Shown here: positions 1 to 64,000 of the stretch, piece by piece
Layout: every line of letters starts with the position of its first letter
How positions within the stretch are numbered: the first letter of the stretch is position 1
Assembly (NCBI RefSeq): GCF_026017845.1
Contig: NZ_CP100416.1
Span: forward strand, 9,050,334 to 9,114,333
Reading direction: 5' to 3'
DNA from: Amycolatopsis mediterranei
Lineage (GTDB): Bacteria; Actinomycetota; Actinomycetes; Mycobacteriales; Pseudonocardiaceae
Length of the DNA: 64,000 nt
Program-made: the position numbers and the translations under genes
Notes under the pieces: model-generated
What the model was told of the DNA's origin: nothing
The model's database searches: none
The model's input: the letters and a program-made list of their open reading frames with translations, nothing else

Positions 1-58
1 GAGGAGGCATGAGGACATCCTTCCAGCAGAACCCCTGGTCCTGCTAACTCGGTGTCCA

Positions 59-163
59 CTACCCGGGGTGAACCTCAGGCGACACCTCGCCCACCATCAC
101 CAAGCCCTGCGGAAACGCGTGGTCGAAGTCGATCCCGAACCGGTGTACCTTGTCGATAGCCAT
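59..163 (-). CDS. small unknown protein, 34 aa
   Basis: A short reading frame starts at ATG 163 with AAAGGA a few bases upstream and lies 19 bases downstream of the stop of the 75-residue gene at 183-410, on the same strand, so the two may be co-transcribed. The peptide (begins MAIDKVHRFGIDF) has no recognised motif. Another possible start on the same strand lies at bases 8-10, with GGAAGG in front, leaving the window at once. Existence rests only on the ribosome site and spacing. Confidence 0.35.
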   Translation of the reverse strand: MAIDKVHRFGIDFDHAFPQGLVMVGEVSPEVHPG

Positions 164-182
164 GCCGAATCCTTTGTGTCGT

Positions 183-410
183 CTAATAGTTGGTAACTTC
201 CGGCGGCTCTCCGCCTCGTGCCGCTGCGGCGTCCAGTACCGCGCTCACCTCGTCCAGTTCCCTCCGCAGTACGGCGATGGCGTCCGAGTCCACGAGCAGG
301 ACCACCGGGAACGCCTTGCCAAACCGAACTTCCGCGCGGTTTGCGTACGTCAGCGCCCGGACACGAATCGGCAGATCAGCCGTGACGTGGATCTGAACCG
401 TGTCGCGCAT
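183..410 (-). CDS. hypothetical protein, 75 aa
   Basis: A compact 75-residue protein, start MRDTVQIHVTADLPIRVR, with a beta-rich first half and a helix near the end (LRRELDEVSAVLDAAAAR). I do not recognise the family. It is divergent from the helix-turn-helix regulator at 646, with the ACGTCCC array between them, so it could belong to that regulator's control. Small genes of this kind next to HTH and Nudix genes are common in actinobacterial integrative elements; that link is inference. Confidence 0.5.
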   Translation of the reverse strand: MRDTVQIHVTADLPIRVRALTYANRAEVRFGKAFPVVLLVDSDAIAVLRRELDEVSAVLDAAAARGGEPPEVTNY

Positions 411-562
411 GCCACGTCGCGCCTACGCCGCACGTCGGCGAGATACCGCCCGCTTGTCCGAACCAGCCGGCCTGACGGCGGTTTCAATGGTCACGCCTAC
501 CTCCTCGGCGTCCCGGCACCGGGCCTGCCCCTGCAACCTGACACCAATCTCCGCCAAAACGC

Positions 563-634
563 GGGACGTGATCACCACGTGGCAGGACATCTTGGGACGT
601 CCCTGGTACCGTCGAAGACGTCCCTACACGTCCC
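563..634 (+). promoter_or_regulatory. array of ACGTCCC half-sites (candidate operator)
   Basis: The heptamer GGGACGT/ACGTCCC occurs at 563-569, 594-600, 597-603, 618-624 and 628-634. The second and third overlap to give the perfect palindrome GGGACGTCCC at 594-603. Bases 591-600 (CTTGGGACGT) and 628-637 (ACGTCCCAAG) form a perfect 10-base inverted repeat. The array ends about ten bases before the start of the HTH regulator gene at 646, overlapping its ribosome-binding region, so autoregulation by that protein is the natural reading. Confidence 0.6.
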
Positions 635-645
635 AAGGGGTGCCG

Positions 646-1389
646 ATGCCGAACGAACGCCTGCGCGACGCGCTACTGCGCAACGGCCTGACCTTGGAGC
701 AGGTCGCCAAGGCGGTTGGCGTCGATCAGAAGACGGTCGAGCGCTGGATCACCAAGAACCGGACGCCCTACCCCAAGCACCGGCACAAGATCGCCGCCAT
801 GGCGCGCGAGTCGGAGACCTACCTGTGGCCGGACTCGGTGGCCCCGGAGCGCAAGGCCGAGACGGCCGCCGCTGAGCTTGTGCAAGTCTTCCCGCACCGC
901 AACGCCGTGCCCGTTGAGCTGTGGGACCGGCTGATCAAGGAAGCAGCGGAGACCGTCGAGATCCTGGTACACGCCGCACTGTTCCTGGTAGAACGCCCGC
1001 GGTTCATCAAGGACCTCACAGCCAAGGCAGCGGCCGGCGCTCGAATCCGGCTCGCGTTCGGAGACCCCGAGGGGGACAGCGTCGCCCTTCGCGGCGAAGA
1101 GGAGCAGCTCGGCGACGGGACGCTTGCGGCGCGAATCCGCAACGCGCTGGCGTCCTACCGGCCGCTGGTCGGCGTCGACGGAGTGGAGATGCGGTTCCAC
1201 AACACGACGCTCTACAACTCGATCTTCAGGTTCGACGACGAGATGATCATCAACACGCACGTGTACGGGTTCCAGGGAGCCCACGCCCCGTCCCTCCACC
1301 TGCGAAGACTGTCCGCAGGGGACCTCTTCGAGACGTACTCGGAGAGCTTCGAGTCAGTCTGGAACCTCGCCAAGCCGGCCACCTTCTAG
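646..1389 (+). CDS. XRE-like HTH regulator with C-terminal DUF5919/PLD-like domain
   Basis: Predicted 247-residue transcription regulator. Residues about 1-45 form a helix-turn-helix (LEQVAKAVGVDQKTVERWI). The C-terminal part, from about residue 85, is an effector-like domain of the type found in many actinobacterial HTH proteins, with RIRLAFGDPEGDS and a conserved HNTTLYNSIFRFDDEMIINT block; I believe this is DUF5919, which has a phospholipase-D-like look. ATG 646 is chosen because the HTH homology starts there; frames further upstream are too long and run through the half-site array. The Nudix gene follows after 8 bases, so the two form an operon. Ligand and targets are unknown; autoregulation through the array in front is inferred. 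Confidence 0.8.
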   Translation: MPNERLRDALLRNGLTLEQVAKAVGVDQKTVERWITKNRTPYPKHRHKIAAMARESETYLWPDSVAPERKAETAAAELVQVFPHRNAVPVELWDRLIKEAAETVEILVHAALFLVERPRFIKDLTAKAAAGARIRLAFGDPEGDSVALRGEEEQLGDGTLAARIRNALASYRPLVGVDGVEMRFHNTTLYNSIFRFDDEMIINTHVYGFQGAHAPSLHLRRLSAGDLFETYSESFESVWNLAKPATF

Positions 1390-1397
1390 GAGGCAGC

Positions 1398-1868
1398 ATG
1401 ACCCGAGTCGACTACTACAACGACCCAAACGCACCCAAGGCGAACAGCATCGCAGTGGCGGTGTCCGCGTTCATCCAGGACGACGAAGGTCGGATCCTAA
1501 TGATTAGGCGCACGGACAACGACCTGTACTCCATCCCTGGCGGCCAACTGGAACTCGGCGAGACGCTAGCCCAGGCCGCAGTCCGAGAGGTCCGGGAGGA
1601 AACCGGCATCGAGTGCGAGATCGACGGCGTAATCGGCGTATATTCCAATCCTCACCACATCGTCGCCTACGACGATGGGGAGGTCCGACAGGAGTTCTCC
1701 ATCTGCTTCCGCGCATCGAAATCAGGTGGGACGTTGGCGACTAGCGAAGAGAGCAAGGAGGCCTCTTGGTTCAAGCCCAACCAGATCTCCGAACTCAACA
1801 TTCACCCCTCAATCAGACTACGGATTGAACATGCGCTAAACGAGTCACCAGAGGCCTATTTTTCCTGA
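1398..1868 (+). CDS. Nudix hydrolase
   Basis: A 156-residue Nudix-family pyrophosphohydrolase with an intact Nudix box (GQLELGETLAQAAVREVR then EETGI), so the metal-binding and catalytic glutamates are present. The ribosome site GGAGGC lies 5 bases before ATG 1398, overlapping the end of the HTH gene. The substrate cannot be told from sequence. The regulator plus Nudix pair recurs across actinobacteria. In the Streptomyces element pSAM2 a Nudix protein (Pif) gives immunity against redundant transfer, which makes a mobile-element role possible here, but nothing in the sequence proves it. Confidence 0.88.
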   Translation: MTRVDYYNDPNAPKANSIAVAVSAFIQDDEGRILMIRRTDNDLYSIPGGQLELGETLAQAAVREVREETGIECEIDGVIGVYSNPHHIVAYDDGEVRQEFSICFRASKSGGTLATSEESKEASWFKPNQISELNIHPSIRLRIEHALNESPEAYFS

Positions 1869-1873
1869 TATCA

Positions 1874-2617
1874 CTAAGCTTTCTTGTTCGCTGCGGATGA
1901 CGTCGACCAGCGAGATCGCAAATCGTCAGCTTTCCTGTTAAGCCTCTTAGCAAAATGAAGCAAAAATAGGACATATCTCGCAACATCTTCACCGGTTGGC
2001 TTACGATCCATGTTGCCATGAGCGATGTCGTTTCTGCATTCCACTATATCTCGAAGTCGAACTCTGATAGAGTGAGATTCTTCCAGTTCAGACTCTTGAT
2101 CAATAACATCGATTTCGCCATCGCAGACTGGGTTTCCGGATCCAAGCGTAAAGAAGATCCGATCAATACACTCGCTATCTGCGTTATGAACTTCACGCGA
2201 GACGATTTGTGCTCGCAGAGTCCCCCGAGGGGGCTTTGCGCTATCGTTCCATAAACTCGACACCGCCCCAAGTTTGGACATCAAAGAAAACCGTTGGTTC
2301 ACATCACCGCAGCTCACAACTTCCGACAACTTAGGCAATATATGAAGCTCCCGAACCCCCCGGGGTATTTCTTTTGCCGGGAGCGATTGGCTATCGAGAT
2401 CGTCGACCAGTTCCTCAACAAGCTCCTTGAGGAACCCCTCAAAATGACTCACAAGCAAGACGACTGCCGCACGGCGCGTAGTAGCCATAAGGCCAGCGCT
2501 CGTTGAACTCTCCGCTCCAAGTTCTCCATCGCCCACACCTGACTGATCTCTGACATCAATAGACAACAAGCCGCGAACTTCCTCGATGCCAGCATTAAAA
2601 CTATCGATTGCAGCCAT
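1874..2617 (-). CDS. HEPN-domain protein (MAE_28990/MAE_18760-like), probable RNase effector
   Basis: A 247-residue all-helical protein. Near the end it carries the HEPN signature Rx4H as RNDIAHG at residues 195-201, which is the catalytic RNase motif of HEPN toxins. The N-terminal helices (VVLLVSHFEGFLKELVEELV) fit the MAE_28990/MAE_18760 HEPN families. ATG 2617 is separated by one base from the stop of the DUF262 gene, so translation is coupled. Local G+C is near half, well below the 70-75% of neighbouring genes, indicating acquisition. It is the likely effector of a two-gene defence or toxin module; the family call comes from motif and partner only. Confidence 0.75.
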   Translation of the reverse strand: MAAIDSFNAGIEEVRGLLSIDVRDQSGVGDGELGAESSTSAGLMATTRRAAVVLLVSHFEGFLKELVEELVDDLDSQSLPAKEIPRGVRELHILPKLSEVVSCGDVNQRFSLMSKLGAVSSLWNDSAKPPRGTLRAQIVSREVHNADSECIDRIFFTLGSGNPVCDGEIDVIDQESELEESHSIRVRLRDIVECRNDIAHGNMDRKPTGEDVARYVLFLLHFAKRLNRKADDLRSRWSTSSAANKKA

Positions 2618-2618
2618 C

Positions 2619-3743
2619 CTAGCCGCTCAGGTCCGGGAGGTTAACGTCAATTCCAATTGACCGCAGAGCTTCTGCAAATTTTCCTACCCGCAAATGCATC
2701 CGAGTCTTATCAGCAGTTGCTCGACCAATCGACGTCAGGAAATCTTCGTCACGAAGTAGCTCCTCCCTGATCTCCCTGATTTTTGCAGACTTTCGCACAA
2801 GAGCTTTCTTGTCTGCAAAAGCGGCGGGAATCATGATACTGTCGAAGAGCGCCTTATTGACGTTTCGATGAGCTTTCCCATCGCGCCCCACAACCCTAAA
2901 CGCCCCATCGCCAAGAGCTTCATATACAGCATCACATGTCGATTCGAACATCTTTAGTTCACGACTCGTGGTCGCCCTATGGCGATTCTTTCTGATATGC
3001 GAGTTCAAGAACTGTCGCAGCGGAGGCTTATACAGCTCCACACCACTAGTGAGCGCAAGGAAGCGCAGGACCAATTCTTCATGATCCATGCGACTATTAC
3101 TATCAGAACCAAGCAGTCGTAAGAGTGATCGGTTTTTAGCCATGCTCTTAAGCGAATCGTTAAATTCCCCGCGATATATACAGTTCCTCAACTCTTGAGC
3201 AGTCAGGCTTGCAGCCCCGGTGTTCAATCGCTCGAAGACATCAAACTTGATGTCCGGATGACTTTCCTCGGTAATGACAATGCAGCGTATAGTTCGATTC
3301 TCTAGCCGACGCTGATCACGAGGTGCGAGGTCGTCGTAGAATTTACCCTCCAGTTCCTTCAAAACCGAGATCCCACTCAAGGAGAATTTGTTTTTGAGAA
3401 ATCGACTGATGGTTGTCAGCCTCTGAAGACCATCGATTACCTCGTAGCTGCCGTCTTCATCCTCCGCAAAATAACAGACAGGAATCGGCACATTCAAGAG
3501 CAACGACTCGATTAGACGGCTGGCTTTAGATTGATCCCAGACATACTTCCTTTGGTATTCAATCGCAAGCTTTAGTCGACCTCTTGCGATGTCATCCGAA
3601 ATACCCTTGACACCAAGATCATAAGGCTGAGTGACTAGCTTTCGATCGTCCGTTGACAGATCCAACGGTTCCGCTTGGTCGCGAGCACTGTCAAGTTCGT
3701 CTTCAGAATCGAACTCGTCGACATCAGGTAGCTGATCTGTCAC
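2619..3743 (-). CDS. DUF262 (GmrSD N-domain/ParB-like) protein
   Basis: A 374-residue protein with a DUF262 domain. IEYQRKYVWDQSKASRLIES (residues 61-80) and NVPIPVCYF precede the signature DGLQRLTTI at 104-112, the ParB/Srx-like nucleotide-binding motif seen in GmrS, DndB-like and BrxU proteins. The rest is helical and shows no HNH (DUF1524) nuclease motif, so this is not a complete GmrSD enzyme; the nuclease would be the coupled HEPN protein. The start is GTG 3743 with AAGGA six bases upstream. A sampled 60-base line has 42% G+C and another 55%, against 75% in kgd. Likely role: sensing or NTPase part of an anti-phage module (inference). Confidence 0.82.
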   Translation of the reverse strand: MTDQLPDVDEFDSEDELDSARDQAEPLDLSTDDRKLVTQPYDLGVKGISDDIARGRLKLAIEYQRKYVWDQSKASRLIESLLLNVPIPVCYFAEDEDGSYEVIDGLQRLTTISRFLKNKFSLSGISVLKELEGKFYDDLAPRDQRRLENRTIRCIVITEESHPDIKFDVFERLNTGAASLTAQELRNCIYRGEFNDSLKSMAKNRSLLRLLGSDSNSRMDHEELVLRFLALTSGVELYKPPLRQFLNSHIRKNRHRATTSRELKMFESTCDAVYEALGDGAFRVVGRDGKAHRNVNKALFDSIMIPAAFADKKALVRKSAKIREIREELLRDEDFLTSIGRATADKTRMHLRVGKFAEALRSIGIDVNLPDLSG

Positions 3744-3814
3744 GTCTATCCTTCTGCATTGAATCTGAGTTTCGTAACCGACATCATTGCCGAACTTGGC
3801 TCTATGGGATCAAG

Positions 3815-3839
3815 GGCGCGCCGCCGTCGGCGGCGCGCC
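3815..3839. repeat. perfect 11-base inverted repeat, 3-base loop
   Basis: GGCGCGCCGCC at 3815-3825 is followed by GTC and the exact reverse complement at 3829-3839. The hairpin lies at the point where base composition changes from AT-rich to chromosomal. It could be a terminator for a lost gene or an element boundary; there is no T-run. Confidence 0.6.
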
Positions 3840-4086
3840 TGTCGCCCTACGTAGCCCCTCGCCTTGGCGGCCGCCTCCGCTTCCGACACGGCGGGCTGCC
3901 GCTCCGCCCGCCCGCCCGGCCGCCACCGGGTCACCTGGCGCAGCGCCGCGCGGCGGCGGCACACCGGTCCCCTGAGCCAACGTCGGCCTCCTCTACGAGC
4001 GCTCGTGCCATTCGGGTCGTTCGTGACTCGATCTCCGTTACGCACCGTCGTGGGGGACCTCCATCCCGACGCCTGATCGTGACAAC

Positions 4087-4142
4087 GGCCGGTAGCACCG
4101 CGTCAAGACGATGAAGCGTGTCTTGACCCGGCACCACCGGCC
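4087..4142. repeat. 23-base imperfect inverted repeat
   Basis: The arms are 4087-4109 and 4120-4142, with a 10-base loop. The inner eight bases (GTCAAGAC/GTCTTGAC) and the outer seven (GGCCGGT/ACCGGCC) pair perfectly, and only about four internal positions mismatch. No gene touches it. It may be a remnant of a transposable-element end or a regulatory hairpin; I cannot assign it. Confidence 0.55.
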
Positions 4143-4313
4143 GCGTACTGGCTTCATATCGGGATGCAGGGACAGGTGTGGCCGAGCGCCAGGCCGTGCC
4201 CAGGCCGTCAGAGGCCGAGGAGCAGCGACAGACGACGAGAACTAACGAGACGCATCAGCGCAGCTCAGAGGCCGTTTACGGCCAAGATCGTAAGGTCGGC
4301 GAAGACCGGCTGA

Positions 4314-4406
4314 GAGATTCTGGACATCTTCGAGGGCACGCAGCAGATTCAGCAGCTGATCGTCGCCAGGCGGATCCTCGGCAAGACGTCAGCTGAGCTC
4401 AAGTAG
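4314..4406 (+). pseudogene. relic of acyl-CoA dehydrogenase 3' end
   Basis: Codons from 4314 to the TAG at 4404-4406 read EILDIFEGTQQIQQLIVARR and end ILGKTSAELK. This is the C-terminal segment of acyl-CoA dehydrogenases: IFEGTQQIQ is the conserved block containing the family EGT motif, followed by the terminal helix. An in-frame TGA precedes it at 4311-4313, and the upstream frame has no dehydrogenase similarity that I can see. Only the last 30 or so residues survive, still followed by an intact terminator at 4410. The rest of the gene was presumably removed by the event that brought in or rearranged the sequence to the left. Confidence 0.72.
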
Positions 4407-4409
4407 CCG

Positions 4410-4440
4410 AAGGGCCGCCCTCCAACCGGGGGCGGCCCTT
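4410..4440 (+). terminator. terminator of the acyl-CoA dehydrogenase relic
   Basis: AAGGGCCGCCC (4410-4420) pairs perfectly with GGGCGGCCCTT (4430-4440) around a 9-base loop. It lies three bases after the relic's stop codon and eight bases from the end of the convergent hydrolase gene, so it can act on both strands. Confidence 0.75.
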
Positions 4441-4448
4441 CGCACTGT

Positions 4449-5504
4449 TCAAGAGATCTGATCGTCCAGGAACTGGTCCAGGTACCGCCACGTCGTGCCC
4501 CGCGCCTTCCGGCCCGTCAAGACGCCCAGGTGCCCACCCGGCGCTGTCTTGAAGCGGACCTCTGGGGCCTTGTCCAGCAGCTCCACCACGCGCTCGACCG
4601 ACGGCCGGGGCGCGATTGTGTCGTTCTCGCCCGCCACCACCAGGGTCGGCACGCGGACCGAGGACAGCGAGATGATCCGGCCGTTCAGGTCCACCTTGCC
4701 CTCCGCCAGGTCGTTCGTGCGGAACAGGCGGTGGTACAGCTGGCCGAACGTGCGCCCCGGGTACGCGTACATGTTGCTCATGAAGTGGTCGACCGCCTCG
4801 ATCTGGGCCAGATAATCCCGGTCGTCGAGGTGGGACAGGATCGCCAGGGGTTTCGTGATTTCCTTGCTGATGCCCGTCGCGCGGAACACGCGGCTGACCA
4901 AATAGGACGGTGCGCCGCCGAACACGCGATAGATCGGCGTGAGCAGGTGGCCGTTCGTGAGGTCGACCAGCGGGCGGAACGGGGCCACGATCGGGATGGC
5001 CGTGAAGTCCACCGGCGAGCCGATCGCGGTGATCGACGCGATCGGCAGGTCCGGCCGGTCGGCGTTCACCAGCAGCGAGAAGATCCCGCCGAGCGACCAC
5101 GACACCAGGTGCACGTCCTGGCCGCCGGCGTCCGCGCTCACGCGCCGGATCGCGCGGGGCAGCACCTCGTCGATCCAGTGCTCGATGCCCAGGCGCCGGT
5201 CGGAGAACGCCACCGTGCCGTAGTCGACGAGGTAGGTGTTGCGGCCGCCCTCGATGAGGTGCTCGATGAGGCTGCAGCCGCGGCGCAGGTCGAAGCAGAT
5301 CGCCGGTGCGGCCAGCGGTGGCACCAGCAGGATCGGCGGCCCGGACACCGTCCCGCCGCGGTGCGTCATCCGGTACAGCGAGCGGTTGGGGCCCTGGTCG
5401 ATCAGCACCCGCGGCATCGGGCGCAGGTCGGCGACGCCGCCGTGCAGCACCTTGCCGACCACGTTCGACGCCGCGGCGGCCAGCCGTGCGGGTGGTGAAA
5501 CCAT
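4449..5504 (-). CDS. alpha/beta hydrolase, PhaC-like
   Basis: A 351-residue alpha/beta-fold hydrolase resembling the class of PHA-synthase-like proteins: PILLVPPLAAPAICFDLRRG near residue 60, the nucleophile elbow SWSLGG (serine, where true PHA synthases have cysteine), the acid in AGENDTIAP and the histidine in PGGHLG. It is therefore more likely an esterase/acyl hydrolase than a polymer synthase. ATG 5504 is chosen because GGGAGG lies at the right distance; an earlier ATG would add 30 residues unlike the family. It is followed on the same strand, upstream, by an SDR gene. No signal peptide is seen. Confidence 0.82.
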   Translation of the reverse strand: MVSPPARLAAAASNVVGKVLHGGVADLRPMPRVLIDQGPNRSLYRMTHRGGTVSGPPILLVPPLAAPAICFDLRRGCSLIEHLIEGGRNTYLVDYGTVAFSDRRLGIEHWIDEVLPRAIRRVSADAGGQDVHLVSWSLGGIFSLLVNADRPDLPIASITAIGSPVDFTAIPIVAPFRPLVDLTNGHLLTPIYRVFGGAPSYLVSRVFRATGISKEITKPLAILSHLDDRDYLAQIEAVDHFMSNMYAYPGRTFGQLYHRLFRTNDLAEGKVDLNGRIISLSSVRVPTLVVAGENDTIAPRPSVERVVELLDKAPEVRFKTAPGGHLGVLTGRKARGTTWRYLDQFLDDQIS

Positions 5505-5613
5505 TTCTCGTGCCTCCCAAAAGCGGATCCGGAGGCAATCTTGCCGGGCCGGGCGGGCGGACTCAACCGCACCACACCCGCAAGCACCTGGCAAGCACGT
5601 CCAATTCGGACAG

Positions 5614-6459
5614 TCACTGGTCCGTCCGAGTTACCCCCGGCCCGCTCTCCGCGGCCCGTGCTTCGTACGCCGCTCGAGCCGGGGAATGGGCCGCTGAAGC
5701 CAAAAGCCGGTCCGCTTTCAACGTCCGGGCGAGCGCTTCACCCGTCCGCCGCGGCAGCAGCCGGGTGAGCTTGCCCATAATGCCCAGCGAGCGGGGCACG
5801 AAAACGTCGAAACGAGGCTTGCGCAGTGCGGATACGATGGCGTCGGCCACATCTTCCGGCCGCACGGACTTGAACATCTTGGCCTCGCCGAGGCCGCTCG
5901 CGAGCTCCGTCCGCACGATGCCCGGCATCACGCACGAGACGTGCACCCCGCTGCCGTGCAATTCCAGGTGCACCGCCTCGGACAGCCCGACGACGGCGTG
6001 CTTGGTCGCGCAGTAGGTCGCCGCGCCGGGGAAGCCGGCCTTGCCCGCGAACGAAGCGACGTTGACGATGTGCCCGGACCGCCGCGGCCGCATCCGTTTC
6101 ACCGCCTCACGCGTCCCGTGGATGACGGCGTGCAGGTTGATCTCCAGCTGACGCCGGGTCGTCGCGTCGCTTTCGGTGTCGAGGTCGCCGAGCGGCATGA
6201 TGCCGGCGTTGTTGATCAGCACGTCGATCCGCCCGTGCCGGCGTTCGACCTCGTCGAGGAACGCGGTGAACCCGCGGATGTCGGTGACGTCCAGCGGCAA
6301 CGCGTCGGCGCCCAGCTCGCCGGCCGTCTTCTCGGCCCGGACCTGGTCGAGGTCGCCGATCACCACCTTCGCGCCCAGCCGGGACAGCGCCGACGCGGTC
6401 GCCGCGCCGATCCCCTGCCCGCCGCCGGTGATGACGACGACCTTGCCCGCGAGTTCCAT
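5614..6459 (-). CDS. short-chain dehydrogenase/reductase
   Basis: A 281-residue classical SDR. The N terminus has the cofactor site TGGGQGIG, then NNAG at the end of strand 4, a catalytic Ser in VNVASFAG and the YCATK active site (Tyr, Lys). An acidic residue after strand 2 (VIGDLDQ) suggests NAD preference. GGAGGAG stands in front of ATG 6459. The C-terminal extension after the core (LGIMGKLTRLLPRRTGEALA) is typical of actinobacterial SDRs that act on lipid or steroid-like substrates, but the substrate cannot be read from sequence. It lies 109 bases upstream of the PhaC-like hydrolase on the same strand and may share its transcript. Confidence 0.9.
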   Translation of the reverse strand: MELAGKVVVITGGGQGIGAATASALSRLGAKVVIGDLDQVRAEKTAGELGADALPLDVTDIRGFTAFLDEVERRHGRIDVLINNAGIMPLGDLDTESDATTRRQLEINLHAVIHGTREAVKRMRPRRSGHIVNVASFAGKAGFPGAATYCATKHAVVGLSEAVHLELHGSGVHVSCVMPGIVRTELASGLGEAKMFKSVRPEDVADAIVSALRKPRFDVFVPRSLGIMGKLTRLLPRRTGEALARTLKADRLLASAAHSPARAAYEARAAESGPGVTRTDQ

Positions 6460-6518
6460 GGCGACTCCTCCGTCTGTTGGCACCGCGTCAACAGTGTCGC
6501 CCGTGCCGCCGCGCCGCG

Positions 6519-7031
6519 CTACCCCACGCGCTGCTCCAGCACCTGCCCGACCCACTCCTCGACGGCGAACCGGACCGTCGGGCGGAACCCGTGGCCCTCG
6601 TAGTACCGCTGCAGTTCGCCGTCGCCGCCGGCCCAGCAGTCGACGCGCACGAGATCGATCCCGCGCCGCCGCGCCTCGTCGAGCGCGTACTCGACGAGGC
6701 GCCCGCCGACGCGCCGCCCGGTGAACCGCCGCGACGTGATGAGCAGCCGGATGTACAGCTCGCGCTCGTCGGCCGCGGGCACGTGCGGGTCGTGCTCCTC
6801 CGAGACGATCAGCGCGCCGGCGGCCTCGCCGTCGACCACCGCGATCCGCAGGCCCGGGTCCGCCGCCATGCCCTTGACCCGCTCGATGCGCTTCGGGACC
6901 CGGCTCCACGGCTCGGTCCCCCACTGCTTCGCACTGCCGCGGGCGACCAGCCATTCGACGGCCTCGTCGAAGAAGCGCAGCAGCGTGTCCGTGTCCCCGG
7001 AATCACCCGAACGGATGACGGTGTTGTCCAT
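6519..7031 (-). CDS. GNAT-family N-acetyltransferase
   Basis: A 170-residue GNAT protein. The acetyl-CoA binding region reads LYIRLLITSRRFTGRRVGGR, followed by the helix LVEYALDEARRRG and the strand-helix unit VDCWAGGDGELQRYYEGHGF. The loop is RRVGG rather than the classical Q/RxxGxG/A. The start ATG 7031 is nine bases after the stop of the methionine aminopeptidase gene, so the two form a transcription unit. The acetyl acceptor is unknown. Confidence 0.85.
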   Translation of the reverse strand: MDNTVIRSGDSGDTDTLLRFFDEAVEWLVARGSAKQWGTEPWSRVPKRIERVKGMAADPGLRIAVVDGEAAGALIVSEEHDPHVPAADERELYIRLLITSRRFTGRRVGGRLVEYALDEARRRGIDLVRVDCWAGGDGELQRYYEGHGFRPTVRFAVEEWVGQVLEQRVG

Positions 7032-7040
7032 TCCCCTTGT

Positions 7041-7805
7041 CTACCGCACGGTGAGCACGCGCGGGCCGTCTTCGGTGATGGCGATGGTGTGCTCGACGTG
7101 CGCGGCCCGGCTGCCGTCGACGGTCAGGAGCGACCAGCCGTCCTCTGCGTAGCGGTAGGCGTCGCCGCCCCGGGTGAGCATCGGCTCGATCGCCAGCGCG
7201 AGACCCGGCTTCAGCCGCATCCCGCGGCCGGCGCGGCCCTCGTTCGGCAGGTGCGGGTCCTCGTGCATCGCCCGGCCGATGCCGTGGCCGCCGTGGTCTT
7301 CGAGCATCCCGTGGCCCGACGCGCGACCGGCGGCACCGATCGCGTGCGAGATGTCCCCGAGCTTCGCACCCGGCTGGGCGGCGGCGATCCCGGCGGCCAG
7401 CGCCCGCTCGGTGGCCTCGATGAGCGCGAGGTCGGCGGGATCGGCGGTGCCGACGACGAAGCTGATCGCCGCGTCGCCGTTCCAGCCGTCGAGGATGGCA
7501 CCGCAGTCGATGCTGACGAGGTCGCCGTCCTGGATGCGGTACGCCGTCGGGATGCCGTGCACGACGACGTCGTTGACGCTGGCGCAGAGGACGTTCGGGT
7601 AGGGCGTCGGCGCCGACCTCGGCTGGTAGTGCAGGAACGACGGCTTCGCGCCCGCCTCGCTGATGACGTGGGCGGCGACTTCGTCCAGCTCGCGCAGGGA
7701 GACGCCGATCGCGGCGGCCTCCTTGACCGCGTGCAGGGTGTTCGCCACCACCCGCCCGGCTTCGCGCATCATCGCCAGCTCGGACTCCGTTTTGATCTCG
7801 ACCAT
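7041..7805 (-). CDS. map: methionine aminopeptidase, type I
   Basis: A 254-residue enzyme that removes the initiator methionine from nascent proteins. All five metal ligands are visible: two Asp in VSIDCGAILDGWNGDAAISF, His in GGHGIGRAMHEDP, Glu in LAIEPML and Glu in HVEHTIAIT. There is no N-terminal zinc-finger extension, so it is the short form. It is probably a second copy, since the housekeeping map of actinobacteria usually sits near secY-adk. ATG 7805 is chosen because a promoter -10 box lies directly in front, implying a leaderless message; a longer upstream frame would run through that promoter. The GNAT gene follows. Confidence 0.9.
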   Translation of the reverse strand: MVEIKTESELAMMREAGRVVANTLHAVKEAAAIGVSLRELDEVAAHVISEAGAKPSFLHYQPRSAPTPYPNVLCASVNDVVVHGIPTAYRIQDGDLVSIDCGAILDGWNGDAAISFVVGTADPADLALIEATERALAAGIAAAQPGAKLGDISHAIGAAGRASGHGMLEDHGGHGIGRAMHEDPHLPNEGRAGRGMRLKPGLALAIEPMLTRGGDAYRYAEDGWSLLTVDGSRAAHVEHTIAITEDGPRVLTVR

Positions 7806-7812
7806 GGCGATA

Positions 7813-7840
7813 ACTATACCGGTATAGATATTGGTGTCCA
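7813..7840 (-). promoter_or_regulatory. map promoter, leaderless, with palindrome
   Basis: On the minus strand the -35 box TGGACA (7835-7840) and the -10 box TATAGT (7813-7818) are separated by 16 bases. The ATG of map starts seven bases after the -10, so transcription should begin at the start codon. The perfect palindrome CTATACCGGTATAG at 7814-7827 covers the -10 and part of the spacer, an ideal place for a repressor. Confidence 0.6.
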
Positions 7841-7949
7841 GTGGTGGGCGGCCATCTCGTTCAGCCGGTGGCTCGACGCGCGTCATCCGGAGTTCAGGCA
7901 GCGCTGATTGACTTCTTCCGTTCACAACCTCTCTGGCGACGAGGACAAA

Positions 7950-8477
7950 TTGACCCAGTCAGTGCCCGCCGGCGACCCGCTGGCCGCCTTCACCGTCGAG
8001 CTCGAGGAAATCCGGGCGAAAGCCGCGGCCGCGCAGGAGAAACTCCGGACGGCCGTCGCCACCGTGCAGTCGCCGGACGGCGCGGTCACGGTGACCGTCG
8101 GCCCCAGCGGCGTCCTGCAGGACCTCCGGTTCGGCCCCCGCGCGTACGAACGACCCCCGCAAGCCCTTTCCGGCCTGGTGCTGCAGCTGATCGGCCGGGC
8201 CCAGCAGAAGGTGTCGGCGGAGGTCGCCGAGGCCTTCAGCGGCATGGTGGGCGAGGACTCGGCCGCCCGCGAGCTGCTGGACGAGTTCCTGCCCGCTCCC
8301 GAACCGGACGAGGGAACGCAGCCGGACAAGCGTGACGTGTTCATGCCGGAGCAGGAGGCCGAGGACCGGCCGGCCGCGCCCCCGCCGCCGGGCCCGCCCC
8401 AACCGCAGCGTGGTCAGCCGCGCCGCCGTCCCCGGCAGACGCCGGAAGAGGACGACGGCGAAAGCAACCCCTGGTAG
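7950..8477 (+). CDS. YbaB/EbfC-like protein of a type VII secretion-related operon
   Basis: A protein of about 175 residues. The first 110 resemble the YbaB/EbfC DNA-binding family: helix, then the strand pair AVTVTVGPSGVLQDLRF, then a long helix. Such proteins commonly precede ESX/WXG genes in actinobacteria. The C-terminal 60 residues are a Pro/Arg/Glu-rich tail. The start is uncertain: TTG 7950 has AGGA just upstream; TTG 7908 would add 14 residues. The WXG gene follows after 15 bases with its own GGAGGAG, so the three genes 7950-10144 form one operon. Confidence 0.75.
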   Translation: MTQSVPAGDPLAAFTVELEEIRAKAAAAQEKLRTAVATVQSPDGAVTVTVGPSGVLQDLRFGPRAYERPPQALSGLVLQLIGRAQQKVSAEVAEAFSGMVGEDSAARELLDEFLPAPEPDEGTQPDKRDVFMPEQEAEDRPAAPPPPGPPQPQRGQPRRRPRQTPEEDDGESNPW

Positions 8478-8492
8478 TACGGAGGAGAACCG

Positions 8493-8828
8493 GTGGTTTC
8501 CGGAGCAGGTTTTTCGGTCGACCCGGCCGAGCTGCAGAAGTTCAGCCAGTTCCTGTCGGGCACCACGCAACCGGCGGTGCAGGACGCCGCGAACCGGATG
8601 CAGGCCGCCAACGGGTTCGACAACGCCGCGTTCGGCATCCTGCTCGCGCAGGTGCTCGCGGTGCCCTCACGGGTCACGATGGCGGTGATCACCGGTGAGA
8701 TCAACAAGCTCGTCGGGGACATCGGCAAGTCCGCGGCCGACGTGAAGAAGGCCGCCGACACGTACGCGACCCACGACTCGAACACGGCACAGGGTTTGAG
8801 CACCTTCGAGACGGAGCTGGGCAAGTGA
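8493..8828 (+). CDS. ESX-excreted (WXG100-like) protein, 111 aa
   Basis: A small helical protein of the size and layout of ESX/type VII secreted partners: helix AELQKFSQFLSGTTQPAVQDAA, a hydrophobic middle, then the helix VGDIGKSAADVKKAADTYA. The tail DTYATHDSNTAQGLSTFE resembles the C-terminal export region of excreted ESX targets. No signal peptide is present, as expected for that route. The GTG start has GGAGGAG nine bases upstream. The stop overlaps the start of the next gene by four bases (GTGA), so it is probably the partner of the 439-residue protein. Confidence 0.78.
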   Translation: MVSGAGFSVDPAELQKFSQFLSGTTQPAVQDAANRMQAANGFDNAAFGILLAQVLAVPSRVTMAVITGEINKLVGDIGKSAADVKKAADTYATHDSNTAQGLSTFETELGK

Positions 8829-10144
8829 CCGTTCCCATCACGGCATCGAACTCCACGACCGGGGCCGGCGTCTTCGACAGCTGGAAGCAGGTCGGCGACT
8901 CGATCGGCAAGGTCCAGACCGAACACGGTGGCGACCTCGCGGCCGTGAGCGTTGAACTGGGCATCAACCTGATCAGCGCCACGCTCGACACCGTCGCGTT
9001 CGTCATGGACCCGCTCTCGAAGCTGATCGCCGCGGGCCTGGGCTGGCTGATCGAGCACGTCTCGTTCCTGAAGTGGCCGCTGGACCAGGTCGCGGGCAAC
9101 CCGTCCGAAGTCACGAAGGTCGCCAACGAGCTGCACAAGATCGGCGAGGCGCTGCGCAACACCGGCACCCAGCTCGACGACACGCTCAAGTCGACGATCA
9201 CCCAGTGGCAGGGCAAGGGTTACGACAGCTTCAAGAAGTCGATCGACGACCGGAAGGGCTGGATCGACGCCAACGCGAAGGCGTCCGACGTCGCCGGCTA
9301 CATGGTCGAGACCACCGGGGCGCTGATCGCCGCGGTCCGCGCGCTGCTGCGCGACATCATCACGACGATCCTCGGCGACATCATCTCCACGATGCTGATC
9401 GCTCTGGCGATGGCCGCGTTCACCTTCGGCGCGTCGATCGCGGTCGGCGTGAGCAAGATCGTCGTGCAGGTCTCGATCCAGGTGGCGGCGATGGCGGCCA
9501 AGCTCGCCAAGGTCGTCGCCTACGCCGGGCGCACGCTGGCCAGGCTCACCAAGCTGTCCAAGCTGGTCAAGCCGAAGCCGGGCGCGTCGGGCGCGGGCCA
9601 CGAGATGACGAACCTGCCCCCGGGCGGGAACACCGTGCCGAACTTCTCGCGGCCGCTGCCGCCGAAACCGGTGCCGCCGGGCACCGCGGTCACCCACGAC
9701 GGGCCCGGGGGCGGCGGCGCCACGCCGAGCACGCGGCCACCGGGTGACGGCACCACGCCCAACTTCTCCCGGCCGCTGCCGAAGCCGGCGGACCCGCCGC
9801 CTCCGCCGCCCCCGCCGCCCGCGCCCAAGCCGCCGTCCCCGTCGTCGCACCTGAGCGAGCACGACTTCCCGATGATCAAGAAGCACGAGGACTGGCTGAA
9901 GACCAAGTTCGGGGACAGCTACAAGAAGATGAAGTTCGTCGACGACTGGCTGAAGGCCAAGCACCCGGACTACTACCCGATGCTGAAGGCCCTCTCCGAC
10001 GCCAAGAGCTCGAAGAACTTCGTCGGCTGGGCGGGCAAGGACATCGTGCAGGTCGACCGCGGCCTGACCGACATCCAGATGCAGGCGGAAGCAGCGTGGG
10101 CCGAAGAGGACAAGAAGCAGCAGCAGCAACAGCAGCCGCAGTAG
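8825..10144 (+). CDS. large WXG-domain protein, Pro-rich linker, polyQ tail (T7SS substrate candidate)
   Basis: A 439-residue protein in three parts. Residues 1-145 are helical and contain the WxG turn in ITQWQGKGYDSFKKS, as in LXG/PPE-like type VII substrates. Residues about 155-240 are a long hydrophobic helical stretch (IITTILGDIISTMLIALAMA). Residues 260-340 are a Pro/Gly-rich linker with PNFSRPLP repeated. The C-terminal 100 residues form a charged domain of unknown type (HEDWLKTKFGDSYKKMKFVD) ending in a glutamine run. The layout matches secreted polymorphic effectors, but I recognise no toxin fold and no separate immunity gene follows. A perfect terminator ends the operon. Confidence 0.7.
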   Translation: MTVPITASNSTTGAGVFDSWKQVGDSIGKVQTEHGGDLAAVSVELGINLISATLDTVAFVMDPLSKLIAAGLGWLIEHVSFLKWPLDQVAGNPSEVTKVANELHKIGEALRNTGTQLDDTLKSTITQWQGKGYDSFKKSIDDRKGWIDANAKASDVAGYMVETTGALIAAVRALLRDIITTILGDIISTMLIALAMAAFTFGASIAVGVSKIVVQVSIQVAAMAAKLAKVVAYAGRTLARLTKLSKLVKPKPGASGAGHEMTNLPPGGNTVPNFSRPLPPKPVPPGTAVTHDGPGGGGATPSTRPPGDGTTPNFSRPLPKPADPPPPPPPPPAPKPPSPSSHLSEHDFPMIKKHEDWLKTKFGDSYKKMKFVDDWLKAKHPDYYPMLKALSDAKSSKNFVGWAGKDIVQVDRGLTDIQMQAEAAWAEEDKKQQQQQQPQ

Positions 10145-10149
10145 TTCAC

Positions 10150-10179
10150 GAGGGGCACCTCCCGCCGGAGGTGCCCCTC
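10150..10179. terminator. bidirectional terminator
   Basis: A perfect 13-base stem (10150-10162 with 10167-10179; GAGGGGCACCTCC) around a CGCC loop lies between the convergent T7SS operon and the acyl-CoA dehydrogenase gene. It lies five bases past one stop codon and eight bases from the other. Confidence 0.85.
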
Positions 10180-10187
10180 ATCGCAGG

Positions 10188-11342
10188 TCAGGCGACGCCG
10201 AGGTGCCGCGAGATCAGCATCTTCTGGACCTCGCTCGTCCCCTCGCCGATCTCGAGGATCTTCGCGTCGCGGTAGAAGCGGCTCACCGGGAACTCGTTCA
10301 TGAACCCGTAGCCGCCGAAGATCTGCGTCGCGTCCCGCGCGTTGTCCATCGCCGCGTTGGACGCCACCAGCTTCGCGATCGAGGCCTCCTTCTTGAACGG
10401 CTCGCCGCGCAGCATCTTCGACGCCGCCTGGTAGTACGCCAGGCGCGCGGTGTGCGTGCGGACCTCCATGTCGGCGATCTTGAACTGGATCGCCTGGTAC
10501 TCGCCGATCCGCTTGCCGAACGCCACCCGGTCCTTGACGTACTTGAGGCACTCGTCCACGCAGCCCTGCGCAAGACCGACCGACAACGCGGCGATTGCGA
10601 CCCGGCCCTCGTCCAAAATGGACAGAAACTGGGCGTACCCGCGCCCCCGGACGCCGATCAGGTTCTCCACCGGCACCCGGACGTCCGAAAAGGACAGCTC
10701 GTGGGTGTCCGAGCAGTTCCAGCCGACCTTCGAGTACTTCGGGGCCACCGCGAAGCCCGGCGTGCCGGACGGGATGAGGATCGCCGAGATCTCCTTGCGG
10801 CCGTTCTCCATCACGTCGGTGACGGCGGTGGCCGTGACGAACCGGGTGATGTCGGTGCCCGAGTTCGTGATGAACGCCTTGCTGCCGTTGACGACCCACT
10901 CGTCACCGTCCAAAGAGGCCCGCGTGCGCGTCGCCCCCGCGTCCGAACCGCCGCCCGGTTCGGTCAGGCCGAAGCCGCCCAAAGCAGTGCCCTCGCACAG
11001 CGACGGGAGCCACTCCTGCTTCTGCTCCTGCGTCCCGAAGCGGTAGATCGGCATCGCGCCGAGGGAAACGCCGGCCTCCAGGGTGATCGCGACCGACGAA
11101 TCGACCCGCGCCAGCTCCTCCAGCGCCAGGCACAGCGCGAAGTAGTCGCCGCCCATGCCGCCGAACTCCTCCGGGAACGGGAGGCCGAACAGGCCCATCT
11201 CGCCCATCTTCGCGACGATGGCGTACGGGAACTCTTCCTTCTCGTACAGCTCGCCGATCACCGGCGCGACCTCGGCGTGCGCGAAGTCCTCGACGGTTTT
11301 GCGGAGGGACTCGTACTCCTCGTCCAGGCGGAAGTCGATCAC
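10188..11342 (-). CDS. acyl-CoA dehydrogenase (FadE19-like, isovaleryl-CoA type)
   Basis: A 384-residue flavoprotein of the acyl-CoA dehydrogenase superfamily. [17 protein letters not shown] is the substrate/FAD signature, FITNSG follows, and [19 protein letters not shown] holds the conserved C-terminal EGT block. It is full length for the family. It is the last gene of the accD1-accA1-fadE operon, overlapping accA1 by four bases (GTGA). In Mycobacterium tuberculosis fadE19, accA1 and accD1 have the same order, which supports a role in leucine/branched-chain acyl-CoA oxidation. Substrate chain length cannot be read directly. Confidence 0.9.
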
Positions 11343-13324
11343 TGCTGCTCCTCTTGGGGCGCCACTACGGCAAGGGTTTCGTCGAGCGCGACCTGTTGGC
11401 CGGCCCGGACGGGGAGTTCGCTGACCACGCCGTCGATCGGCGCGGTGACGGTGTGCTCCATCTTCATCGCTTCGACGACCAGCAGCGGCGTCCCGGCCTT
11501 CACGACGTCACCGGCCGCCACCTTCACCACCAGCACCGTGCCCGGCATCGGGCTGGTGACCGGGCCCGCGCCGGCGGCTTCGCCGCGTGAGGCCAGCACG
11601 AACTCCTGCTCCCCGAACGGGAAGCTGAGCCCGTCGCGGGCCAGCCAGACCGTCCGATCCGGACCGCAGGCCTGGCGGTAGCGGTGGAAGCCACCCGCGT
11701 GCCGGATCTCGAGCACGTCGCCGTCGCGCCGGGCCGAGACCTGGACCGGCTCGGCGTCGTCGACGAACACCGTGGCAGCGGCGGGCGTGCCCTGCACCCG
11801 GACCACCGCGCGGGCGGCGCCGGACTTCAGCCGGAACGTCACCCCGCCGGAGCCGCCCATCCGCCAGCCGTCCGGCACGTCCCACGGGTCCACCACGGGC
11901 CCGGACGGCTGCAGCTCCAGGAACCGGTCCACCGCGGCCGCGACGAAGAACTCCGCGGGCACGTCCGTCGAGACCAAAGTGGACAGCCGCCGGTCGACGA
12001 GTTCGGTGTCCAGCCGGCCGGCGCGGACGTCGTCGTCGGCCAGCAGCCCCCGCAGGAACGCCGTGTTCGTACCGATGCCCAGCACCGCCGTGTCGGCCAG
12101 TGCGAGGTCGAGCCGGTGCAGCGCCGCCGCGCGGTCCGGGCCCCAGGCGATCACCTTGGCCAGCATCGGGTCGTAGTTCGAGCCGACCACCGCGCCGGGC
12201 GCCATCCAGGAGTCGACGCGGACGCCGTCGCCGGCCGGCTCGTGCACCGCCAGCACCGTCCCACCGGTCGGGATGAAGCCGCGTGCCGGGTCCTCGGCGT
12301 ACACCCGGGCTTCGACGGCGTGTCCCTTGAGGACGACGTCTTCCTGCCTGATGGCCAGGTGTTCCCCCGCCGCCACCCGGACCTGCCACTCGACGAGGTC
12401 GAGGCCGGTGACCAGCTCGGTGACCGGGTGCTCGACCTGCAGCCGGGTGTTCATCTCCATGAAGAAGAACTCGTCCGGGTCGTGGGCCGACATGATGAAC
12501 TCGACGGTCCCCGCGCCGACGTACCCCACCGAGCGCGCGGCCTCGACCGCCGCCGAGCCCATCTTTTCGCGGGTGACGTCGTCCAGCAGCACCGACGGCG
12601 CTTCCTCGATGATCTTCTGGTGCCGCCGCTGCAGGCTGCACTCGCGCTCGCCGAGGTGGATGACGTTGCCGTGCGTGTCGGCCATGACCTGGATCTCGAT
12701 GTGCCGCGGTGTCGTGACGAACCGCTCCATCAGCAGCGTGTCGTCGCCGAACGACCCCTTGGCCTCCCGCCGCGCGGATTCGATCGCCGCGTCGAGCTCC
12801 TCGGGGGCGTGCACCAGCCGCATCCCCTTGCCGCCACCGCCCGCGGACGGCTTGAGCAGCAACGGGTAGCCGACTTTCGAAGCCGCCGAGGCGAAGTCAC
12901 CGTCCGGGATGTCCACATCGGACGCACCGGGCACGACCGGGACCCCGGCCTTCGACACCGTCGCCTTGGCGCGGATCTTGTCGCCCATGGCGTCGATCGC
13001 CGCGACCGGCGGACCGATGAACACGAGACCGGCGGCCTCGCAGGCCCGCGCGAACTCGGCGTTCTCCGCCAGGAACCCGTATCCCGGGTGCACGGCCTGC
13101 GCACCCGACGACACGGCAGCGTCCACAATGGCCGGAATCGAAAGATAACTCCGAGAAGCCTCCGCCGGGCCGATCCGGACGGCGGTGTGCGCCTCCCGGA
13201 CGTGCCGCGCGTCGGCGTCCGCGTCGCTGTACACGGCGACCGCACGGATGCCGAGGTCCCGCAGCGTGCGGATCACCCGGACCGCGATCTCGCCCCGGTT
13301 CGCGACCAAAACTGAGTCGAACAT
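11339..13324 (-). CDS. accA1: acyl-CoA carboxylase alpha chain (biotin carboxylase + BCCP), probable methylcrotonyl-CoA carboxylase
   Basis: A 661-residue biotin-dependent subunit. N-terminal biotin carboxylase: [16 protein letters not shown], the ATP glycine-rich loop [10 protein letters not shown] and [15 protein letters not shown] middle BT-like linker follows, then a C-terminal biotinyl domain with the attachment site EAMKMEH (Lys biotinylated). The length matches the AccA1/MCC alpha type rather than the roughly 590-residue AccA3. ATG 13324 begins directly at the [12 protein letters not shown] motif. It lies five bases after accD1 and overlaps fadE by four. Together with AccD1 it should carboxylate 3-methylcrotonyl-CoA in leucine degradation, as shown for the mycobacterial pair. 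Confidence 0.92.
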
Positions 13325-13329
13325 GCCCC

Positions 13330-14943
<1,614 letters not shown>

Positions 14944-14956
14944 GGGCTCCCTCGAA

Positions 14957-15000
14957 GTTAGCGGTCGTTAACCTCCGTCTCGATGTTAGCGACCGCTAAC
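14957..15000. promoter_or_regulatory. two TetR-type operators in front of accD1
   Basis: GTTAGCGGTCGTTAAC (14957-14972) and GTTAGCGACCGCTAAC (14985-15000) are two near-palindromes 28 bases apart, so they lie on nearly opposite or matching helix faces depending on pitch. They occupy the accD1 promoter region. The same 16-mer type, GTTAGCGCTCGCTAAC, is found at 16653-16668 in front of the tetR gene. Confidence 0.78.
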
Positions 15001-15029
15001 GTGGGTGTCCAGTCGCCGGGATGCGCGAA

Positions 15030-15059
15030 ACGGCCACCCCGGCGGACCGGGGTGGCCGT
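15030..15059 (-). terminator. terminator of the SGNH hydrolase gene
   Basis: ACGGCCACCCCGG (15030-15042) pairs perfectly with 15047-15059 around a CGGA loop. It lies about ten bases beyond the stop codon of the minus-strand gene at 15070-15882 and insulates it from the accD1 promoter. Confidence 0.82.
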
Positions 15060-15069
15060 CCCGGGCGGA

Positions 15070-15882
15070 TCAGCCGATCGCCGCCCGCAGCGGGGCGTAG
15101 TAGCCGCCCGACTGCCCGGCCGCGGTCGGGTGGTAGGACTCGATCACCGGCCAGGTCAGGCTGTGCAGGTAATCGTCGGCCGACGAGCAGATGTTGTGCC
15201 CGGCGAACGACGGCCGGACGTCGACGAAGGTCGCGCCCGCCGAGGCGGCCCGCGACTGGGTCACCGACGCGAGCGTGTCGGCGCCCGAGTTGATCGCCGT
15301 GCGCTTGGTGTCGCTCAGCCCGACCCAGCAGGAGCCGGGCACGGTGTAGAAGCGCGGGTAGGACAGGACGACGAGCTGGGCGCCCGGCGCCTTGGCCTTG
15401 ATCGTGTTGTAGGTGTTGGTCAGCAGCGCCGGCAGCGTGTTGTTCACGTACGCCTTGGCCGTTTCGACCCGGTTCACGCAGTCGGAATCACTGCCCAGGG
15501 TGCAGGTGGTGATCACGTCGCTGAACCCGGCGTCGTTCCCGCCGACGGTCACCGTGACGAGCGTGGCCGACGAGGGGATCGAGTTCGCCTGGTTGATCAC
15601 GTCCCCGGTCTTCGCCCCCGAGCAGGCGAGGAACGTGAACGAGGTTCCGCTGTGGGCGTTGGTCCACAGCTGCGGATAGGCCTTGGAACTGCGGTAACAG
15701 CTCCCGGAACTGCCGTAGCTGCCGGCCCCGACCCCGGAGGAGTAGGAGTCGCCGAGCGCGGCGTAGACGGTCCCGGCGGCATGGGCGAGGCCCGTGACGC
15801 CGAGGGTGGCAAGGACAACGGCCCCCAGGGCCGTACTCAACCGTAAGAGGGATCGCCGGAAATTACGGGTTGGAACAGCCAT
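15070..15882 (-). CDS. secreted SGNH/GDSL lipase-esterase
   Basis: A 270-residue secreted hydrolase. The N terminus has a twin-Arg-like RRSLLRLS region, a hydrophobic core and an AHA-AG cleavage site (about residue 35). SGNH blocks: I, ALGDSYSSGVGAG with the nucleophile Ser; III, VGGNDAGF; V, SYHPTAAGQ near the C terminus with the catalytic His. Conserved cysteines (CSG, CTLGSDSDC, GSCW) suggest disulfides. It resembles the Streptomyces extracellular SGNH lipases. It stands alone with its own terminator. Confidence 0.9.
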   Translation of the reverse strand: MAVPTRNFRRSLLRLSTALGAVVLATLGVTGLAHAAGTVYAALGDSYSSGVGAGSYGSSGSCYRSSKAYPQLWTNAHSGTSFTFLACSGAKTGDVINQANSIPSSATLVTVTVGGNDAGFSDVITTCTLGSDSDCVNRVETAKAYVNNTLPALLTNTYNTIKAKAPGAQLVVLSYPRFYTVPGSCWVGLSDTKRTAINSGADTLASVTQSRAASAGATFVDVRPSFAGHNICSSADDYLHSLTWPVIESYHPTAAGQSGGYYAPLRAAIG

Positions 15883-16152
15883 GGGTCACTCCTTTGTGAC
15901 AGGGCCGACCCAAATAGGACAGCAGGTGAAAGCCTCACGAGGAACCCCCCACCCATGGCAGGTACCCACTCGGCCCACACCGGAAGTGTGAAACGTCAGC
16001 GGTTCGTCAGCCGCACAAGATCAACGGGAAATGACCAACCGCAGCCATTCGAGTGAATCGGCCGCTTCCGGCAGAACCGCGGGCCGGGTTGGCGCGAGTA
16101 CGCCCTGACGCCGCCGGAGACGACCGGGGGCTCGACGAAAGGGGAACACCTC

Positions 16153-16620
16153 ATGGCGTTCGCGCGAAGGACCCTCACCGGGTTGCTGACCATCGCCGCC
16201 GGTCTCGGGCTGGGGGTGGCGGCCGCGATCCCCGCCTCCGCCGCGGAGAGCGGCTCGTGGCACGCGTACGGCAACACCAACCCGATCACCTCCAGCTCGG
16301 CCACCTGGCACTGCGCCGGCTCCAAGGCGCTCGCCTCCAGCGTGGTCGCGCAGGTCTGCGCGATCAGGTCGGTAGGCGGCGGTGCCGTGCAGGGGGCGGT
16401 GATCGTGCGCAACAACCGTGCCTCCCTCTACTCCGTGGACGCGGCCATGGACCTGTACACCTCGTCCGGCACCCGCCTGGGCGACTGGGCTTGCGCGTCA
16501 TCGGGGGTGGCGGCCAACTCGTGGTCGGTGTGCTTCGGGCGGACCCTCGCCCAGAGCAGCCCGGTGAACTCGGTGGGCAGCGCCAAGGGCGTGAATCTGG
16601 GCGTGTCGCCGAACGTGTGA
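16153..16620 (+). CDS. small secreted protein, unknown function
   Basis: A 155-residue exported protein. The signal peptide is RRTLTGLLTIAAGLGLGVAA with cleavage after ASA (about residue 30). The mature part is about 125 residues, rich in Ser, Ala and Gly, with four cysteines (WHCAG, AQVCAI, DWACASS, SVCFGR) likely forming two disulfides, and looks beta-rich. I do not recognise the family. A ribosome site (AAAGGGG) lies just upstream of ATG 16153. It is monocistronic, between the SGNH esterase and the tetR operator. Confidence 0.75.
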   Translation: MAFARRTLTGLLTIAAGLGLGVAAAIPASAAESGSWHAYGNTNPITSSSATWHCAGSKALASSVVAQVCAIRSVGGGAVQGAVIVRNNRASLYSVDAAMDLYTSSGTRLGDWACASSGVAANSWSVCFGRTLAQSSPVNSVGSAKGVNLGVSPNV

Positions 16621-16652
16621 CCGGCGCGGCCGGCACCGGCCCCGGACGGGAC

Positions 16653-16668
16653 GTTAGCGCTCGCTAAC
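16653..16668. promoter_or_regulatory. TetR operator in front of its own gene
   Basis: GTTAGCGCTCGCTAAC is a 16-base near-perfect palindrome located 21 bases before the tetR ATG. It matches both sites in front of accD1 at all but the central and one flanking position, so this regulator likely represses itself and the carboxylase operon. Confidence 0.78.
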
Positions 16669-16689
16669 CTGCCGCTCTAAACTGACCGG

Positions 16690-17277
16690 ATGCCGGCCAA
16701 CCCCACCCCTCTCGTGAACGGCGAGAAGGCGAACAGGCGCGAACAGATCCTGTCCGCGGCCGCCGAGCTGTTCGCCCACCACGGCTTCCACGGCGTCGGG
16801 ATCGACGACATCGGAGCCGCGGTGGGCATCTCCGGCCCGGCGCTCTACCGGCACTTCCGCAGCAAGGACGCGATCCTCGGCGAGATGCTGAACTCGATCA
16901 GCCGTTACCTGCTCGACGGCGGCACGGCCCGGGCGAGCCGGCCGGGTGAGCCCGACGACACGCTGACCGGCCTCGTGCGGTTCCACGTCGATTTCGCGCT
17001 CGCGCACCCGGCCTTGATCACCGTTCAGGAGCGCAACCTCGCCAACCTCACCGACGCCGACCGCAAGCAGGTGCGCGCGCTCCAGCGCCAGTACGTCGAG
17101 GTGTGGGTGCGCGTGATCCGCGAAGCCGTGCCGGACCTGGGAGAACGGCAGGCGCGGTCGGCGGCACACGCCGTGTTCGGACTGATCAACTCGACCCCGT
17201 ACAACCGCCATCTCGGTGACGACGAGCTCGCCGAACTGCTCTGCCGGCTCGCGCTGGGTGCCCTTCGCGCGGCCTGA
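16690..17277 (+). CDS. TetR-family regulator, probable repressor of the accD1-accA1-fadE operon
   Basis: A 195-residue TetR protein. The N-terminal HTH reads REQILSAAAELFAHHGFHGV then IDDIGAAVGISGPALYRHF; the C-terminal helical domain presumably binds an acyl-CoA. It is preceded by the operator that also flanks accD1 twice. In mycobacteria a TetR protein, BkaR, controls the branched-chain keto-acid operon of which accA1/accD1 are neighbours, so this may be its counterpart; that equivalence is inferred from context, not from alignment. The ligand would be a leucine-pathway thioester. Confidence 0.88.
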   Translation: MPANPTPLVNGEKANRREQILSAAAELFAHHGFHGVGIDDIGAAVGISGPALYRHFRSKDAILGEMLNSISRYLLDGGTARASRPGEPDDTLTGLVRFHVDFALAHPALITVQERNLANLTDADRKQVRALQRQYVEVWVRVIREAVPDLGERQARSAAHAVFGLINSTPYNRHLGDDELAELLCRLALGALRAA

Positions 17278-17326
17278 CGGCCCTCGGCGGATCAAGGTAT
17301 CCCGCCGAGCGCCCTCGTGGTGTTTG

Positions 17327-17833
17327 ATGGGGCACGTGGACCCGGATTGGAGCGAGCAGGAGCGCCGGCTCGTCGAGAAGGCTCAGCGCGCGTTGACCGC
17401 GCTGAGCCTCGGCGACGACGCCGAAGCGCTGGGCGAGGTCGCCCCCTCGGCCGCCGAGCCGCAGGCCCGCGCGGACGAGACGAAGGCGCTGATGCTGCTG
17501 CTCTTCGGCGAGTGCAGCGCGATGGTCTCCACCCTCGGCGACGGGGGCAGCGCCCCGGTGAAGGTCCAGGTCTTCGACGAGGACGGCGAAGAGGTCTCGA
17601 TCGACCAGGCCGACCCGCCGGTCCGGACGGCGGTCCGGACGCTGCTCGCGGAGGTGCACGGCAACACCGAAGCCGCGCAGGAGCAGGTCGAGATCGCGCT
17701 CGCCAACGCGGCCCCGGACGAGGTCGACAGCCTCGTCCTGCAGGCGCTGCGCTGGACCATCCGGCTGTCGGTGGAGTGCCTGGACCGCGACCTGCCGGTG
17801 GCGCCCTGGATCTCCGAGGCCGTCTCGGACTGA
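17327..17833 (+). CDS. hypothetical acidic protein, 168 aa
   Basis: An acidic, mostly helical protein (WSEQERRLVEKAQRALTALS; AADETKALMLLLFGECSAMV) with a short beta part in the middle (APVKVQVFDEDGEEV). No signal peptide or membrane segment is present and the family is not recognised. ATG 17327 is taken as the start; GTG 17336 three codons later is equally possible. It lies 49 bases downstream of tetR on the same strand and may be read through from it. Codon usage is typical of the genome, so it is probably real. Confidence 0.65.
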   Translation: MGHVDPDWSEQERRLVEKAQRALTALSLGDDAEALGEVAPSAAEPQARADETKALMLLLFGECSAMVSTLGDGGSAPVKVQVFDEDGEEVSIDQADPPVRTAVRTLLAEVHGNTEAAQEQVEIALANAAPDEVDSLVLQALRWTIRLSVECLDRDLPVAPWISEAVSD

Positions 17834-17839
17834 GGGCTA

Positions 17840-18451
17840 CTAAGCCACGGAACGCCGGCGTCGTCTGATGAGCACTTCCGCCACGACCAGGTCGAGGATC
17901 CAGCCCAGTGTCTGCCCCAGCGGAATCAGCGAGGGCGCACTTGCCGCATCGACGCCCCCGAAGGGGGCCTGGGCCAGCAGGAACACCGGCACCAGGACAC
18001 GCGAAGTGACGGCAAGGAACGTCAGCGCGTAGTTGCGCGTCATCCACGCCCGGTGCGCGGCGAAGTCACGCCGCCGGGCCGCCCGGTACGCGAGGCCGCC
18101 GGTGACCAGCCAAAGGACGGCCGCGGTGGTGAGGCCGAGCTGGGTGAGGAGCCGGCCGGACCAGAGCGCGACCGGGATCCCGGCCACCGCCGACGGCAGG
18201 ACACCGGCGAGGAGATAGCTCCGGCCGAGCGTCCGGTGCAGCCGCCGGCGCGCCCGCACCGCGGGCACGAACTGCAGCGGGCCGAGCACGAGCGCCACCG
18301 CGGCCGGGAAGATGTGCGCCACCAGCACCGCGTAGCGCAGGTTGTCGCGCACCTCGATGCGGCTGCTGCCGGGGTCCAGTCCCAGGTACGGGTACGTGAG
18401 CACCAGCCCGGACCCGAGCGCGACGACGAGCAGCCACCATGGTTTCCGCAT
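17840..18451 (-). CDS. DUF2306 membrane protein
   Basis: A 203-residue membrane protein with about six predicted helices. It has the DUF2306 layout: a first helix with YPYLGLDP, then VLVAHIFPAAVALVLGPLQF, the RRLHRTLGRSYLLAG loop with HR, and DFAAHRAWMTRNYALTFLAV containing conserved His/Arg. The conserved histidines suggest metal or heme contacts, but the function is unknown. It is convergent with the acidic protein gene, only six bases apart. Confidence 0.82.
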   Translation of the reverse strand: MRKPWWLLVVALGSGLVLTYPYLGLDPGSSRIEVRDNLRYAVLVAHIFPAAVALVLGPLQFVPAVRARRRLHRTLGRSYLLAGVLPSAVAGIPVALWSGRLLTQLGLTTAAVLWLVTGGLAYRAARRRDFAAHRAWMTRNYALTFLAVTSRVLVPVFLLAQAPFGGVDAASAPSLIPLGQTLGWILDLVVAEVLIRRRRRSVA

Positions 18452-18527
18452 CCGGCGATGGTTTCGCGGCCGGGGCGGCGCGGTCGTCCGTCGCGGAGCG
18501 GCTCATACCGGTACGTCCGCGGACGTA

Positions 18528-19646
18528 CTAGCCGAGCAGCTGCTTCACCAGAGCCGCGATCTGGCCGGTTTCGATGAGGAACGAATCGTGCCCGTACGGC
18601 GAGGACACGATCGACGGCTCCGGCGCCCCGGGGATCCCGGAGGCGATCTCCGCCGACTGGTACAGCGGGTAGAGCCGGTCGCTGTCGACGCCGCCGATCA
18701 CCGCCCGCGCCGTCACCCGGCCCAGCGCCGCCGCCACGCCGCCGCGGCCGCGGCCGACGTCGTGGGTGTTCATCGACTCGGTCAGCACCAGGTAGCTGTT
18801 CGCGTCGAACCGGCGGGCCAGCTTGGCCGCGTGGTGGTCCAAATAGGACTCGACGGCGAACCGGCCGCCGCGCAGGGGATCTTCGCCGTCCTGCGGAACC
18901 CGGCCGAACCGCTGGGCCAGCTCGGGTTCGCTGCGGTAGGTGACGTGCGCGATCCGCCGGGCGACGCCGAGTCCGGCGACGGGCCCCGACGGCGCCGAGT
19001 AGTAGTCGCCGCCGTGGAAGAACGGGTCGCCGCGGATCGCGTGCAGCTGCGGGGACGCCCAGGCGATCTGCTCGGCCGACGCCCGCGCGGTCGACGCCAG
19101 CACCAGCACCGAAGCCACCCGCGACGGCAGCGACACCGCCCACTCCAGCGCCCGCATCCCGCCCATCGACCCGCCGACGACGGCCGCCCAGCGGTCGATG
19201 CCCAGCGCGTCCGCCAGCACCGCCTCGGCCGCGACCTGGTCGCGAACCGTCACCGCCGGGAACCGGCTGCCCCACGGGCGGCCGTCGGACGAAAGCGACG
19301 ACGGCCCGGTCGAACCCTGGCAGCCGCCCAGCACGTTCGGGACCACGACGAAGAACTCGTTGGTGTCGACGGCCTTTCCCGGCCCGATGAGCCCGTCCCA
19401 CCAGCCCGCGCTCGGGTGGCCCGGCCCGGCGGGACCGGCCGCGTGACTGTCCCCGGTCAGGGCGTGCTCGACGAGGATCGCGTTGGACGCAGCGGAGTTC
19501 AGCGTCCCCCACGTCTCGTACGCGAGCGAGAACGACGGCAGCACGCCACCGGCCTCCAGCGCGAGCGCGCCGGGGCCGGTGACGAACTTGCGGCGGCCCG
19601 GCGGATCCCCGATCCGCCAGGCGCCGGTGACGGGCCCAGCCGTCAC
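18528..19646 (-). CDS. metX: homoserine O-acetyltransferase
   Basis: A 372-residue alpha/beta-hydrolase-fold acetyltransferase that activates homoserine with acetyl-CoA in methionine synthesis. Diagnostic blocks: FSLAYETWGTLN, HALTGDSHAAG, the nucleophile GGSMGGMRALEW, YYSAPSGPV and the C-terminal His in YGHDSFLIE. It starts with GTG 19646, overlapping the stop of metY by four bases (GTGA), so metY and metX are translationally coupled. Confidence 0.95.
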   Translation of the reverse strand: MTAGPVTGAWRIGDPPGRRKFVTGPGALALEAGGVLPSFSLAYETWGTLNSAASNAILVEHALTGDSHAAGPAGPGHPSAGWWDGLIGPGKAVDTNEFFVVVPNVLGGCQGSTGPSSLSSDGRPWGSRFPAVTVRDQVAAEAVLADALGIDRWAAVVGGSMGGMRALEWAVSLPSRVASVLVLASTARASAEQIAWASPQLHAIRGDPFFHGGDYYSAPSGPVAGLGVARRIAHVTYRSEPELAQRFGRVPQDGEDPLRGGRFAVESYLDHHAAKLARRFDANSYLVLTESMNTHDVGRGRGGVAAALGRVTARAVIGGVDSDRLYPLYQSAEIASGIPGAPEPSIVSSPYGHDSFLIETGQIAALVKQLLG

Positions 19647-20947
19647 AGTTCCGCCTTGGCCGCCCGGAATCCGGCCTCGAGGTCGGCCTTGAGGTCCTCG
19701 ATGCCCTCCAGCCCGACGGCGAGCCGGACCAGCCCGGGCGTGACGCCGCTGGAGAGCTGCTCCTCGGGATTCAGCTGGCTGTGCGTGGTCGACGCCGGGT
19801 GCACGATCAGGCTGCGGACGTCACCGATGTTCACCAGCTGGCTGTGCAGCTCCGTGCCGTCGACGAACTTCCGGCCCGCCGCGACGCCACCGCGCAGGTC
19901 GAACGACAGCACCGCGCCCGCGCCGCGCGGGAGGTACTTCTGCGCGTTGGCGTAGTGCGGGCTGGACGGGAGACCGGCGTAGTAGACCTTCTCGACCTCG
20001 TCGCGCTGCTCCAGCCACTCGGCCAGCGCCTGCGCGTTCGCCACGTGCCGCTCGAGGCGCAGCGACAGCGTCTCGATGCCCTGCAGGATCAGGAAGCTGT
20101 TCAACGGCGCGATCGCCGCGCCGGTGTCGCGCAGGATCTGGACGCGCGCCTTCGCCGCGTACGCGCCCGGGCCGAGCGCCTCCCAGTACTTGAGGCCGTG
20201 GTAGCTCGGGTCGGGCTCGTTGAAGCCCGGGAACTTCGCCGGGTCCTGGCCGAAGTCGAACGTGCCGCCGTCGACCAGCACGCCGGCCACCGTGGTGCCG
20301 TGACCGCCGAGGTACTTCGTCGCGGAGTGCACGACGACGTCGGCGCCGTGCTCGATCGGGCGCAGCAGGTACGGCGTCGGCACGGTGTTGTCGACGACGA
20401 GCGGCACGCCCGCCTCGTGCGCGACGCCGGCGACGCCCCGGATGTCGAGGACGTTGCTGCCCGGGTTGGCCAGCGTCTCGGCGAAGAACAGCTTGGTGTT
20501 CGGCCGGACCGCGGCGCGCCACTGCTCCAGGTCGTCCTGGTCGTCGATGAACGTGACCTCGACCCCGAGCTTCGGCAGCGTGTAGTGGAAGAGGTTGTAG
20601 GTGCCGCCGTAGAGCGACGGGCTCGAGACGAAGTGGTCGCCCGCCCCCGCGAGGTTCAGGATCGCCGCCGTGGTCGCGGCCGAGCCCGACGCGAACGCCA
20701 GCGCCGCGACCCCGCCTTCGAGCGCGGCGAGCCGCTGCTCCAGCACGTCCTGGGTCGGGTTCATGATCCGCGTGTAGATGTTGCCGGGCTCGGCGAGGCT
20801 GAACAGGTCGGCGCCGTGCTGGCTGTCGCGGAAGACGTACGACGTCGTCTGGTAGATCGGCGTCGCCCGTGCCCCGGTGGCCGGGTCCGGCGCGGCACCC
20901 GCGTGGATCTGCTTGGTCTCGAAGGACCACGCCGAAGTCTCGGCCAT
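19643..20947 (-). CDS. metY: O-acetylhomoserine sulfhydrylase (PLP)
   Basis: A 434-residue PLP enzyme of the Cys/Met metabolism family that makes homocysteine from O-acetylhomoserine and sulfide. It has the YTRIMNPTQDVLE substrate block, ALAFASGSAATTAA, the aspartate in PLVVDNTVPTPYL and the PLP lysine in SATKYLGGHGT. The length of about 430 fits MetY rather than the roughly 390-residue MetB/MetZ. It is the first gene of metY-metX. The 176 bases upstream show no SAM riboswitch that I can recognise. Confidence 0.93.
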   Translation of the reverse strand: MAETSAWSFETKQIHAGAAPDPATGARATPIYQTTSYVFRDSQHGADLFSLAEPGNIYTRIMNPTQDVLEQRLAALEGGVAALAFASGSAATTAAILNLAGAGDHFVSSPSLYGGTYNLFHYTLPKLGVEVTFIDDQDDLEQWRAAVRPNTKLFFAETLANPGSNVLDIRGVAGVAHEAGVPLVVDNTVPTPYLLRPIEHGADVVVHSATKYLGGHGTTVAGVLVDGGTFDFGQDPAKFPGFNEPDPSYHGLKYWEALGPGAYAAKARVQILRDTGAAIAPLNSFLILQGIETLSLRLERHVANAQALAEWLEQRDEVEKVYYAGLPSSPHYANAQKYLPRGAGAVLSFDLRGGVAAGRKFVDGTELHSQLVNIGDVRSLIVHPASTTHSQLNPEEQLSSGVTPGLVRLAVGLEGIEDLKADLEAGFRAAKAEL

Positions 20948-21123
20948 CGGTTTTCTCCTTGCGGCTCAAGGGGTTCTCGGAGGGGCCTGCCGGGATGAAG
21001 CTACTTGCGCCGAACGGCCCACCCAACCCTTCCCACCTCCTGGGAGAGGAGCTTTCCTTGCCAATCGAATCTCTCTGTCGCTAAGATATTCATCAGGGAA
21101 GATTCACAGGCGTGGAGGTAGTC

Positions 21124-22674
21124 ATGAGCGAGCGGGTTCAGGTGCTGGTCGTCGGGGCGGGACTGGGCGGGCTGTCGGCGTCGCTGTTCCTGGCGCAGGC
21201 GGGAGTGGACGTGCTGACCGTCGAGCGGCACGCGGGGACGTCGATCCACTCGCGGGCCGCCGGGCAGAGCTGGCGCACGATGGAGTTGTTCCACTGGGCG
21301 GGCATCGACCGCGAAGTGCTGGCGGCGAGCCCGCGGGCGTCGCAGGGGCTGCGGGTCACGGTCGCGACCAGCCTGGCCGGCCGGGTGCTGCACCGGCTGG
21401 TCCAGGACGGCAGCGAGTTCGACGTTTCGGCGTCGACGACGCTGCCCGCCGGCATGGCCGGCCAGGACGTCGTGGAGCCGATCCTGCTGGCGCACGCGGA
21501 AAAGGCGGGCGCGCGGGTGGTGTTCCGGACCGAGCTGACCGACCTGACGCCGGACGACGGCGGCGTCACCGCGACGCTGCGCCACCGGGAGTCCGGCGAG
21601 GAAACCGTGGTGCGCGCGGACTACGTCGTCGCCGCCGACGGCGGGCGCAGCGGCATCCGGCAGCGGCTCGGCATCGGGACCACCGGGCTGGACGCGCTGA
21701 GCCACTGCCTCGGCGTGGTGTTCGACGCCGACCTCGGCGACCGCGTCCAGTCCGGCGTGTCCGACCTGTTCTACCTGCAGCACCCGGACTTCACCGCCGG
21801 GTTCGTCACCACCGATGTGCCGAACCGGTACGTCTTCGCCCCGGACTACTTCCCGGACCGCGGCGAAAGCCCGGCGGACTTCACCCACGACCGGCTCGTC
21901 GCGATGATCCGCGCCGCCACCGACCTGCCGGACCTGGACCCGGAGATCGTCTGGACGGGCTCGTGGGAGGTCGCCGCGCGGCTCGCCGACCGGTTCCGCG
22001 CCGGGCGGGTCTTCCTGATCGGCGACGCGGCGAAGGTGACGCCGCCGACCGGCGGGATGGGCGGCAACACGGCGGTCGGCGACGCCGCGGACCTCGCCTG
22101 GAAGCTCGCCGCGGTGCTGCGCGGCGAAGCGGGTCCGGCGCTGCTCGACACCTACGAGGCCGAGCGCAAGCCGATCGCGCGGATGGTCATCGACACGTCG
22201 CTGCACAACATGAAGCAGCGCATGCACCCCGATCTCGACGTCTCCGGGCTGACGAAGGCCGAGGACCAGCTGTCGATCCTCCTCGGGTTCCGCTACCGGT
22301 CGACCGCGGTGCTCGCGGAGGAGCCGGACGACGGCGAACGCGTCGAGGACGTGCACGCGCCCACCGGGCGGCCCGGCTTCCGCGCGCCGGGCCTGGAGTC
22401 CACTGTGGACCTGATCGGCCGCTCGTGGGTGCTGCTGTGCGCCGGCGACGGCACGCGGTGGCAACCGGCCGCGGCGGACATCGCGGCGGAGCTGGGCGTC
22501 CGCCTCGACTGCCACGTGCTCGACGACGCCGTCTTCGCCGCTCGTTACGGCCTTTCGACGGGCGGCGCTTCGCTGGTGCGGCCCGACGGCATCGTCGCGT
22601 GGCGGTCCCCGGAGCCGGCCGAGGACCCGGCGGCCGAGCTGTGGCGGGTCCTGACGGCGGTCCTGTCCCGCTAG
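21124..22674 (+). CDS. FAD-dependent aromatic hydroxylase-type monooxygenase
   Basis: A 516-residue class A flavoprotein monooxygenase. It has the dinucleotide fold VVGAGLGGLSASLFLAQAG at the N terminus, the DG motif VVAADGGRSGIR and the GD motif RVFLIGDAAKVTPPTGGMGG. The C-terminal roughly 130-residue thioredoxin-like extension is that of the PheA/TfdB and polyketide hydroxylase (PgaE/RdmE-like) families. The substrate is likely a phenolic or polyketide compound; no biosynthetic cluster is adjacent, so it may serve detoxification. GGAGG precedes ATG 21124. It is divergent from metY and its stop codon overlaps that of the convergent VOC gene. Confidence 0.88.
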   Translation: MSERVQVLVVGAGLGGLSASLFLAQAGVDVLTVERHAGTSIHSRAAGQSWRTMELFHWAGIDREVLAASPRASQGLRVTVATSLAGRVLHRLVQDGSEFDVSASTTLPAGMAGQDVVEPILLAHAEKAGARVVFRTELTDLTPDDGGVTATLRHRESGEETVVRADYVVAADGGRSGIRQRLGIGTTGLDALSHCLGVVFDADLGDRVQSGVSDLFYLQHPDFTAGFVTTDVPNRYVFAPDYFPDRGESPADFTHDRLVAMIRAATDLPDLDPEIVWTGSWEVAARLADRFRAGRVFLIGDAAKVTPPTGGMGGNTAVGDAADLAWKLAAVLRGEAGPALLDTYEAERKPIARMVIDTSLHNMKQRMHPDLDVSGLTKAEDQLSILLGFRYRSTAVLAEEPDDGERVEDVHAPTGRPGFRAPGLESTVDLIGRSWVLLCAGDGTRWQPAAADIAAELGVRLDCHVLDDAVFAARYGLSTGGASLVRPDGIVAWRSPEPAEDPAAELWRVLTAVLSR

Positions 22675-23054
22675 CCGCGCTGTTGCAGCGCGAAGCGGTT
22701 CCCTTCGGAGTCGGTGAACATCGACCACCAGCCCCACGGCTGCTTCTCCGGCTTCGCGGGGAACTCCACCCCCTTCGCCGACAGCTCCTCGTAGGTCTTC
22801 TCGACGTCGTCGGCGTATAGGAAGAAGTTCGACGTCGGGAGCTGGTCGCCGGTGCTCCGGGGACGGTCCTCGGGGTTCTCGCTGAGCACGAGGATCGTCC
22901 CGTCCGGCGCGGTCACCTCGACCCAACGCCGGCCCTGGTCGTCGTAGGGCACGTCCGTCGTCACCGCGAAGCCGACGACCGCCGACCAGAACTCCTTGGC
23001 GCGCGCCTGGTCCTCGACCCCGACCACGACCTTGCCGACTCCCTGGATGGGCAT
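22671..23054 (-). CDS. VOC-family (glyoxalase/bleomycin-resistance fold) protein
   Basis: A 127-residue single-domain VOC protein: start VGKVVVGVEDQARAKEFWS, middle LVLSENPED, second repeat TSNFFLYADDVEKTYEELSA and end SMFTDSEGNRFALQQ, with a Glu/His-type metal position near the end replaced by Asn. It has no assigned reaction. It is divergent from the PadR gene and shares a palindromic operator with it, so it is probably a target of that repressor. Confidence 0.85.
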   Translation of the reverse strand: MPIQGVGKVVVGVEDQARAKEFWSAVVGFAVTTDVPYDDQGRRWVEVTAPDGTILVLSENPEDRPRSTGDQLPTSNFFLYADDVEKTYEELSAKGVEFPAKPEKQPWGWWSMFTDSEGNRFALQQRG

Positions 23055-23068
23055 GGTTCCCGCCTCTC

Positions 23069-23087
23069 TATATCCACCATGGATATA
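23069..23087. promoter_or_regulatory. palindromic operator between VOC and padR genes
   Basis: TATATCCA (23069-23076), a 3-base spacer and TGGATATA (23080-23087) form a perfect 8-base inverted repeat centred between the two divergent start codons (23054 and 23114). The position and dyad size suit a PadR dimer; it also supplies the AT-rich -10 regions for both directions. Confidence 0.7.
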
Positions 23088-23113
23088 ACCAGACCGGAGT
23101 GTAGGCTCGGTCC

Positions 23114-23452
23114 ATGGCCGACGGCAACCCGCTGACCCCCGCGGCGTTCCAGGTGCTCCTGGCGCTGGCCGCCGGGCCGGGCGGGCGCGCGCACGGCTAC
23201 GGGATCATGGGGTTCGTCGCCGAGGTCACCGGCGACGCCGTCCAGCTGGGGCCCGGAACGCTCTACCGGACGCTGACCCGGCTGGCCGCCGACGGCCTGG
23301 CCGAGGAGCTCCCGGGCGAAGATTCGCGCCGCCGCTACTACCGGATCACCCCGGCCGGCCGCGCGGCCGCCGAACGGGAGGCCGCCCTGCTGGCCCGGCT
23401 GGTCGCCGCGGCCGGGGCCGCGGGGCTGACGGCGCGCCCGGAGTCGGCGTGA
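23114..23452 (+). CDS. PadR-family regulator
   Basis: A 112-residue PadR protein: LTPAAFQVLLALAAGPGGRA, HGYGIMGFVAEVTG, LGPGTLYRTLTRLAADGL and the wing RRRYYRITPAGRAAAEREAA. The short C terminus makes it subfamily 2-like. It likely binds the dyad at 23069-23087 in its own promoter. The next gene, a second VOC protein, overlaps by four bases (GTGA), so regulator and target are co-translated. Confidence 0.9.
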   Translation: MADGNPLTPAAFQVLLALAAGPGGRAHGYGIMGFVAEVTGDAVQLGPGTLYRTLTRLAADGLAEELPGEDSRRRYYRITPAGRAAAEREAALLARLVAAAGAAGLTARPESA

Positions 23453-23943
23453 GCCGCCCGCTCGGCCTGGTGCCGCACCTGTTCGTGCGGGATGTGGACG
23501 TGGCCCTTTCGTTCTACACCAAGGCGTTCGGCGCGGTGGAGCTCTTCCGCACGGTCCTGCCGGATGGCACGGTGCTGTTCGTCGAGCTGGCCGTCGGCGA
23601 CGCGCGGCTGCTGGTCAGCCAGGAGATCGCCGCGCTCGACGCGCTGGCGCCGTCGACGATCGGCGGCATCCCGATGCTGCTGACGCTGGAAACGGCCGAT
23701 CCCGACGACCTCGCCCGCCGCGCGGTCTTCGCGGGCGCGACGGTGGAAGCACCCGTCGCGGAGATGTTCTTCGGCGAGCGTTACGGCCGGGTCGTCGACC
23801 CGGACGGGCACCGCTGGGCGTTGACGACCAAGCGCGAGCAGTACACGCCGGAGGACATCGACGCGCGGAAGCCGCACAACGCGGCTTTCGGGGGTCCGGG
23901 TGGCGGAGCCCCCGGCTCGGGGCGGAGCCCCGGACCACACTGA
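23449..23943 (+). CDS. VOC-family protein with repeat-derived C-terminal tail
   Basis: A 164-residue protein with the PhnB/YdcJ type of VOC domain (VPHLFVRDVDVALSFYTKAF; ELAVGDARLLVSQE; FFGERYGRVVDPDGHRWAL with a conserved Glu and His). The domain ends at about residue 145. The last 20 residues (GGPGGGAPGSGRSPGPH) are encoded by copy 1 of the dispersed GC-rich repeat at 23887-23934, so the native stop codon has probably been lost. It is co-translated with PadR. Confidence 0.85.
   Translation: MSRPLGLVPHLFVRDVDVALSFYTKAFGAVELFRTVLPDGTVLFVELAVGDARLLVSQEIAALDALAPSTIGGIPMLLTLETADPDDLARRAVFAGATVEAPVAEMFFGERYGRVVDPDGHRWALTTKREQYTPEDIDARKPHNAAFGGPGGGAPGSGRSPGPH
23887..23934 (+). repeat. dispersed GC-rich repeat, copy 1
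   Basis: A unit of about 48 bases beginning TTCGGGGGTCCGGGTGGCGG, followed by AGCCCCCGG and ending CGGGGCGGAGCCCCGGA. It contains two nested dyads (GGGG..CCCC and TCCGGG..CCCGGA) and folds as a double hairpin. Other copies are at 31301, 32925, 52925 and 58242. This copy lies inside the 3' end of a coding region. Confidence 0.8.
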
Positions 23944-24369
23944 TCACCCCGCCGCGGGCCGCCTGCCGACGCCGGCGAAGTGTTCGTGCAGCTCGCGGAC
24001 GTGCTGGGCCCAGAACAGCTGGCGCCCGCCGCGGGTGCGGGGCACGGCCAGGCCCTTGCGGCTCGCGAGCCGGTAGAAGCCGGGCCCGGCGTCGTCGGCA
24101 CCGAGGTTCCGGACGAGCGCGCCGAGCAGCCGCCCGCCCGCCTCCTCGAACCCGGCTTCGGAGATGCGGTCGAGCAGGTGGGCCATGCTCGCGCGGCCGT
24201 CGCCGGTGGTGAAGTCGAACCCGGCCACCCCGGTGCGCCGGGTCAGCGCGGCGGCGAATTCACCGAAGGAAGTCGTCCGGTCGACGACCGCGCGCGCGAT
24301 CAGAATCGCCTTGCCCGCGTCGATCATCTTTTGCCATTCCGCCACGTCACGTCCGTACAAGCTGACCAC
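23944..24369 (-). CDS. hypothetical helical protein, 141 aa
   Basis: A mostly helical protein of about 141 residues. It begins near VVSLYGRDVAEWQKMIDAGK, has a middle TTSFGEFAAALTRRTGVAGF and a conserved-looking DDAGPGFYRLASRKGLAVPR before an FWAQHVRELHEHF helix. I recall similar actinobacterial proteins of unknown function with the AGPGFY block but cannot name the family. GTG 24369 is chosen as start; ATG 24324 is an alternative. It is convergent with the VOC gene, the stop codons being adjacent. Confidence 0.6.
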   Translation of the reverse strand: MVSLYGRDVAEWQKMIDAGKAILIARAVVDRTTSFGEFAAALTRRTGVAGFDFTTGDGRASMAHLLDRISEAGFEEAGGRLLGALVRNLGADDAGPGFYRLASRKGLAVPRTRGGRQLFWAQHVRELHEHFAGVGRRPAAG

Positions 24370-24716
24370 CTCGCACTTTCCCCGGCGAAACCGTCCGGTC
24401 GATCGCGAGAGGATGCCATACGCCCGATCCGCGTGCGCACCGGGGCGGGTTTGGCTGACCACAAGGGCTTCCCACGCCACTGACGGTTTCTTTTCGCTCT
24501 CCCGGCGTCTCCGGCAGGAGTTTTCCACCGTTGCGATGAATGGGGGAACCGGCTGGGAAGGATCGCCGGGATGAAATAGAGTCGGCGCCTCTCCGGACCC
24601 GAGGAACGATCGGCCGGGTCCGGCATTCCCGAAATCACCGGAGCGCAGTGAGCGATATCCCCTGAACGCCTGCCGGGGCGGCGCGTCCGCCCGCCACCGC
24701 CCCGGCAGGCCCCGGC
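24370..24716. other. intergenic, 347 bases
   Basis: No gene is recognised. Base composition is lower in G+C around 24480-24560 (TTTCTTTTCGCTCTCC), as in promoter regions, and should contain the promoter of the 141-residue gene. The right end carries the terminator of the methyltransferase gene (24668-24710). Confidence 0.5.
24668..24710 (-). terminator. terminator of the methyltransferase gene
   Basis: GCCTGCCGGGGCGG (24668-24681) pairs perfectly with CCGCCCCGGCAGGC (24697-24710) over 14 bases, with a 15-base loop, just past the stop codon of the minus-strand methyltransferase gene. Confidence 0.75.
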
Positions 24717-25337
24717 TCAGCGCCGGCCGAGCACCCAGTGGAAGGTCGCCGGCCCCTCCGGCTCCCGCATCGTCACGATCTCGTCCACCTCGAGGGTGAA
24801 CCCGGCCGCTTCGAGCAGCCGCCGGTTTTCCGCGGGCGAGTGGCTGCTGAAGAACATCGGCGCGCCCAGCCAGCCGGCCTCGACGCCGTTCGCTTCGCTG
24901 CACCCGAGCGCGGCCAGGAACCAGCCGCCGGGACGCAGCCACGCGGCGATCCGGGCGAAGAGCCCGCCGTGTTCTTCCCGCGGCACGTGCAACACGGAGT
25001 AGAACGCCGTCACGGCGGCGAAGCTGCCGTCCGGAAAGGACAGTGCGGTCATGTCGCCCCGCTCGAACCGCGCGCCGGGGACGTTCCGCCGCGCCAGTGC
25101 CAGCTGCGCCGCGGAGAGGTCGACGCCGAGGACGTCGTGCCGTCCGGCGAGCGCGGCGGTGCTCGGCACGCCGGCGCCGCAGCCGAGGTCGAGGACCCGG
25201 GCGCCGTCGTCGAGGCGGCCGGTCAGCTCCCCCAGGAACCGCGACCGCGGGTCGTCGGCGATCCGCGCGCTCCACTCGAGGTACCGCTCCGCCACGCTGT
25301 CGTAACCGCTTTCCACGATCCGCCGGGCTTCGCTCAC
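24717..25337 (-). CDS. class I SAM-dependent methyltransferase
   Basis: A 206-residue methyltransferase of the Methyltransf_11/25 type. The SAM site is VLDLGCGAGVPS (motif I), then DVLGVDLSAAQLALAR (motif II acidic), FERGDMTALSFPDGSFAAVT and FYSVLHVPREEH, ending with LRPGGWFLAAL. The substrate is unknown. It is divergent from the PucR regulator with 50 bases between, which suggests the two may be functionally linked. Confidence 0.88.
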   Translation of the reverse strand: MSEARRIVESGYDSVAERYLEWSARIADDPRSRFLGELTGRLDDGARVLDLGCGAGVPSTAALAGRHDVLGVDLSAAQLALARRNVPGARFERGDMTALSFPDGSFAAVTAFYSVLHVPREEHGGLFARIAAWLRPGGWFLAALGCSEANGVEAGWLGAPMFFSSHSPAENRRLLEAAGFTLEVDEIVTMREPEGPATFHWVLGRR

Positions 25338-25387
25338 CCCGCCGACCCTACCGAGCCTTCCAGCGGTTTCTCGGCGAGAATGGTCTT

Positions 25388-26944
25388 GTGGTTTCGGTGC
25401 GCAGCGTGGTCGACCGGGTGGGGCCGACGCTGCTCCACGCGCTCCAGGTGCCCGACGACTCGCCCGCGGTCGCCGACGTCGTCATCGCCGAACCCGGCGG
25501 GGCCCTCACCCTGTCCGCCGGGGACCTCGTGCTCGGCGTCGCCACGACCGGGCCCGAAGACGCTGCCGAGCTGGTGAAGCAGAGCGCCGGGCAGGGCGCC
25601 GCCGCGGTGCTGCTCAAGCCGCCGCTGGCCGCGAAACCGGCGGTGAAGCGGGCCGCGAAGGCCAGCGGGATCGCGCTGATCCAGGTGCACGCCGCGACGT
25701 CGTGGGCGCAGCTCGTCTGGCTGCTGCGGACCGTCCTCGACGCCCTCGCCGACGAGTCGGAGGACCTCGACCCCGGGTCCGGTGACCTGTTCCGGCTGGC
25801 CGACGCCGTCGCGAGCGTCGTCGACGCGCCGGTGACCATCGAGGACACCAACTCGCGCGTGCTCGCCTACTCCGCGCGCCAGGACCTGACCGACTCCGCC
25901 CGGGTCGCCACGATCATGGGCCGGCGCATCCCCGACGACGTCCTCGCGCGGTTCCGGTCGCGCGGGGTGTTCCGCGAGCTGTCCCGCGGCCGGCAGACGA
26001 TCTTCGTCCCGGCCCAGCGCGACGGCACGCTGCCGCGGCTGATCGTGCCGATCCGGATGGGCGGCGAGCTGCTCGGGTCGATGTGGGCGGTGGTCGCCGG
26101 GCCGGTGTCCGACGAGCGCGCGGCCGCGTTCGCCGACGCCGCCCCGGTCGTCGCGCTGCACCTGCTGCGGCGGCGCGCGCACACCGACGCGCAGCGCCGC
26201 GCGTCGGCCGAGCTGCTGCGCGCGGTGCTCGAAGGCCGGGCGAACCCGCGCAAGGCGATGGCCGAGCTGGACCTGTCCGACGAGCCGCACCGCGTGGTCG
26301 TCATCGAGGTCACCGGCGGTGCCGGGCGCGACGCCGAAGGCCTGCGGCTCGCCCTGCTCGAACGGATCTCCCAGGGCATCGGCAGCCGCCCGGTGGCGAC
26401 CGAGCTCGGCGGGCTGCTCTACGCCGTGGTGCCGGACCGGCCGGGGCCGGGCGGCTGGGCCGAGCTGCGGCAGGCCCTGCTCGCGCAACCGGCGTCCCGG
26501 CGCGGCGGAGCTTCCCGCGCGGCCGCGGGCTCCCCCGGCGGGATCGGCGACCTCTCGGCGTCGCGCGCCCAGGCCGACGAAGCCCTCGGCCTGCTGCGCG
26601 CCGAAATCCTCGCCGAGCGCGTGATCGCCTTCGACGAGGCGTGGACGGCACTGACGCTGCACCGCGGCGCGACGGCGGCCTCGGCGGCGCGGGTCGCCGA
26701 CCTCGGCCCGCTGGGCATCCTGCGCGCGCACGACGAATCGGGCAAGGCGGGGTACGTCGAGACGCTCTACGAGTGGCTGAGGCACCCCGGCGACCCGCGG
26801 GCGGCGGCGAAGGAACTGCGGATCCACCCGAACACCCTGCGGTACCGGATGCGGAAGCTCCTCGAGCTGGTGCCGCTGGACCTCGACGACCCCGACGTCC
26901 GGCTGGCCCTGCTGACCCAGCTCGTCGCCCTGCGCTGGAGCTGA
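25388..26944 (+). CDS. PucR-family transcriptional regulator
   Basis: A 518-residue regulator. The N-terminal purine-catabolism (PucR) domain reads ADVVIAEPGGALTLSAGDLV. A GAF-like middle (APVTIEDTNSRVLAYS; GRQTIFVPAQRDG) follows, and the C-terminal PucR HTH is AAAKELRIHPNTLRYRMRK. GTG 25388 is chosen since the conserved domain starts here. Proteins of this class act as ligand-responsive activators. The likely target is the divergent methyltransferase gene or distant catabolic genes; no purine genes are nearby. Confidence 0.88.
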   Translation: MVSVRSVVDRVGPTLLHALQVPDDSPAVADVVIAEPGGALTLSAGDLVLGVATTGPEDAAELVKQSAGQGAAAVLLKPPLAAKPAVKRAAKASGIALIQVHAATSWAQLVWLLRTVLDALADESEDLDPGSGDLFRLADAVASVVDAPVTIEDTNSRVLAYSARQDLTDSARVATIMGRRIPDDVLARFRSRGVFRELSRGRQTIFVPAQRDGTLPRLIVPIRMGGELLGSMWAVVAGPVSDERAAAFADAAPVVALHLLRRRAHTDAQRRASAELLRAVLEGRANPRKAMAELDLSDEPHRVVVIEVTGGAGRDAEGLRLALLERISQGIGSRPVATELGGLLYAVVPDRPGPGGWAELRQALLAQPASRRGGASRAAAGSPGGIGDLSASRAQADEALGLLRAEILAERVIAFDEAWTALTLHRGATAASAARVADLGPLGILRAHDESGKAGYVETLYEWLRHPGDPRAAAKELRIHPNTLRYRMRKLLELVPLDLDDPDVRLALLTQLVALRWS

Positions 26945-27108
26945 TGGGCCGTTCGGCCCAACGTTTCGCCGATGCGTTACTCCGCATGGATCGCGCCGAT
27001 CGTTCGGATTGTCTTTTCCAGCCGAAAGATGGTGGATTCCGAAGATCGCGTGGCGCATTTTCTCCTCACCACCCCGGGTAGCCGGGTCGTTGCCAGAGGA
27101 GTACCTCC

Positions 27109-28026
27109 ATGAGCAGTTCGGAGCGGTTCGGTAAGGCCGTCAAGCTGGGTGCGGTGTCCGCGCTCTCCCTGATCGCCCTGGTCGTCCCGGCCGCAGGAGC
27201 CGGGAGCGCCGTCGCGGCGCCGAGCGGCGACTGCTTCACCCCCACGCACGCCGCGGACCGCAGCAAGGACGGCCACGCCGACACGGTGTCCCCGGCGGAG
27301 GCGGCCCGCATCGAAGCGGACATGCAGAGCAAGCTCGCCGGCAAGCGCACGGCGTTCTCCGCCCAGGCGGCCGCGGTCTCGATCCCGGTGTACTTCCACG
27401 TGATCACCAGCGGTTCGACCGGCAACCTGCCCGCGTCGACGATCAGCAAGCAGATCTCGGTCCTGAACAGCGCTTACGCGTCGAGCGGCTTCAGCTTCTC
27501 GCTCGTGAGCACCGATTACACGAACAACTCCACCTGGTACAACGGCATCACCGACGGCACGTCGGCCGAGCGCAACATGAAGAACGCCCTGCGCAAGGGC
27601 GGCAAGAACGCGCTGAACATCTACACGGCCAACCTCGGCGACGACCTGCTCGGCTGGGCGACGTTCCCGTCGAACTACAGCTCCCAGCCGAAGCTGGACG
27701 GCGTCGTCATCCTCGACGAGTCCCTCCCGGGCCGCTCGGCGACGAACTTCAACGAGGGCGACACGGCCACCCACGAGGTCGGCCACTGGATGGGCCTGTA
27801 CCACACGTTCCAGGGCGGCTGCTCCGGTTCGGGCGACTACGTGTCGGACACCCCGGCCGAGGCGACGGCGACGTCGGGCTGCCCGGCGAACAAGGACACC
27901 TGCACCTCGACGGGCAAGGACCCGGTCCACAACTTCATGGACTACAGCTACGACAGCTGCATGTACGAGTTCACCGCGGGCCAGAGCTCGCGGATGAACA
28001 GCTCGTGGTCGGCGTACCGCGCCTGA
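27109..28026 (+). CDS. secreted zinc metalloprotease, M43 (pappalysin/cytophagalysin) type
   Basis: A 305-residue exported protease. The signal peptide ([20 protein letters not shown]) is cleaved near AVAAP, about residue 37. The zinc site is [15 protein letters not shown], the metzincin HExxHxxGxxH form. The Met-turn lies in [15 protein letters not shown], and cysteines fit the M43B pattern ([17 protein letters not shown]). A short propeptide may lie at residues 40-85. GAGG ten bases ahead supports ATG 27109. It is monocistronic, followed by a terminator and an 11-base tandem repeat. Confidence 0.92.
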
Positions 28027-28049
28027 GCCTCCGTTTCCCGCGGCGGAAC

Positions 28050-28086
28050 CCGTGAAGGCCATCTCTCACCGAGGTGGCCTTCACGG
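28050..28086 (+). terminator. terminator of the metalloprotease gene
   Basis: CCGTGAAGGCCA (28050-28061) pairs perfectly with TGGCCTTCACGG (28075-28086). It belongs to a terminator type with the stem core AAGGCCACCTC that recurs at 35233 and 43844. Confidence 0.82.
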
Positions 28087-28095
28087 CTTTCCGGT

Positions 28096-28150
28096 GGCTT
28101 GGTCCTGGCTTGGTTCTGACTTGGTCCTGGCTTGGTCCTGGCTTGGTCCG
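28096..28150 (+). repeat. five tandem copies of an 11-base unit
   Basis: The unit GGCTTGGTCCT is repeated at 28096, 28107, 28118, 28129 and 28140 with single-base changes (TTCT in the second, GA in the third, final G in the fifth). The period of 11 is not a codon multiple and matches one helix turn. It lies directly after the protease terminator. Confidence 0.85.
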
Positions 28151-28480
28151 CCGGAGCGGCTCGGCAGACTTCGGTTGGTTCGGCCGCGCCGCCTCGCTTT
28201 CTCGGCTCTCCTGCCCCAGTGCTCTCGATGCACCCGCTGCGGCGATTTTCCCCGCTCCTGCCCGGTTTCCCCAGCACAAGCCCTCGGTTGATTTCGTCTC
28301 GCCACCTCGCGCTCTTCGGCCGCCTTCCAAGCTGTCCACACCCCTCGCCGCTTGTGGATCAATCCGGCTCCAAGCCCCTGAAACGGCCAGATCGGTCGGC
28401 GCCGACCGATAGACTGAGCGGGGCTCGTCCCCCAGGGATGGGTGGGGCGCGCCAGAGGGGCCCCGCCGCCGAAATTGCCG
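28151..28480. other. intergenic, 330 bases, with a perfect 20-base palindrome
   Basis: No gene is supported. The stretch includes a CT-rich region and, at 28391-28410, the perfect palindrome ATCGGTCGGC/GCCGACCGAT, followed by TAGACT, which looks like a -10 box on the plus strand. A GC-rich hairpin-prone segment (28425-28475) follows, abutting the stop of the quinone oxidoreductase gene. A small RNA starting near 28420 is possible but I cannot identify one. Confidence 0.45.
28391..28410. promoter_or_regulatory. perfect 20-base palindrome
   Basis: ATCGGTCGGC is followed immediately by its exact reverse complement GCCGACCGAT. Such an uninterrupted dyad suits a TetR- or LacI-type dimer site or a cruciform. 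The next hexamer on the plus strand, TAGACT (28411-28416 region), could be a -10 box, but no plus-strand gene follows. Confidence 0.5.
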
Positions 28481-29416
28481 CTATACGACCAGCAACGTCT
28501 TCCCCACCGTCGCGCGTGACTCGATCGCCGCGTGGGCGTCCGCCGCCTTCTCCAGCGGGAACCGCTGCCCGATCACCGGCACCAGGCTCCCCGTCGCCGC
28601 CGCGGCCAACGCCGACTCCGTGAACGCCCGCAGCTGCGCCGGCGTCCCGATCGACCGCACCAGCGAGACTCCGCGCGCGGCAGCGTCCTCTTCGGACACT
28701 TCGGCCCACGAACCGCCCGCCAGCCCGTACACCGCCATCCGGCCGCCCGGGCGCAGCAGCCCGAACGCCGCCGTGCCGATCTCGCCGCCCACGCCGTCGA
28801 ACACGACGTCCACCGGGCCGGCCGAGGCGGTCCAGTCCGGCCGCAGGTAGTCGGCCACCGCATCGGCCCCGCGCACGTGCGCCACCTTCGCCGGGCCGCC
28901 CGCGGCGCCGATCACCGTGGCTCCCGCCGCCTTCGCCAGCTGCACCAGCAGGCCGCCGACGCCGCCCGCCGCTGCCTCAACCAGTACTCGATCGCCGGGG
29001 CGCACCCTGGTCGCATGCACCAGGCCGGTCGCCGTCCGGCCGTCCGCGAGCAGCGCCACCGCCGCGTCGAGCGAAAGCGCGGGCGGTACCTCGAACACCG
29101 CCGCCGCGTCCACCGCGACGCGCTCGGCGTACCCGCCCGAGCCGCCGGTCGACGTGACCACCCGCTGCCCCGCGAGCCCCGGGTCCACGCCCTCGCCGAC
29201 CCCGCTGATCACGCCGCCGACGCCGTTGCCCGGGATCACCGGCAGCCCGGCCCGGAACGGCCCCGGAGCGCCCGCCCGGAACTGCGTCTCCACGAACGTG
29301 GTGTTCGCGAACACCACCTCGACCAGCACCTGTCCCGGCCCGGGAACCGGATCCGGCGCCTCCCCCGGGACCAGGACCTCCGGACCGCCGAACTCTCTCA
29401 ACCACACCGCACGCAT
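28481..29416 (-). CDS. zinc-binding-type quinone oxidoreductase (MDR family)
   Basis: A 311-residue NADPH:quinone reductase-like medium-chain dehydrogenase. The N-terminal GroES-like part is MRAVWLREFGGPEVLVPGEA and the NADPH site is VLVEAAAGGVGGLLVQLAKA (AAxGGVGxxxxQ). The zinc ligands of alcohol dehydrogenases are absent, as usual for the quinone reductase branch. ATG 29416 matches the family start. A dyad with the layout of a MerR-type promoter lies just upstream, so induction by an electrophile is plausible. Confidence 0.9.
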   Translation of the reverse strand: MRAVWLREFGGPEVLVPGEAPDPVPGPGQVLVEVVFANTTFVETQFRAGAPGPFRAGLPVIPGNGVGGVISGVGEGVDPGLAGQRVVTSTGGSGGYAERVAVDAAAVFEVPPALSLDAAVALLADGRTATGLVHATRVRPGDRVLVEAAAGGVGGLLVQLAKAAGATVIGAAGGPAKVAHVRGADAVADYLRPDWTASAGPVDVVFDGVGGEIGTAAFGLLRPGGRMAVYGLAGGSWAEVSEEDAAARGVSLVRSIGTPAQLRAFTESALAAAATGSLVPVIGQRFPLEKAADAHAAIESRATVGKTLLVV

Positions 29417-29430
29417 GTCGTAACGCTGCA

Positions 29431-29453
29431 ACTTCAAGTGAAGTCGAAGTCAA
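29431..29453 (-). promoter_or_regulatory. dyad with MerR-type promoter layout
   Basis: ACTTCA-AG-TGAAGT (29431-29444) is a symmetric dyad. On the minus strand TTGACT (29448-29453) serves as a -35, so the dyad sits in the spacer as in MerR/SoxR-type promoters. The start codon of the quinone oxidoreductase lies 15 bases beyond. No merR gene is adjacent. Confidence 0.45.
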
Positions 29454-29589
29454 GCGACTTGTTTCGACAGCACTACGAAAGCTGCTCAGAACTGTCCGTG
29501 CAGCACGATGACACCGCCGTCCGGGTGGTTCACCGTGAGTGGTAACACCGCCCCGAATTCCGGACGCAGACCGACCCAGGAGGCCGACC

Positions 29590-30705
29590 GTGCGTATCGC
29601 CGTTCCCCGTGAGATCAAGAAGCACGAATATCGGGTCGCGCTGACCCCGGCCGGGGTGCACGAGCTGGCCGGCCGGGGGCACGACGTCTTCGTCGAGACC
29701 GGCGCCGGGGTGGGTTCGTCCATCACCGACGAGGAGTACGTCGCCGCCGGCGCGAAGATCCTCACCACCGCCGACGAGACCTGGGCCGAGGGCGAGCTCA
29801 TCCTCAAGGTCAAGGAACCCGTCGCCGAGGAGTACGGGCGGCTCCGGCGCGACCAGGTCCTGTTCACCTACCTCCACATCGCCGCCGACCGGCCGCTGAC
29901 CGACGCGCTGCTGGCGGCCGGCACCACCGCCATCGCCTACGAGACGGTGCAGACCGCCAACGGTGCGCTCCCGCTGCTCGCCCCGATGTCCGAGGTCGCG
30001 GGCCGGCTGGCCCCGCAGGTCGGCGCGTTCTCCCTGATGAAGCCCAGCGGCGGCCGCGGTGTGCTGCCCGGCGGCATCCCCGGCGTGCACCCGGCGCGCG
30101 TCGTCGTCATCGGCGGCGGCGTCGCGGGCCTCAACGCCGCCCGGGTCGCGCTCGGCCTCGGCTCGGACGTCGAGATCCTCGACACGAACGTCGACCGCCT
30201 CCGCCAGATCGACAACGACTTCGGCGGCCGCATCCGCACGGTGACGTCGACCCGGTTCTCGGTCGAGGAGGCCGTGCTGCAGGCCGACCTGGTCATCGGC
30301 GCGGTGCTCGTCCCCGGCGCGAAGGCGCCGAAGCTGGTCTCGAACGACCTGGTGGCCCGCATGAAGCCGGGCAGCGTGCTCGTCGACATCGCGATCGACC
30401 AGGGCGGCTGCTTCGCCGACTCGCACCCGACCACGCACGACGACCCGACCTACACCGTGCACGAGTCCGTCTTCTACTGCGTCGCGAACATGCCGGGCGC
30501 GGTGCCCCGGACGTCGACCTACGGCCTCACGAACGTCACCCTGCCCTACGCGGTCCAGCTGGCCGAGCACGGCTGGAAGGCCGCGCTGCAGGCCGACGCC
30601 GCCCTCGCGAAGGGCCTCAACACACACGACGGCGCCCTGACGAACGGCCCGGTCGCGGTGGCCCACGACCTGCCGCACACGCCGCTGGACACCGTCCTCG
30701 CCTGA
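29590..30705 (+). CDS. ald: alanine dehydrogenase
   Basis: A 371-residue NAD-dependent L-alanine dehydrogenase (alanine to pyruvate and ammonium), the exact length of the family. It has an N-terminal [19 protein letters not shown], the substrate Lys in LILKVKEP, the catalytic His in [11 protein letters not shown], the NAD fold [20 protein letters not shown] and the Asp in [10 protein letters not shown]. The start is GTG 29590 with AGGAGG eight bases upstream. It is monocistronic, with a strong terminator at 30719. Confidence 0.95.
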
Positions 30706-30707
30706 CC

Positions 30708-30971
30708 TCATTTCCGCCGAGCGGGTTCCTGCCGCATCCCGGCAGGAGCCCGCTCCCCTTTCTTCCGGCGAACACCGCCCGGCAGCCGCCGTCCGAAAGC
30801 GATCGACGGCAGCTGGACGGCGATCCAGCCCTGCAGAGGGCCGGCAACCGGGCCGCCGTAGTGGAAGAACACGACGGCCAGCGCGGCAAGCGCGCGCAGG
30901 CCGGTCAAGCCGGGGAACCACGAGGAGGCCCGGTATTCGGCGTGGTCGAGCGGCCGCCAGGAGATCTGCAT
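30708..30971 (-). pseudogene. N-terminal fragment of an acyltransferase-3 (OafA-like) gene
   Basis: The frame encodes 87 residues, of which [20 protein letters not shown] and the following GWIAVQL are the start of membrane acyltransferase-3 proteins (normally about 350-400 aa, continuing FFVLSGF). After IAVQL the similarity stops and the frame ends within the ald terminator. The first transmembrane helix and the catalytic His in FFHYG remain; everything else is gone. It is therefore read as a truncated relic. It lies downstream of the broken sensor kinase on the same strand. Confidence 0.7.
30719..30755. terminator. terminator of ald
   Basis: A 16-base stem (30719-30734 with 30740-30755; GAGCGGGTTCCTGCCG with a single G-T wobble) and a short loop, fourteen bases after the ald stop codon, followed by a CCCCTTTCTT stretch on the plus strand. 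Confidence 0.82.
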
Positions 30972-31016
30972 GCCCGCAGCGTTGATCTTGCTCGCTGAAC
31001 GGGACCTGAAGCGGGC

Positions 31017-32089
31017 TCAAGACGTCTTCAGCTCCGGCAGCCGGACGACGAACCGGCTGCCGCCCTCGACCGCCGCCGTGCCGCCGTGGGCGCGGGCGAT
31101 GTCGGCGACGATCGCCAGGCCCAGCCCGGATCCGCCGTCGTCGCGATCGCGGGCGTCGTCCAGCCGGACGAACCGGTCGAAGACGCGCTCGCGATCCGCT
31201 TCCGGGATGCCCGGCCCGTCGTCGTCGACCGTCGGCACCGCCTGTCCGTCCACTACGGACACCGTGACGGCGACGCGGGAGACGGCGTGCCGCTGTGCTT
31301 TTCGGGGGTCCGGGTGGCGATGCCCCCGGCCCGGGGCGAAGCCAGGTGAACCGGCTCTGCCCGCGTGACGGCCTCGTCGAGCCGGGCGAGCATCGTGTTC
31401 ATCGTCCCGGCCCGCCGCGCGATCTCGTCGCCGGTGCGCGGGTCCGGAACGCGGCGGCCGAGGTCGTGCGCGCCGATCTCGGCCACCTCGCCGCGGATGG
31501 CCTCGACCGGGCGCAGCGACCGGCGCACGGCGAGCCACGCGATGACGCCGATGAGCAGCGCGACCGCGGGCACACCCGCCGCGAGCACGGTGCGGGCGGA
31601 ATCGACCGCGACCTGTCCCTCGGGATCGAGCTGCGCGCCCGCGAACACCTCGTACTTGCTGTCCCCGCTGTCGGCGTGCACGACGTGCAGGGTGAGGTCG
31701 TCGTCGAGCCCGCGCAGCTCGGGTGCGCAGCCGACGGACGCCAACGCGGACCGGTCGTATTGGTACGGCCGCAGCGTGACATCGGTGTCGTAGGCGGCCA
31801 GCGTCGCTTCGCGCAGGACCGGGCACGACGCGAGCGACGCGCCCCGCTGGTCCTTCACCTCGTAGATCGAGTCGCGGACGAGCAGGGGGAGGTCGCCGGG
31901 CCGGGCGCCGGTGTTGAGCAGCTGGACGATGGCGTCGGCGTGGGCGCCGGCCAGCTGGGCGGCGGCGGTCTCGAGGCGGCCGCGCGCCTGGAGGACGAAC
32001 CACACGGACACCGCCCCGAGCACCACGGCGGACGCGGCGAAGGCGGTCACGGCGACCCGGAACCGGGTGGCGCGCCAGAAGCTAGGCAC
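31017..32089 (-). pseudogene. sensor histidine kinase, broken: His-kinase A domain missing
   Basis: The 5' part (ATG 32089) codes for an intact N terminus: transmembrane helix 1 ([20 protein letters not shown]), an extracytoplasmic domain, helix 2 and a HAMP linker ending [11 protein letters not shown]. Normally the phospho-His region (SHELRSPL type) follows. Instead there are about 45 bases of dispersed repeat (31301-31343), and then in another frame the late ATPase part resumes: [36 protein letters not shown] and [17 protein letters not shown]. The dimerisation/His domain and N box are deleted and the frame is shifted, so the protein cannot signal. The response regulator upstream is intact. 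Confidence 0.85.
31301..31343 (-). repeat. dispersed GC-rich repeat, copy 2, at a deletion junction
   Basis: The plus strand reads TTCGGGGGTCCGGGTGGCGA then TGCCCCCGGCCCGGGGCGAA and GCC. It sits exactly between the HAMP-coding part and the late ATPase part of the broken kinase gene, replacing roughly 150-200 codons that an intact kinase would have there (estimate from family layout). Confidence 0.8.
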
Positions 32090-32759
32090 CCGCGGTCACC
32101 ACGTGGTAACCGGCGCCGCGGACCGTCCGGATGGTCTCGGCCCCGAACGGGACGTCGATCTTGCGCCGCAGCGCGCTGACGTGCACCTCCACCAGGTTGG
32201 CCGTCGCGGAAGCCGCGAAGTCCCACAGGTTGTCGAGCAGTTCGGCCTTGGTGACGACCTGCCCGGGCCGCTGCATGAGGTAAGCCAGAAGAGCGAATTC
32301 CTTACCGGTGAGGGTGATGTCGGCGCCACCGCGCCGGCAGGTCCGGCTGGCCTGATCGAGCTCGAGGTCCCCCAATTTGAGGACCCCCGGCCGGGTGGCA
32401 CCACCCCGGCGGATCAGGGCACGCAGCCGGGAGAGGAGGACGCCGTAGGAGAAGGGCTTGGGCAGGAAGTCATCGGCCCCGGTATCGAGCGCCTCGATCT
32501 CGTCATCCTCACCGTCCTTGGCGGTGAGCATGAGGATGGGAGTGCTGTCCCCCTGGTCCCGAAGCCGCCGGCACACCCGATACCCATTCAGCCCGGGCAG
32601 CATGATGTCCAGCACGATGGCGGCATAGGGGTGTTCCCCGGCATACCACAGAGCATCTCGCCCGTTGTGGGCAACATCAACGGCATAACCCTCAGCACCA
32701 AGCCCGGCCCGCAGAGCCTCGGCCAGCCGCCGTTCATCCTCAACGACCAAGATCCGCAC
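32082..32759 (-). CDS. OmpR/PhoB-family response regulator
   Basis: A 225-residue two-component regulator. The receiver domain has acidic VVEDERR, the phospho-acceptor Asp in AAIVLDIMLPG (about residue 51), Thr in LMLTAKDG and Lys in LPKPFSY. The C-terminal winged helix includes GKEFALLAYLMQRPGQVVTK and ANLVEVHVSALRRKI. The start is GTG 32759, matching the RILVVEDE family start. It overlaps the kinase gene by eight bases. Because the cognate kinase is broken, it is now an orphan, possibly phosphorylated by other kinases or unphosphorylated. Confidence 0.93.
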   Translation of the reverse strand: MRILVVEDERRLAEALRAGLGAEGYAVDVAHNGRDALWYAGEHPYAAIVLDIMLPGLNGYRVCRRLRDQGDSTPILMLTAKDGEDDEIEALDTGADDFLPKPFSYGVLLSRLRALIRRGGATRPGVLKLGDLELDQASRTCRRGGADITLTGKEFALLAYLMQRPGQVVTKAELLDNLWDFAASATANLVEVHVSALRRKIDVPFGAETIRTVRGAGYHVVTAGA

Positions 32760-33282
32760 CAAGCAACGATCCCACAGCCCCGCACAAACGCGGCACCAAG
32801 GAACACACCAGAAGCCAAGCGCAAGGCACCGTGCCGGGAACACCGAAAGCGAAGCGGAGGAGACCACGCCGGAAGCCAGCCGCGGAGCTACCAAACCACG
32901 CTGGAAGCCGCACACGAGGCACCGTGGGGGTCCGGGGGGCTCGGCCCCCCGGGAGAAACGACGGAGTCGACATGAGCGGCGAAGCCGCGATGCAGAGACG
33001 AAGGGGCGACCCGCTCAACCAGCCTGGGGGTCACTGGGAGCGGGCCGCCGATACCTAGCTTAGAGGGGTTCCGCGGAGTTGGCTGCACCGGGTCGGCAAG
33101 TCGCACGAATTCTTTACCAAGTTGATCTGGCCGGAGATCACGAAACCTCTGGTCAGCGACACCGGATCCCCTACTCGCCAGTAGCGGAAAGTGACGAAGG
33201 TCGCTCTCGGGCATTCCGTGCGCGTGAGGACCGCCGGTAGGGCAGGATGACGCCGCATCAGCGGGGAACGTTAGGGGACGGT
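32760..33282. other. intergenic, 523 bases
   Basis: No gene is supported; the frames here lack ribosome sites and family similarity. The first 160 bases are unusually rich in AAGC/GAAGCC words, with GGCACCGTG twice (near 32825 and 32919), then repeat copy 3 (32925-32954). From about 33055 the sequence is less GC-rich (GAATTCTTTACCAAGTTGATC) and probably holds the promoter of the ABC transporter genes. Confidence 0.5.
32925..32954 (+). repeat. dispersed GC-rich repeat, copy 3 (short form)
   Basis: TGGGGGTCCGGGGGGCTCGG followed by CCCCCCGGGA. The GGGGGTCCGGG core and first hairpin are present; the second hairpin seen in copies 1, 2 and 5 is missing. It lies in non-coding DNA upstream of the response regulator gene. 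Confidence 0.7.
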
Positions 33283-34338
33283 ATGCACGACGGCAGTGGC
33301 CGGATTGTGGTGCAGAACCTGAGCAAGCGGTTCGGCGAAGTGAACGCCGTGCAGAACCTGAGCTTCACGGTCGAACCGGGTTCGGTGACGGGTTTCCTCG
33401 GCCCGAACGGGGCCGGCAAGACGACGACGTTGCGCATGTTGCTCGGGTTGGTGACACCCACATCGGGGACGGCGACGATCAACGGGCGGCCGCACTCGCA
33501 GCTGGGGAACCCGGCGCGGGTGGTCGGCTCGGTTTTGGAAAACGAGGGTTTCCACCCGGGCCGGACGGCCCGCAACCACCTCCGGGTGTACGCGGCGGCC
33601 ATCGGCGTGCCGGACCGGCGCGCGGACGAGGTGCTCGGCCTGGTGGGCCTGGGCAGCGCCGCGGACCGGAAGGCGGGCGGGTTCTCGCTCGGCATGCGGC
33701 AGCGGCTGGCGCTGGCGACGGCGCTGCTGGGCGACCCGCAGGTGCTGGTGCTCGACGAGCCGACGAACGGCCTCGACCCCGAGGGCATCCTGTGGCTGCG
33801 CAACTTCCTGCGGTCGTACGCGCGGGAGCAGCGGCGGACGGTGCTGGTTTCGAGCCACCTGCTCAACGAGGTCGAGCAGCTGATCGACCAGGTCGTGATC
33901 ATCAGCCAGGGCGTCACGCGCTACTACGGCCCGCTGGAGCAGCTGCGCAAGGGCCAGCAGTCGCGGGTGCTGGTGCAGCCCGCGGACCCGGCGGCGCTGG
34001 TGAAGGCGTTGCAGGAGAACGGCATCCAGCAGGTGTCGCCGACGCCGGACGGCCGGGTCGCGGTCGCCGGGTCGAGCGTCCAGCAGATCGGCGACCTGGC
34101 CGCGAAGGCCGGGATCGCGGTGTACGGGATGCAGGAGGAGCACGCCGATCTGGAGCGGATGTTCTTCCAGCTGACGCAGGGTCAGTACGCCGGTGCGCCG
34201 GGCTACCCGCCGCCGCAGCCGCCGTACCAGCCGGGTCCGCCGCCCGGCTACCCGCCGCAGCAACAGCACTACCCGCAAGGCCCGCCGTCGGGCCCGCAGC
34301 AGCAACAGCAGCAGTACTGGGGAGGACCGCAGCAGTGA
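33283..34338 (+). CDS. ABC-2 type transporter ATP-binding protein
   Basis: A 351-residue ATPase: Walker A GPNGAGKTTT, Q-loop region, signature FSLGMRQRLALATALLG, Walker B VLVLDEPTNGLDP and switch VSSHLLNEVEQL. After the DrrA-like C-terminal domain comes a 50-residue Pro/Gln/Tyr-rich tail (PPPQPPYQPGPPPGYPP, QQQQQQYWGGPQQ), which is uncommon for such ATPases. ATG 33283 has GGGGA upstream. It overlaps the permease gene (TGATG), forming a two-gene exporter operon. The substrate is unknown. Confidence 0.92.
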   Translation: MHDGSGRIVVQNLSKRFGEVNAVQNLSFTVEPGSVTGFLGPNGAGKTTTLRMLLGLVTPTSGTATINGRPHSQLGNPARVVGSVLENEGFHPGRTARNHLRVYAAAIGVPDRRADEVLGLVGLGSAADRKAGGFSLGMRQRLALATALLGDPQVLVLDEPTNGLDPEGILWLRNFLRSYAREQRRTVLVSSHLLNEVEQLIDQVVIISQGVTRYYGPLEQLRKGQQSRVLVQPADPAALVKALQENGIQQVSPTPDGRVAVAGSSVQQIGDLAAKAGIAVYGMQEEHADLERMFFQLTQGQYAGAPGYPPPQPPYQPGPPPGYPPQQQHYPQGPPSGPQQQQQQYWGGPQQ

Positions 34339-35219
34339 TGGGCAACCTGATCAAGGCGGAGTTCCGCAAGACGCTCTCGCTGAACACGTGGTGGGTGCTG
34401 CTGATCCCGCTGGCGCTGGTGGCGTTCTGGCTGACGTTCGTGTGGGGCAAGATCACGAACGACTTCGCGGACTTCATCGGCTCCAGCGACGCCCGCGAGG
34501 TCGCGGGCGCGGTCGGCCTGGACGCGAGCAAGCTGCCGGTCGGGCTGCTGGCCTTCGCGCACGGCGTGAACATCGCGCAGCTGATCCCCGGCCTGTTCGG
34601 CGTTTTCGCGCTGGCCGGCGAGTACCGCAGCAAGACGATCACGACGACGTTCCTGACGGCGCCGAACCGGGTCATGGCGCTGACCGCGAAGATGATCACG
34701 TACGTGGCGTGGGGCGCGATCTACGGCCTGGTGAGCTTCGGCGTCTCGGCGATCGCGGTGATGGCGTCGGTCGATGCCGGCCGGTGGCCGAGTGCCGGCC
34801 AGTGGCTGGCCGCGCTCGGCGGGACGATCCTGGCCTCGGTGCTGGTGACGCTGTTCGGCATCGGGTTCGGCGCGGTGCTGCGCAACGTGCCGCTGGCCGT
34901 GGTGCTGTTCCTGGTGTGGTTCCTGATCATCGAGAACGTGCTCGTCATCGCGCTTTGGGGACCGGCCGACATCCTGGGCGGGCTGCTGCCGAACGGCACC
35001 GCCAACGGGATCGTGGGCGGGATCGCGGCGGACGCGTTCGGCATCAACTCGCTCAACCTGCCGGGCGGCGTCGACCACTGGTCGGCGCTCGGCCTGCAGC
35101 TCGCGGCGGGCGCGCCCGGTGTGATCTCGTGGTGGGCTTCGGCGCTGATCTTCTTCGCGTGGACGTTGCTCTTCTTCGGCCTCGGCTGGGCGGGCAACCA
35201 GAAGCGCGACATCACCTAG
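34338..35219 (+). CDS. ABC-2 type transporter permease
   Basis: A 293-residue membrane protein with about six helices: the N-terminal cytoplasmic start LIKAEFRKTLSLNTWWVLLI, a loop with the family motif LAGEYRSKTITTTFLTAPNR (the coupling region of ABC-2 permeases), and paired helices in the second half. The start codon overlaps the stop of the ATPase gene. Together they probably export a lipid, drug or peptide. A strong terminator follows after 13 bases. Confidence 0.9.
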   Translation: MGNLIKAEFRKTLSLNTWWVLLIPLALVAFWLTFVWGKITNDFADFIGSSDAREVAGAVGLDASKLPVGLLAFAHGVNIAQLIPGLFGVFALAGEYRSKTITTTFLTAPNRVMALTAKMITYVAWGAIYGLVSFGVSAIAVMASVDAGRWPSAGQWLAALGGTILASVLVTLFGIGFGAVLRNVPLAVVLFLVWFLIIENVLVIALWGPADILGGLLPNGTANGIVGGIAADAFGINSLNLPGGVDHWSALGLQLAAGAPGVISWWASALIFFAWTLLFFGLGWAGNQKRDIT

Positions 35220-35232
35220 CCCCGGCGTCCGA

Positions 35233-35265
35233 GAAGGCCACCTCGAGCAACTCGAGGTGGCCTTC
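35233..35265. terminator. terminator of the ABC-2 operon
   Basis: A perfect 15-base stem GAAGGCCACCTCGAG (35233-35247 with 35251-35265), CAA loop, followed by TTTGT. It shares its core with the stems at 28050 and 43844. Confidence 0.88.
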
Positions 35266-35314
35266 TTTGTGTTCGCGGAAATATTTTGTCGGTGGTGGCG
35301 CTTACTGTCACAAC

Positions 35315-38300
35315 GTGACCGTCGCTCCGCCCCGCTCCCGTCAAGAGCTCCCACCCACCGAGACCGCCGGCTGGATCCGCCGGCTGTCCGCCGCGGCCTG
35401 GGAGCACCGTGTGCTCGTCGTGCTGTCGCTGCTCGCCGCCGCGTTCGGCGTCGGCGTGCAGGCCGCCAGCCCGTTGCTGGTGCGCACGGCGGTGGACGAC
35501 GCGGTCGCCGGGCAGACCGGTGGCCTGCCCGGGATCGCCGTCTTCCTGGTCGCGCTGCAGCTGATCGCCTTCGGCACCGCGTTCGCGCGCCGCTACCTCG
35601 GCGGGAAGCTCGCCCTCGACGTGCAGCACGATCTGCGCCAGCGCGTCTTCAACGCCGTTTCGCGGCTGGACGGCGGCAAGCAGGACGCGCTGCGCACCGG
35701 CCAGGTCGCCTCGCGCGCGATTTCCGACCTGCAGCTGGTGACCGGGATCCTGATGCAGGTCCCGCTGTCCTTCGGCTCGGTGGTCTTCGCGCTGCTGTCG
35801 TTCGTCGCGATGCTGTGGCTGTCCCCGGTGCTGACGCTGATCGCGCTGGTCGTCACGCCCGCGGTCGGCATCATCGTGGCGCGCAGCCGCAAGCGCCTCT
35901 TCCCGGCGACGTGGTCGGCGCAGCAGCGCGCGGCGGATGTCGCGCAGCAGGTCGAAGAGACCGTCACCGGCGTCCGGGTGGTCAAGGGCTTCGGCCAGGA
36001 GACGCGGGAAGTTTCGAAGCTGGAAGCGACCGCGCGCAAGTTGTTCGGCGAACGGCTTCGCGCGGCGAAGCTCTCGGCGGTCCCGACGGCGACCACCGCC
36101 GCCCTGCCCGCCGCCGGCCAGGTGGCCGTGCTCGGCATCGGCGGCGTCCTCGCGCTGAACGGGTCCATCACCCTCGGCACGTTCCTGGCCTTCGCCACCT
36201 ACCTCGCAACGCTGATCGGCCCGGCCCGGATGCTGTCCGGCCTGGTCGTGCAGGCGCAGCTGACCCGCGCCGGCGCCGAGCGGGTGTACGAGCTGATCGA
36301 CGCGCAGCCGGAGGTCGTCGACTCCCCCGACGCGCGCCCGCTGCCGGAAGGGCCGCTGGGCGTGGAGCTCGACGGCGTCCGGTTCGGCTACACCCGCAGC
36401 GAACCGGTGCTGGCCGGTCTTTCGGTCACCGCGAACCCGGGCGAAACCCTCGCACTGGTCGGCACGGCGGGCTCGGGCAAGTCGACGATTTCGTTGCTGC
36501 TGCCCCGGTTCTACGACGTGCACGAGGGTGCGGTGCGGGTCGGCGGCCTCGACGTCCGGGACATCCCGCTGCGGCAGCTGCGGCAGGCGATCGGCGTGGT
36601 GTTCGAAGAGGCGTTCCTGTTCTCCTCCTCGATCCGGGACAACATCGCCTACGGCCGCCCGGACGCGAGCGAGGAGGAGATCGTCGCGGCGGCCAAAGCC
36701 GCGGAGGCGGACGGCTTCATCCGCGCGCTGCCGGACGGCTACGACACGCTGGTCGGCGAGCGCGGGCTGACCCTCTCGGGCGGCCAGCGGCAGCGGCTCG
36801 GGCTGGCCAGGGCCCTGATCACCGACCCGCGGATCCTGGTGCTCGACGACGCGACCTCGGCCATCGACACCGTCACCGAAGCGGCGATCTACGACACCCT
36901 GCGCTCGGTGACCGCGGCCCGGACCACCCTGCTGATCGCCCACCGGCGCTCCACCCTCGCCCTGGCCGACCGGATCGCGGTACTGGACGAAGGCCGCGTC
37001 GTCGACGTCGGCACCGAGGCCGAGCTGATGGCGCGCTGCCCGCTGTTCCGCGAACTCGTGGCGGGCCCGGGCGACGACGTCGAAGAGAAGCACCGCTGCG
37101 AAGGTCTGGACCGCGGTCCGGGCGGGGTCACGCCGTCGCTGTGGCCGCGTGACGAGAGCCGCGACGAGGTCGACGCACTGGCCGAAGCCGCGCGCCTGCG
37201 CAGTGGCGACCCGAACAGCAGCGGGTTCGTCGGCGGGGGCGGCGGGCTCGACGTGCCGCCGACACCGGAGCTGATCGAGGGCGTGCGCAAGCTCCCGGCC
37301 GCCACCGACGAGCCGCGGCTGCCCGGTGTGGACGTCACCGCGCCCGACCCGAAGTTCCGGCTGGCCGGGCTGCTGCGGCCGGTCCGCGGGCCGCTGGCCC
37401 TGGTGATCGGGCTGGTGGCGGCGGACGCGCTGGCGTCGATCGCGCTGCCCGGGCTGTACCAGTTCGGCGTCGACCACGGGGTGCGGACCGGTGTCGAGTG
37501 GATGATCTGGCTGGCCGCCGGGATCGGCGCCGCGGTGATCGCGGCCGACTGGCTGGTGGTCTTCGCGCAGACGCGGCTGACGTCGCGGGTGGGCGAGACG
37601 GTGCTGTACGCGCTGCGCGTCCGCAGTTACGCGCACCTGCAGCGGCTCGGGCTCGACTACTACGAGCGGGAGCTGTCCGGGAAGATCATGACCCGGATGA
37701 CGACGGACGTCGACGCGCTCTCGACGTTCCTGCAGACCGGGCTCGCCACCGCGGTGGTCAGCGCGCTGACGCTGGCCGGGATCACGGCCGCGCTGCTGGT
37801 CACCGACGCCGGGCTGGCGCTGTACGCGCTGGCGATGGTGCCGGTGCTGGCGGTGGCCACGGTGATCTTCCGGCGCTCGGCGTCGAAGGCGTACAACGAG
37901 GCCCGCGAGCGGGTCAGCGTCGTGAACGCGGACATGCAGGAGAACGTCAGCGGGCTGCGGGTCGCGCAGGCGTACACGCGTGAAGACCGTTCCGCGGAGG
38001 CGTTCGCCTCGCGCAGCGACGACTACCGGCGCTCGCGGCTGCGGGCCCAGCGGTACGTGGCGACGTACTTCCCGCTGGTGGCGCTGATGTCGGACCTGGC
38101 GACCACGACGGTGCTGGTGGCCGGGGCCAACCGCGTCTCGGCGGGCACGCTGTCGGCCGGCGTGCTGCTCGCGTTCCTGCTGTACCTGCAGCAGTTCTTC
38201 TCCCCGATCCAGCAGCTGTCGGCGGTGTTCGACGGCTACCAGCAGGCGAGCGTCGGCCTGAACCGCATCGGCGACCTGCTGCGGACGCCGACGTCGGTGC

Positions 38301-39061
38301 CGGCGGCGGAGAAGGCGGTCGAGGTGCCGGCCCGGCTGCGCGGCGAAGTCTCGTTCAAGGAGGTCGAGTTCTCCTACACCGGCGCCGGGACGCCGGCGCT
38401 GGCGGAGTTCTCGCTGGACGTCGCGGCCGGCGAGACGATCGCGCTCGTCGGCGCGACCGGCGCCGGGAAGTCGACGGCGGTGAAGCTGGTGGCGCGCTAC
38501 TACGACGTCACCGGCGGCGAGGTCCGGATCGACGGCACGGACGTCCGCGAGTACGACCTGGCCGGCCTGCGGCGCCGGATGGGCGTGGTGCCGCAGGAGG
38601 CGCACCTGTTCTCGGGCACGGTGGCCGACAACGTCCGCTACGGCCGCCCCGCCGCGTCCGACGCGGAGGTCGAGGCGGCGGTCCGCGCGGTGGGCGCGCT
38701 GGACGGCGTCGCGGCCCTGCCCTCGGGCTTCCTGCAGCCGGTGGGCGAGCGCGGCCGCTCGCTGTCGGCGGGCCAGCGCCAGCTGGTGGCCCTGGCGAGG
38801 GCGGAGCTGGTGGACCCGGACGTCCTCCTCCTCGACGAGGCCACGGCGGCCCTGGACCCCTCGACGGAGGCGGCGGTCCTCCGGGCCACGGAGACGGTGG
38901 CCCGCCGCCGCACGACGTTCGTGGTCGCCCACCGCCTGGCGACGGCGGCCCGCGCCGACCGCATCGTGGTCCTGGACCACGGCGGCATCGTGGAAACCGG
39001 AACCCACGACGAGCTCCTGGCCGCCAACGGCCCCTACGCCCGCCTCTGGGCCCTCGGCTGA
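35315..39061 (+). CDS. fused tandem ABC exporter (TMD-NBD-TMD-NBD), Rv0194-like
   Basis: A 1248-residue exporter: two ABC half-transporters in one chain. First membrane domain, residues about 20-330; NBD1 with Walker A VGTAGSGKST (near 382), signature LSGGQRQRLGLA and Walker B LVLDDATSAID. A 100-residue linker (about 585-680), a second membrane domain, then NBD2 with VGATGAGKST (near 1045), LSAGQRQLVALA and LLLDEATAALD. NBD1 has Asp where the catalytic Glu should be, so its ATP site is probably degenerate, as in heterodimeric exporters. The Mycobacterium multidrug pump Rv0194 has the same layout. GTG 35315 is the start; no ribosome site is seen and TACTGT lies seven bases ahead, suggesting a leaderless message. 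Confidence 0.93.
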   Translation: MTVAPPRSRQELPPTETAGWIRRLSAAAWEHRVLVVLSLLAAAFGVGVQAASPLLVRTAVDDAVAGQTGGLPGIAVFLVALQLIAFGTAFARRYLGGKLALDVQHDLRQRVFNAVSRLDGGKQDALRTGQVASRAISDLQLVTGILMQVPLSFGSVVFALLSFVAMLWLSPVLTLIALVVTPAVGIIVARSRKRLFPATWSAQQRAADVAQQVEETVTGVRVVKGFGQETREVSKLEATARKLFGERLRAAKLSAVPTATTAALPAAGQVAVLGIGGVLALNGSITLGTFLAFATYLATLIGPARMLSGLVVQAQLTRAGAERVYELIDAQPEVVDSPDARPLPEGPLGVELDGVRFGYTRSEPVLAGLSVTANPGETLALVGTAGSGKSTISLLLPRFYDVHEGAVRVGGLDVRDIPLRQLRQAIGVVFEEAFLFSSSIRDNIAYGRPDASEEEIVAAAKAAEADGFIRALPDGYDTLVGERGLTLSGGQRQRLGLARALITDPRILVLDDATSAIDTVTEAAIYDTLRSVTAARTTLLIAHRRSTLALADRIAVLDEGRVVDVGTEAELMARCPLFRELVAGPGDDVEEKHRCEGLDRGPGGVTPSLWPRDESRDEVDALAEAARLRSGDPNSSGFVGGGGGLDVPPTPELIEGVRKLPAATDEPRLPGVDVTAPDPKFRLAGLLRPVRGPLALVIGLVAADALASIALPGLYQFGVDHGVRTGVEWMIWLAAGIGAAVIAADWLVVFAQTRLTSRVGETVLYALRVRSYAHLQRLGLDYYERELSGKIMTRMTTDVDALSTFLQTGLATAVVSALTLAGITAALLVTDAGLALYALAMVPVLAVATVIFRRSASKAYNEARERVSVVNADMQENVSGLRVAQAYTREDRSAEAFASRSDDYRRSRLRAQRYVATYFPLVALMSDLATTTVLVAGANRVSAGTLSAGVLLAFLLYLQQFFSPIQQLSAVFDGYQQASVGLNRIGDLLRTPTSVPAAEKAVEVPARLRGEVSFKEVEFSYTGAGTPALAEFSLDVAAGETIALVGATGAGKSTAVKLVARYYDVTGGEVRIDGTDVREYDLAGLRRRMGVVPQEAHLFSGTVADNVRYGRPAASDAEVEAAVRAVGALDGVAALPSGFLQPVGERGRSLSAGQRQLVALARAELVDPDVLLLDEATAALDPSTEAAVLRATETVARRRTTFVVAHRLATAARADRIVVLDHGGIVETGTHDELLAANGPYARLWALG

Positions 39062-39102
39062 ACACCGAAAGTTCGTGGCCGGGCGGGGCCGGCGCTGGGA
39101 AC

Positions 39103-39591
39103 ATGGCGGGCATGTTCGAAGAGCAGCGGGTTCCCGACCGGCAGGTGCGGGCGGCGCAGACCGAGACGACCGTCCGGGTCTACCAGGCCTGTTCGCCCGC
39201 TGTCGCCGATGCCGCGCTCGAGGAACAGACCTTCGAGCGGGGCGGGACGGTGCAGCTCACGCCGTCGTTCCGGCTCGCGGCCTACGGCAGCGAGAACGGG
39301 CGAAAGCCCGGCCACGAGCGCATCCTCGCGATCGACCTCACCCGTGACGGCTTCGAGCAGGCGCTGACCCACTCGCACGTCGAGTGGGAAGCGGAGCGAG
39401 ATCTCGACCACACCGCGCTGAACTTCCAGGCGATCCGGATCGGCCTCGACAGCGCACCCGCCGACGAGTGGATCACCGCCATCACCGATGTCACACCCGT
39501 CGTGCGTGACATCGCCGGGCTGCTGGCCACCGACCAGCTCCACCTGGCCGTCAAGCTCGTCCCCCACGAGCCGCCCTATGAGCTCGGCTAA
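39103..39591 (+). CDS. DUF4291-family protein, divergent
   Basis: A 162-residue protein related to DUF4291: RQVRAAQTETTVRVYQACSP at the N terminus, GRKPGHERILAIDLTRDGFE and ALTHSHVEW in the middle, and DEWITAITDVTPVVRDIAGL at the end. The usual central block (a Trp-Ile-Lys-Pro-Ser-Phe-Leu-Trp-Met type run) reads VQLTPSFRLAAYGSENGRKP here, so the aromatic residues are lost. Function is unknown for the family. ATG 39103 or ATG 39112 may be the start. Confidence 0.75.
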   Translation: MAGMFEEQRVPDRQVRAAQTETTVRVYQACSPAVADAALEEQTFERGGTVQLTPSFRLAAYGSENGRKPGHERILAIDLTRDGFEQALTHSHVEWEAERDLDHTALNFQAIRIGLDSAPADEWITAITDVTPVVRDIAGLLATDQLHLAVKLVPHEPPYELG

Positions 39592-39650
39592 GGCAGCTCC
39601 CGCCAGCTCAGCGAACCCATCCCGGCCGCCTCGACGTCCGGCCGCGACGC

Positions 39651-39878
39651 TCACCGGATCGTCCCCGGCCGGACGTGCACCCCGGCCCCGACCAGCCAGT
39701 CCGGCTCGTCGGGCTCGACCCACGCCATCTCGTCCAGGTCGGCCGGTGTCGGCCACACCGCCGAGCACGAATCGCACCGGAGCACGACCGTGCCGGATTC
39801 CGTCACCAGCGGCCGCACCAGGCCCTGGTCCCAGAACGACGGACATTCGACCAGCCACATCGGCCCAGGTAAACCCAT
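39651..39878 (-). CDS. small zinc-ribbon-like protein, 75 aa
   Basis: A small protein with VLRCDSCSAVWPTP, a CxxC knuckle followed by an aromatic, and an earlier single Cys (VECPSFWDQGLVRPL), typical of actinobacterial proteins that describe percentages of clean sequence poorly but keep this ribbon. I cannot name the family. It is on the opposite strand to its neighbours, in the gap before kgd. Real coding is supported by the coherent composition and motif; the start (ATG 39878 or ATG 39860) is uncertain. Confidence 0.5.
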   Translation of the reverse strand: MGLPGPMWLVECPSFWDQGLVRPLVTESGTVVLRCDSCSAVWPTPADLDEMAWVEPDEPDWLVGAGVHVRPGTIR

Positions 39879-40118
39879 GCCGGTGAACGTCCACGGGCCG
39901 CCGCGCGAACCCGGGCGGAAGAGCCCGGGAACCCTGTACCCGGTCCAGTGCTTAAGGTTCCCTTAGCACATCTTGATCGAGTCAGTGACCGATACCCTAG
40001 TGCGCCTCGCCTCACACAGGCCGGTTCCATCACATCGCGGTCACCGAGGGGGTTAGCCTGGTAGGCGCATCAGCGGATTCAAGATCGAGATCGAGACGGA
40101 TAGAGGCGAGCCCCAGCC

Positions 40119-43100
40119 GTGTCCAGCAGCAGCCCTGCGTCACAGTTCGGCCCCAACGAGTGGCTGGTCGAAGAGATGTACGACCAGTTCCTCGCAGACC
40201 CTTCTTCAGTCGATGCCGCCTGGCACGACTTCTTCGCGGACTTCAAGCCGACGCAGAGCGCGCAGGCCAAGGCGGACACCGCCCGGCAGCAGCAGGCCGG
40301 AGCCAAGCCGGCGGCCAACGGCCAGGCGGCGCAGCCCTCGGCCAAGGCCGTGCAGAACGCGGAGTCGGCGGCCAAGCAGTCGTCGACGGCGCCGGCCGCC
40401 AAGCCGGCCCCCGCGAAGGCGGCCCCGAAGCAGGCGCCGAAGCCGGCCGCGAAGGCCGAGCCCAAGGCCGAAGCGAAGAAGGAAGAGCCGGAGTCGAAGC
40501 AGCTGCGCGGCGCCGCGGCGGCCATCGCCAAGAACATGGACGCCTCGCTGAGCGTCCCCACCGCGACCAGCGTGCGCGCGGTCCCGGCGAAGCTGATGGC
40601 GGACAACCGCATCGTCATCAACAACCACCTCAAGCGCACCCGCGGCGGCAAGATCTCCTTCACGCACCTCATCGGCTACGCCATGGTGCGGGCGCTGAAG
40701 GCGTACCCGAACATGAACCGGCACTACCAGCTGATCGACGGGAAGCCGTTCGCGATCACGCCGGAGCACGTCAACTTCGGGCTCGCGATCGACATGAAGG
40801 GCAAGGACGGCTCCCGCACGCTCGTCGTGGCCTCGATCAAGGGCTGCGAGGACATGTCGTTCCTGCAGTTCTGGCAGGCCTACGAGGACATCGTCAAGAA
40901 GGCCCGCAACAACAAGCTCACCGCCGACGACTTCTCCGGCACCACGATCTCGCTGACCAACCCGGGCGGCATCGGCACCAACCACTCGGTGCCGCGCCTG
41001 CAGGCCGGCCAAGGCGCCATCATCGGCGTCGGCGCCATGCAGTACCCGGCCGCCTTCGAGGGCACCAGCGAGAAGACGCTGGTCGACCTCGGCATCAGCA
41101 AGATCATGACGCTGACCTCGACCTACGACCACCGCATCATCCAGGGCGCGGAGTCGGGCGAGTTCCTCAAGCGCATCCACCAGCTGCTGCTCGGCGAGGA
41201 CGGCTTCTACGACGACGTCTTCACCAGCCTGCGCCTGCCGTACGAGCCGATCCGCTGGGTCGCCGACATCCCGGACGGCCCGGTCGACAAGACCGCCCGC
41301 GTGATCGAGCTGATCGACGCGTTCCGGATGCGCGGCCACCTGATGGCCGACACCGACCCGCTGAACTACCGCCAGCGCAGCCACGCGGACCTGGACGTGC
41401 TGTCCCACGGTCTCACGCTCTGGGACCTCGACCGCGAGTTCCCGGTCGGCGGCTTCGCCGGCCAGGAGCGGATGAAGCTGCGCGACATCCTCGGCGTGCT
41501 GCGCAACTCGTACTGCCGCACGGTCGGCATCGAGTACACCCACATCCTCGACCCCGAGGAGCGCCGCTGGATCCAGGAGCGCGTCGAGATCCCGCACGAG
41601 AAGCCGGACCCCGCGGTCCAGAAGTACGTGCTCTCGAAGCTGAACGCCGCCGAGGCGTTCGAGACGTTCCTGCAGACCAAGTACGTCGGCCAGAAGCGGT
41701 TCTCGCTCGAGGGCGGCGAGACGGCGATCCCGCTGCTCGATACCATCCTCGACAAGGCCGCCGAGCACGAGCTCGACGAGGTCGTCATCGGCATGCCGCA
41801 CCGCGGGCGGCTGAACGTGCTGGCGAACATCGTCGGCAAGCCGATCAGCCAGATCTTCCAGGAGTTCGAGGGCAACCTCGACCCGGGCCAGGCGCACGGC
41901 TCCGGTGACGTGAAGTACCACCTCGGCGCCGAGGGCAAGTACTTCCGGATGTTCGGCGACGGCGAGACCAAGGTGTCGCTGACGGCGAACCCGTCCCACC
42001 TGGAGACGGTCGACCCGGTGCTCGAGGGCATCGTCCGCGCCAAGCAGGACATCCTGGACAAGGGCGGCGAGGGCTACACCGTGCTGCCGGTCCTGATGCA
42101 CGGCGACGCGGCCTTCGCGGGCCAGGGCGTCGTCGCCGAGACGCTGAACCTGTCGCTGCTGCGCGGGTACCGCACCGGCGGCACCGTGCACGTCATCGTC
42201 AACAACCAGGTCGGCTTCACGACCGCGCCGGAGCACTCGCGCTCGTCGCAGTACGCCACCGACGTCGCGAAGATGATCGGCTCGCCGATCTTCCACGTGA
42301 ACGGCGACGACCCCGAAGCCGCGCACTGGGTGGCCAAGCTCGCCGTCGAGTACCGCCAGGCGTTCCACAAGGACGTCGTCATCGACCTGATCTGCTACCG
42401 CCGCCGCGGCCACAACGAGGGCGACGACCCCTCGATGACGCAGCCGGCGATGTACGACATCATCGACACCAAGCGTTCGGTGCGGAAGACCTACACCGAG
42501 TCGCTGATCGGCCGCGGCGACATCTCCGTCGAGGAGGCCGAGGCCGCGTTGCGCGACTTCTCGAGCCAGCTGGAGCACGTCTTCAACGAGGTGCGTGAGC
42601 TGGAAAAGCACCCGGCGAAGGCCAGCCCCTCCGTCGAGGAGGAGCAGCAGGTGCCGGCCAAGGTGGCGACGGCGATCACCGGCAAGACGCTGGAGCACAT
42701 CGGCGACGCGTTCGTGAACGTGCCGGACGGCTTCACCCCGCACCCGCGCGTCAAGCCGGTCATGGAGCGCCGCCACAAGATGTCCCGCGAGGGCGACATC
42801 GACTGGGCGTTCGGCGAGCTGCTGGCGTTCGGGTCGCTGGCGATGGAAGGCCGGCTGGTCCGGCTGTCCGGCCAGGACTCGCGCCGCGGCACGTTCACCC
42901 AGCGGCACTCGGTGTTCATCGACCGCAAGACCGGCCAGGAGTACTCGCCGCTGCAGAACCTGGCCGACGGCCAGGGCCGCGTGATGATCTACGACTCGGC
43001 GCTGTCGGAGTACGCGGCCGTCGGCTTCGAGTACGGCTACTCGGTGGCCAACCCCGAGTCGCTGGTCATGTGGGAAGCGCAGTTCGGCGACTTCGTCAAC

Positions 43101-43826
43101 GGCGCCCAGACGGTGATCGACGAGTACATCTCCTCCGGCGAGGCCAAGTGGGGCCAGCGTTCGGACGTCGTGCTGCTGCTGCCGCACGGCCACGAGGGCC
43201 AGGGCCCGGACCACACGTCCGGCCGCATCGAGCGCTTCCTCTCGCTGTGCGCGGAGGGCTCGATGACGGTGGCGGTCCCGTCAACCCCGGCGAACTACTT
43301 CCACCTGCTGCGCCGCCACGCCCTCGACGGCATCCAGCGCCCGCTGGTCGTCTTCACGCCGAAGTCGATGCTGCGCAACAAGGCCGCGACCTCGCCGACC
43401 GAGGACTTCACCGGCGAAAGCCGGTTCATGTCCGTCATCGACGACGTCACCCCGGACCCGGCGAAGATCCGCAAGGTGCTGCTGACCTCCGGGAAGCTGT
43501 ACTGGGAGCTGGTGGCGGAGCGGACGAAGCGCGAGGCCGACGACGTCGCGATCGTGCGGATCGAGCAGTACTACCCGCTGCCGAAGAAGAAGCTGCTGGC
43601 GGCGCTGGAGCGCTACACGAACGCGACGCAGGTCGCGTGGGTCCAGGAGGAGCCGGAAAACCAGGGTGCGTGGCCGTTCTTCGGCCTGAACCTGCCCCGG
43701 AAGTTCCCGGAGGTGCTCTCGGGCCTGCAGGTCGTGTCGCGCCGCCCGATGGCGGCCCCGTCGGCCGGCTCGTCGAAGGTGCACGAGGTCGAGCAGAAGG
43801 CGCTGATCGCGAAGGCGTTCGACTGA
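40119..43826 (+). CDS. kgd: multifunctional 2-oxoglutarate metabolism enzyme (KGD/SucA)
   Basis: A 1235-residue actinobacterial fusion of an E2-like succinyltransferase domain with a thiamine-diphosphate 2-oxoglutarate decarboxylase/dehydrogenase E1. N-terminal E1 segment: [20 protein letters not shown]. An Ala/Lys/Pro-rich linker follows (residues 45-130). The E2-like catalytic domain ends in [20 protein letters not shown]. The E1 part has [18 protein letters not shown], the cofactor region and [19 protein letters not shown]. No lipoyl domain is present, as in KGD. It links the TCA cycle between 2-oxoglutarate and succinyl-CoA or succinic semialdehyde; in relatives it is inhibited by the FHA protein GarA. 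It starts with GTG 40119 and is monocistronic. Confidence 0.97.
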
Positions 43827-43843
43827 TCGCCTGACGGTCCCGG

Positions 43844-43881
43844 AAGGCCACCTCGCGCGGACTCCGCGCCGAGGTGGCCTT
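43844..43881 (+). terminator. terminator of kgd
   Basis: AAGGCCACCTCG (43844-43855) pairs perfectly with CGAGGTGGCCTT (43870-43881); an inner CGCGG/CCGCG stem extends it. It lies seventeen bases past the kgd stop, followed by TTCC. Confidence 0.85.
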
Positions 43882-44085
43882 TCCGGTTTCCGGGCCCGAT
43901 TCGCCAGTACAGCGGCCGCGGCACCGGAATTGTCACGGCAAGTTCACAAAAAATGATCATCCCGTTCTGATCACCATTCCCGGGCAATCCAGGAGACGTC
44001 CGGCGGCCCGCCGTACCGCGAAGATTTTCCTTGGCTCGACGCGCTTTCTCCCGAGCATCGGAATCCGGCGGCCGAAGTTGGTGAA

Positions 44086-45996
44086 ATGAACCTGCTAGCC
44101 CTGCTCCACAGCCCGACGGCCAGCGGCGGTGACACGACGACCCGGCGGATCGCCGCGCATTTGTCCGCGAGCGGCTATTCCGTTCTGCTCGTGCCACCCG
44201 CCGACGCGGCCGAGCTGACCGCGGTCGCCGAAGAACACCGCGTGCTCGCGCTGGTCGGCACGCACGCCCTCCTCAGCGGCAGCACCTTCCTCGAAACGGG
44301 CCTGCCGTACGTGCTCGCGCTGGGCGGCACCGACCTCAACGAATACACCCTCGAGCCGGTGTTCCACGCGCTGATGACGAAGGCCGTCGAGCGGGCCGCG
44401 GGGCTGGTCGCGTTCAACGACGACTTCGCCGGGCGCTGCCGCACGCTGTGGCCGCAGGTCGCGGACAAGGTGCGGGTCATCCCGCAGGGCGTGCGCACCA
44501 CGCCGTCGGCCTACTCGCTGCGCCGCGCGCTCGGCGTCGGCCAGGACGCGAAGCTGCTGCTCCTGCCCTCGGGGCTGCGGCCGGTCAAGGACCCGCTGTT
44601 CGCCATCGACTGCGTCAAGCGGCTGCACGCCGAGGACCACCGCGTGATGCTCGTCATCGCCGGGGTTTCCTACGACGAGGACTTCGAGGCCATCGTGCGG
44701 CGGCGGTGCGGGTCCAGCCCGGCGGTGCGGTACGTCGGCACACTGCCCCGCGACGACCTGCACGCCGCCATGCGCGAGGCGACCGCGGTGCTCAACACCT
44801 CGACGTCGGAGTGCAGCCCGAACGCGCTGCTCGAGGCGATGGACGTCGGCTGCCCGGTCGTCGTCCGGGACATCCCCGGCAACACGTGCCTGGTCGAGGA
44901 CGAGGTCACCGGGCTGGTGTTCGCCGACCCCGACGGCCTGCGCGCGCAAGTGCGGCGCCTGCTCGACGACGAGGTGTTCGCCCGGCGGCTGTGGCGGCGG
45001 GGACAGGCGTTCGTGCGGCGCACGCACAGCATGCAGGCGGAGCGGGCCGCCTACGCCGCGCTCTTCCGTGACCTGGTCGACGACCTGCCGCCGGTCGTCG
45101 ACGTGCCGTCCCGCGACCGGATCGTGCGGGCGAACGGTGTCGAGCTCTGCGTGCAGACCTTCGGGGACCCGAGCGATCCCGCGATCCTCCTGGTGGCCGG
45201 CGCGTCGGCGTCGATGCTGGCGTGGGACGCCGAATTCTGCGAACTGCTCGCCGGCGGTTCCCGGTACGTGATCCGCTACGACCACCGCGACACCGGCCGC
45301 TCCACGAGCTGGCCACCGGGCGAGCCGCCCTACGGCCTGCGGGACCTGGCGGCCGACGCACTCGGCGTGCTCGACACGCTCGGCGTCGCCCGCGCCCACG
45401 TCGTGGGGATCTCGCTGGGCGGCATGATCGCGCAGGTCGCCGCCCTGGCCGAGCCGGCGCGCGTCGCCTCGCTGACGCTGGTGGCCACCAGCCCCGGCGA
45501 GGGCGTGGCCGGTCCCGACCTGCCGCCGCCCGCCCTGCGGGTGCTGACCGAGCTGGCCGACGTCGAACCGCCGGACTGGACCGACCGCGATTCCGTGGTC
45601 GATCACCTGGTGGCCGCGGCGCGCCCGCTCGCCGGGCCGGCCAGGGAGATCGACGAGTACACCGGCCGGCGGGTCGCGGGCCGGGTGTTCGACCGCGCGG
45701 GCGGGCGGCTCGAATCCGCGGGCAACCACGCCTACCTCGACCACGGCTCGCCGTGGCGGCCGCTGCTCGGCCGGATCACCGCGCCGACGCTGGTGATCCA
45801 CGGCGCCGAAGACCCGATCCACCCGGTCGCCCACGCCCACGCGCTCGCGGCGGCGATTCCCGGGGCCGCGGTGCGGATCCTCGACGGCGCGGGGCACGAG
45901 CTGGCCCGCCAGGACTGGCCGGACGTGGTTCCGGCGCTGCTCCGGCACACCTCGGACGACGAAGGGCGAATTTCCCGTGCAACCACATCCCTGTGA
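44086..45996 (+). CDS. fusion of GT4 glycosyltransferase (GLT1D1-like) and alpha/beta hydrolase (RdmC-like)
   Basis: A 636-residue two-domain protein. Residues 1-335 are a GT-B glycosyltransferase: LHSPTASGGDTTTRRIAAHL, LPYVLALGGTDLNEYTLEP, VRVIPQGVRT, LLLLPSGLRPVKDPLFAID and the nucleotide-sugar block TSTSECSPNALLEAMDVGCP (E-x7-E type). Residues about 345-625 are an alpha/beta hydrolase close to aclacinomycin methylesterase RdmC: VIRYDHRDTGRSTSW, nucleophile VGISLGGMIAQ, Asp in GAEDPIHP and His in GAGHEL. I see no break or internal start, so it is one chain. It overlaps the GT2 gene by 20 bases and leads a four-gene run. Role: glycoconjugate or glycosylated metabolite tailoring (inference). 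Confidence 0.85.
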   Translation: MNLLALLHSPTASGGDTTTRRIAAHLSASGYSVLLVPPADAAELTAVAEEHRVLALVGTHALLSGSTFLETGLPYVLALGGTDLNEYTLEPVFHALMTKAVERAAGLVAFNDDFAGRCRTLWPQVADKVRVIPQGVRTTPSAYSLRRALGVGQDAKLLLLPSGLRPVKDPLFAIDCVKRLHAEDHRVMLVIAGVSYDEDFEAIVRRRCGSSPAVRYVGTLPRDDLHAAMREATAVLNTSTSECSPNALLEAMDVGCPVVVRDIPGNTCLVEDEVTGLVFADPDGLRAQVRRLLDDEVFARRLWRRGQAFVRRTHSMQAERAAYAALFRDLVDDLPPVVDVPSRDRIVRANGVELCVQTFGDPSDPAILLVAGASASMLAWDAEFCELLAGGSRYVIRYDHRDTGRSTSWPPGEPPYGLRDLAADALGVLDTLGVARAHVVGISLGGMIAQVAALAEPARVASLTLVATSPGEGVAGPDLPPPALRVLTELADVEPPDWTDRDSVVDHLVAAARPLAGPAREIDEYTGRRVAGRVFDRAGGRLESAGNHAYLDHGSPWRPLLGRITAPTLVIHGAEDPIHPVAHAHALAAAIPGAAVRILDGAGHELARQDWPDVVPALLRHTSDDEGRISRATTSL

Positions 45997-47287
45997 CTGC
46001 AGCCCGATGTGCGCACTGCGGGCGGCCAACCCGATGCGCGTCCGGCCGACGCGGACGGGCGGCGGGACGTTCGCGGCGGCCTCGGCCTACCGGCGAGCCG
46101 TCCCGGCCACCGGGGACCTCGCCACGCGGGTGACCGGTTACGTGGTCCTGACGCTCGACCCGGCCGTGCCCGACGTCGCCGCCGACTACTGGATGCACAG
46201 CGAACGCTTCTACCGCGCGGTCGCCGGCCCGGTGGCCGACCGGCTGGGCGGCGACCTCGCCTACCGGCGCCTGGCCGCGCACCCCACCGACGCCGACGCC
46301 GAACGCGCACTGGCGGCACGGGTGCGGGTGCTCCTCGACGAAGACCCCGCGCTGGCCGAGGAACTGGGCGGCCGGGCCGACGTCGCCGACGACAACGTCT
46401 ACATCAACTACTTCCGCGGCCCGGCCTACGCCCCCGACGCCCGCAACGCCGACCTCGAACGGCTGACCGGGCTCGCCGACCGGGCGGCGACGCGCCCGGA
46501 CGGCCGCGGTGACGAGGTGCTCGTGGTCGTCCCGATCTCCGACCGCGACGGCGCGGGCCGGATCCGCAACCTGATGGCCTGCCTGCTGGCGTTGCGCGAC
46601 CAGACGATGCCGTCGGCGCACTACCGGGTGACCGTCGTGGAGTTCGACGACCGCCCGCGCTGGCGCGGCCGGATCGAACCGCTCGTGGACCACTACGTGC
46701 ACGTCACCGGCCACGGCCTGTTCAACAAGTCGTGGACCTTCAACGCCGGGGTCCGCCATACCCTCGGCGCCGCCCGCACGCTGTGCCTGCTCGACGCCGA
46801 CATCCTCGTCGACCGCGGCTTCCTGGCGCGCAACCACGCCCGGTTCGCCGAGCACGGCCACGACGCGCACCTGCCGCACACCGAGATGCTGTCGCTGGAC
46901 GCCCCGGCCAGCGATCACCTGATCGAGGAACGCTGTGGCCGCGGCTCGGCCGACGTGCCGCTCGGCGGCGCCCGTGGGCTGCTGCTGCGCGACGTGCCCG
47001 GCGCCTGCCTGTGGATCACGCCGGAGCTGTACGAGCGGGTCGGCGGGTTCGACGAGCGCTACCGCGGCTGGGGCGGCGAGGACGAGGACATGCTCTACCG
47101 CGTCGCCTCGGCCGGGTCGGTGCTGCAGTTCGACGACGTGTTCGTCCACCTCGCGCACCGGCGGCCGGCGATGCGGCGCGAGGACGGGCAGCCGTTCAAC
47201 GCCCACGTGCCGGTCGGCACGTGGACCGGTGAGCAGGGCTACGGCGGGCTCGACCGCCCGGCGCGAGTCACCGGTACCGATGAGTAG
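45977..47287 (+). CDS. GT2-type glycosyltransferase with galactosyltransferase C-terminal motif
   Basis: A 436-residue enzyme. The N-terminal 170 residues are not recognised, though they include AADYWMHSERFYRAVAGPVA. The GT-A domain follows: VLVVVPISDRDGAGRIRNLM, FNKSWTFNAGVRHTLGAART and the DxD-like CLLDADILVD. The Glyco_transf_7C block is GGFDERYRGWGGEDEDMLYR, as in chondroitin-synthase and beta-galactosyltransferase-like proteins. The start is GTG 45977 (AAGGGCG upstream), inside the end of the preceding gene. It overlaps the MFS gene by eight bases. Donor and acceptor are unknown. Confidence 0.85.
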   Translation: MQPHPCDCSPMCALRAANPMRVRPTRTGGGTFAAASAYRRAVPATGDLATRVTGYVVLTLDPAVPDVAADYWMHSERFYRAVAGPVADRLGGDLAYRRLAAHPTDADAERALAARVRVLLDEDPALAEELGGRADVADDNVYINYFRGPAYAPDARNADLERLTGLADRAATRPDGRGDEVLVVVPISDRDGAGRIRNLMACLLALRDQTMPSAHYRVTVVEFDDRPRWRGRIEPLVDHYVHVTGHGLFNKSWTFNAGVRHTLGAARTLCLLDADILVDRGFLARNHARFAEHGHDAHLPHTEMLSLDAPASDHLIEERCGRGSADVPLGGARGLLLRDVPGACLWITPELYERVGGFDERYRGWGGEDEDMLYRVASAGSVLQFDDVFVHLAHRRPAMRREDGQPFNAHVPVGTWTGEQGYGGLDRPARVTGTDE

Positions 47288-48488
47288 CGTCACGCCGATG
47301 CCCCGGCTGCGCCGCCACCGGGTGGCCGTCGCGGGTGTCTTCTTCGTCGTCGGAGTCCTGCTCGGAACGTGGTTCGCGCGCGTTCCGGAACTGCGCACCG
47401 CCCTGCACCTCGACTTCGCCGAGCTGGGCGCGGTGCTGCTGGCCCAGACCGTCGGCGTGATCGTCGCGATGCAGGTCGCCGGGCACCTGTCGGCGTACCT
47501 GAGCAGCCGGACGGTCATCCGGCTGACCGCGGCGGTCGTGCCGTGGTTCCCGGCGCTCGTCGCGATCTCCCCCGGCGCGGTCGCCGCGGCGGCCGCGATG
47601 CTGGTGTGGGGCCTGGTGGCCGGCCTGCTCGACGTGGCCATGAACGCCCAGGGCGTCGAGCTGGAACGGGCCGGGCGACGCCCGTTCCTCAGCAGCCTGC
47701 ACGCGGTGTGGGGCGCCGGCGCGCTGACCGGGTCGCTCGGCGCGGTCGCCGCGATCCGGGCCGGGGTGCCGCTCGGCGTGCACTTCATCGCCGTGGCCGC
47801 CGTGCTGTGCGTGCTCGCGCTGGTCGCCGGGCGGCACGCGCTGCCCGAGCGGCAGGCCGCTGCGCGGCGCGAGCCGGGGAAGCGGGCGCGGACCGGGCTG
47901 CTGTCCGGGTGGACCCGCGCGGTGGTGGTGCTCGGCGGTCTCGGCGCGGCGGCCGCGTTGTGCGAGGGCGCGGTGTCGAGCTGGTGCGGGGTGTTCCTGC
48001 GTGAGCAACGCGGCGCGAGCGCGGACGTCGCTTCGCTGGGCTACTTCGTGTTCGTCCTGGCGCAGACCGGTACCCGGATGTTCGGCGACCGCGGGCACCG
48101 TCTGCTCGGACCGGTGGCGCTGCTGCGGTGGAGCATGGCGGCCACCGCGGCCGGGGTGCTGGTGGCGGTGCTGTCGCCGGACCCGTGGTGGGGACTGGCC
48201 GGGTTCGCGCTGCAGGGCTGCGGGCTCGCGGTGGTGATCCCGCTCATCGCGGGCGCGGTCGGCCACGGCGTCGGCGGCAACACGAGCCTCGCCATCGCCC
48301 GGTACTCCACGCTGCACCAGGCGGGGGTGCTCGCCGGACCCGCCCTGTTCGGCAGGCTGGCGCAGACCTTCGGGGTCAGCACGGCGCTGGCGCTGCTCGT
48401 GCTCCCGCTGGGCCTGATCGCGGCGTTCGCGACGGCCACCGCCCGTGCGCGCCCCGACCTCCCGGCCACCGAGCGCCGCGCGGCCTGA
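47280..48488 (+). CDS. MFS transporter
   Basis: A 402-residue permease with 12 predicted helices (VAVAGVFFVVGVLLGTWFAR; LVWGLVAGLLDVAMNAQGVE with the membrane motif typical of the YbjJ/sugar-exporter-like MFS branch; FALQGCGLAVVIPLIAGAVG). It is translationally coupled to the GT2 gene (ATG inside its last codons), so it may export the glycosylated product of the two enzymes. The central loop after helix 6 is Arg-rich (GRHALPERQAAARREPGKRA), fitting a cytoplasmic location. Confidence 0.88.
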   Translation: MSSVTPMPRLRRHRVAVAGVFFVVGVLLGTWFARVPELRTALHLDFAELGAVLLAQTVGVIVAMQVAGHLSAYLSSRTVIRLTAAVVPWFPALVAISPGAVAAAAAMLVWGLVAGLLDVAMNAQGVELERAGRRPFLSSLHAVWGAGALTGSLGAVAAIRAGVPLGVHFIAVAAVLCVLALVAGRHALPERQAAARREPGKRARTGLLSGWTRAVVVLGGLGAAAALCEGAVSSWCGVFLREQRGASADVASLGYFVFVLAQTGTRMFGDRGHRLLGPVALLRWSMAATAAGVLVAVLSPDPWWGLAGFALQGCGLAVVIPLIAGAVGHGVGGNTSLAIARYSTLHQAGVLAGPALFGRLAQTFGVSTALALLVLPLGLIAAFATATARARPDLPATERRAA

Positions 48489-48541
48489 GCCGCCGCGGAA
48501 AACGATTTCGCCGCCCCCGGGTTTCCCGGCATGCTGTGGCC

Positions 48542-49060
48542 ATGTTGATCCGCCGGGAAACGCCCGCCGACCGGGCCGCGATCCACGCGGTCCACAGCGC
48601 GGCGTTCCGGCGCGAAGAGGGCGCGGTCCCGGTCGAGGCGCCGCTCGTGGACGAGCTGCGCGCGGAAGGCGACCTGATCGGCGCCCTTTCGCTGGTGGCC
48701 GTGCGCGACGGCGAGGTCGCCGGGCACGTGTGCTGCAGCCGCGCCCGCCTCGGCGACGACCCGGCAGCGGCCGTCGGGCTCGGGCCGCTGGGCGTGCTGC
48801 CCGCGCACCAGGCCCACGGCGTCGGCTCGGCGCTGATGCACGCGGTGCTCGGCGCGGCGGACGCGCTCGGCCACGGCCTGGTCGTCCTGCTCGGCGAGCC
48901 GGCGTACTACTCGCGGTTCGGGTTCGCCGCGGCGTCGGCGCTCTCGATCACCGCGCCGGACCCGAAGTGGGGCCGGTACTTCCAGGCGCGGACGCTCACC
49001 GCGTACCGGCCCGTCCAGGCGGGGGCGTTCGCGTACGCGCCCGCGTTCTCCCGGATCTGA
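48542..49060 (+). CDS. GNAT acetyltransferase, YhbS-like
   Basis: A 172-residue acetyltransferase with IRRETPADRAAIHAVHSAAF, the acetyl-CoA site VLPAHQAHGVGSALMHAVLG (QxxGxG-like, Q/H-A-H-G-V-G) and LGEPAYYSRFGF, all typical of the YhbS group. The acceptor is unknown. It follows the MFS gene by 53 bases and precedes the LLM gene by 13, so it may be cotranscribed with both. Confidence 0.88.
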   Translation: MLIRRETPADRAAIHAVHSAAFRREEGAVPVEAPLVDELRAEGDLIGALSLVAVRDGEVAGHVCCSRARLGDDPAAAVGLGPLGVLPAHQAHGVGSALMHAVLGAADALGHGLVVLLGEPAYYSRFGFAAASALSITAPDPKWGRYFQARTLTAYRPVQAGAFAYAPAFSRI

Positions 49061-49073
49061 ACAGGAGCCGCGC

Positions 49074-50054
49074 GTGTACACACCGACCTCGTCCGTGGGG
49101 GTGCGGATCAACCGCGAGCAGCCGCCGGCCAAGCTGCGCGACCTCGCGCGCCAAGCCGAAGACGCGGGCCTCGACGAGCTCTGGCTGGTCGAGGACTGTT
49201 TCTGGGCGGCCGGCGTCGCCACGGTCGCGACGGCGCTCGCGGTGACGTCGACGATCAGGGTGGGCATCGGCGTCCTGCCGGCGGTGGCGCGCAACCCGGC
49301 GATCGCGGCGATGGAGCTCGCGGCGCTGGCCGAGCTGCACCCGGACCGGCTGATCGCCGGGTTCGGCCACGGCGTCGCGTCGTGGATGCGGCAGATCGGG
49401 GCGTATCCGGCGTCCCCGCTGGCGGCGCTGGAGGAGACGCTGCTGGCGGTCCGTCGCCTGCTGGCGGGCGAGCGCGTCTCGATGGACGGAAAGCACGTCC
49501 ACCTCGACGAGGTCGAGCTCGTCTTCCCGCCGTCCTCGCCGCCGCCGCTGGTGGCAGGCGTCCGCCGCCCGAAGTCCCTGGCGGTCGCGGGCGCGGCGGC
49601 CGACGGGACGATCCTGGCCGAGCCGGCCCCACCGGAGTACGTGCGGACGGCGCTCGCGGGCATCGAACCGGGACGTTCGTCGGAAGGCGCACCGCCGCAC
49701 CACGCGCTGGTGACGTACAACTGGCTGGCGCTGGGCGACCGCGAGCGGGCGCGGCGGACGGTGGCGGAGTCCCTCACCCCGGGGGCGCGGGTGCAGGTGG
49801 AAGGCCTGCCGTTCGCTGCGGAGCTGCTGGCCCTGATGGACTCGACGTCCACAGTGGACGAGCTGGCGGCGGGCTTGCGTCCGGAGTGGATCGATCGCCT
49901 GGCCGTCTGCGGCGACGTGGACACCTGTGCGGCGGCGGTCCGCGCGCTGCACGAGGCCGGCAGCGGCTCGGTCGTGCTGCTGCCGCTGCCGGAGGAGCCG
50001 CCGGAGCGGGGCATCGAGGACGCGGCCCGGGTGGCGGCGGCCGTGCGCGGCTGA
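49074..50054 (+). CDS. LLM-class flavin-dependent oxidoreductase
   Basis: A 326-residue luciferase-like TIM-barrel protein: GVRINREQPPAKLRDLARQA, AEDAGLDELWLVEDCFWAAG, IRVGIGVLPAVARNPAIAA and FGHGVASWMRQIGAYPASPL, as in F420- or FMN-dependent members. The cofactor is uncertain; actinobacterial members often use F420. The start is GTG 49074. It lies in the same run as the GNAT gene. Confidence 0.88.
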   Translation: MYTPTSSVGVRINREQPPAKLRDLARQAEDAGLDELWLVEDCFWAAGVATVATALAVTSTIRVGIGVLPAVARNPAIAAMELAALAELHPDRLIAGFGHGVASWMRQIGAYPASPLAALEETLLAVRRLLAGERVSMDGKHVHLDEVELVFPPSSPPPLVAGVRRPKSLAVAGAAADGTILAEPAPPEYVRTALAGIEPGRSSEGAPPHHALVTYNWLALGDRERARRTVAESLTPGARVQVEGLPFAAELLALMDSTSTVDELAAGLRPEWIDRLAVCGDVDTCAAAVRALHEAGSGSVVLLPLPEEPPERGIEDAARVAAAVRG

Positions 50055-50108
50055 GATCAGGCGCGAAAAGGAGTTCGCGCACCGCAGCCGACGTGCCACG
50101 ATCGAGCC

Positions 50109-50714
50109 ATGCCGGTCGACCAGCACCTCCTCCTGGCCTTCCTCGTGACCACCGCGATCGCGATGGTCACGCCGGGGCCGGACATGCTCTTCATCCTCGG
50201 CTGTGGCATGCGCGGCGGCCCGAAGGCCGGCCTGCTCGCCACCGCCGGGGTCGCCACCAGCGAAGCCATCCACGTCGCCGTCGCCGCGGCCGGGCTGGCC
50301 GCGCTCTTCGCCGCCGTGCCCGTCGCCTTCACCGTCGTGCGGGTGGCCGGTGCAGGCTACCTCGTCTACCTGGGCGTCCAGGCCATCCGGAACCGCAAGC
50401 CGCTCGTCGAACGGAACAGCGACCGCGCCTACCTCAGCGGCCTGCTCACCAACCTGCTCAATCCGAAGATGGTCACCTTCACCATCGCCTTCCTGCCGCA
50501 GTTCATCGACCCGGCGAAGGGCCACGTCTGGCTGCAGTTCGCGGTCCTCGGCGCGATCATGATCGTGTTCGAGTTCCTCGTCGACGGCACGGTCGGCGTC
50601 CTCGCCGGCCGCGTCGGCGGGTGGGTCCGGCGGAAGAAGAACCAGCGCCGCATCGAGGTCGCCACCGGCGGCATCTTCATCGGCCTCGGCGTCAAGCTGG
50701 CCGTCGACCGCTAA
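50109..50714 (+). CDS. LysE/RhtB-family exporter
   Basis: A 201-residue membrane protein of the amino-acid exporter family: LLAFLVTTAIAMVTPGPDML with the conserved TPGPDM block, GPKAGLLATAGVATSEAIHV, and YLVYLGVQAIRNRKPLV before the central loop. Five to six helices are predicted. The substrate is likely an amino acid such as threonine or homoserine lactone. It is convergent with the ABC substrate-binding gene and overlaps it by four bases. Confidence 0.9.
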   Translation: MPVDQHLLLAFLVTTAIAMVTPGPDMLFILGCGMRGGPKAGLLATAGVATSEAIHVAVAAAGLAALFAAVPVAFTVVRVAGAGYLVYLGVQAIRNRKPLVERNSDRAYLSGLLTNLLNPKMVTFTIAFLPQFIDPAKGHVWLQFAVLGAIMIVFEFLVDGTVGVLAGRVGGWVRRKKNQRRIEVATGGIFIGLGVKLAVDR

Positions 50715-51583
50715 GCCCGCGCGAGGAAGTCCTCCGCGATGTCCAGCGGATTGCGCTTCTCCTCGGTGAACTCGACGTTCAGCCGCGTCAGCTGCTCGGT
50801 CGTCAACGCCGCCGACACGCGGTTCAGCGCCGAGACCTCGCGCGGCGACAACGTTCCGCGGGCCACCAGCGGCACGATGTTCTGCGCCGGGAACATGTTC
50901 TTGTCGTCGACCAGGGGCACGAACCCGTTCGCCGCGATCGTCGACGACGCGCTGAACAGGTCCGCCACCTGCACGTCGCCGGACTTCAGCGCCGCCACCG
51001 TCACCGGGCCGCCCGTGTCCGTCGTGCGGATTTCCTTGAACTCGCAGCCGTACAGCGACTTGATCTTGTCCTTCCAGCGGCTGCTCCACTGGCCGGGTCC
51101 GCCGAACACCAGCTCGCGGCAGCGCCGCCCGAGGTCCGAGAACGTCTTCACCCCGGAAGACGCCAGCTGCGGGCCGACGACGAGCAGGTCCTTGTCCTCT
51201 GCCGGGGCCTGGTCCAGCACCTCGAAGCCGGGCGGGATCTTCTGCCGCAGCTGCGCGTAGACGTCCTGCGAAGTCGTCGCCGTGGTGTTCTTGTCGAAGT
51301 ACCGCAGCAGGTTCCCGCTGTAGTCCGGCACGACCGAGAGCGACTTGTCCTGCAGCGCCTTGACGACGACCTCGCGGCTGCCCACCGGCGGCCGGACGGT
51401 GACGTTCTCGGCGCCTGCACCCCGCAGCGCTCCTGCGTAGATCTGGGCCAGCAGCAGGCTTTCCCCGACGTCGGACGCCCCGATGATGATGTCCCCGGTC
51501 GCGCCGCCCTCGCCGCCGCCCGCCAGCGGGTTGCCGCAGCCGGCCGCCAGCACCAAGACCAGCAAACCGACCAGCCGCTTCAC
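50711..51583 (-). CDS. ABC substrate-binding lipoprotein, OpuAC (glycine betaine/choline) type
   Basis: A 290-residue lipoprotein. The signal LLVLVLAAGC ends in a lipobox with Cys at about residue 16. The mature domain is OpuAC/ProX-like: IIIGASDVGESLLLAQIYAG, VVPDYSGNLLRYFD and KSGDVQVADLFSASSTIAA. The start is GTG 51583, overlapping the upstream permease stop by four bases. It is the last gene of a four-gene osmoprotectant uptake operon (ATPase, two permeases, binding protein), all coupled by GTGA/ATGA overlaps. Confidence 0.9.
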   Translation of the reverse strand: MKRLVGLLVLVLAAGCGNPLAGGGEGGATGDIIIGASDVGESLLLAQIYAGALRGAGAENVTVRPPVGSREVVVKALQDKSLSVVPDYSGNLLRYFDKNTTATTSQDVYAQLRQKIPPGFEVLDQAPAEDKDLLVVGPQLASSGVKTFSDLGRRCRELVFGGPGQWSSRWKDKIKSLYGCEFKEIRTTDTGGPVTVAALKSGDVQVADLFSASSTIAANGFVPLVDDKNMFPAQNIVPLVARGTLSPREVSALNRVSAALTTEQLTRLNVEFTEEKRNPLDIAEDFLARA

Positions 51584-52263
51584 GCCGCCACCTTCTTCAC
51601 AGCCGCCGCGAGCCGGACGCCCCGGGGCACCAGGGCCCGGTTCAGCAGCGCGAAGAGCAGGTCCAGGACGATGGCCAGCAACGTCGTCAGCAGCGCGCCC
51701 GCGATGACCTCGGAATAGTCCAAAATGGCCAGTCCGTCGAGCAGGAACCGGCCCAGGCCACCGAGTCCGACGTAGGCGGCCACCGCGGCGGTCGCGACGA
51801 GCTGGAGCACGGCGTTGCGGATGCCGCCGAGCACCAGCGGCAGGGAGATCGGCACCTCGACCTGCCACAGCCGCTGCCAGCCGGTCATCCCGACCCCCTC
51901 GGCGGCGTCGACCACGCCGTGGTCGGTCGCCTGCAGCCCGGCGTACGTGCCGGCCAGGATCGGCGGCACGGCCAGCACGACGAGCCCGATGATCGTCGAG
52001 GTGACGCTCTCGGTGAAGAGCAGGAACAGGAACGTGACGAGCCCCAGCGTCGGCAGGGCGCGGATGGCGTTGCCGGCGCTCACCAGCGCGACACCGCCGC
52101 GGCCGGTGTGGCCGACGAACAGCCCCAGCGGCACCGCGATGACCAGCGCGATCACCAGCGACAACGCGGTGTAGCCGAGGTGTTCCAGCAGCCGCTGCGG
52201 GATGCCGTCGGGGCCGGACCAGTGGGCCGGGTCGCCGAACCAGCGGAAGAGATCGGTGATCAC
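51580..52263 (-). CDS. ABC permease, OpuCD/ProW type
   Basis: A 227-residue permease with five to six helices and the BPD_transp_1 coupling loop GVVDAAEGVGMTGWQRLWQV followed by EVPISLPLVLGGIRNAV. GTG 52263 overlaps the stop of the other permease by four bases. It pairs with the permease at 52260-52997 to form the membrane channel of the osmoprotectant transporter. Confidence 0.9.
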   Translation of the reverse strand: MITDLFRWFGDPAHWSGPDGIPQRLLEHLGYTALSLVIALVIAVPLGLFVGHTGRGGVALVSAGNAIRALPTLGLVTFLFLLFTESVTSTIIGLVVLAVPPILAGTYAGLQATDHGVVDAAEGVGMTGWQRLWQVEVPISLPLVLGGIRNAVLQLVATAAVAAYVGLGGLGRFLLDGLAILDYSEVIAGALLTTLLAIVLDLLFALLNRALVPRGVRLAAAVKKVAA

Positions 52264-52997
52264 GGCGCCGCCACCCGGGTCCACGGCGTCAGCAGGTTTC
52301 GCGAGCCCACCAGCACCAGGTCGACGACCAGCGCGAGCAGCAGGGTCAGCACGATGCCGACCACGATCGGCGAGAAGTACTCGCGCTGGAAGCCGTCGGT
52401 GAACAGCACGCCGAGGCCGCCGGTGCCGATCAGCGCGCCGACGCTGACCAGGCTGATGTTGCTGACCGACGCGACCCGCACGCCGGCCGCCAGCACCGGC
52501 ACGGACAGCGGCAGTTCGACGGCGAAGAAGCGGCGCACCGGCTTGTACCCGACGGCGGTCGCGGCGGCGACCACCGGCGCCGGCACCGCGTCGAGGGCGT
52601 CGAGCACCGGGCGGACCAGCAGCGCCGTGGTGTAGATCGTCAGCGCGACGACGACATTGACGCTGTCCAGGATCTTCGACCCGATCAGGCCGGGGATGAC
52701 GACGAACAGCGCGAGCGACGGGATCGTGTAGAGCAGGTTCGCCACCACCATCAGCACCTGCCGCGCGGGCCGCCAGCGGTGGCCGAGCCAGCCCGCCGCG
52801 ATCGCCAGGACGATCCCGATGACCAGCGGGAGCAGCGCCAGGTAGACGTGGTCGCCCAGGTCGCCGAGGATCTGGCCGCGGTTGTTCGCGCTGCCCAGGT
52901 ACCGCCCGAGCTCGTCCACGAAGGTTTCGGGGGGTCCAGGGGGGCTTGCCCCCTGGCTGGGGTCTGGGGTTCGACCCCAGAAGGCACAGCAGCTCAT
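52260..52997 (-). CDS. ABC permease, OpuCB type, with repeat-derived N terminus
   Basis: A permease of up to 245 residues. The family-like part begins VDELGRYLGSANNRGQILGD, followed by HVYLALLPLVIGIVLAIAAG and the coupling loop AVPAPVVAAATAVGYKPVRR. ATG 52997 overlaps the ATPase stop (ATGA), but the first 24 residues (SCCAFWGRTPDPSQGASPPG) come from copy 4 of the dispersed repeat. A GTG at 52922-52924 (VDELG) was probably the original start. Either the coupled ATG now makes a longer protein or the GTG is used with the repeat as leader. Confidence 0.85.
   Translation of the reverse strand: MSCCAFWGRTPDPSQGASPPGPPETFVDELGRYLGSANNRGQILGDLGDHVYLALLPLVIGIVLAIAAGWLGHRWRPARQVLMVVANLLYTIPSLALFVVIPGLIGSKILDSVNVVVALTIYTTALLVRPVLDALDAVPAPVVAAATAVGYKPVRRFFAVELPLSVPVLAAGVRVASVSNISLVSVGALIGTGGLGVLFTDGFQREYFSPIVVGIVLTLLLALVVDLVLVGSRNLLTPWTRVAAP
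52925..52980. repeat. dispersed GC-rich repeat, copy 4 (diverged)
   Basis: Begins TTCGGGGGGTCCAGGGGGGC, continues TTGCCCCCTGGC and ends with a second hairpin TGGGGTCTGGGGTTCGACCC. The TTCGGGGG(G)TCC head and double-hairpin plan match the other copies; the second half differs. It lies between the ATPase gene's stop and the probable original start of the permease. Confidence 0.65.
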
Positions 52998-54079
52998 GAC
53001 GCCTGGGGCGTCGCCTCGATGACGTCCAGCACCTGCCGCGCGACCACGGCGCCGAGCACCCGGTGATCTTCGTCCACGACCACGCCGAGGCTCGCGGGCG
53101 AGGACAGCGCCGCGTCGAGCGCGCCGCGGATCGGCGTCCCCCGCACCCACAGCGAACCGCCGGCCACGAGGCCGTCCTCGGTGAGCGGACCGTCCACAGT
53201 GGAGTTCGGCGGCAGCCAGCCGCGGGGCTGCTTCTCGGTGTTGACCGCCAGCCGCCAGCCGTCGCTCGCGGCGACGGTGGAGCCGATTTCGACCAGCTCC
53301 AGGTCCTTGACCTCGACGCCGTCGGCGGAGAGGAACGACAGCCCGCGGTAGCCGCGATCCCGGCCGACGAACGACGCGACGAAGTCGTCCACCGGGTGCC
53401 GCAGGACGTCGGCCGGGGTGCCGTACTGGGCGAGCTTGCCGCCGACCCGCATCACCGCCACCTTGTCGCCGAGCCGGACGGCCTCGTCGATGTCGTGCGT
53501 GACGAACACGATCGTCTTGCCCAGCTGCGACTGCAGCCGCAGCAGCTCGTTCTGCAGGTCCTCGCGCACGATCGGGTCGACCGCGGAGAACGGCTCATCC
53601 ATCAGCAGCACCGGCGAGTCGGCGGCGAGCGCGCGGGCGACGCCGACGCGCTGCTGCTGACCGCCCGAGAGCTGGGCCGGGTAGCGCTTGCCGAGCTCGA
53701 CCGGCAGGCCGATGATCTCCAGCAGCTCGGCGGCCCGCTTGCGCGCTTTCGCCTTGTCCCAGCCGGAAAGCAGGGGCACGGTGGCGATGTTGTCCAGCAC
53801 TGTCCGATGTGGAAAGAGACCGGCGTGCTGGATGACGTAGCCGATGCCGCGGCGCAGCAGCGCCGGGTCGCCCTCGGCGACGTCCTTGCCGTCCAGCAGC
53901 ACCTGGCCCGCGGTCGGCTCCACCATCCGGTTGATCATCCGCAGCGACGTCGTCTTGCCGCAGCCGGACGGGCCGACGAACACGGTGATCGTGCCGTCTT
54001 CGACCGTCAGGTTCAGCTTGTCGACGGCGACCGTCCCATCCGGATACTGCTTGGTCACGTCGCGGAATTCGATGGTCAC
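52994..54079 (-). CDS. osmoprotectant ABC transporter ATP-binding protein (OpuCA type)
   Basis: A 361-residue ATPase: Walker A GPSGCGKTTS, signature LSGGQQQRVGVARAL, Walker B VLLMDEPFSAVDP and switch FVTHDIDEAVRLGDK. A C-terminal regulatory part with one CBS-like motif (SLGVVVDEDHRVLGAVVARQ) is typical of OpuCA/ProV. GTG 54079 is chosen (IEFRDVTKQYPDGTVAV family start; GGGGAG upstream). It is the first gene of the four-gene operon at 50711-54079. Confidence 0.92.
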   Translation of the reverse strand: MTIEFRDVTKQYPDGTVAVDKLNLTVEDGTITVFVGPSGCGKTTSLRMINRMVEPTAGQVLLDGKDVAEGDPALLRRGIGYVIQHAGLFPHRTVLDNIATVPLLSGWDKAKARKRAAELLEIIGLPVELGKRYPAQLSGGQQQRVGVARALAADSPVLLMDEPFSAVDPIVREDLQNELLRLQSQLGKTIVFVTHDIDEAVRLGDKVAVMRVGGKLAQYGTPADVLRHPVDDFVASFVGRDRGYRGLSFLSADGVEVKDLELVEIGSTVAASDGWRLAVNTEKQPRGWLPPNSTVDGPLTEDGLVAGGSLWVRGTPIRGALDAALSSPASLGVVVDEDHRVLGAVVARQVLDVIEATPQAS

Positions 54080-54172
54080 TGCCACTCCCCATGTCCCGGT
54101 CCGTTCGACCGTAGCCGAGTCGGCGGTGGTTGGCACGCTGTTCCGGCAGGTGGTTGGCTAGGCTCGGAGCCC

Positions 54173-55579
54173 GTGAAGGCCCTCGACGACGTCCTCGCCG
54201 CGCACGGCGTCGGCGTCCGCCCGCTGTACCGCGTCCTCGACCTGCTGCGCACCGGTGACCACGACCTCGGCGAACTGGTGCGGCTGAGCACCGCGCCGCG
54301 GCGCAGCGTGGAGGCCGTCCTCGCGGCCCTCGGCGACGACCTGGATCGCAGCGGCGACCGCCTGCGCATCGCCCCCGGCGTCGCGGCGTCGTACCTGCAG
54401 TACCGCGCGCCGCGCTACGCCGACCCGCTCGACGAAGCCGTCGCGGCGCACGAACTGCTCCCGAAGATCGCCGAGTGGGTGGCCGAGGTGCCGTCCCCGC
54501 TGGCCGCGCTCGACCACGTGCAGGCCACGCCGGAGACCGTGCTGCGCCGCGCGCTCTGGCTGGACGCGCAGTACGACCTCACCTCGGCACGCCTGCTGTT
54601 CCTCGGCGACCACGACCTGACGTCCCTGGCGGTGCGGGCGGTCTGCCCATCGGCGTCGCTGACCGTCGTCGACCTCGACGAACGCGTGCTCGCCTACCTC
54701 GACGACCGCGGTGGCCGCGAAATCCGGACCGTGCACGCGGACCTGCGCGTCGGCCTGCCGCCCGCGCTCTCGAGTGGCTTCGACCTCGTGTTCAGCGATC
54801 CGCCGTACACCCCCGAAGGCATGGGGCTCTTCGCGGCGCGCGCGGTGCAGGCGCTGCGTGAGCCGAGCGAGGGACGGCTGCTGCTGGCCTACGGCTACAG
54901 CCCGCGCCACCCGGCGCTGGGAGCGCAGGTCCAGCGCTCGCTGGCGACGCTCGGGCTGACGTTCGAAGCGATCCTGCCGGGCTTCAACCGCTACTTCGGG
55001 GCGCAGGCGATCGGCAGCGCGGCGGACCTGTACGTCTGCCAGCCGACGGCGAAGGCCAAGAAGATGCGCAGCGGCAAGGCGATCTACACGCACGGCCCGC
55101 AGTCGGTGGAGGCGGCCGGGACGAAACCGGCACTGCTGGAGAAGCTGAAGGAAATCGCCGTCTCGGGCGGGCTTTCGCTGGAGTCGCGGCCGGTGGACTG
55201 GTCGATCTCCGGCCCCGAGGGCGACGCGGTGGCGATGGACCTCTCGGGCGACCCGGGCCCGTGGCTGCTGCGGACGCTGCTGGGCACGAACGCCCGGCGG
55301 CTGGCGTTGCTGCTGCCGAACGCCCACCCGGACCTGGCGGACCAGGCGGCCCAGGAGGCGCTCGCCTCACTCGTCCGGGGGAAATACGCGCTGCGGTACC
55401 TGCGGAGCACGCCGGACAACCGCCACGCGGTCGTGGTCGCGGACGCGGTGGAGCACCAGGACGAGCTCCTGACCCGCGCCCACGCCCGGCTGGCGAACGT
55501 CTCCCTTGACGTCCCCTCGGACCTCACGGACCTGCGCCTGGTCGACGTCCCCCGCCACCGCCTGACCGAACTGCTCTGA
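54173..55579 (+). CDS. bis-aminopropyl spermidine synthase-like (BpsA/DUF43) methyltransferase-fold protein
   Basis: A 468-residue protein. It has an N-terminal winged-helix part (GVRPLYRVLDLLRTGDHDLG), then a Rossmann domain with LLFLGDHDLTSLAVRAVCPS, VVDLDERVLAYLDDRG and FDLVFSDPPYTPEGMGLFAA, and YVCQPT near residue 285. This is the layout of BpsA, which adds aminopropyl groups to make branched polyamines in thermophiles. The roughly 150-residue C-terminal extension (SIAVSGGLSLES onward) is unlike archaeal BpsA. The start is GTG 54173, 93 bases from the divergent ABC operon. Function in a mesophile is not known; the assignment is by motif. Confidence 0.75.
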   Translation: MKALDDVLAAHGVGVRPLYRVLDLLRTGDHDLGELVRLSTAPRRSVEAVLAALGDDLDRSGDRLRIAPGVAASYLQYRAPRYADPLDEAVAAHELLPKIAEWVAEVPSPLAALDHVQATPETVLRRALWLDAQYDLTSARLLFLGDHDLTSLAVRAVCPSASLTVVDLDERVLAYLDDRGGREIRTVHADLRVGLPPALSSGFDLVFSDPPYTPEGMGLFAARAVQALREPSEGRLLLAYGYSPRHPALGAQVQRSLATLGLTFEAILPGFNRYFGAQAIGSAADLYVCQPTAKAKKMRSGKAIYTHGPQSVEAAGTKPALLEKLKEIAVSGGLSLESRPVDWSISGPEGDAVAMDLSGDPGPWLLRTLLGTNARRLALLLPNAHPDLADQAAQEALASLVRGKYALRYLRSTPDNRHAVVVADAVEHQDELLTRAHARLANVSLDVPSDLTDLRLVDVPRHRLTELL

Positions 55580-55584
55580 ACGCG

Positions 55585-55625
55585 CGCGAAGGCGGCACTT
55601 TCCGGGGAAAAGTGCCGCCTTCGCG
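55585..55625. terminator. bidirectional terminator
   Basis: A perfect 17-base stem CGCGAAGGCGGCACTTT (55585-55601 with 55609-55625) and a 7-base loop between the convergent BpsA-like and malic enzyme genes. Confidence 0.88.
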
Positions 55626-55631
55626 GGGAAA

Positions 55632-56813
55632 TCAGTCCGTGACGCCGTCGGCTTCCGCCGCCTTCGCCACCGCGGCCGCGACCTCCGGGGCCACGCGCGG
55701 GTCGAGCGGGCTCGGGACGATCCGGTCCGGGCCCAGGTCGTCCATCGCCACCGACACGATCGCCTCGGCGGCCGCCAGCTTCATGTTCTCCGTGATCGCC
55801 CGGGCACCCGAATCCAGCGCACCGCGGAAGACGCCCGGGAACGCCAGCACGTTGTTGATCTGGTTCGGGAAGTCGCTTCGCCCGGTGGCCACGATCGACG
55901 CGTACCGCGCGGCCGCGTCCGGGTGGACCTCCGGGTCCGGGTTGGACAGTGCGAACACGATGCCGCCGCCCGCCATCCGGCCCAGCAGCGACTCGTCGAT
56001 CGTCGCGCCCGACAGGCCGAGGAACACGTCCGCGCCTTCCAGCGCCTCCGCCAGCCCGCCGCGCAGGCCCGCCTTGTTCGTCGTCGCGGCCAGCCGCTCC
56101 TTGACCGGGTTCAAGCCATCGCGACCGGTGTGGATGATGCCGCGGGAGTCGAGCACCGTGACGTCGCCGATGCCGGCTTCCTGGAGGATCTTCGCGCAGG
56201 CCACGCCCGCCGCGCCGGCGCCGGAGACGACCACGCGCTGGTCGGCGATCGCCCGGTCGAGGACCAGGTTGGCGCCGCGCAGCGCGGCCAGCGTCACGAT
56301 CGCCGTGCCGTGCTGGTCGTCGTGCATGACCGGGCAGTCCAGCGCTTCCTTGAGCTTGTCCTCCAGCTCGAAGCACCGCGGCGCGGAGACGTCTTCCAGG
56401 TTGACGGCCCCGAACGACGGCCGCAGCCGCACCAGCGTCTCGACGATCTCGTCCACGTCGGTCGTGTCCAGCACCAGCGGGATCGAGTCGAGCCCGCCGA
56501 AGGTCTTGAAGAGCACCGACTTGCCCTCCATGACCGGCAGCGACGCGCTGGCGCCGATGTCGCCGAGGCCGAGCACCGCGGTTCCGTCGCTGACCACGAC
56601 GACCAGCCGGTCCGCCCACGTGTAGCGCTTGGCCTTGGCGGCGTCCTCGGCGATCGCGCGGCTCACCTTCGCCACACCCGGGGTGTACGCGATCGAAAGG
56701 TCACGCGGGCTGGAAATCGGGCGGGTGGCCGCCACCGAGAGCTTGCCGCCCTCGTGCCCGGTGAAGATCTCTTCGTCGGTGACCGGCGCGACGGCGCCGG
56801 TGGGGTCGGTCAT
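55632..56813 (-). CDS. malic enzyme (oxaloacetate-decarboxylating)
   Basis: A 393-residue malic enzyme of the short bacterial type, without the phosphotransacetylase domain. It has SPRDLSIAYTPGVAKVSRAI with the catalytic Tyr, then SVLFKTFGGLDSIP, the metal/substrate motif MHDDQHGTAIVTLAAL, the dinucleotide site VVSGAGAAGVACAKIL and SNPDPEVHPDAA. It decarboxylates malate to pyruvate, supplying NAD(P)H. ATG 56813 has AGGAAA five bases ahead; an earlier ATG at 56840 lies within a hairpin. It is monocistronic and shares a terminator with the BpsA-like gene. Confidence 0.93.
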   Translation of the reverse strand: MTDPTGAVAPVTDEEIFTGHEGGKLSVAATRPISSPRDLSIAYTPGVAKVSRAIAEDAAKAKRYTWADRLVVVVSDGTAVLGLGDIGASASLPVMEGKSVLFKTFGGLDSIPLVLDTTDVDEIVETLVRLRPSFGAVNLEDVSAPRCFELEDKLKEALDCPVMHDDQHGTAIVTLAALRGANLVLDRAIADQRVVVSGAGAAGVACAKILQEAGIGDVTVLDSRGIIHTGRDGLNPVKERLAATTNKAGLRGGLAEALEGADVFLGLSGATIDESLLGRMAGGGIVFALSNPDPEVHPDAAARYASIVATGRSDFPNQINNVLAFPGVFRGALDSGARAITENMKLAAAEAIVSVAMDDLGPDRIVPSPLDPRVAPEVAAAVAKAAEADGVTD

Positions 56814-57173
56814 GGGGTTTCCTGTCGTCGTTTCCGTCATTCCCCCAGTGGGAATGACGGAACTCGCGGTTCTGACTCGGGTCACTGGAATTTCTCCTGG
56901 GCATGCGGGCTGGGACCACGGTCCGCAGGGGGAAACCGTGGGGGATCCCGGCACGGCAGCCCAGCGCGGTAGCGCCGGCCTGTCGGCGAGGCGTCACGTC
57001 GGCCATCGGTGCCGTGGGTCTGGCGATGGCCGCGGACGCGGCGGTTCGTTCATTGTGACAGGTCCTCCGCCGCCGGTGACCCCTCGGTGCGGTTGATGTC
57101 ACACCGAAGCCGATTCACCGTCAATTCCCAAGACGTCCGTCCGGTTTTGTTGGGCGCCCGATAAGGTGACGCC
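56814..57173. other. 360-base gap with an 11-base hairpin before the malic enzyme gene
   Basis: CCGTCATTCCC (56834-56844) and GGGAATGACGG (56850-56860) form a perfect hairpin 20 bases upstream of the malic enzyme start, in its leader. It also covers the alternative ATG. The remainder should hold promoters for both divergent genes; toward rmlC it becomes less GC-rich (GTTTTGTTGGGCGCCCGATA). No gene is supported in the gap. Confidence 0.55.
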
Positions 57174-57779
57174 ATGCAATTCCGCCGGCTGAGCGTCCCG
57201 GACGCCTACGAGTTCTCCCCCCGGGCGTTCCCCGACGACCGAGGGCTGTTCGTCGCCCCCTTCCAGGAGGACGTCTTCCGCGACGCGGTCGGCCACTCGC
57301 TGCGGCTCGGCCAGGCGAACCACAGCGTGTCCCGCCGCGGCACCATCCGCGGCATCCACTTCGCCGACACCCCGCCGGGCCAGGCCAAGTACGTCTACTG
57401 CCCGCGCGGGTCGCTGCTCGACGTCGTCGTCGACATCCGCGTCGGTTCGCCGACGTTCGGCCGGTGGGACGCGGTCGTGCTCGACTCGCGCGAGTTCCGC
57501 GCCATGTACCTCGCCGAAGGGCTCGGCCACGGCTTCGTCGCCCTGGAGGACGACACCGTGATGACCTACATCTGCTCGGAGCCGTACAACCCGGCGGGCG
57601 AGCACGGCATCACCCCGCTCGACCCGGTGCTGGACCTGCCGTGGCCCGCGGACATCGCGCAGGTCCTGTCGGACAAGGACCGCATCGCGCCGACCTTGGC
57701 CGAAGCCCGGGAACAGGGCCTTCTCCCGGTGTACGCGGACTGCGTCGCCTACTACGACAAGCTCCGCTCGGCCCACTGA
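57174..57779 (+). CDS. rmlC: dTDP-4-dehydrorhamnose 3,5-epimerase-like protein
   Basis: A 201-residue cupin epimerase of the RmlC family: FPDDRGLFVAPFQED, SRRGTIRGIHFADTP with the catalytic His, QAKYVYCPRGSLLDVVVDIR and AEGLGHGFVALEDDTVMTYI. It acts on dTDP-4-keto-6-deoxyglucose. The usual rmlA/B/D partners are not adjacent, so it might instead belong to a deoxysugar pathway elsewhere; some relatives epimerise only C3 or C5. AAGG lies seven bases before ATG 57174. Confidence 0.9.
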   Translation: MQFRRLSVPDAYEFSPRAFPDDRGLFVAPFQEDVFRDAVGHSLRLGQANHSVSRRGTIRGIHFADTPPGQAKYVYCPRGSLLDVVVDIRVGSPTFGRWDAVVLDSREFRAMYLAEGLGHGFVALEDDTVMTYICSEPYNPAGEHGITPLDPVLDLPWPADIAQVLSDKDRIAPTLAEAREQGLLPVYADCVAYYDKLRSAH

Positions 57780-57802
57780 CCGTTCCTCGGCCACCAGGCC
57801 GC

Positions 57803-57830
57803 TTGCGCATTTAGTATGCGCGCATATAGT
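57803..57830 (+). promoter_or_regulatory. promoter/operator of the SRPBCC-marR pair
   Basis: TTGCGC (57803-57808), a 16-base spacer and TATAGT (57825-57830) are followed eight bases later by the ATG at 57839, so the message is leaderless. The perfect 12-base palindrome TATGCGCGCATA (57815-57826) fills the spacer and touches the -10, the expected position for a MarR repressor site. Confidence 0.65.
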
Positions 57831-57838
57831 CTGCTCGC

Positions 57839-58315
57839 ATGGCACTTTACGAGTACGAGCACAGCGAGACCTCCACCGCCTCCGCCGCCGCGATCTGGCC
57901 GCTCTGGGCCGACACCGGCCGCTGGCCGGAGTGGGACGCGGGCGTCCGGTCGGTGGTCCTCGACGGCCCCTTCGCGGTCGGATCCGGCGGCACGATGACG
58001 ATGGACGGCATGCCGCCGATCCCGTTCACCCTCACCGAGGTCACCGAGGGCCGGAGCTTCACCGACGAGACCCGGCTGCCGGACGCGCACCTGCGGTTCG
58101 AGCACGAGCTGACCGACGTCGACGGCGGCACGCGGATCACCTACCGCGTCACGATCGACGGCCCGGAGGGGTTCGGCCCGCAGGTCACGTCGGACACTCC
58201 GGACGCGATGCGCGCGTTGGCTCGGCTTGCTGAGGCATCGGTTCGGGGGTTCCGGGTGGCGGAGCCCCCGGCCCGGGGCGGAGGCCCGGATGTCACAGCA
58301 AGCTCGCCGGTATGA
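57839..58315 (+). CDS. SRPBCC (polyketide cyclase/START-like) protein with repeat-derived tail
   Basis: A 158-residue protein with the SRPBCC lipid-binding fold: YEHSETSTASAAAIWPLWAD, PEWDAGVRSVVLDGPFAVGS and a C-terminal helix DAMRALARLAEASV. Such proteins bind hydrophobic ligands; no enzymatic residue can be assigned. The last 25 residues (RGFRVAEPPARGGGPDVTAS) are encoded by copy 5 of the dispersed repeat (58242-58290). It is translated with marR (ATGA overlap) and is thus probably the regulator's target. Confidence 0.85.
   Translation: MALYEYEHSETSTASAAAIWPLWADTGRWPEWDAGVRSVVLDGPFAVGSGGTMTMDGMPPIPFTLTEVTEGRSFTDETRLPDAHLRFEHELTDVDGGTRITYRVTIDGPEGFGPQVTSDTPDAMRALARLAEASVRGFRVAEPPARGGGPDVTASSPV
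58242..58290 (+). repeat. dispersed GC-rich repeat, copy 5
   Basis: Begins TTCGGGGGTTCCGGGTGGCG, then GAGCCCCCGGCCCGGGGCGG and ends AGGCCCGGA. It is nearly identical to copy 1, with one inserted T. It lies within the 3' end of the SRPBCC coding region and brings that gene's stop into overlap with the marR start. Confidence 0.8.
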
Positions 58316-58746
58316 CCGCCCCGGAGTCCCGTCTGCCCGGCCCCGAGCGCAGCCCCGGCTTCCTGCTGTGGCGCGTGACACTGGCCTGGCAGCGGGCGAT
58401 GCGGGCCGCGCTGGCCCCGCACGACCTCACGCACGTCCAGTTCGTGCTGCTGACGACGACGTGGTGGCTCACCCGCTTGGGCGAGCCACCGACCCAGCGG
58501 CAGCTCGCCGACCAGGCCGGCACCGACACGATGATGACCAGCCAGGTCGTCCGCAAGCTCGCCGATCGCGGCCTGCTGGCCCGCGCCGACGACCCGGCCG
58601 ACGCCCGCGCGAAGCGCCTGGAGATGACCCCGGCCGGTCTGGAGCTGGTCGCGAAGGCGCTGAAGGACGTCGAGGCCGCGGACGCCGAGTTCTTCGCGGC
58701 CACCGATGACGGTTTCGTCGACGCGCTCGCCCGGCTCGGCCCCTGA
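58312..58746 (+). CDS. MarR-family regulator
   Basis: A 144-residue MarR protein: helix FLLWRVTLAWQRAMRAALAP, the wHTH PTQRQLADQAGTDTMMTSQV, VRKLADRGLLARADDPADAR and the wing KRLEMTPAGLELV. ATG 58312 overlaps the stop of the SRPBCC gene by four bases. It likely represses the shared promoter at the palindrome 57815-57826 and senses a small aromatic or lipid. Confidence 0.9.
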   Translation: MTAPESRLPGPERSPGFLLWRVTLAWQRAMRAALAPHDLTHVQFVLLTTTWWLTRLGEPPTQRQLADQAGTDTMMTSQVVRKLADRGLLARADDPADARAKRLEMTPAGLELVAKALKDVEAADAEFFAATDDGFVDALARLGP

Positions 58747-58815
58747 CGAAACTCGGGTCTCCCCTGGGGGCCATCCCGGATGCCTCGGCGTCGCGGCGCG
58801 AGCAGGCTCACCGCC

Positions 58816-59478
58816 ATGAAACTTCTCGCACTGGGGGCGGCCGCGGTCGCCGGTTTGGCATTGACAGCCGGGACCGCGTCGGCCGATGAGCTGCCGTCGT
58901 TCGACTTCACCGATTGCCCGGCGCCGCCCGCGAACGCCGACCCGGGCACGTGGCGCTGTGAAGCCTTCGTCTCGCAGGGAAAGCTGACGATCGGCGACCA
59001 GGAGATCCCGCTGGGGGAGATGCGGCTGACGTTCAGCGAAGGGCGGGTGAGCGGCCAGTACGCGCAGGCGTTCGGCACGCTGCGGCATGAACCGGTGCGC
59101 GTGCCCGGCCTGGCCGGCACCACGCTCCAGCTGCGCTACGGCGGTCACTCGGACTTCCAGAGCAACGATGAGCGCCGCGGCGAGCTCGACGTCTACGCGG
59201 TGCTGCGGCACCCGTTGCTGCGCAAGGAATGCAGCATCGGCACGGCGGCCGCGCCGATGCACACCGTCGTCCACGACGACCCGGCGCTGCCGCCGACGGT
59301 GCTCTCCAAGAACCCGCCGACTTTCCACTTCGGCGTCGTCGACCCGGCGTTGGCCCTCCCGGCCACGCAGGGCTGCGGCCCGCTCGGCAAGCTCGTCGAC
59401 CGGAAACTGGGACTGCCGTCGCCGGCTGGGCAGAACACGTTCCACCAGACGACGTACGTGCAGTACAAGCAGCTCTAA
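58816..59478 (+). CDS. secreted protein of unknown function, 220 aa
   Basis: An exported protein: signal MKLLALGAAAVAGLALTAGT with cleavage after ASA, then a mature domain of about 195 residues with cysteines FTDCPAPPANADPG, WRCEAF, RKECSIG and TQGCGPL that may form two disulfides. Two related-looking strands (ITIGD, EMRLTFSEGRVSGQYAQAFG) suggest a beta-sandwich. I do not recognise the family. Convergent with the DUF4442 gene, sharing four bases. Confidence 0.75.
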   Translation: MKLLALGAAAVAGLALTAGTASADELPSFDFTDCPAPPANADPGTWRCEAFVSQGKLTIGDQEIPLGEMRLTFSEGRVSGQYAQAFGTLRHEPVRVPGLAGTTLQLRYGGHSDFQSNDERRGELDVYAVLRHPLLRKECSIGTAAAPMHTVVHDDPALPPTVLSKNPPTFHFGVVDPALALPATQGCGPLGKLVDRKLGLPSPAGQNTFHQTTYVQYKQL

Positions 59479-59948
59479 CGCTTCTTCGGCGTCACCCAGA
59501 TGGTGATCGTCCCGGTGACCACGGGCCGGCCGTTCGTGTCCGAAATGGTCACCGGGACGTCGAGGTCGAAGCCGTCCTCGCCGAATTCCGGCAGCTCGGG
59601 CAGCGCCGCCACCGCGCGCAGGCCCGTCTCGGCCTTGGCGACATATCGGACGGTCATGCCCTTCGGCAGCCAGCGGTGGGTGGTGGGGACCGTCGCCTCG
59701 GCGAGCATGCCCATCGCGATTTCGGCGAGGTTGCAGGCGGCGATCGCGTGGAACGTGCGGATGTGGTTGTAAACACCCCACCACTTCGGCGCGGTGACCT
59801 CGCAGTGGCCCGGACGCAGCTCGCGCACCGAGGGCAGCACCGTGCGGAAGTACGGCACGCGGAGGCACATCGCCGCGCTGAACAGCTGTTTCCCGCCCGG
59901 CTTCCCGGCCAGCTTGTGCCACATCGCGAACGTCGGTGTCTCGGACAT
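59475..59948 (-). CDS. DUF4442 hotdog-fold protein
   Basis: A 157-residue hotdog-type protein (DUF4442, thioesterase-like): FSAAMCLRVPYFRTVLPSVR, then NHIRTFHAIAACNLAEIAMG where His/Asn/Glu line the fold's active site, then KGMTVRYVAKAETGLRAVAA. It probably hydrolyses or binds an acyl-CoA. GAGGAG precedes ATG 59948. A short dyad TACCGCTCAGTA near 59970-59981 could be a TetR-type site in its promoter. Confidence 0.85.
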   Translation of the reverse strand: MSETPTFAMWHKLAGKPGGKQLFSAAMCLRVPYFRTVLPSVRELRPGHCEVTAPKWWGVYNHIRTFHAIAACNLAEIAMGMLAEATVPTTHRWLPKGMTVRYVAKAETGLRAVAALPELPEFGEDGFDLDVPVTISDTNGRPVVTGTITIWVTPKKR

Positions 59949-60031
59949 GCAGGTCTCCTCGAGCTAAGCTACCGCTCAGTAGACAACCAGACGGCCAGCC
60001 GCCGCGCAAACCGCCGGATATATTCGGCCGC

Positions 60032-60619
60032 GTGACCAACCGTCTCTTCCTCCTCCGGCACGGGCAGACCGAATGGTCGCTGAACGGGCGGCACACCGGC
60101 CGCACGGACATCCCGCTGACACCGGCGGGCGAAGGCCAGGCGCGCGCCGCGGGCGGCACCCTCCGCAGCCTGGTGGGCGGCCCGTCGCTGGTGCTGTCGA
60201 GCCCGCGCGCCCGGGCGCTGCGCACGGCCGCGCTGGCCGGGCTGCGCGTCGACGAAGTCACCGAGGACCTCGCCGAGTGGGACTACGGCGACTACGAAGG
60301 CGTCACCACGCCGAAGATCCGGGAAACCGTGCCGGGCTGGACGGTGTGGACGCACCCGAGCCCCGGCGGCGAAAGCGCTTCGGACGTTTCCGCCCGCGCG
60401 GATCGCGTGCTGGAGCGCGCCCGGCGTGCCTGCGAAGCCGGCGACGTGATCCTGGTGGGCCACGGCCACTTCAGCCGCGTGCTGGTGGCCCGCTGGCTCG
60501 GCCTGCCCGCCACCGCCGGCGTCCACTTCGGACTCGACGCGGCCGGCATCGCGGTGCTCGGCGACGAGCGCGGCGAACCCCAGATCGAACACCTCAACCT
60601 GCTGCCCGCGGAGGACTGA
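60032..60619 (+). CDS. histidine phosphatase (phosphoglycerate mutase-like)
   Basis: A 195-residue acid phosphatase/PGM-type enzyme. The catalytic LLRHGQTEWSLNGRHTGRTD is at the N terminus, LSSPRARALRTAALA supplies the second Arg, EWDYGDYEG the Glu, and VGHGHFSRVLVARWL the second His. The start is GTG 60032, since the homology begins with the next codon. The substrate could be a sugar or nucleotide phosphate. It is followed with one base between by the GNAT gene. Confidence 0.9.
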   Translation: MTNRLFLLRHGQTEWSLNGRHTGRTDIPLTPAGEGQARAAGGTLRSLVGGPSLVLSSPRARALRTAALAGLRVDEVTEDLAEWDYGDYEGVTTPKIRETVPGWTVWTHPSPGGESASDVSARADRVLERARRACEAGDVILVGHGHFSRVLVARWLGLPATAGVHFGLDAAGIAVLGDERGEPQIEHLNLLPAED

Positions 60620-60620
60620 C

Positions 60621-61103
60621 GTGCCCGACGACCGCATCCGCCGGATCCGCCCCGACGACGTCGAGGCGGCCGTCGGCCTGGTGTACGACCTGGCGGAGTA
60701 CGAGCGCGCACCCGGCGAGTGCCACCTGACGCCAGCGCAGCTGCACGAAGCGCTGTTCGGCGAGGCGCCGAAGCTGTTCGGGCACGTGGCCGAAGTGGAC
60801 GGCGAGATCGTCGGCTTCGCGGTCTGGTTCCTCAACTTCTCGACCTGGCGCGGGGTGCACGGGATCTACCTCGAGGACCTGTACGTGCGGGCGTCCCACC
60901 GCGGTTCCGGCCTGGGCAAGGCCCTGCTGGCGGCACTGGCGGCCGAGTGCGTCGCCAACGGCTACGCGCGGCTCGAGTGGTCGGTACTGGACTGGAACCC
61001 GGCGACGGAGTTCTACAAGGCCCTCGGCGCGCTCCCGATGGACGAGTGGACGGTCAACCGCCTCACCGACGCCCCGCTGCGCGCCCTGGCCGCCCAGGCG
61101 TAA
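60621..61103 (+). CDS. GNAT acetyltransferase, diamine (SSAT) type
   Basis: A 160-residue GNAT protein resembling spermidine/spermine or thialysine N-acetyltransferases: WFLNFSTWRGVHGIYLEDLY is the family-typical core, then VRASHRGSGLGKALLAALAA gives the acetyl-CoA pyrophosphate loop (RGSGLG) and LDWNPATEFYKALGA the last strand. The substrate may be a polyamine or amino acid. The start is GTG 60621, one base after the phosphatase stop. In this window the BpsA-like gene would give a matching substrate (speculative). Confidence 0.88.
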   Translation: MPDDRIRRIRPDDVEAAVGLVYDLAEYERAPGECHLTPAQLHEALFGEAPKLFGHVAEVDGEIVGFAVWFLNFSTWRGVHGIYLEDLYVRASHRGSGLGKALLAALAAECVANGYARLEWSVLDWNPATEFYKALGALPMDEWTVNRLTDAPLRALAAQA

Positions 61104-61104
61104 C

Positions 61105-61575
61105 TCAGTCTTCTTCGTGGCCTTCGCGCTCGGCGCGGCGGCCGGCGAGGCCACCGCGTTCGGCGGCTTCCGTCTCGGACTCGCCTTCGCGCAGGCCCAG
61201 CGCCCAGGCCCGGGCCGGCCGGCGGAACAGCAGGACCAGGGCCGCGATGCCCAGCAGGGCGACCGGCACGCCCCACGCCGGCTCACCGGACGGGCCCAGC
61301 AGGTACCAGCCGAGGCCGACCACGATCAGCGCGATCACCACACCCGGCGAGCGCGCCCACGTCTGGCCGAGCACCAGCCCGGCCGACGCCGCCAGGAACG
61401 CCAGCGCCACCACGATGAACGTGCCCGACTCGACGAAGACGTTGTTGCCCGGCTGGGCCGGCGACCGCAGGCCGTTCACCAGCACGATCACCCCGAACAC
61501 CAGCAGGGCGAGCGACGGCACCGCGGTCACGGCACCGGCCAGCCGGACCTCGCGGGGAGCGGGCGAGAACTTCAC
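61105..61575 (-). CDS. small membrane protein, 156 aa
   Basis: About four membrane helices: LAGAVTAVPSLALLVFGVIV, a second in FIVVALAFLAASAGLVLG, a third in GVVIALIVVGLGWYLLG and a fourth in VPVALLGIAALVLLF. A charged C-terminal tail follows (RPARAWALGLREGESETEAA), likely cytoplasmic. The family is not recognised. GTG 61575 is chosen. Its stop is one base from the stop of the convergent GNAT gene. Confidence 0.75.
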   Translation of the reverse strand: MKFSPAPREVRLAGAVTAVPSLALLVFGVIVLVNGLRSPAQPGNNVFVESGTFIVVALAFLAASAGLVLGQTWARSPGVVIALIVVGLGWYLLGPSGEPAWGVPVALLGIAALVLLFRRPARAWALGLREGESETEAAERGGLAGRRAEREGHEED

Positions 61576-61925
61576 TGCGGCGGCCTTCCGGACGGACTGG
61601 CGGGTGCGGGGCGGGGTGCTTTGCGGGAGCACAGGTTTGCGGGAGCACAGTGGACTCGACCAGGGCGAGTCACCGTGCGTGAGCCAATTCGATCGTATGC
61701 CACCCGGTCGGCCGTTTTCGCGGGACCGCCCGGGCACCGAAGATTCAGGTGTCGTCGATGAGCGGGCGGTCGGCCCGGGTGCACTTGTCACGACGAGCGG
61801 ACACTCGCGTGCGAAGGAGGACCGCCCGGCACAGGGTCTCGAAGGTGCTGTTCCCCGGGGTTGCGCCCGTCACCATGCGGCGCCGGAAGGTTCTCGGGCC
61901 GCCGGAAGTCACTTACTCTGCGGTA
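61576..61925. other. 350-base gap with a 16-base direct repeat
   Basis: No gene is supported. TTTGCGGGAGCACAG occurs twice in tandem (61620-61651). Further right the DNA contains mixed composition (TATGCCACCCGGTCGGCCGT) and should hold the promoter of the lipid kinase gene: TACTCT at 61914-61919 is six bases before its ATG, a leaderless layout. Confidence 0.5.
61620..61651 (-). repeat. tandem 16-base direct repeat
   Basis: TTTGCGGGAGCACAG (61620-61634) is repeated at 61636-61650 after a single base, in the leader of the minus-strand membrane protein gene. Two adjacent identical sites could be operators or a slipped duplication. Confidence 0.7.
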
Positions 61926-62852
61926 ATGCGCGCAATCCTCGTCGTGAACCCCCAGGCCACCTCGACCACCGCTGGTGGCCGGGACGTCCTGGCGCACGCG
62001 CTCGCCAGCCAGGTGAAGCTCGACGTGGTCGAGACGGACTACCGCGGCCACGCGATGGCCGTCGCGCGCTCGGCCGCGCGGGACGGCATCGACCTGGTCG
62101 TGGCGCACGGCGGCGACGGCACGGTCAACGAGGTCGTCAACGGCCTGCTCGCCGACGCCGACGGCGACCCCGCCGAAATCGGGCACGTACCGGCCTTGGG
62201 CGTCGTCCCCGGCGGCTCGGCCAACGTGTTCGCCCGCGCCCTCGGCATCTCCGCGGACTCGTTCGAGGCCACCCACCAGCTGCTCAACGCGCTGGAGAAC
62301 GACCGCTCGCGCCGGGTCGGGCTCGGCCTGGCCGACGGCCACTGGTTCACCTTCAACTCCGGCCTCGGCTGGGACGCCGACGTCGTCGGCCGGGTCGCCA
62401 AGCGCCGCGGCAAGCAGACGACGGCCGGCCTCTACATGCGGGCCGCCGTCCGCTCCTACTTCCGGCCGCCGCTGGGACGGCCCGCCCTCACGATCCGCAT
62501 CCCGGGCGCGGAACCCGCCGAGGCGTTGACCGCTTTCGTGTCGAACACCGATCCGTGGAGCTACCTGGGTGAGCGAGCCATCCACCTCAACCCGGGTTGC
62601 TCGTTCGAGACGGGATTGGGTTTGTTCGCGTTGAACGGTCTGGGGTTGCCCACGGTGTTCAAGCATGTACGCCAAGCTTTGACTACGAAGAGCAACCAGC
62701 GCGGCCGACGTCTCGTGCGTCACGATGACCTGCCGATGATCCGCATCGACGCAGCTGAACCGGTAAACTTCCAGGTGGACGGCGACCTCGTCGGCCAGCG
62801 GACCCGAGTGGAATTCTTCAGCGTCCCGAACGCACTCACGGTGATCGTGTGA
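61926..62852 (+). CDS. diacylglycerol/lipid kinase family protein
   Basis: A 308-residue DAGK-catalytic-domain protein: RAILVVNPQATSTTAGGRDV, the nucleotide motif VAHGGDGTVNEVVNGLLADA and VVPGGSANVFARALG, with WFTFNSGLGWDADVV and the C-terminal ID DGDLVGQRT region. It phosphorylates diacylglycerol or a sphingoid-like lipid. ATG 61926 follows a TACTCT box by six bases, suggesting a leaderless transcript. Confidence 0.92.
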   Translation: MRAILVVNPQATSTTAGGRDVLAHALASQVKLDVVETDYRGHAMAVARSAARDGIDLVVAHGGDGTVNEVVNGLLADADGDPAEIGHVPALGVVPGGSANVFARALGISADSFEATHQLLNALENDRSRRVGLGLADGHWFTFNSGLGWDADVVGRVAKRRGKQTTAGLYMRAAVRSYFRPPLGRPALTIRIPGAEPAEALTAFVSNTDPWSYLGERAIHLNPGCSFETGLGLFALNGLGLPTVFKHVRQALTTKSNQRGRRLVRHDDLPMIRIDAAEPVNFQVDGDLVGQRTRVEFFSVPNALTVIV

Positions 62853-63126
62853 CGGCGGGACACCTGATCGCCTGCGGATAAGTGCCAGGTGCCGTTCGTC
62901 GACGGAGAAGCTCCACTCAGCGCATCAGCCTTCCCTTCGGGCGGCTGTTTCGGAGAGAAACCGCAGGTCAGAGGGGTCGCTCGGCCGGGTGACCTGACTC
63001 ACCGATCTTCCGGAAACCCTTGTCGAAAGCGGTGCTTCGTGAAAGCATTCACAAGCACCCAAGAACACGACCGCCATTGACGACTGTGGCGCGGCCCTCC
63101 CGCGCCATATGAAGGAGCTCACGAAC

Positions 63127-63381
63127 ATGGACTGGCGCCACGACGCGGCCTGCCGAGACGAGGACCCCGAGCTGTTCTTCCCGGTGGGAACCAGCGGTCC
63201 GGCTCTGTCGCAGGTTACGCAGGCGAAGGCCGTGTGCCACCGCTGCACCGTCGCTTCCGACTGCTTGGCCTGGGCTTTGGCCAGCGGCCAGGACGCGGGC
63301 GTGTGGGGCGGCATGAGCGAGGATGAGCGACGCGCGCTCAAGCGCCGCCGTACGCACATCGGCACGCGGACCAACGCCTAA
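63127..63381 (+). CDS. whiB1: WhiB1-type iron-sulfur regulator
   Basis: An 84-residue WhiB protein that binds a 4Fe-4S cluster and partners with the principal sigma factor. The four cysteines are at CRDEDPE (residue 9), VCHRC (37 and 40) and DCLAW (46); the DNA-contact turn is GVWGG and the basic tail is RRALKRRRTHIG. The start MDWRHDAACRDEDPELFFPV matches mycobacterial WhiB1; an upstream ATG at 63109 overlaps the AAGGAG ribosome site and is unlikely. The leader is long (63382 to the end of the kinase gene aside, about 270 bases upstream are free). whiB1 next to a PdtaS gene is the Mycobacterium arrangement. Confidence 0.95.
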   Translation: MDWRHDAACRDEDPELFFPVGTSGPALSQVTQAKAVCHRCTVASDCLAWALASGQDAGVWGGMSEDERRALKRRRTHIGTRTNA

Positions 63382-63556
63382 GTTTCTCGAGATCCACCCA
63401 GGCCGAGCAGGAATTTCACCCGGCGGGCATTTGTCGTGCCCACGCCGTCTGGGGTGATACCTACCCGGTCTGAGCTTAACAACCGAGGCGAAACCACCTG
63501 GCGACGGGTGCGGTAAAACCTCACCGGGACTTCAAGTCTCCCGCAAAACGTTGAAC

Positions 63557-63586
63557 GGCCCGGCACCACGCACCTGGTGCCGGGCC
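63557..63586 (+). terminator. terminator downstream of whiB1
   Basis: GGCCCGGCACCA (63557-63568) pairs perfectly with TGGTGCCGGGCC (63575-63586), six-base loop, followed by TTCAT. It lies about 175 bases after the whiB1 stop; nothing recognisable lies between. Confidence 0.8.
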
Positions 63587-63603
63587 TTCATCGTGTCGTC
63601 CCC

Positions 63604-63739
63604 CCAATCACCCGTGTCGACCTCCCCATCACACGCGATGACCTTTCAATCACACGGCCGAAAGGCACCAGCGTGATTGAGAAGCCAACTCGCGTGTTCA
63701 GGGAGTCGACACGCGTGATTGAAGGGACGACACGAGTCA
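63604..63739. repeat. cluster of degenerate CAATCACxCGTGTCGA words
   Basis: Related words occur at 63604 (CCAATCACCCGTGTCGA), 63627 (CATCACACGCGATGA), 63646 (TCAATCACACGG), 63671 (GCGTGATTGA), 63688 (ACTCGCGTGTTCA), 63705 (GTCGACACGCGTGATTGA) and 63727 (ACGACACGAGTCA). The first three point one way and the last four the other, so the cluster is roughly an inverted repeat with outer arms about 100 bases apart. It fills the gap between whiB1 and pdtaS. Confidence 0.65.
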
Positions 63740-64000
63740 GAGGCGGCGGGAAAGCGGGATGCGCAGCGCGGCTTCCGTCCCCGTCACGCGGGTCGCCGAC
63801 GTCTCCGGCCGCACCTTCCGCAGCGACAGCGAGCCCCGCAGCTCGGACTCCACCAGCGTCCGGACGATCTGCAACCCGAGCCCGTCGGACCGCTCCAGCG
63901 AGAACCCCGCCGGCAGGCCGCGGCCGTTGTCGCGGATCACGACGTCCAGCCAGCGGGCCGAACGCTCCACGATCAGCTCGACCTTGCCCGACCGGCCCGC
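63737..64000 (-). CDS. pdtaS: sensor histidine kinase PdtaS-type, C-terminal part (runs off the window)
   Basis: The last 87 or so residues of a HisKA_2/HWE-type kinase: KVELIVERSARWLDVVIRDN, GRGLPAGFSLERSDGLGLQI (the G box of the ATPase) and VRTLVESELRGSL, ending in a strand with TEAALRIPLSRRL. The N-terminal GAF/PAS and His domains lie beyond base 64000. In Mycobacterium pdtaS is the neighbour of whiB1 and acts with the RNA-binding regulator PdtaR. Assignment rests on both the motif and the neighbour. Confidence 0.88.
   Translation of the reverse strand, partial: AGRSGKVELIVERSARWLDVVIRDNGRGLPAGFSLERSDGLGLQIVRTLVESELRGSLSLRKVRPETSATRVTGTEAALRIPLSRRL

Follow-up and report, generated by a model that had tools for sequence, protein, structure and literature searches.

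The window, a stretch of 64,000 nucleotides from Amycolatopsis mediterranei, carries adjacent genes for a DUF262 protein and a HEPN RNase-like protein, which lie within an exchangeable cassette of a decayed AICE (Table 1). Two such genes one base apart, the motifs DGLQR and RNDIAHG, and a segment of low G+C content had been described in the initial annotation, and all of these were confirmed. The ORF list leaves a single base (2618) between the genes, and the translations contain DGLQR at residues 104-108 of the DUF262 protein (D104-G105-L-Q107-R108, with Q64-R65 and W69 ahead of it) and RNDIAHG at residues 195-201 of the HEPN protein (R195-N-D-I-A-H200). The G+C content of the pair is 49.3%, compared with 64.3% in the kilobase to the left of the cassette, and 48-52% was observed in 500-base intervals starting at positions 1751-3251.

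Table 1. Features of the locus and its flanks, in window coordinates; the left repeat copy lies ahead of the first base of the window.
Feature	Position	Strand	Description
Left repeat copy	-3627 to -3536		L217 14707-14798; 90.2% identical to the right copy
HTH (XRE-like) and DUF5919 regulator gene	646-1389	+	PF19319 5.9e-06 (over the cut-off); HTH_3 1.1e-04 (just below the cut-off)
NUDIX hydrolase gene, Pif-like by family and position	1398-1868	+	PF00293 1e-22
Exchangeable low-G+C cassette	1715-3787		2,073 bp, 49.1% G+C; left edge inside the NUDIX gene
HEPN RNase-like gene	1874-2617	-	247 aa; PF18735 2.1e-18, PF18737 2.1e-10
DUF262 (GmrSD_N, ParB/Srx-like) gene	2619-3743	-	374 aa, GTG start; PF03235 E 2.2e-29
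Conserved segment, cassette to attachment site	3788-4314		Matched in 9/9 sister slots
Right end repeat (attR-like)	4315-4406	+	92 bp, from the 3' end of the acyl-CoA dehydrogenase gene
Abhydrolase gene, chromosomal flank outside the element	4449-5594	-	In 80/80 genomes of the genus

The DUF262 protein had also been described as lacking a nuclease domain. PF03235 (GmrSD_N) is the sole Pfam family that it matches at E ≤ 1, and therefore no DUF1524 or HNH domain was seen at this threshold; a hidden DUF1524 domain is ruled out by Pfam at the sequence level. Among the PADLOC profiles, the protein matches NsnA (PDLC03877; E 4.6e-85, 284.2 bits, residues 18-363) and PD-T4-2_A (E 3.2e-49, 165.9 bits). 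In the PDB, its best relatives were DUF262 proteins aligned over short stretches only, and no convincing relative of the HEPN protein was found (best E 0.11, Csm6); the HEPN fold, within which the R-x4-H motif lies, is predicted from profiles.

Ten further species of the genus have other low-G+C cassettes in the same slot. In ten genomes of the genus, that of the window included, an HTH/DUF5919 gene is found no more than 10 kb from the abhydrolase gene, and in an eleventh (G048) only HTH remnants are present near it. Comparison of nine sister slots by blastn placed the end of the left conserved block at positions 1714-1715 of the window in eight and at 1816 in the other (L236), with the right conserved block starting at 3783-3788 in all nine. 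The cassettes in ten measured slots have G+C contents of 48.8-52.0%, against 61.7-64.6% leftward of them, and the 3' bases of the NUDIX gene beyond the left edge of the cassette are divergent, yet still alike by eye. The simplest reading of this cassette swapping is homologous exchange between the flanks.

Another DUF262-HEPN pair occupies one of these slots (L235), a DUF262 gene with RelA_SpoT (PF04607) a second (L230), and a ParA/AAA_31 gene with a HEPN gene a third (L228). Thoeris is present in L231 (ThsA 1.5e-120, ThsB 7.5e-83) and a match to Lamassu LmuB (1e-77) in L236. The other slots hold DUF5343 with Ymh (L232, and L233, which is alike by sequence), a PDC-M36A protein (L234), a set of two proteins, the first lacking any match in Pfam or PADLOC and the second lacking one in Pfam (L229), and an ATPase with a PIN-like protein, assigned by eye only (L245). 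For several slot cassettes, the only matches were to PADLOC candidate (PDC) models, or there were none.

The pair is carried by a decayed pSAM2-like integrative element (AICE) that is inserted where an acyl-CoA dehydrogenase gene has its 3' end. An intact copy of this gene (L217 13593-14798, Acyl-CoA_dh) ends with the left repeat. Of the remaining 69 genomes, three were inspected, of which G051 and G008 (L237, L238) have an empty site in which the dehydrogenase gene adjoins the abhydrolase gene. The third (G064, L239) has ~0.9 kb between the two genes, with a 76-bp piece of the right segment of the element that is perhaps a scar. Direct repeats at a gene 3' end, together with an empty site in relatives, are a sign of an AICE, and both were found for the window copy. 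An integrase-like frame directly follows the dehydrogenase gene in four of five element-bearing relatives, whereas in L240, the fifth, the dehydrogenase gene is followed by a TIR gene and then by a shorter frame that shares its start with the integrases. The one relative scanned with Pfam (L243) encodes a tyrosine integrase, a pSAM2-type RepSA and an FtsK/SpoIIIE protein; no integrase, RepSA or FtsK-type gene was found among the ORFs scanned in the window copy, the flank of which was partly readable. The window copy thus shares with pSAM2-like AICEs the direct repeats and the nud/xre-type genes, but the ~3.6 kb between the dehydrogenase stop and position 75 of the window include an IS3-type transposase gene and leave too little room for int, rep and tra genes, and the copy is therefore regarded as a decayed AICE. 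Position 75 itself was rejected as the left end of the element, as it is where the IS3-type insertion ends, the true left end being the dehydrogenase repeat. Pif-type NUDIX genes and nud-xre clusters are known AICE genes, with the NUDIX protein Pif of pSAM2 acting in conjugal immunity (PMC3218068), and anti-phage cargo in AICEs has already been reported in general terms (PMC9513070).

The DUF262 plus HEPN pair is of an already known kind. PD-T4-2 (Vassallo et al. 2022), which is listed both under DUF262 and under the PF18735 HEPN family (PMC10952713), defends E. coli against T4, which plaques better on ECOR65 once the system has been deleted (PMC9519451). As in the window, there are two genes, adjacent or overlapping, with DUF262 first and HEPN directly behind it. 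The initial annotation had set the pair apart from GmrSD by its having the nuclease on a separate chain. A reading of this trait as new among all known systems had to be given up, as PD-T4-2 has this published make-up (PMC10952713) and a table from 2013 already contains HEPN-ParB operons (PMC3710099). However, the window pair was not accepted as PD-T4-2 proper, since the PD-T4-2_B profile (PDLC04028) has no match to the window HEPN protein at E ≤ 1; the pair is therefore a PD-T4-2-like relative rather than a proven member, in a comparison made with PADLOC profiles and fetched homologues rather than with the E. coli PD-T4-2 sequence itself. The window HEPN protein, at 247 aa, is also longer than a PD-T4-2_B homologue (168 aa), and the DUF262 protein scores higher against NsnA (284 bits) than against PD-T4-2_A (166 bits).

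PD-T4-2_B was matched in 0/7 and 0/30 genomes or records with related DUF262 loci and in 0/394 in the order of a Psychromonas record (G089), in 148 genomes of which the best PD-T4-2_A match reached only 164 bits; in the class of a Sphingobacterium record (G095), two of 295 genomes had a match. The homologue of 168 aa (L214; RNRAAH, PADLOC 8.3e-51) is encoded in overlap with the end of the gene for a DUF262 protein of 373 aa, and a second, weaker match (4.0e-5; RNNFAH) also lies behind DUF262. Searched against eight proteins, a HEPN profile built here recovers both PD-T4-2_B matches (E 4.5e-05 and 1.2e-19). The second DUF262 protein of the window genome has a partner of 175 aa that, at 0.069, falls below the inclusion threshold of this search.

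The Nsn proteins are presumably those of Menshen, and the window DUF262 protein fits the NsnA-type profile (4.6e-85). The Menshen partner, however, is the NsnB ATPase (DUF3696), in place of which the window has the HEPN protein. No NsnB-type ATPase gene lies beside the window DUF262 gene, the neighbours of which are the HEPN gene and, on the other side, the conserved segment and the abhydrolase gene, and the cassette (1715-3787) holds no third gene of nuclease or OLD-like type, with two ORFs of at least 80 aa wholly inside it. Filing the pair as Menshen was rejected for want of NsnB, and among the literature matches listed for nsnA/nsnB no title was defence-related. The Ribo L-PSP-HEPN/MAE_28990 operons of Anantharaman 2013 have the same HEPN families as the window, entries of the table reading ‘operon with ParB’ and ‘In operon with a ParB nuclease and DNA methylase genes’ (PMC3710099). 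These entries are a computational note, in which the partner is termed a ParB nuclease and no AICE slot is given (PMC3710099). GmrSD, BrxU and SspE have in common with the window protein a DUF262 domain with the D-G-x-Q-R motif, but carry a DUF1524 HNH nuclease, to which the window protein has no match. What is new here is the setting as an AICE cassette slot, and the exchange of partners around DUF262.

DUF262 is paired with HEPN far beyond chance. A scan profile made from an alignment of seven DUF262 proteins yielded 436 relatives in a genome collection and 136 in a viral collection, of which the best 80 each (160 in total) were taken and the gene directly downstream was classified by script, the HNH and ATPase classes by pattern. 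HEPN lies directly downstream in 132 of the 160 (65/80 genome and 67/80 viral loci), a figure that describes near relatives rather than DUF262 at large, because all seven seeds are themselves HEPN-partnered. The script tally was 63 genome and 65 viral loci before four (L043, L114, L148 and L179), in which an over-long ORF start had masked HEPN, were assigned by hand. Where the gap was measured, it was ≤30 bp or an overlap in 125 of 128 loci. An HNH pattern is fused to the C-terminus of DUF262 in 8/160 (six genome and two viral loci, L126 being assigned by pattern only), a Menshen-type ATPase gene is the partner in 6/160, none of them from genomes and six viral, and HEPN and HNH occur together in 0/160. 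Nine genome loci, from one cyanobacterial clade, have no HEPN, HNH or ATPase adjoining DUF262, and of the remaining viral loci four were ended by a contig edge and one (L192) has no partner class. PF18735 was found in 64 of 71 downstream proteins from 70 genome loci and the window, and in 64 of 73 viral downstream proteins, six of the 73 being NsnB-type partners. The pair singled out in the initial annotation is thus conserved in other genomes, across phyla.

A less biased sample is provided by 27 distinct DUF262 loci in the genus of the window, from 21 of 80 genomes including that of the window itself. A HEPN profile match was found downstream in 14 of them and the R-x4-H motif alone in two more; one has RelA/SpoT, one a Menshen-type ATPase (L005), and nine are without an assigned partner. 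The pair is spread over plasmids, prophages and genomes of many phyla. On a Bradyrhizobium plasmid, DUF262 and HEPN are separated by 1 bp, with an N-6 methylase gene and a hypothetical gene preceding them, and annotated plasmid examples also exist in Acinetobacter baumannii and Klebsiella aerogenes. The pair was found in P2-like phage P2_4B2, and in E. coli prophages RefSeq names the partner ‘MAE_28990/MAE_18760 family HEPN-like nuclease’. The E. coli P2-like relatives adjoin a DNA cytosine methyltransferase gene. Counter-examples on plasmids are a K. pneumoniae DUF262 with an AAA ATPase and a Nostoc DUF262 gene that is not immediately followed by any annotated partner. The window HEPN protein had no match on plasmids at E ≤ 1e-5, and searching E. 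coli DNA with four pairs gave no match.

Constraint within the HEPN-partnered family, rather than breadth, is what the 61-row alignments show, as they were drawn from HEPN-partnered loci, with fragmentary partners (e.g., L066, L076, L089) and many near relatives excluded. R195 and H200 of the HEPN protein are invariant in 61/61 partners, in agreement with the RNase motif first annotated, and E60 is kept in 60/61, the sequence being otherwise poorly conserved (mean column identity 24%). In DUF262, residues Q64, R65, W69, D104, G105, Q107 and R108 are invariant in 61/61, residue 106 of the motif being the exception. The R-x4-H residues of HEPN proteins are those of RNases.

A DUF262 tree of 158 rows requires five changes of the partner label, where shuffled labels average 22.6 and 0/200 shuffles come as low. 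In it, a single branch separates the ATPase-partnered rows from all others, and another does so for the orphan rows; in the trees, the label ‘none’ was given to the nine cyanobacterial loci. With 13 rows added (171 rows), there are seven partner changes. The window row falls within a starred all-HEPN set of 12 rows in the smaller tree and 13 in the larger, and the row closest to it belongs to Micromonospora (72% identity). Both trees were built in quick mode and contain long branches, and the positions of L230 and L214 in them are unsure, the DUF262 protein of L214 lying on a long branch with a best identity of 31% to any other row.

These findings suggest that the pair is, on balance, an anti-phage or anti-mobile-element defence cassette of the decayed AICE, with DUF262 as sensor and HEPN as RNase effector. 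The defence role, put forward as a candidate in the initial annotation, is well supported because the slot elsewhere holds other defence cassettes, Thoeris and Lamassu-like ones in sister species. With the ParB/Srx-like pocket motif DGLQR kept and no nuclease domain found, DUF262 may be an NTP-binding sensor or switch, and by analogy with GmrSD, BrxU and SspE it would serve as an NTP-dependent trigger (PMC10952713). It would sense infection, conceivably as modified DNA, and its NTP binding or hydrolysis would free or activate HEPN, presumably through physical contact between the two proteins. HEPN would be the RNase effector, acting with R195 and H200, and its cleavage of RNA would stop the phage and probably sacrifice the host cell; RNase-driven abortive infection is the likely course. 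The HNH nuclease that is fused to DUF262 in eight of the 160 loci, and never accompanies HEPN, suggests that HEPN stands in the place of the nuclease, and this exchange argues for HEPN as effector and for DUF262 as a trigger rather than a mere antitoxin.

The role of antitoxin would fall to DUF262, and that of toxin to HEPN, if the pair were an addiction (toxin-antitoxin) module keeping the element, with phage defence absent or secondary. The tight two-gene layout, the toxin-like second gene and the location on a mobile element agree with such a module, as does the ParA-HEPN dyad found in the same slot elsewhere, which is of a sort proposed as toxin-antitoxin by Anantharaman 2013 (PMC3710099). 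It nevertheless seems rather unlikely, considering that sister slots also hold the dedicated defence systems Thoeris and Lamassu-like, that HNH nucleases or Menshen-type ATPases replace HEPN beside the same DUF262 family, and that the precedent, PD-T4-2, is anti-phage.

A restriction system dependent on modification would have DUF262 recognise modified phage DNA, as in GmrSD, BrxU and SspE, with HEPN auxiliary or DNase-like and the cells surviving. Membership of the GmrSD_N family, the existence of HNH-fused relatives, and the methylase genes beside the E. coli P2-like (DNA cytosine methyltransferase) and Bradyrhizobium (N-6 DNA methylase) relatives are in keeping with this, but the window protein has no HNH/DUF1524 match, the cassette consists of two genes only, neither of them a methylase, and the HEPN residues are RNase ones, which leaves restriction improbable. 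The pair could also exclude rival conjugative elements rather than phages, together with the Pif-like NUDIX gene, given the conjugal immunity exerted by Pif of pSAM2 (PMC3218068) and the joint variation of the cassette and the 3' portion of the NUDIX gene. This is very improbable, however, as in 11/11 other actinobacterial DUF262 loci the available stretch has no match to the NUDIX or HTH protein of the window (L219 has an FtsK-type match), and the pair also occurs in many phyla, plasmids and prophages included.

With a defence cassette as the preferred reading, the earlier interpretation is partly supported overall. PD-T4-2 is a proven system type, the mechanism of which is left unexplained in the portions of the literature available here, and the family of its relatives is much larger and extends across phyla. 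The exchange of partners (HEPN, HNH, ATPase and perhaps RelA/SpoT) makes the function of DUF262 testable, with the effector varied and the trigger constant. A wider proposal, made tentatively, is that NsnA-like DUF262 could be a general NTP-driven trigger for interchangeable killers, namely a fused HNH nuclease, a HEPN RNase, a Menshen ATPase or a nucleotide synthetase of RelA/SpoT type (as in L230, the copy of this slot in a sister species). AICEs of the genus would spread these, alongside Thoeris and Lamassu-like systems, in the form of exchangeable cassettes lying between the Pif-like immunity gene and the attachment site. The RelA/SpoT partner is known here from the one locus (L230), and, judged by title and the start of the abstract, no such pair appeared among the literature matches listed for DUF262 with SpoT. 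The AICE slot is also a place to look for actinomycete defence genes yet to be tested. The window pair itself is real and intact-looking, with a role that is probably in defence; as its host element is decayed, it may be on its way out, with both reading frames still open.

The slot between the Pif-like NUDIX gene and the attachment site holds other cassettes in sister species, of which those at L234, L229 and L245 are candidate defence systems. At a further sister-species slot (L230), a 315-aa protein with a RelA/SpoT domain (PF04607, 1.9e-10) lies directly behind a 340-aa DUF262 protein, and this could possibly be an alarmone-type effector with DUF262 as its trigger, as judged from a single locus. 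The TIR gene of a related element (L240), which lies after the dehydrogenase end and before the integrase-like frame, marks a second cargo place.

Coordinates of slot cargo and of other genes
Feature	Locus and position	Profile match
Slot cassette, sole match a PADLOC candidate model	L234 1931-3409	PDC-M36A
Slot cassette of two proteins	L229 1898-3478	one without Pfam/PADLOC match, other without Pfam match
Slot cassette, ATPase and PIN-like genes (by eye)	L245 3161-5070	
TIR effector gene, CAP12/Pycsar-type	L240 1937-2830	PF10137 3.7e-25
DUF262 and RelA/SpoT-domain gene pair, sister-species slot	L230 2628-4598	
IS3-type transposase gene, inside decayed element, upstream of window	L217 16927-18216	PF00665 6.9e-17
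Second DUF262 gene and 175-aa protein gene, window's genome	L219 7387-8589; L026 2639-3166	

In the 3' part of the NUDIX gene (window 1715-1868 and its equivalents), divergence runs along with the cassette, as if the breakpoints of cassette exchange lay inside this gene. One genome lacks the element but has, between its dehydrogenase and abhydrolase genes, 76 bp (L239, 8715-8790) that match part of the element's right segment, window 4021-4096, at 94.7%; this is perhaps an excision scar.

Nine cyanobacterial DUF262 relatives (L052, L054-L061) form a single clade, and no HEPN, HNH or ATPase partner was found among their adjoining genes. In the window's genome, the second DUF262 gene is followed by that of a protein with RNKLVH, which is short, similar in size to the second protein of PD-T4-2 (PADLOC profile PD-T4-2_B), and did not match the HEPN profile built in this analysis. 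A tRNA-Thr gene lies ∼2 kb beyond it.
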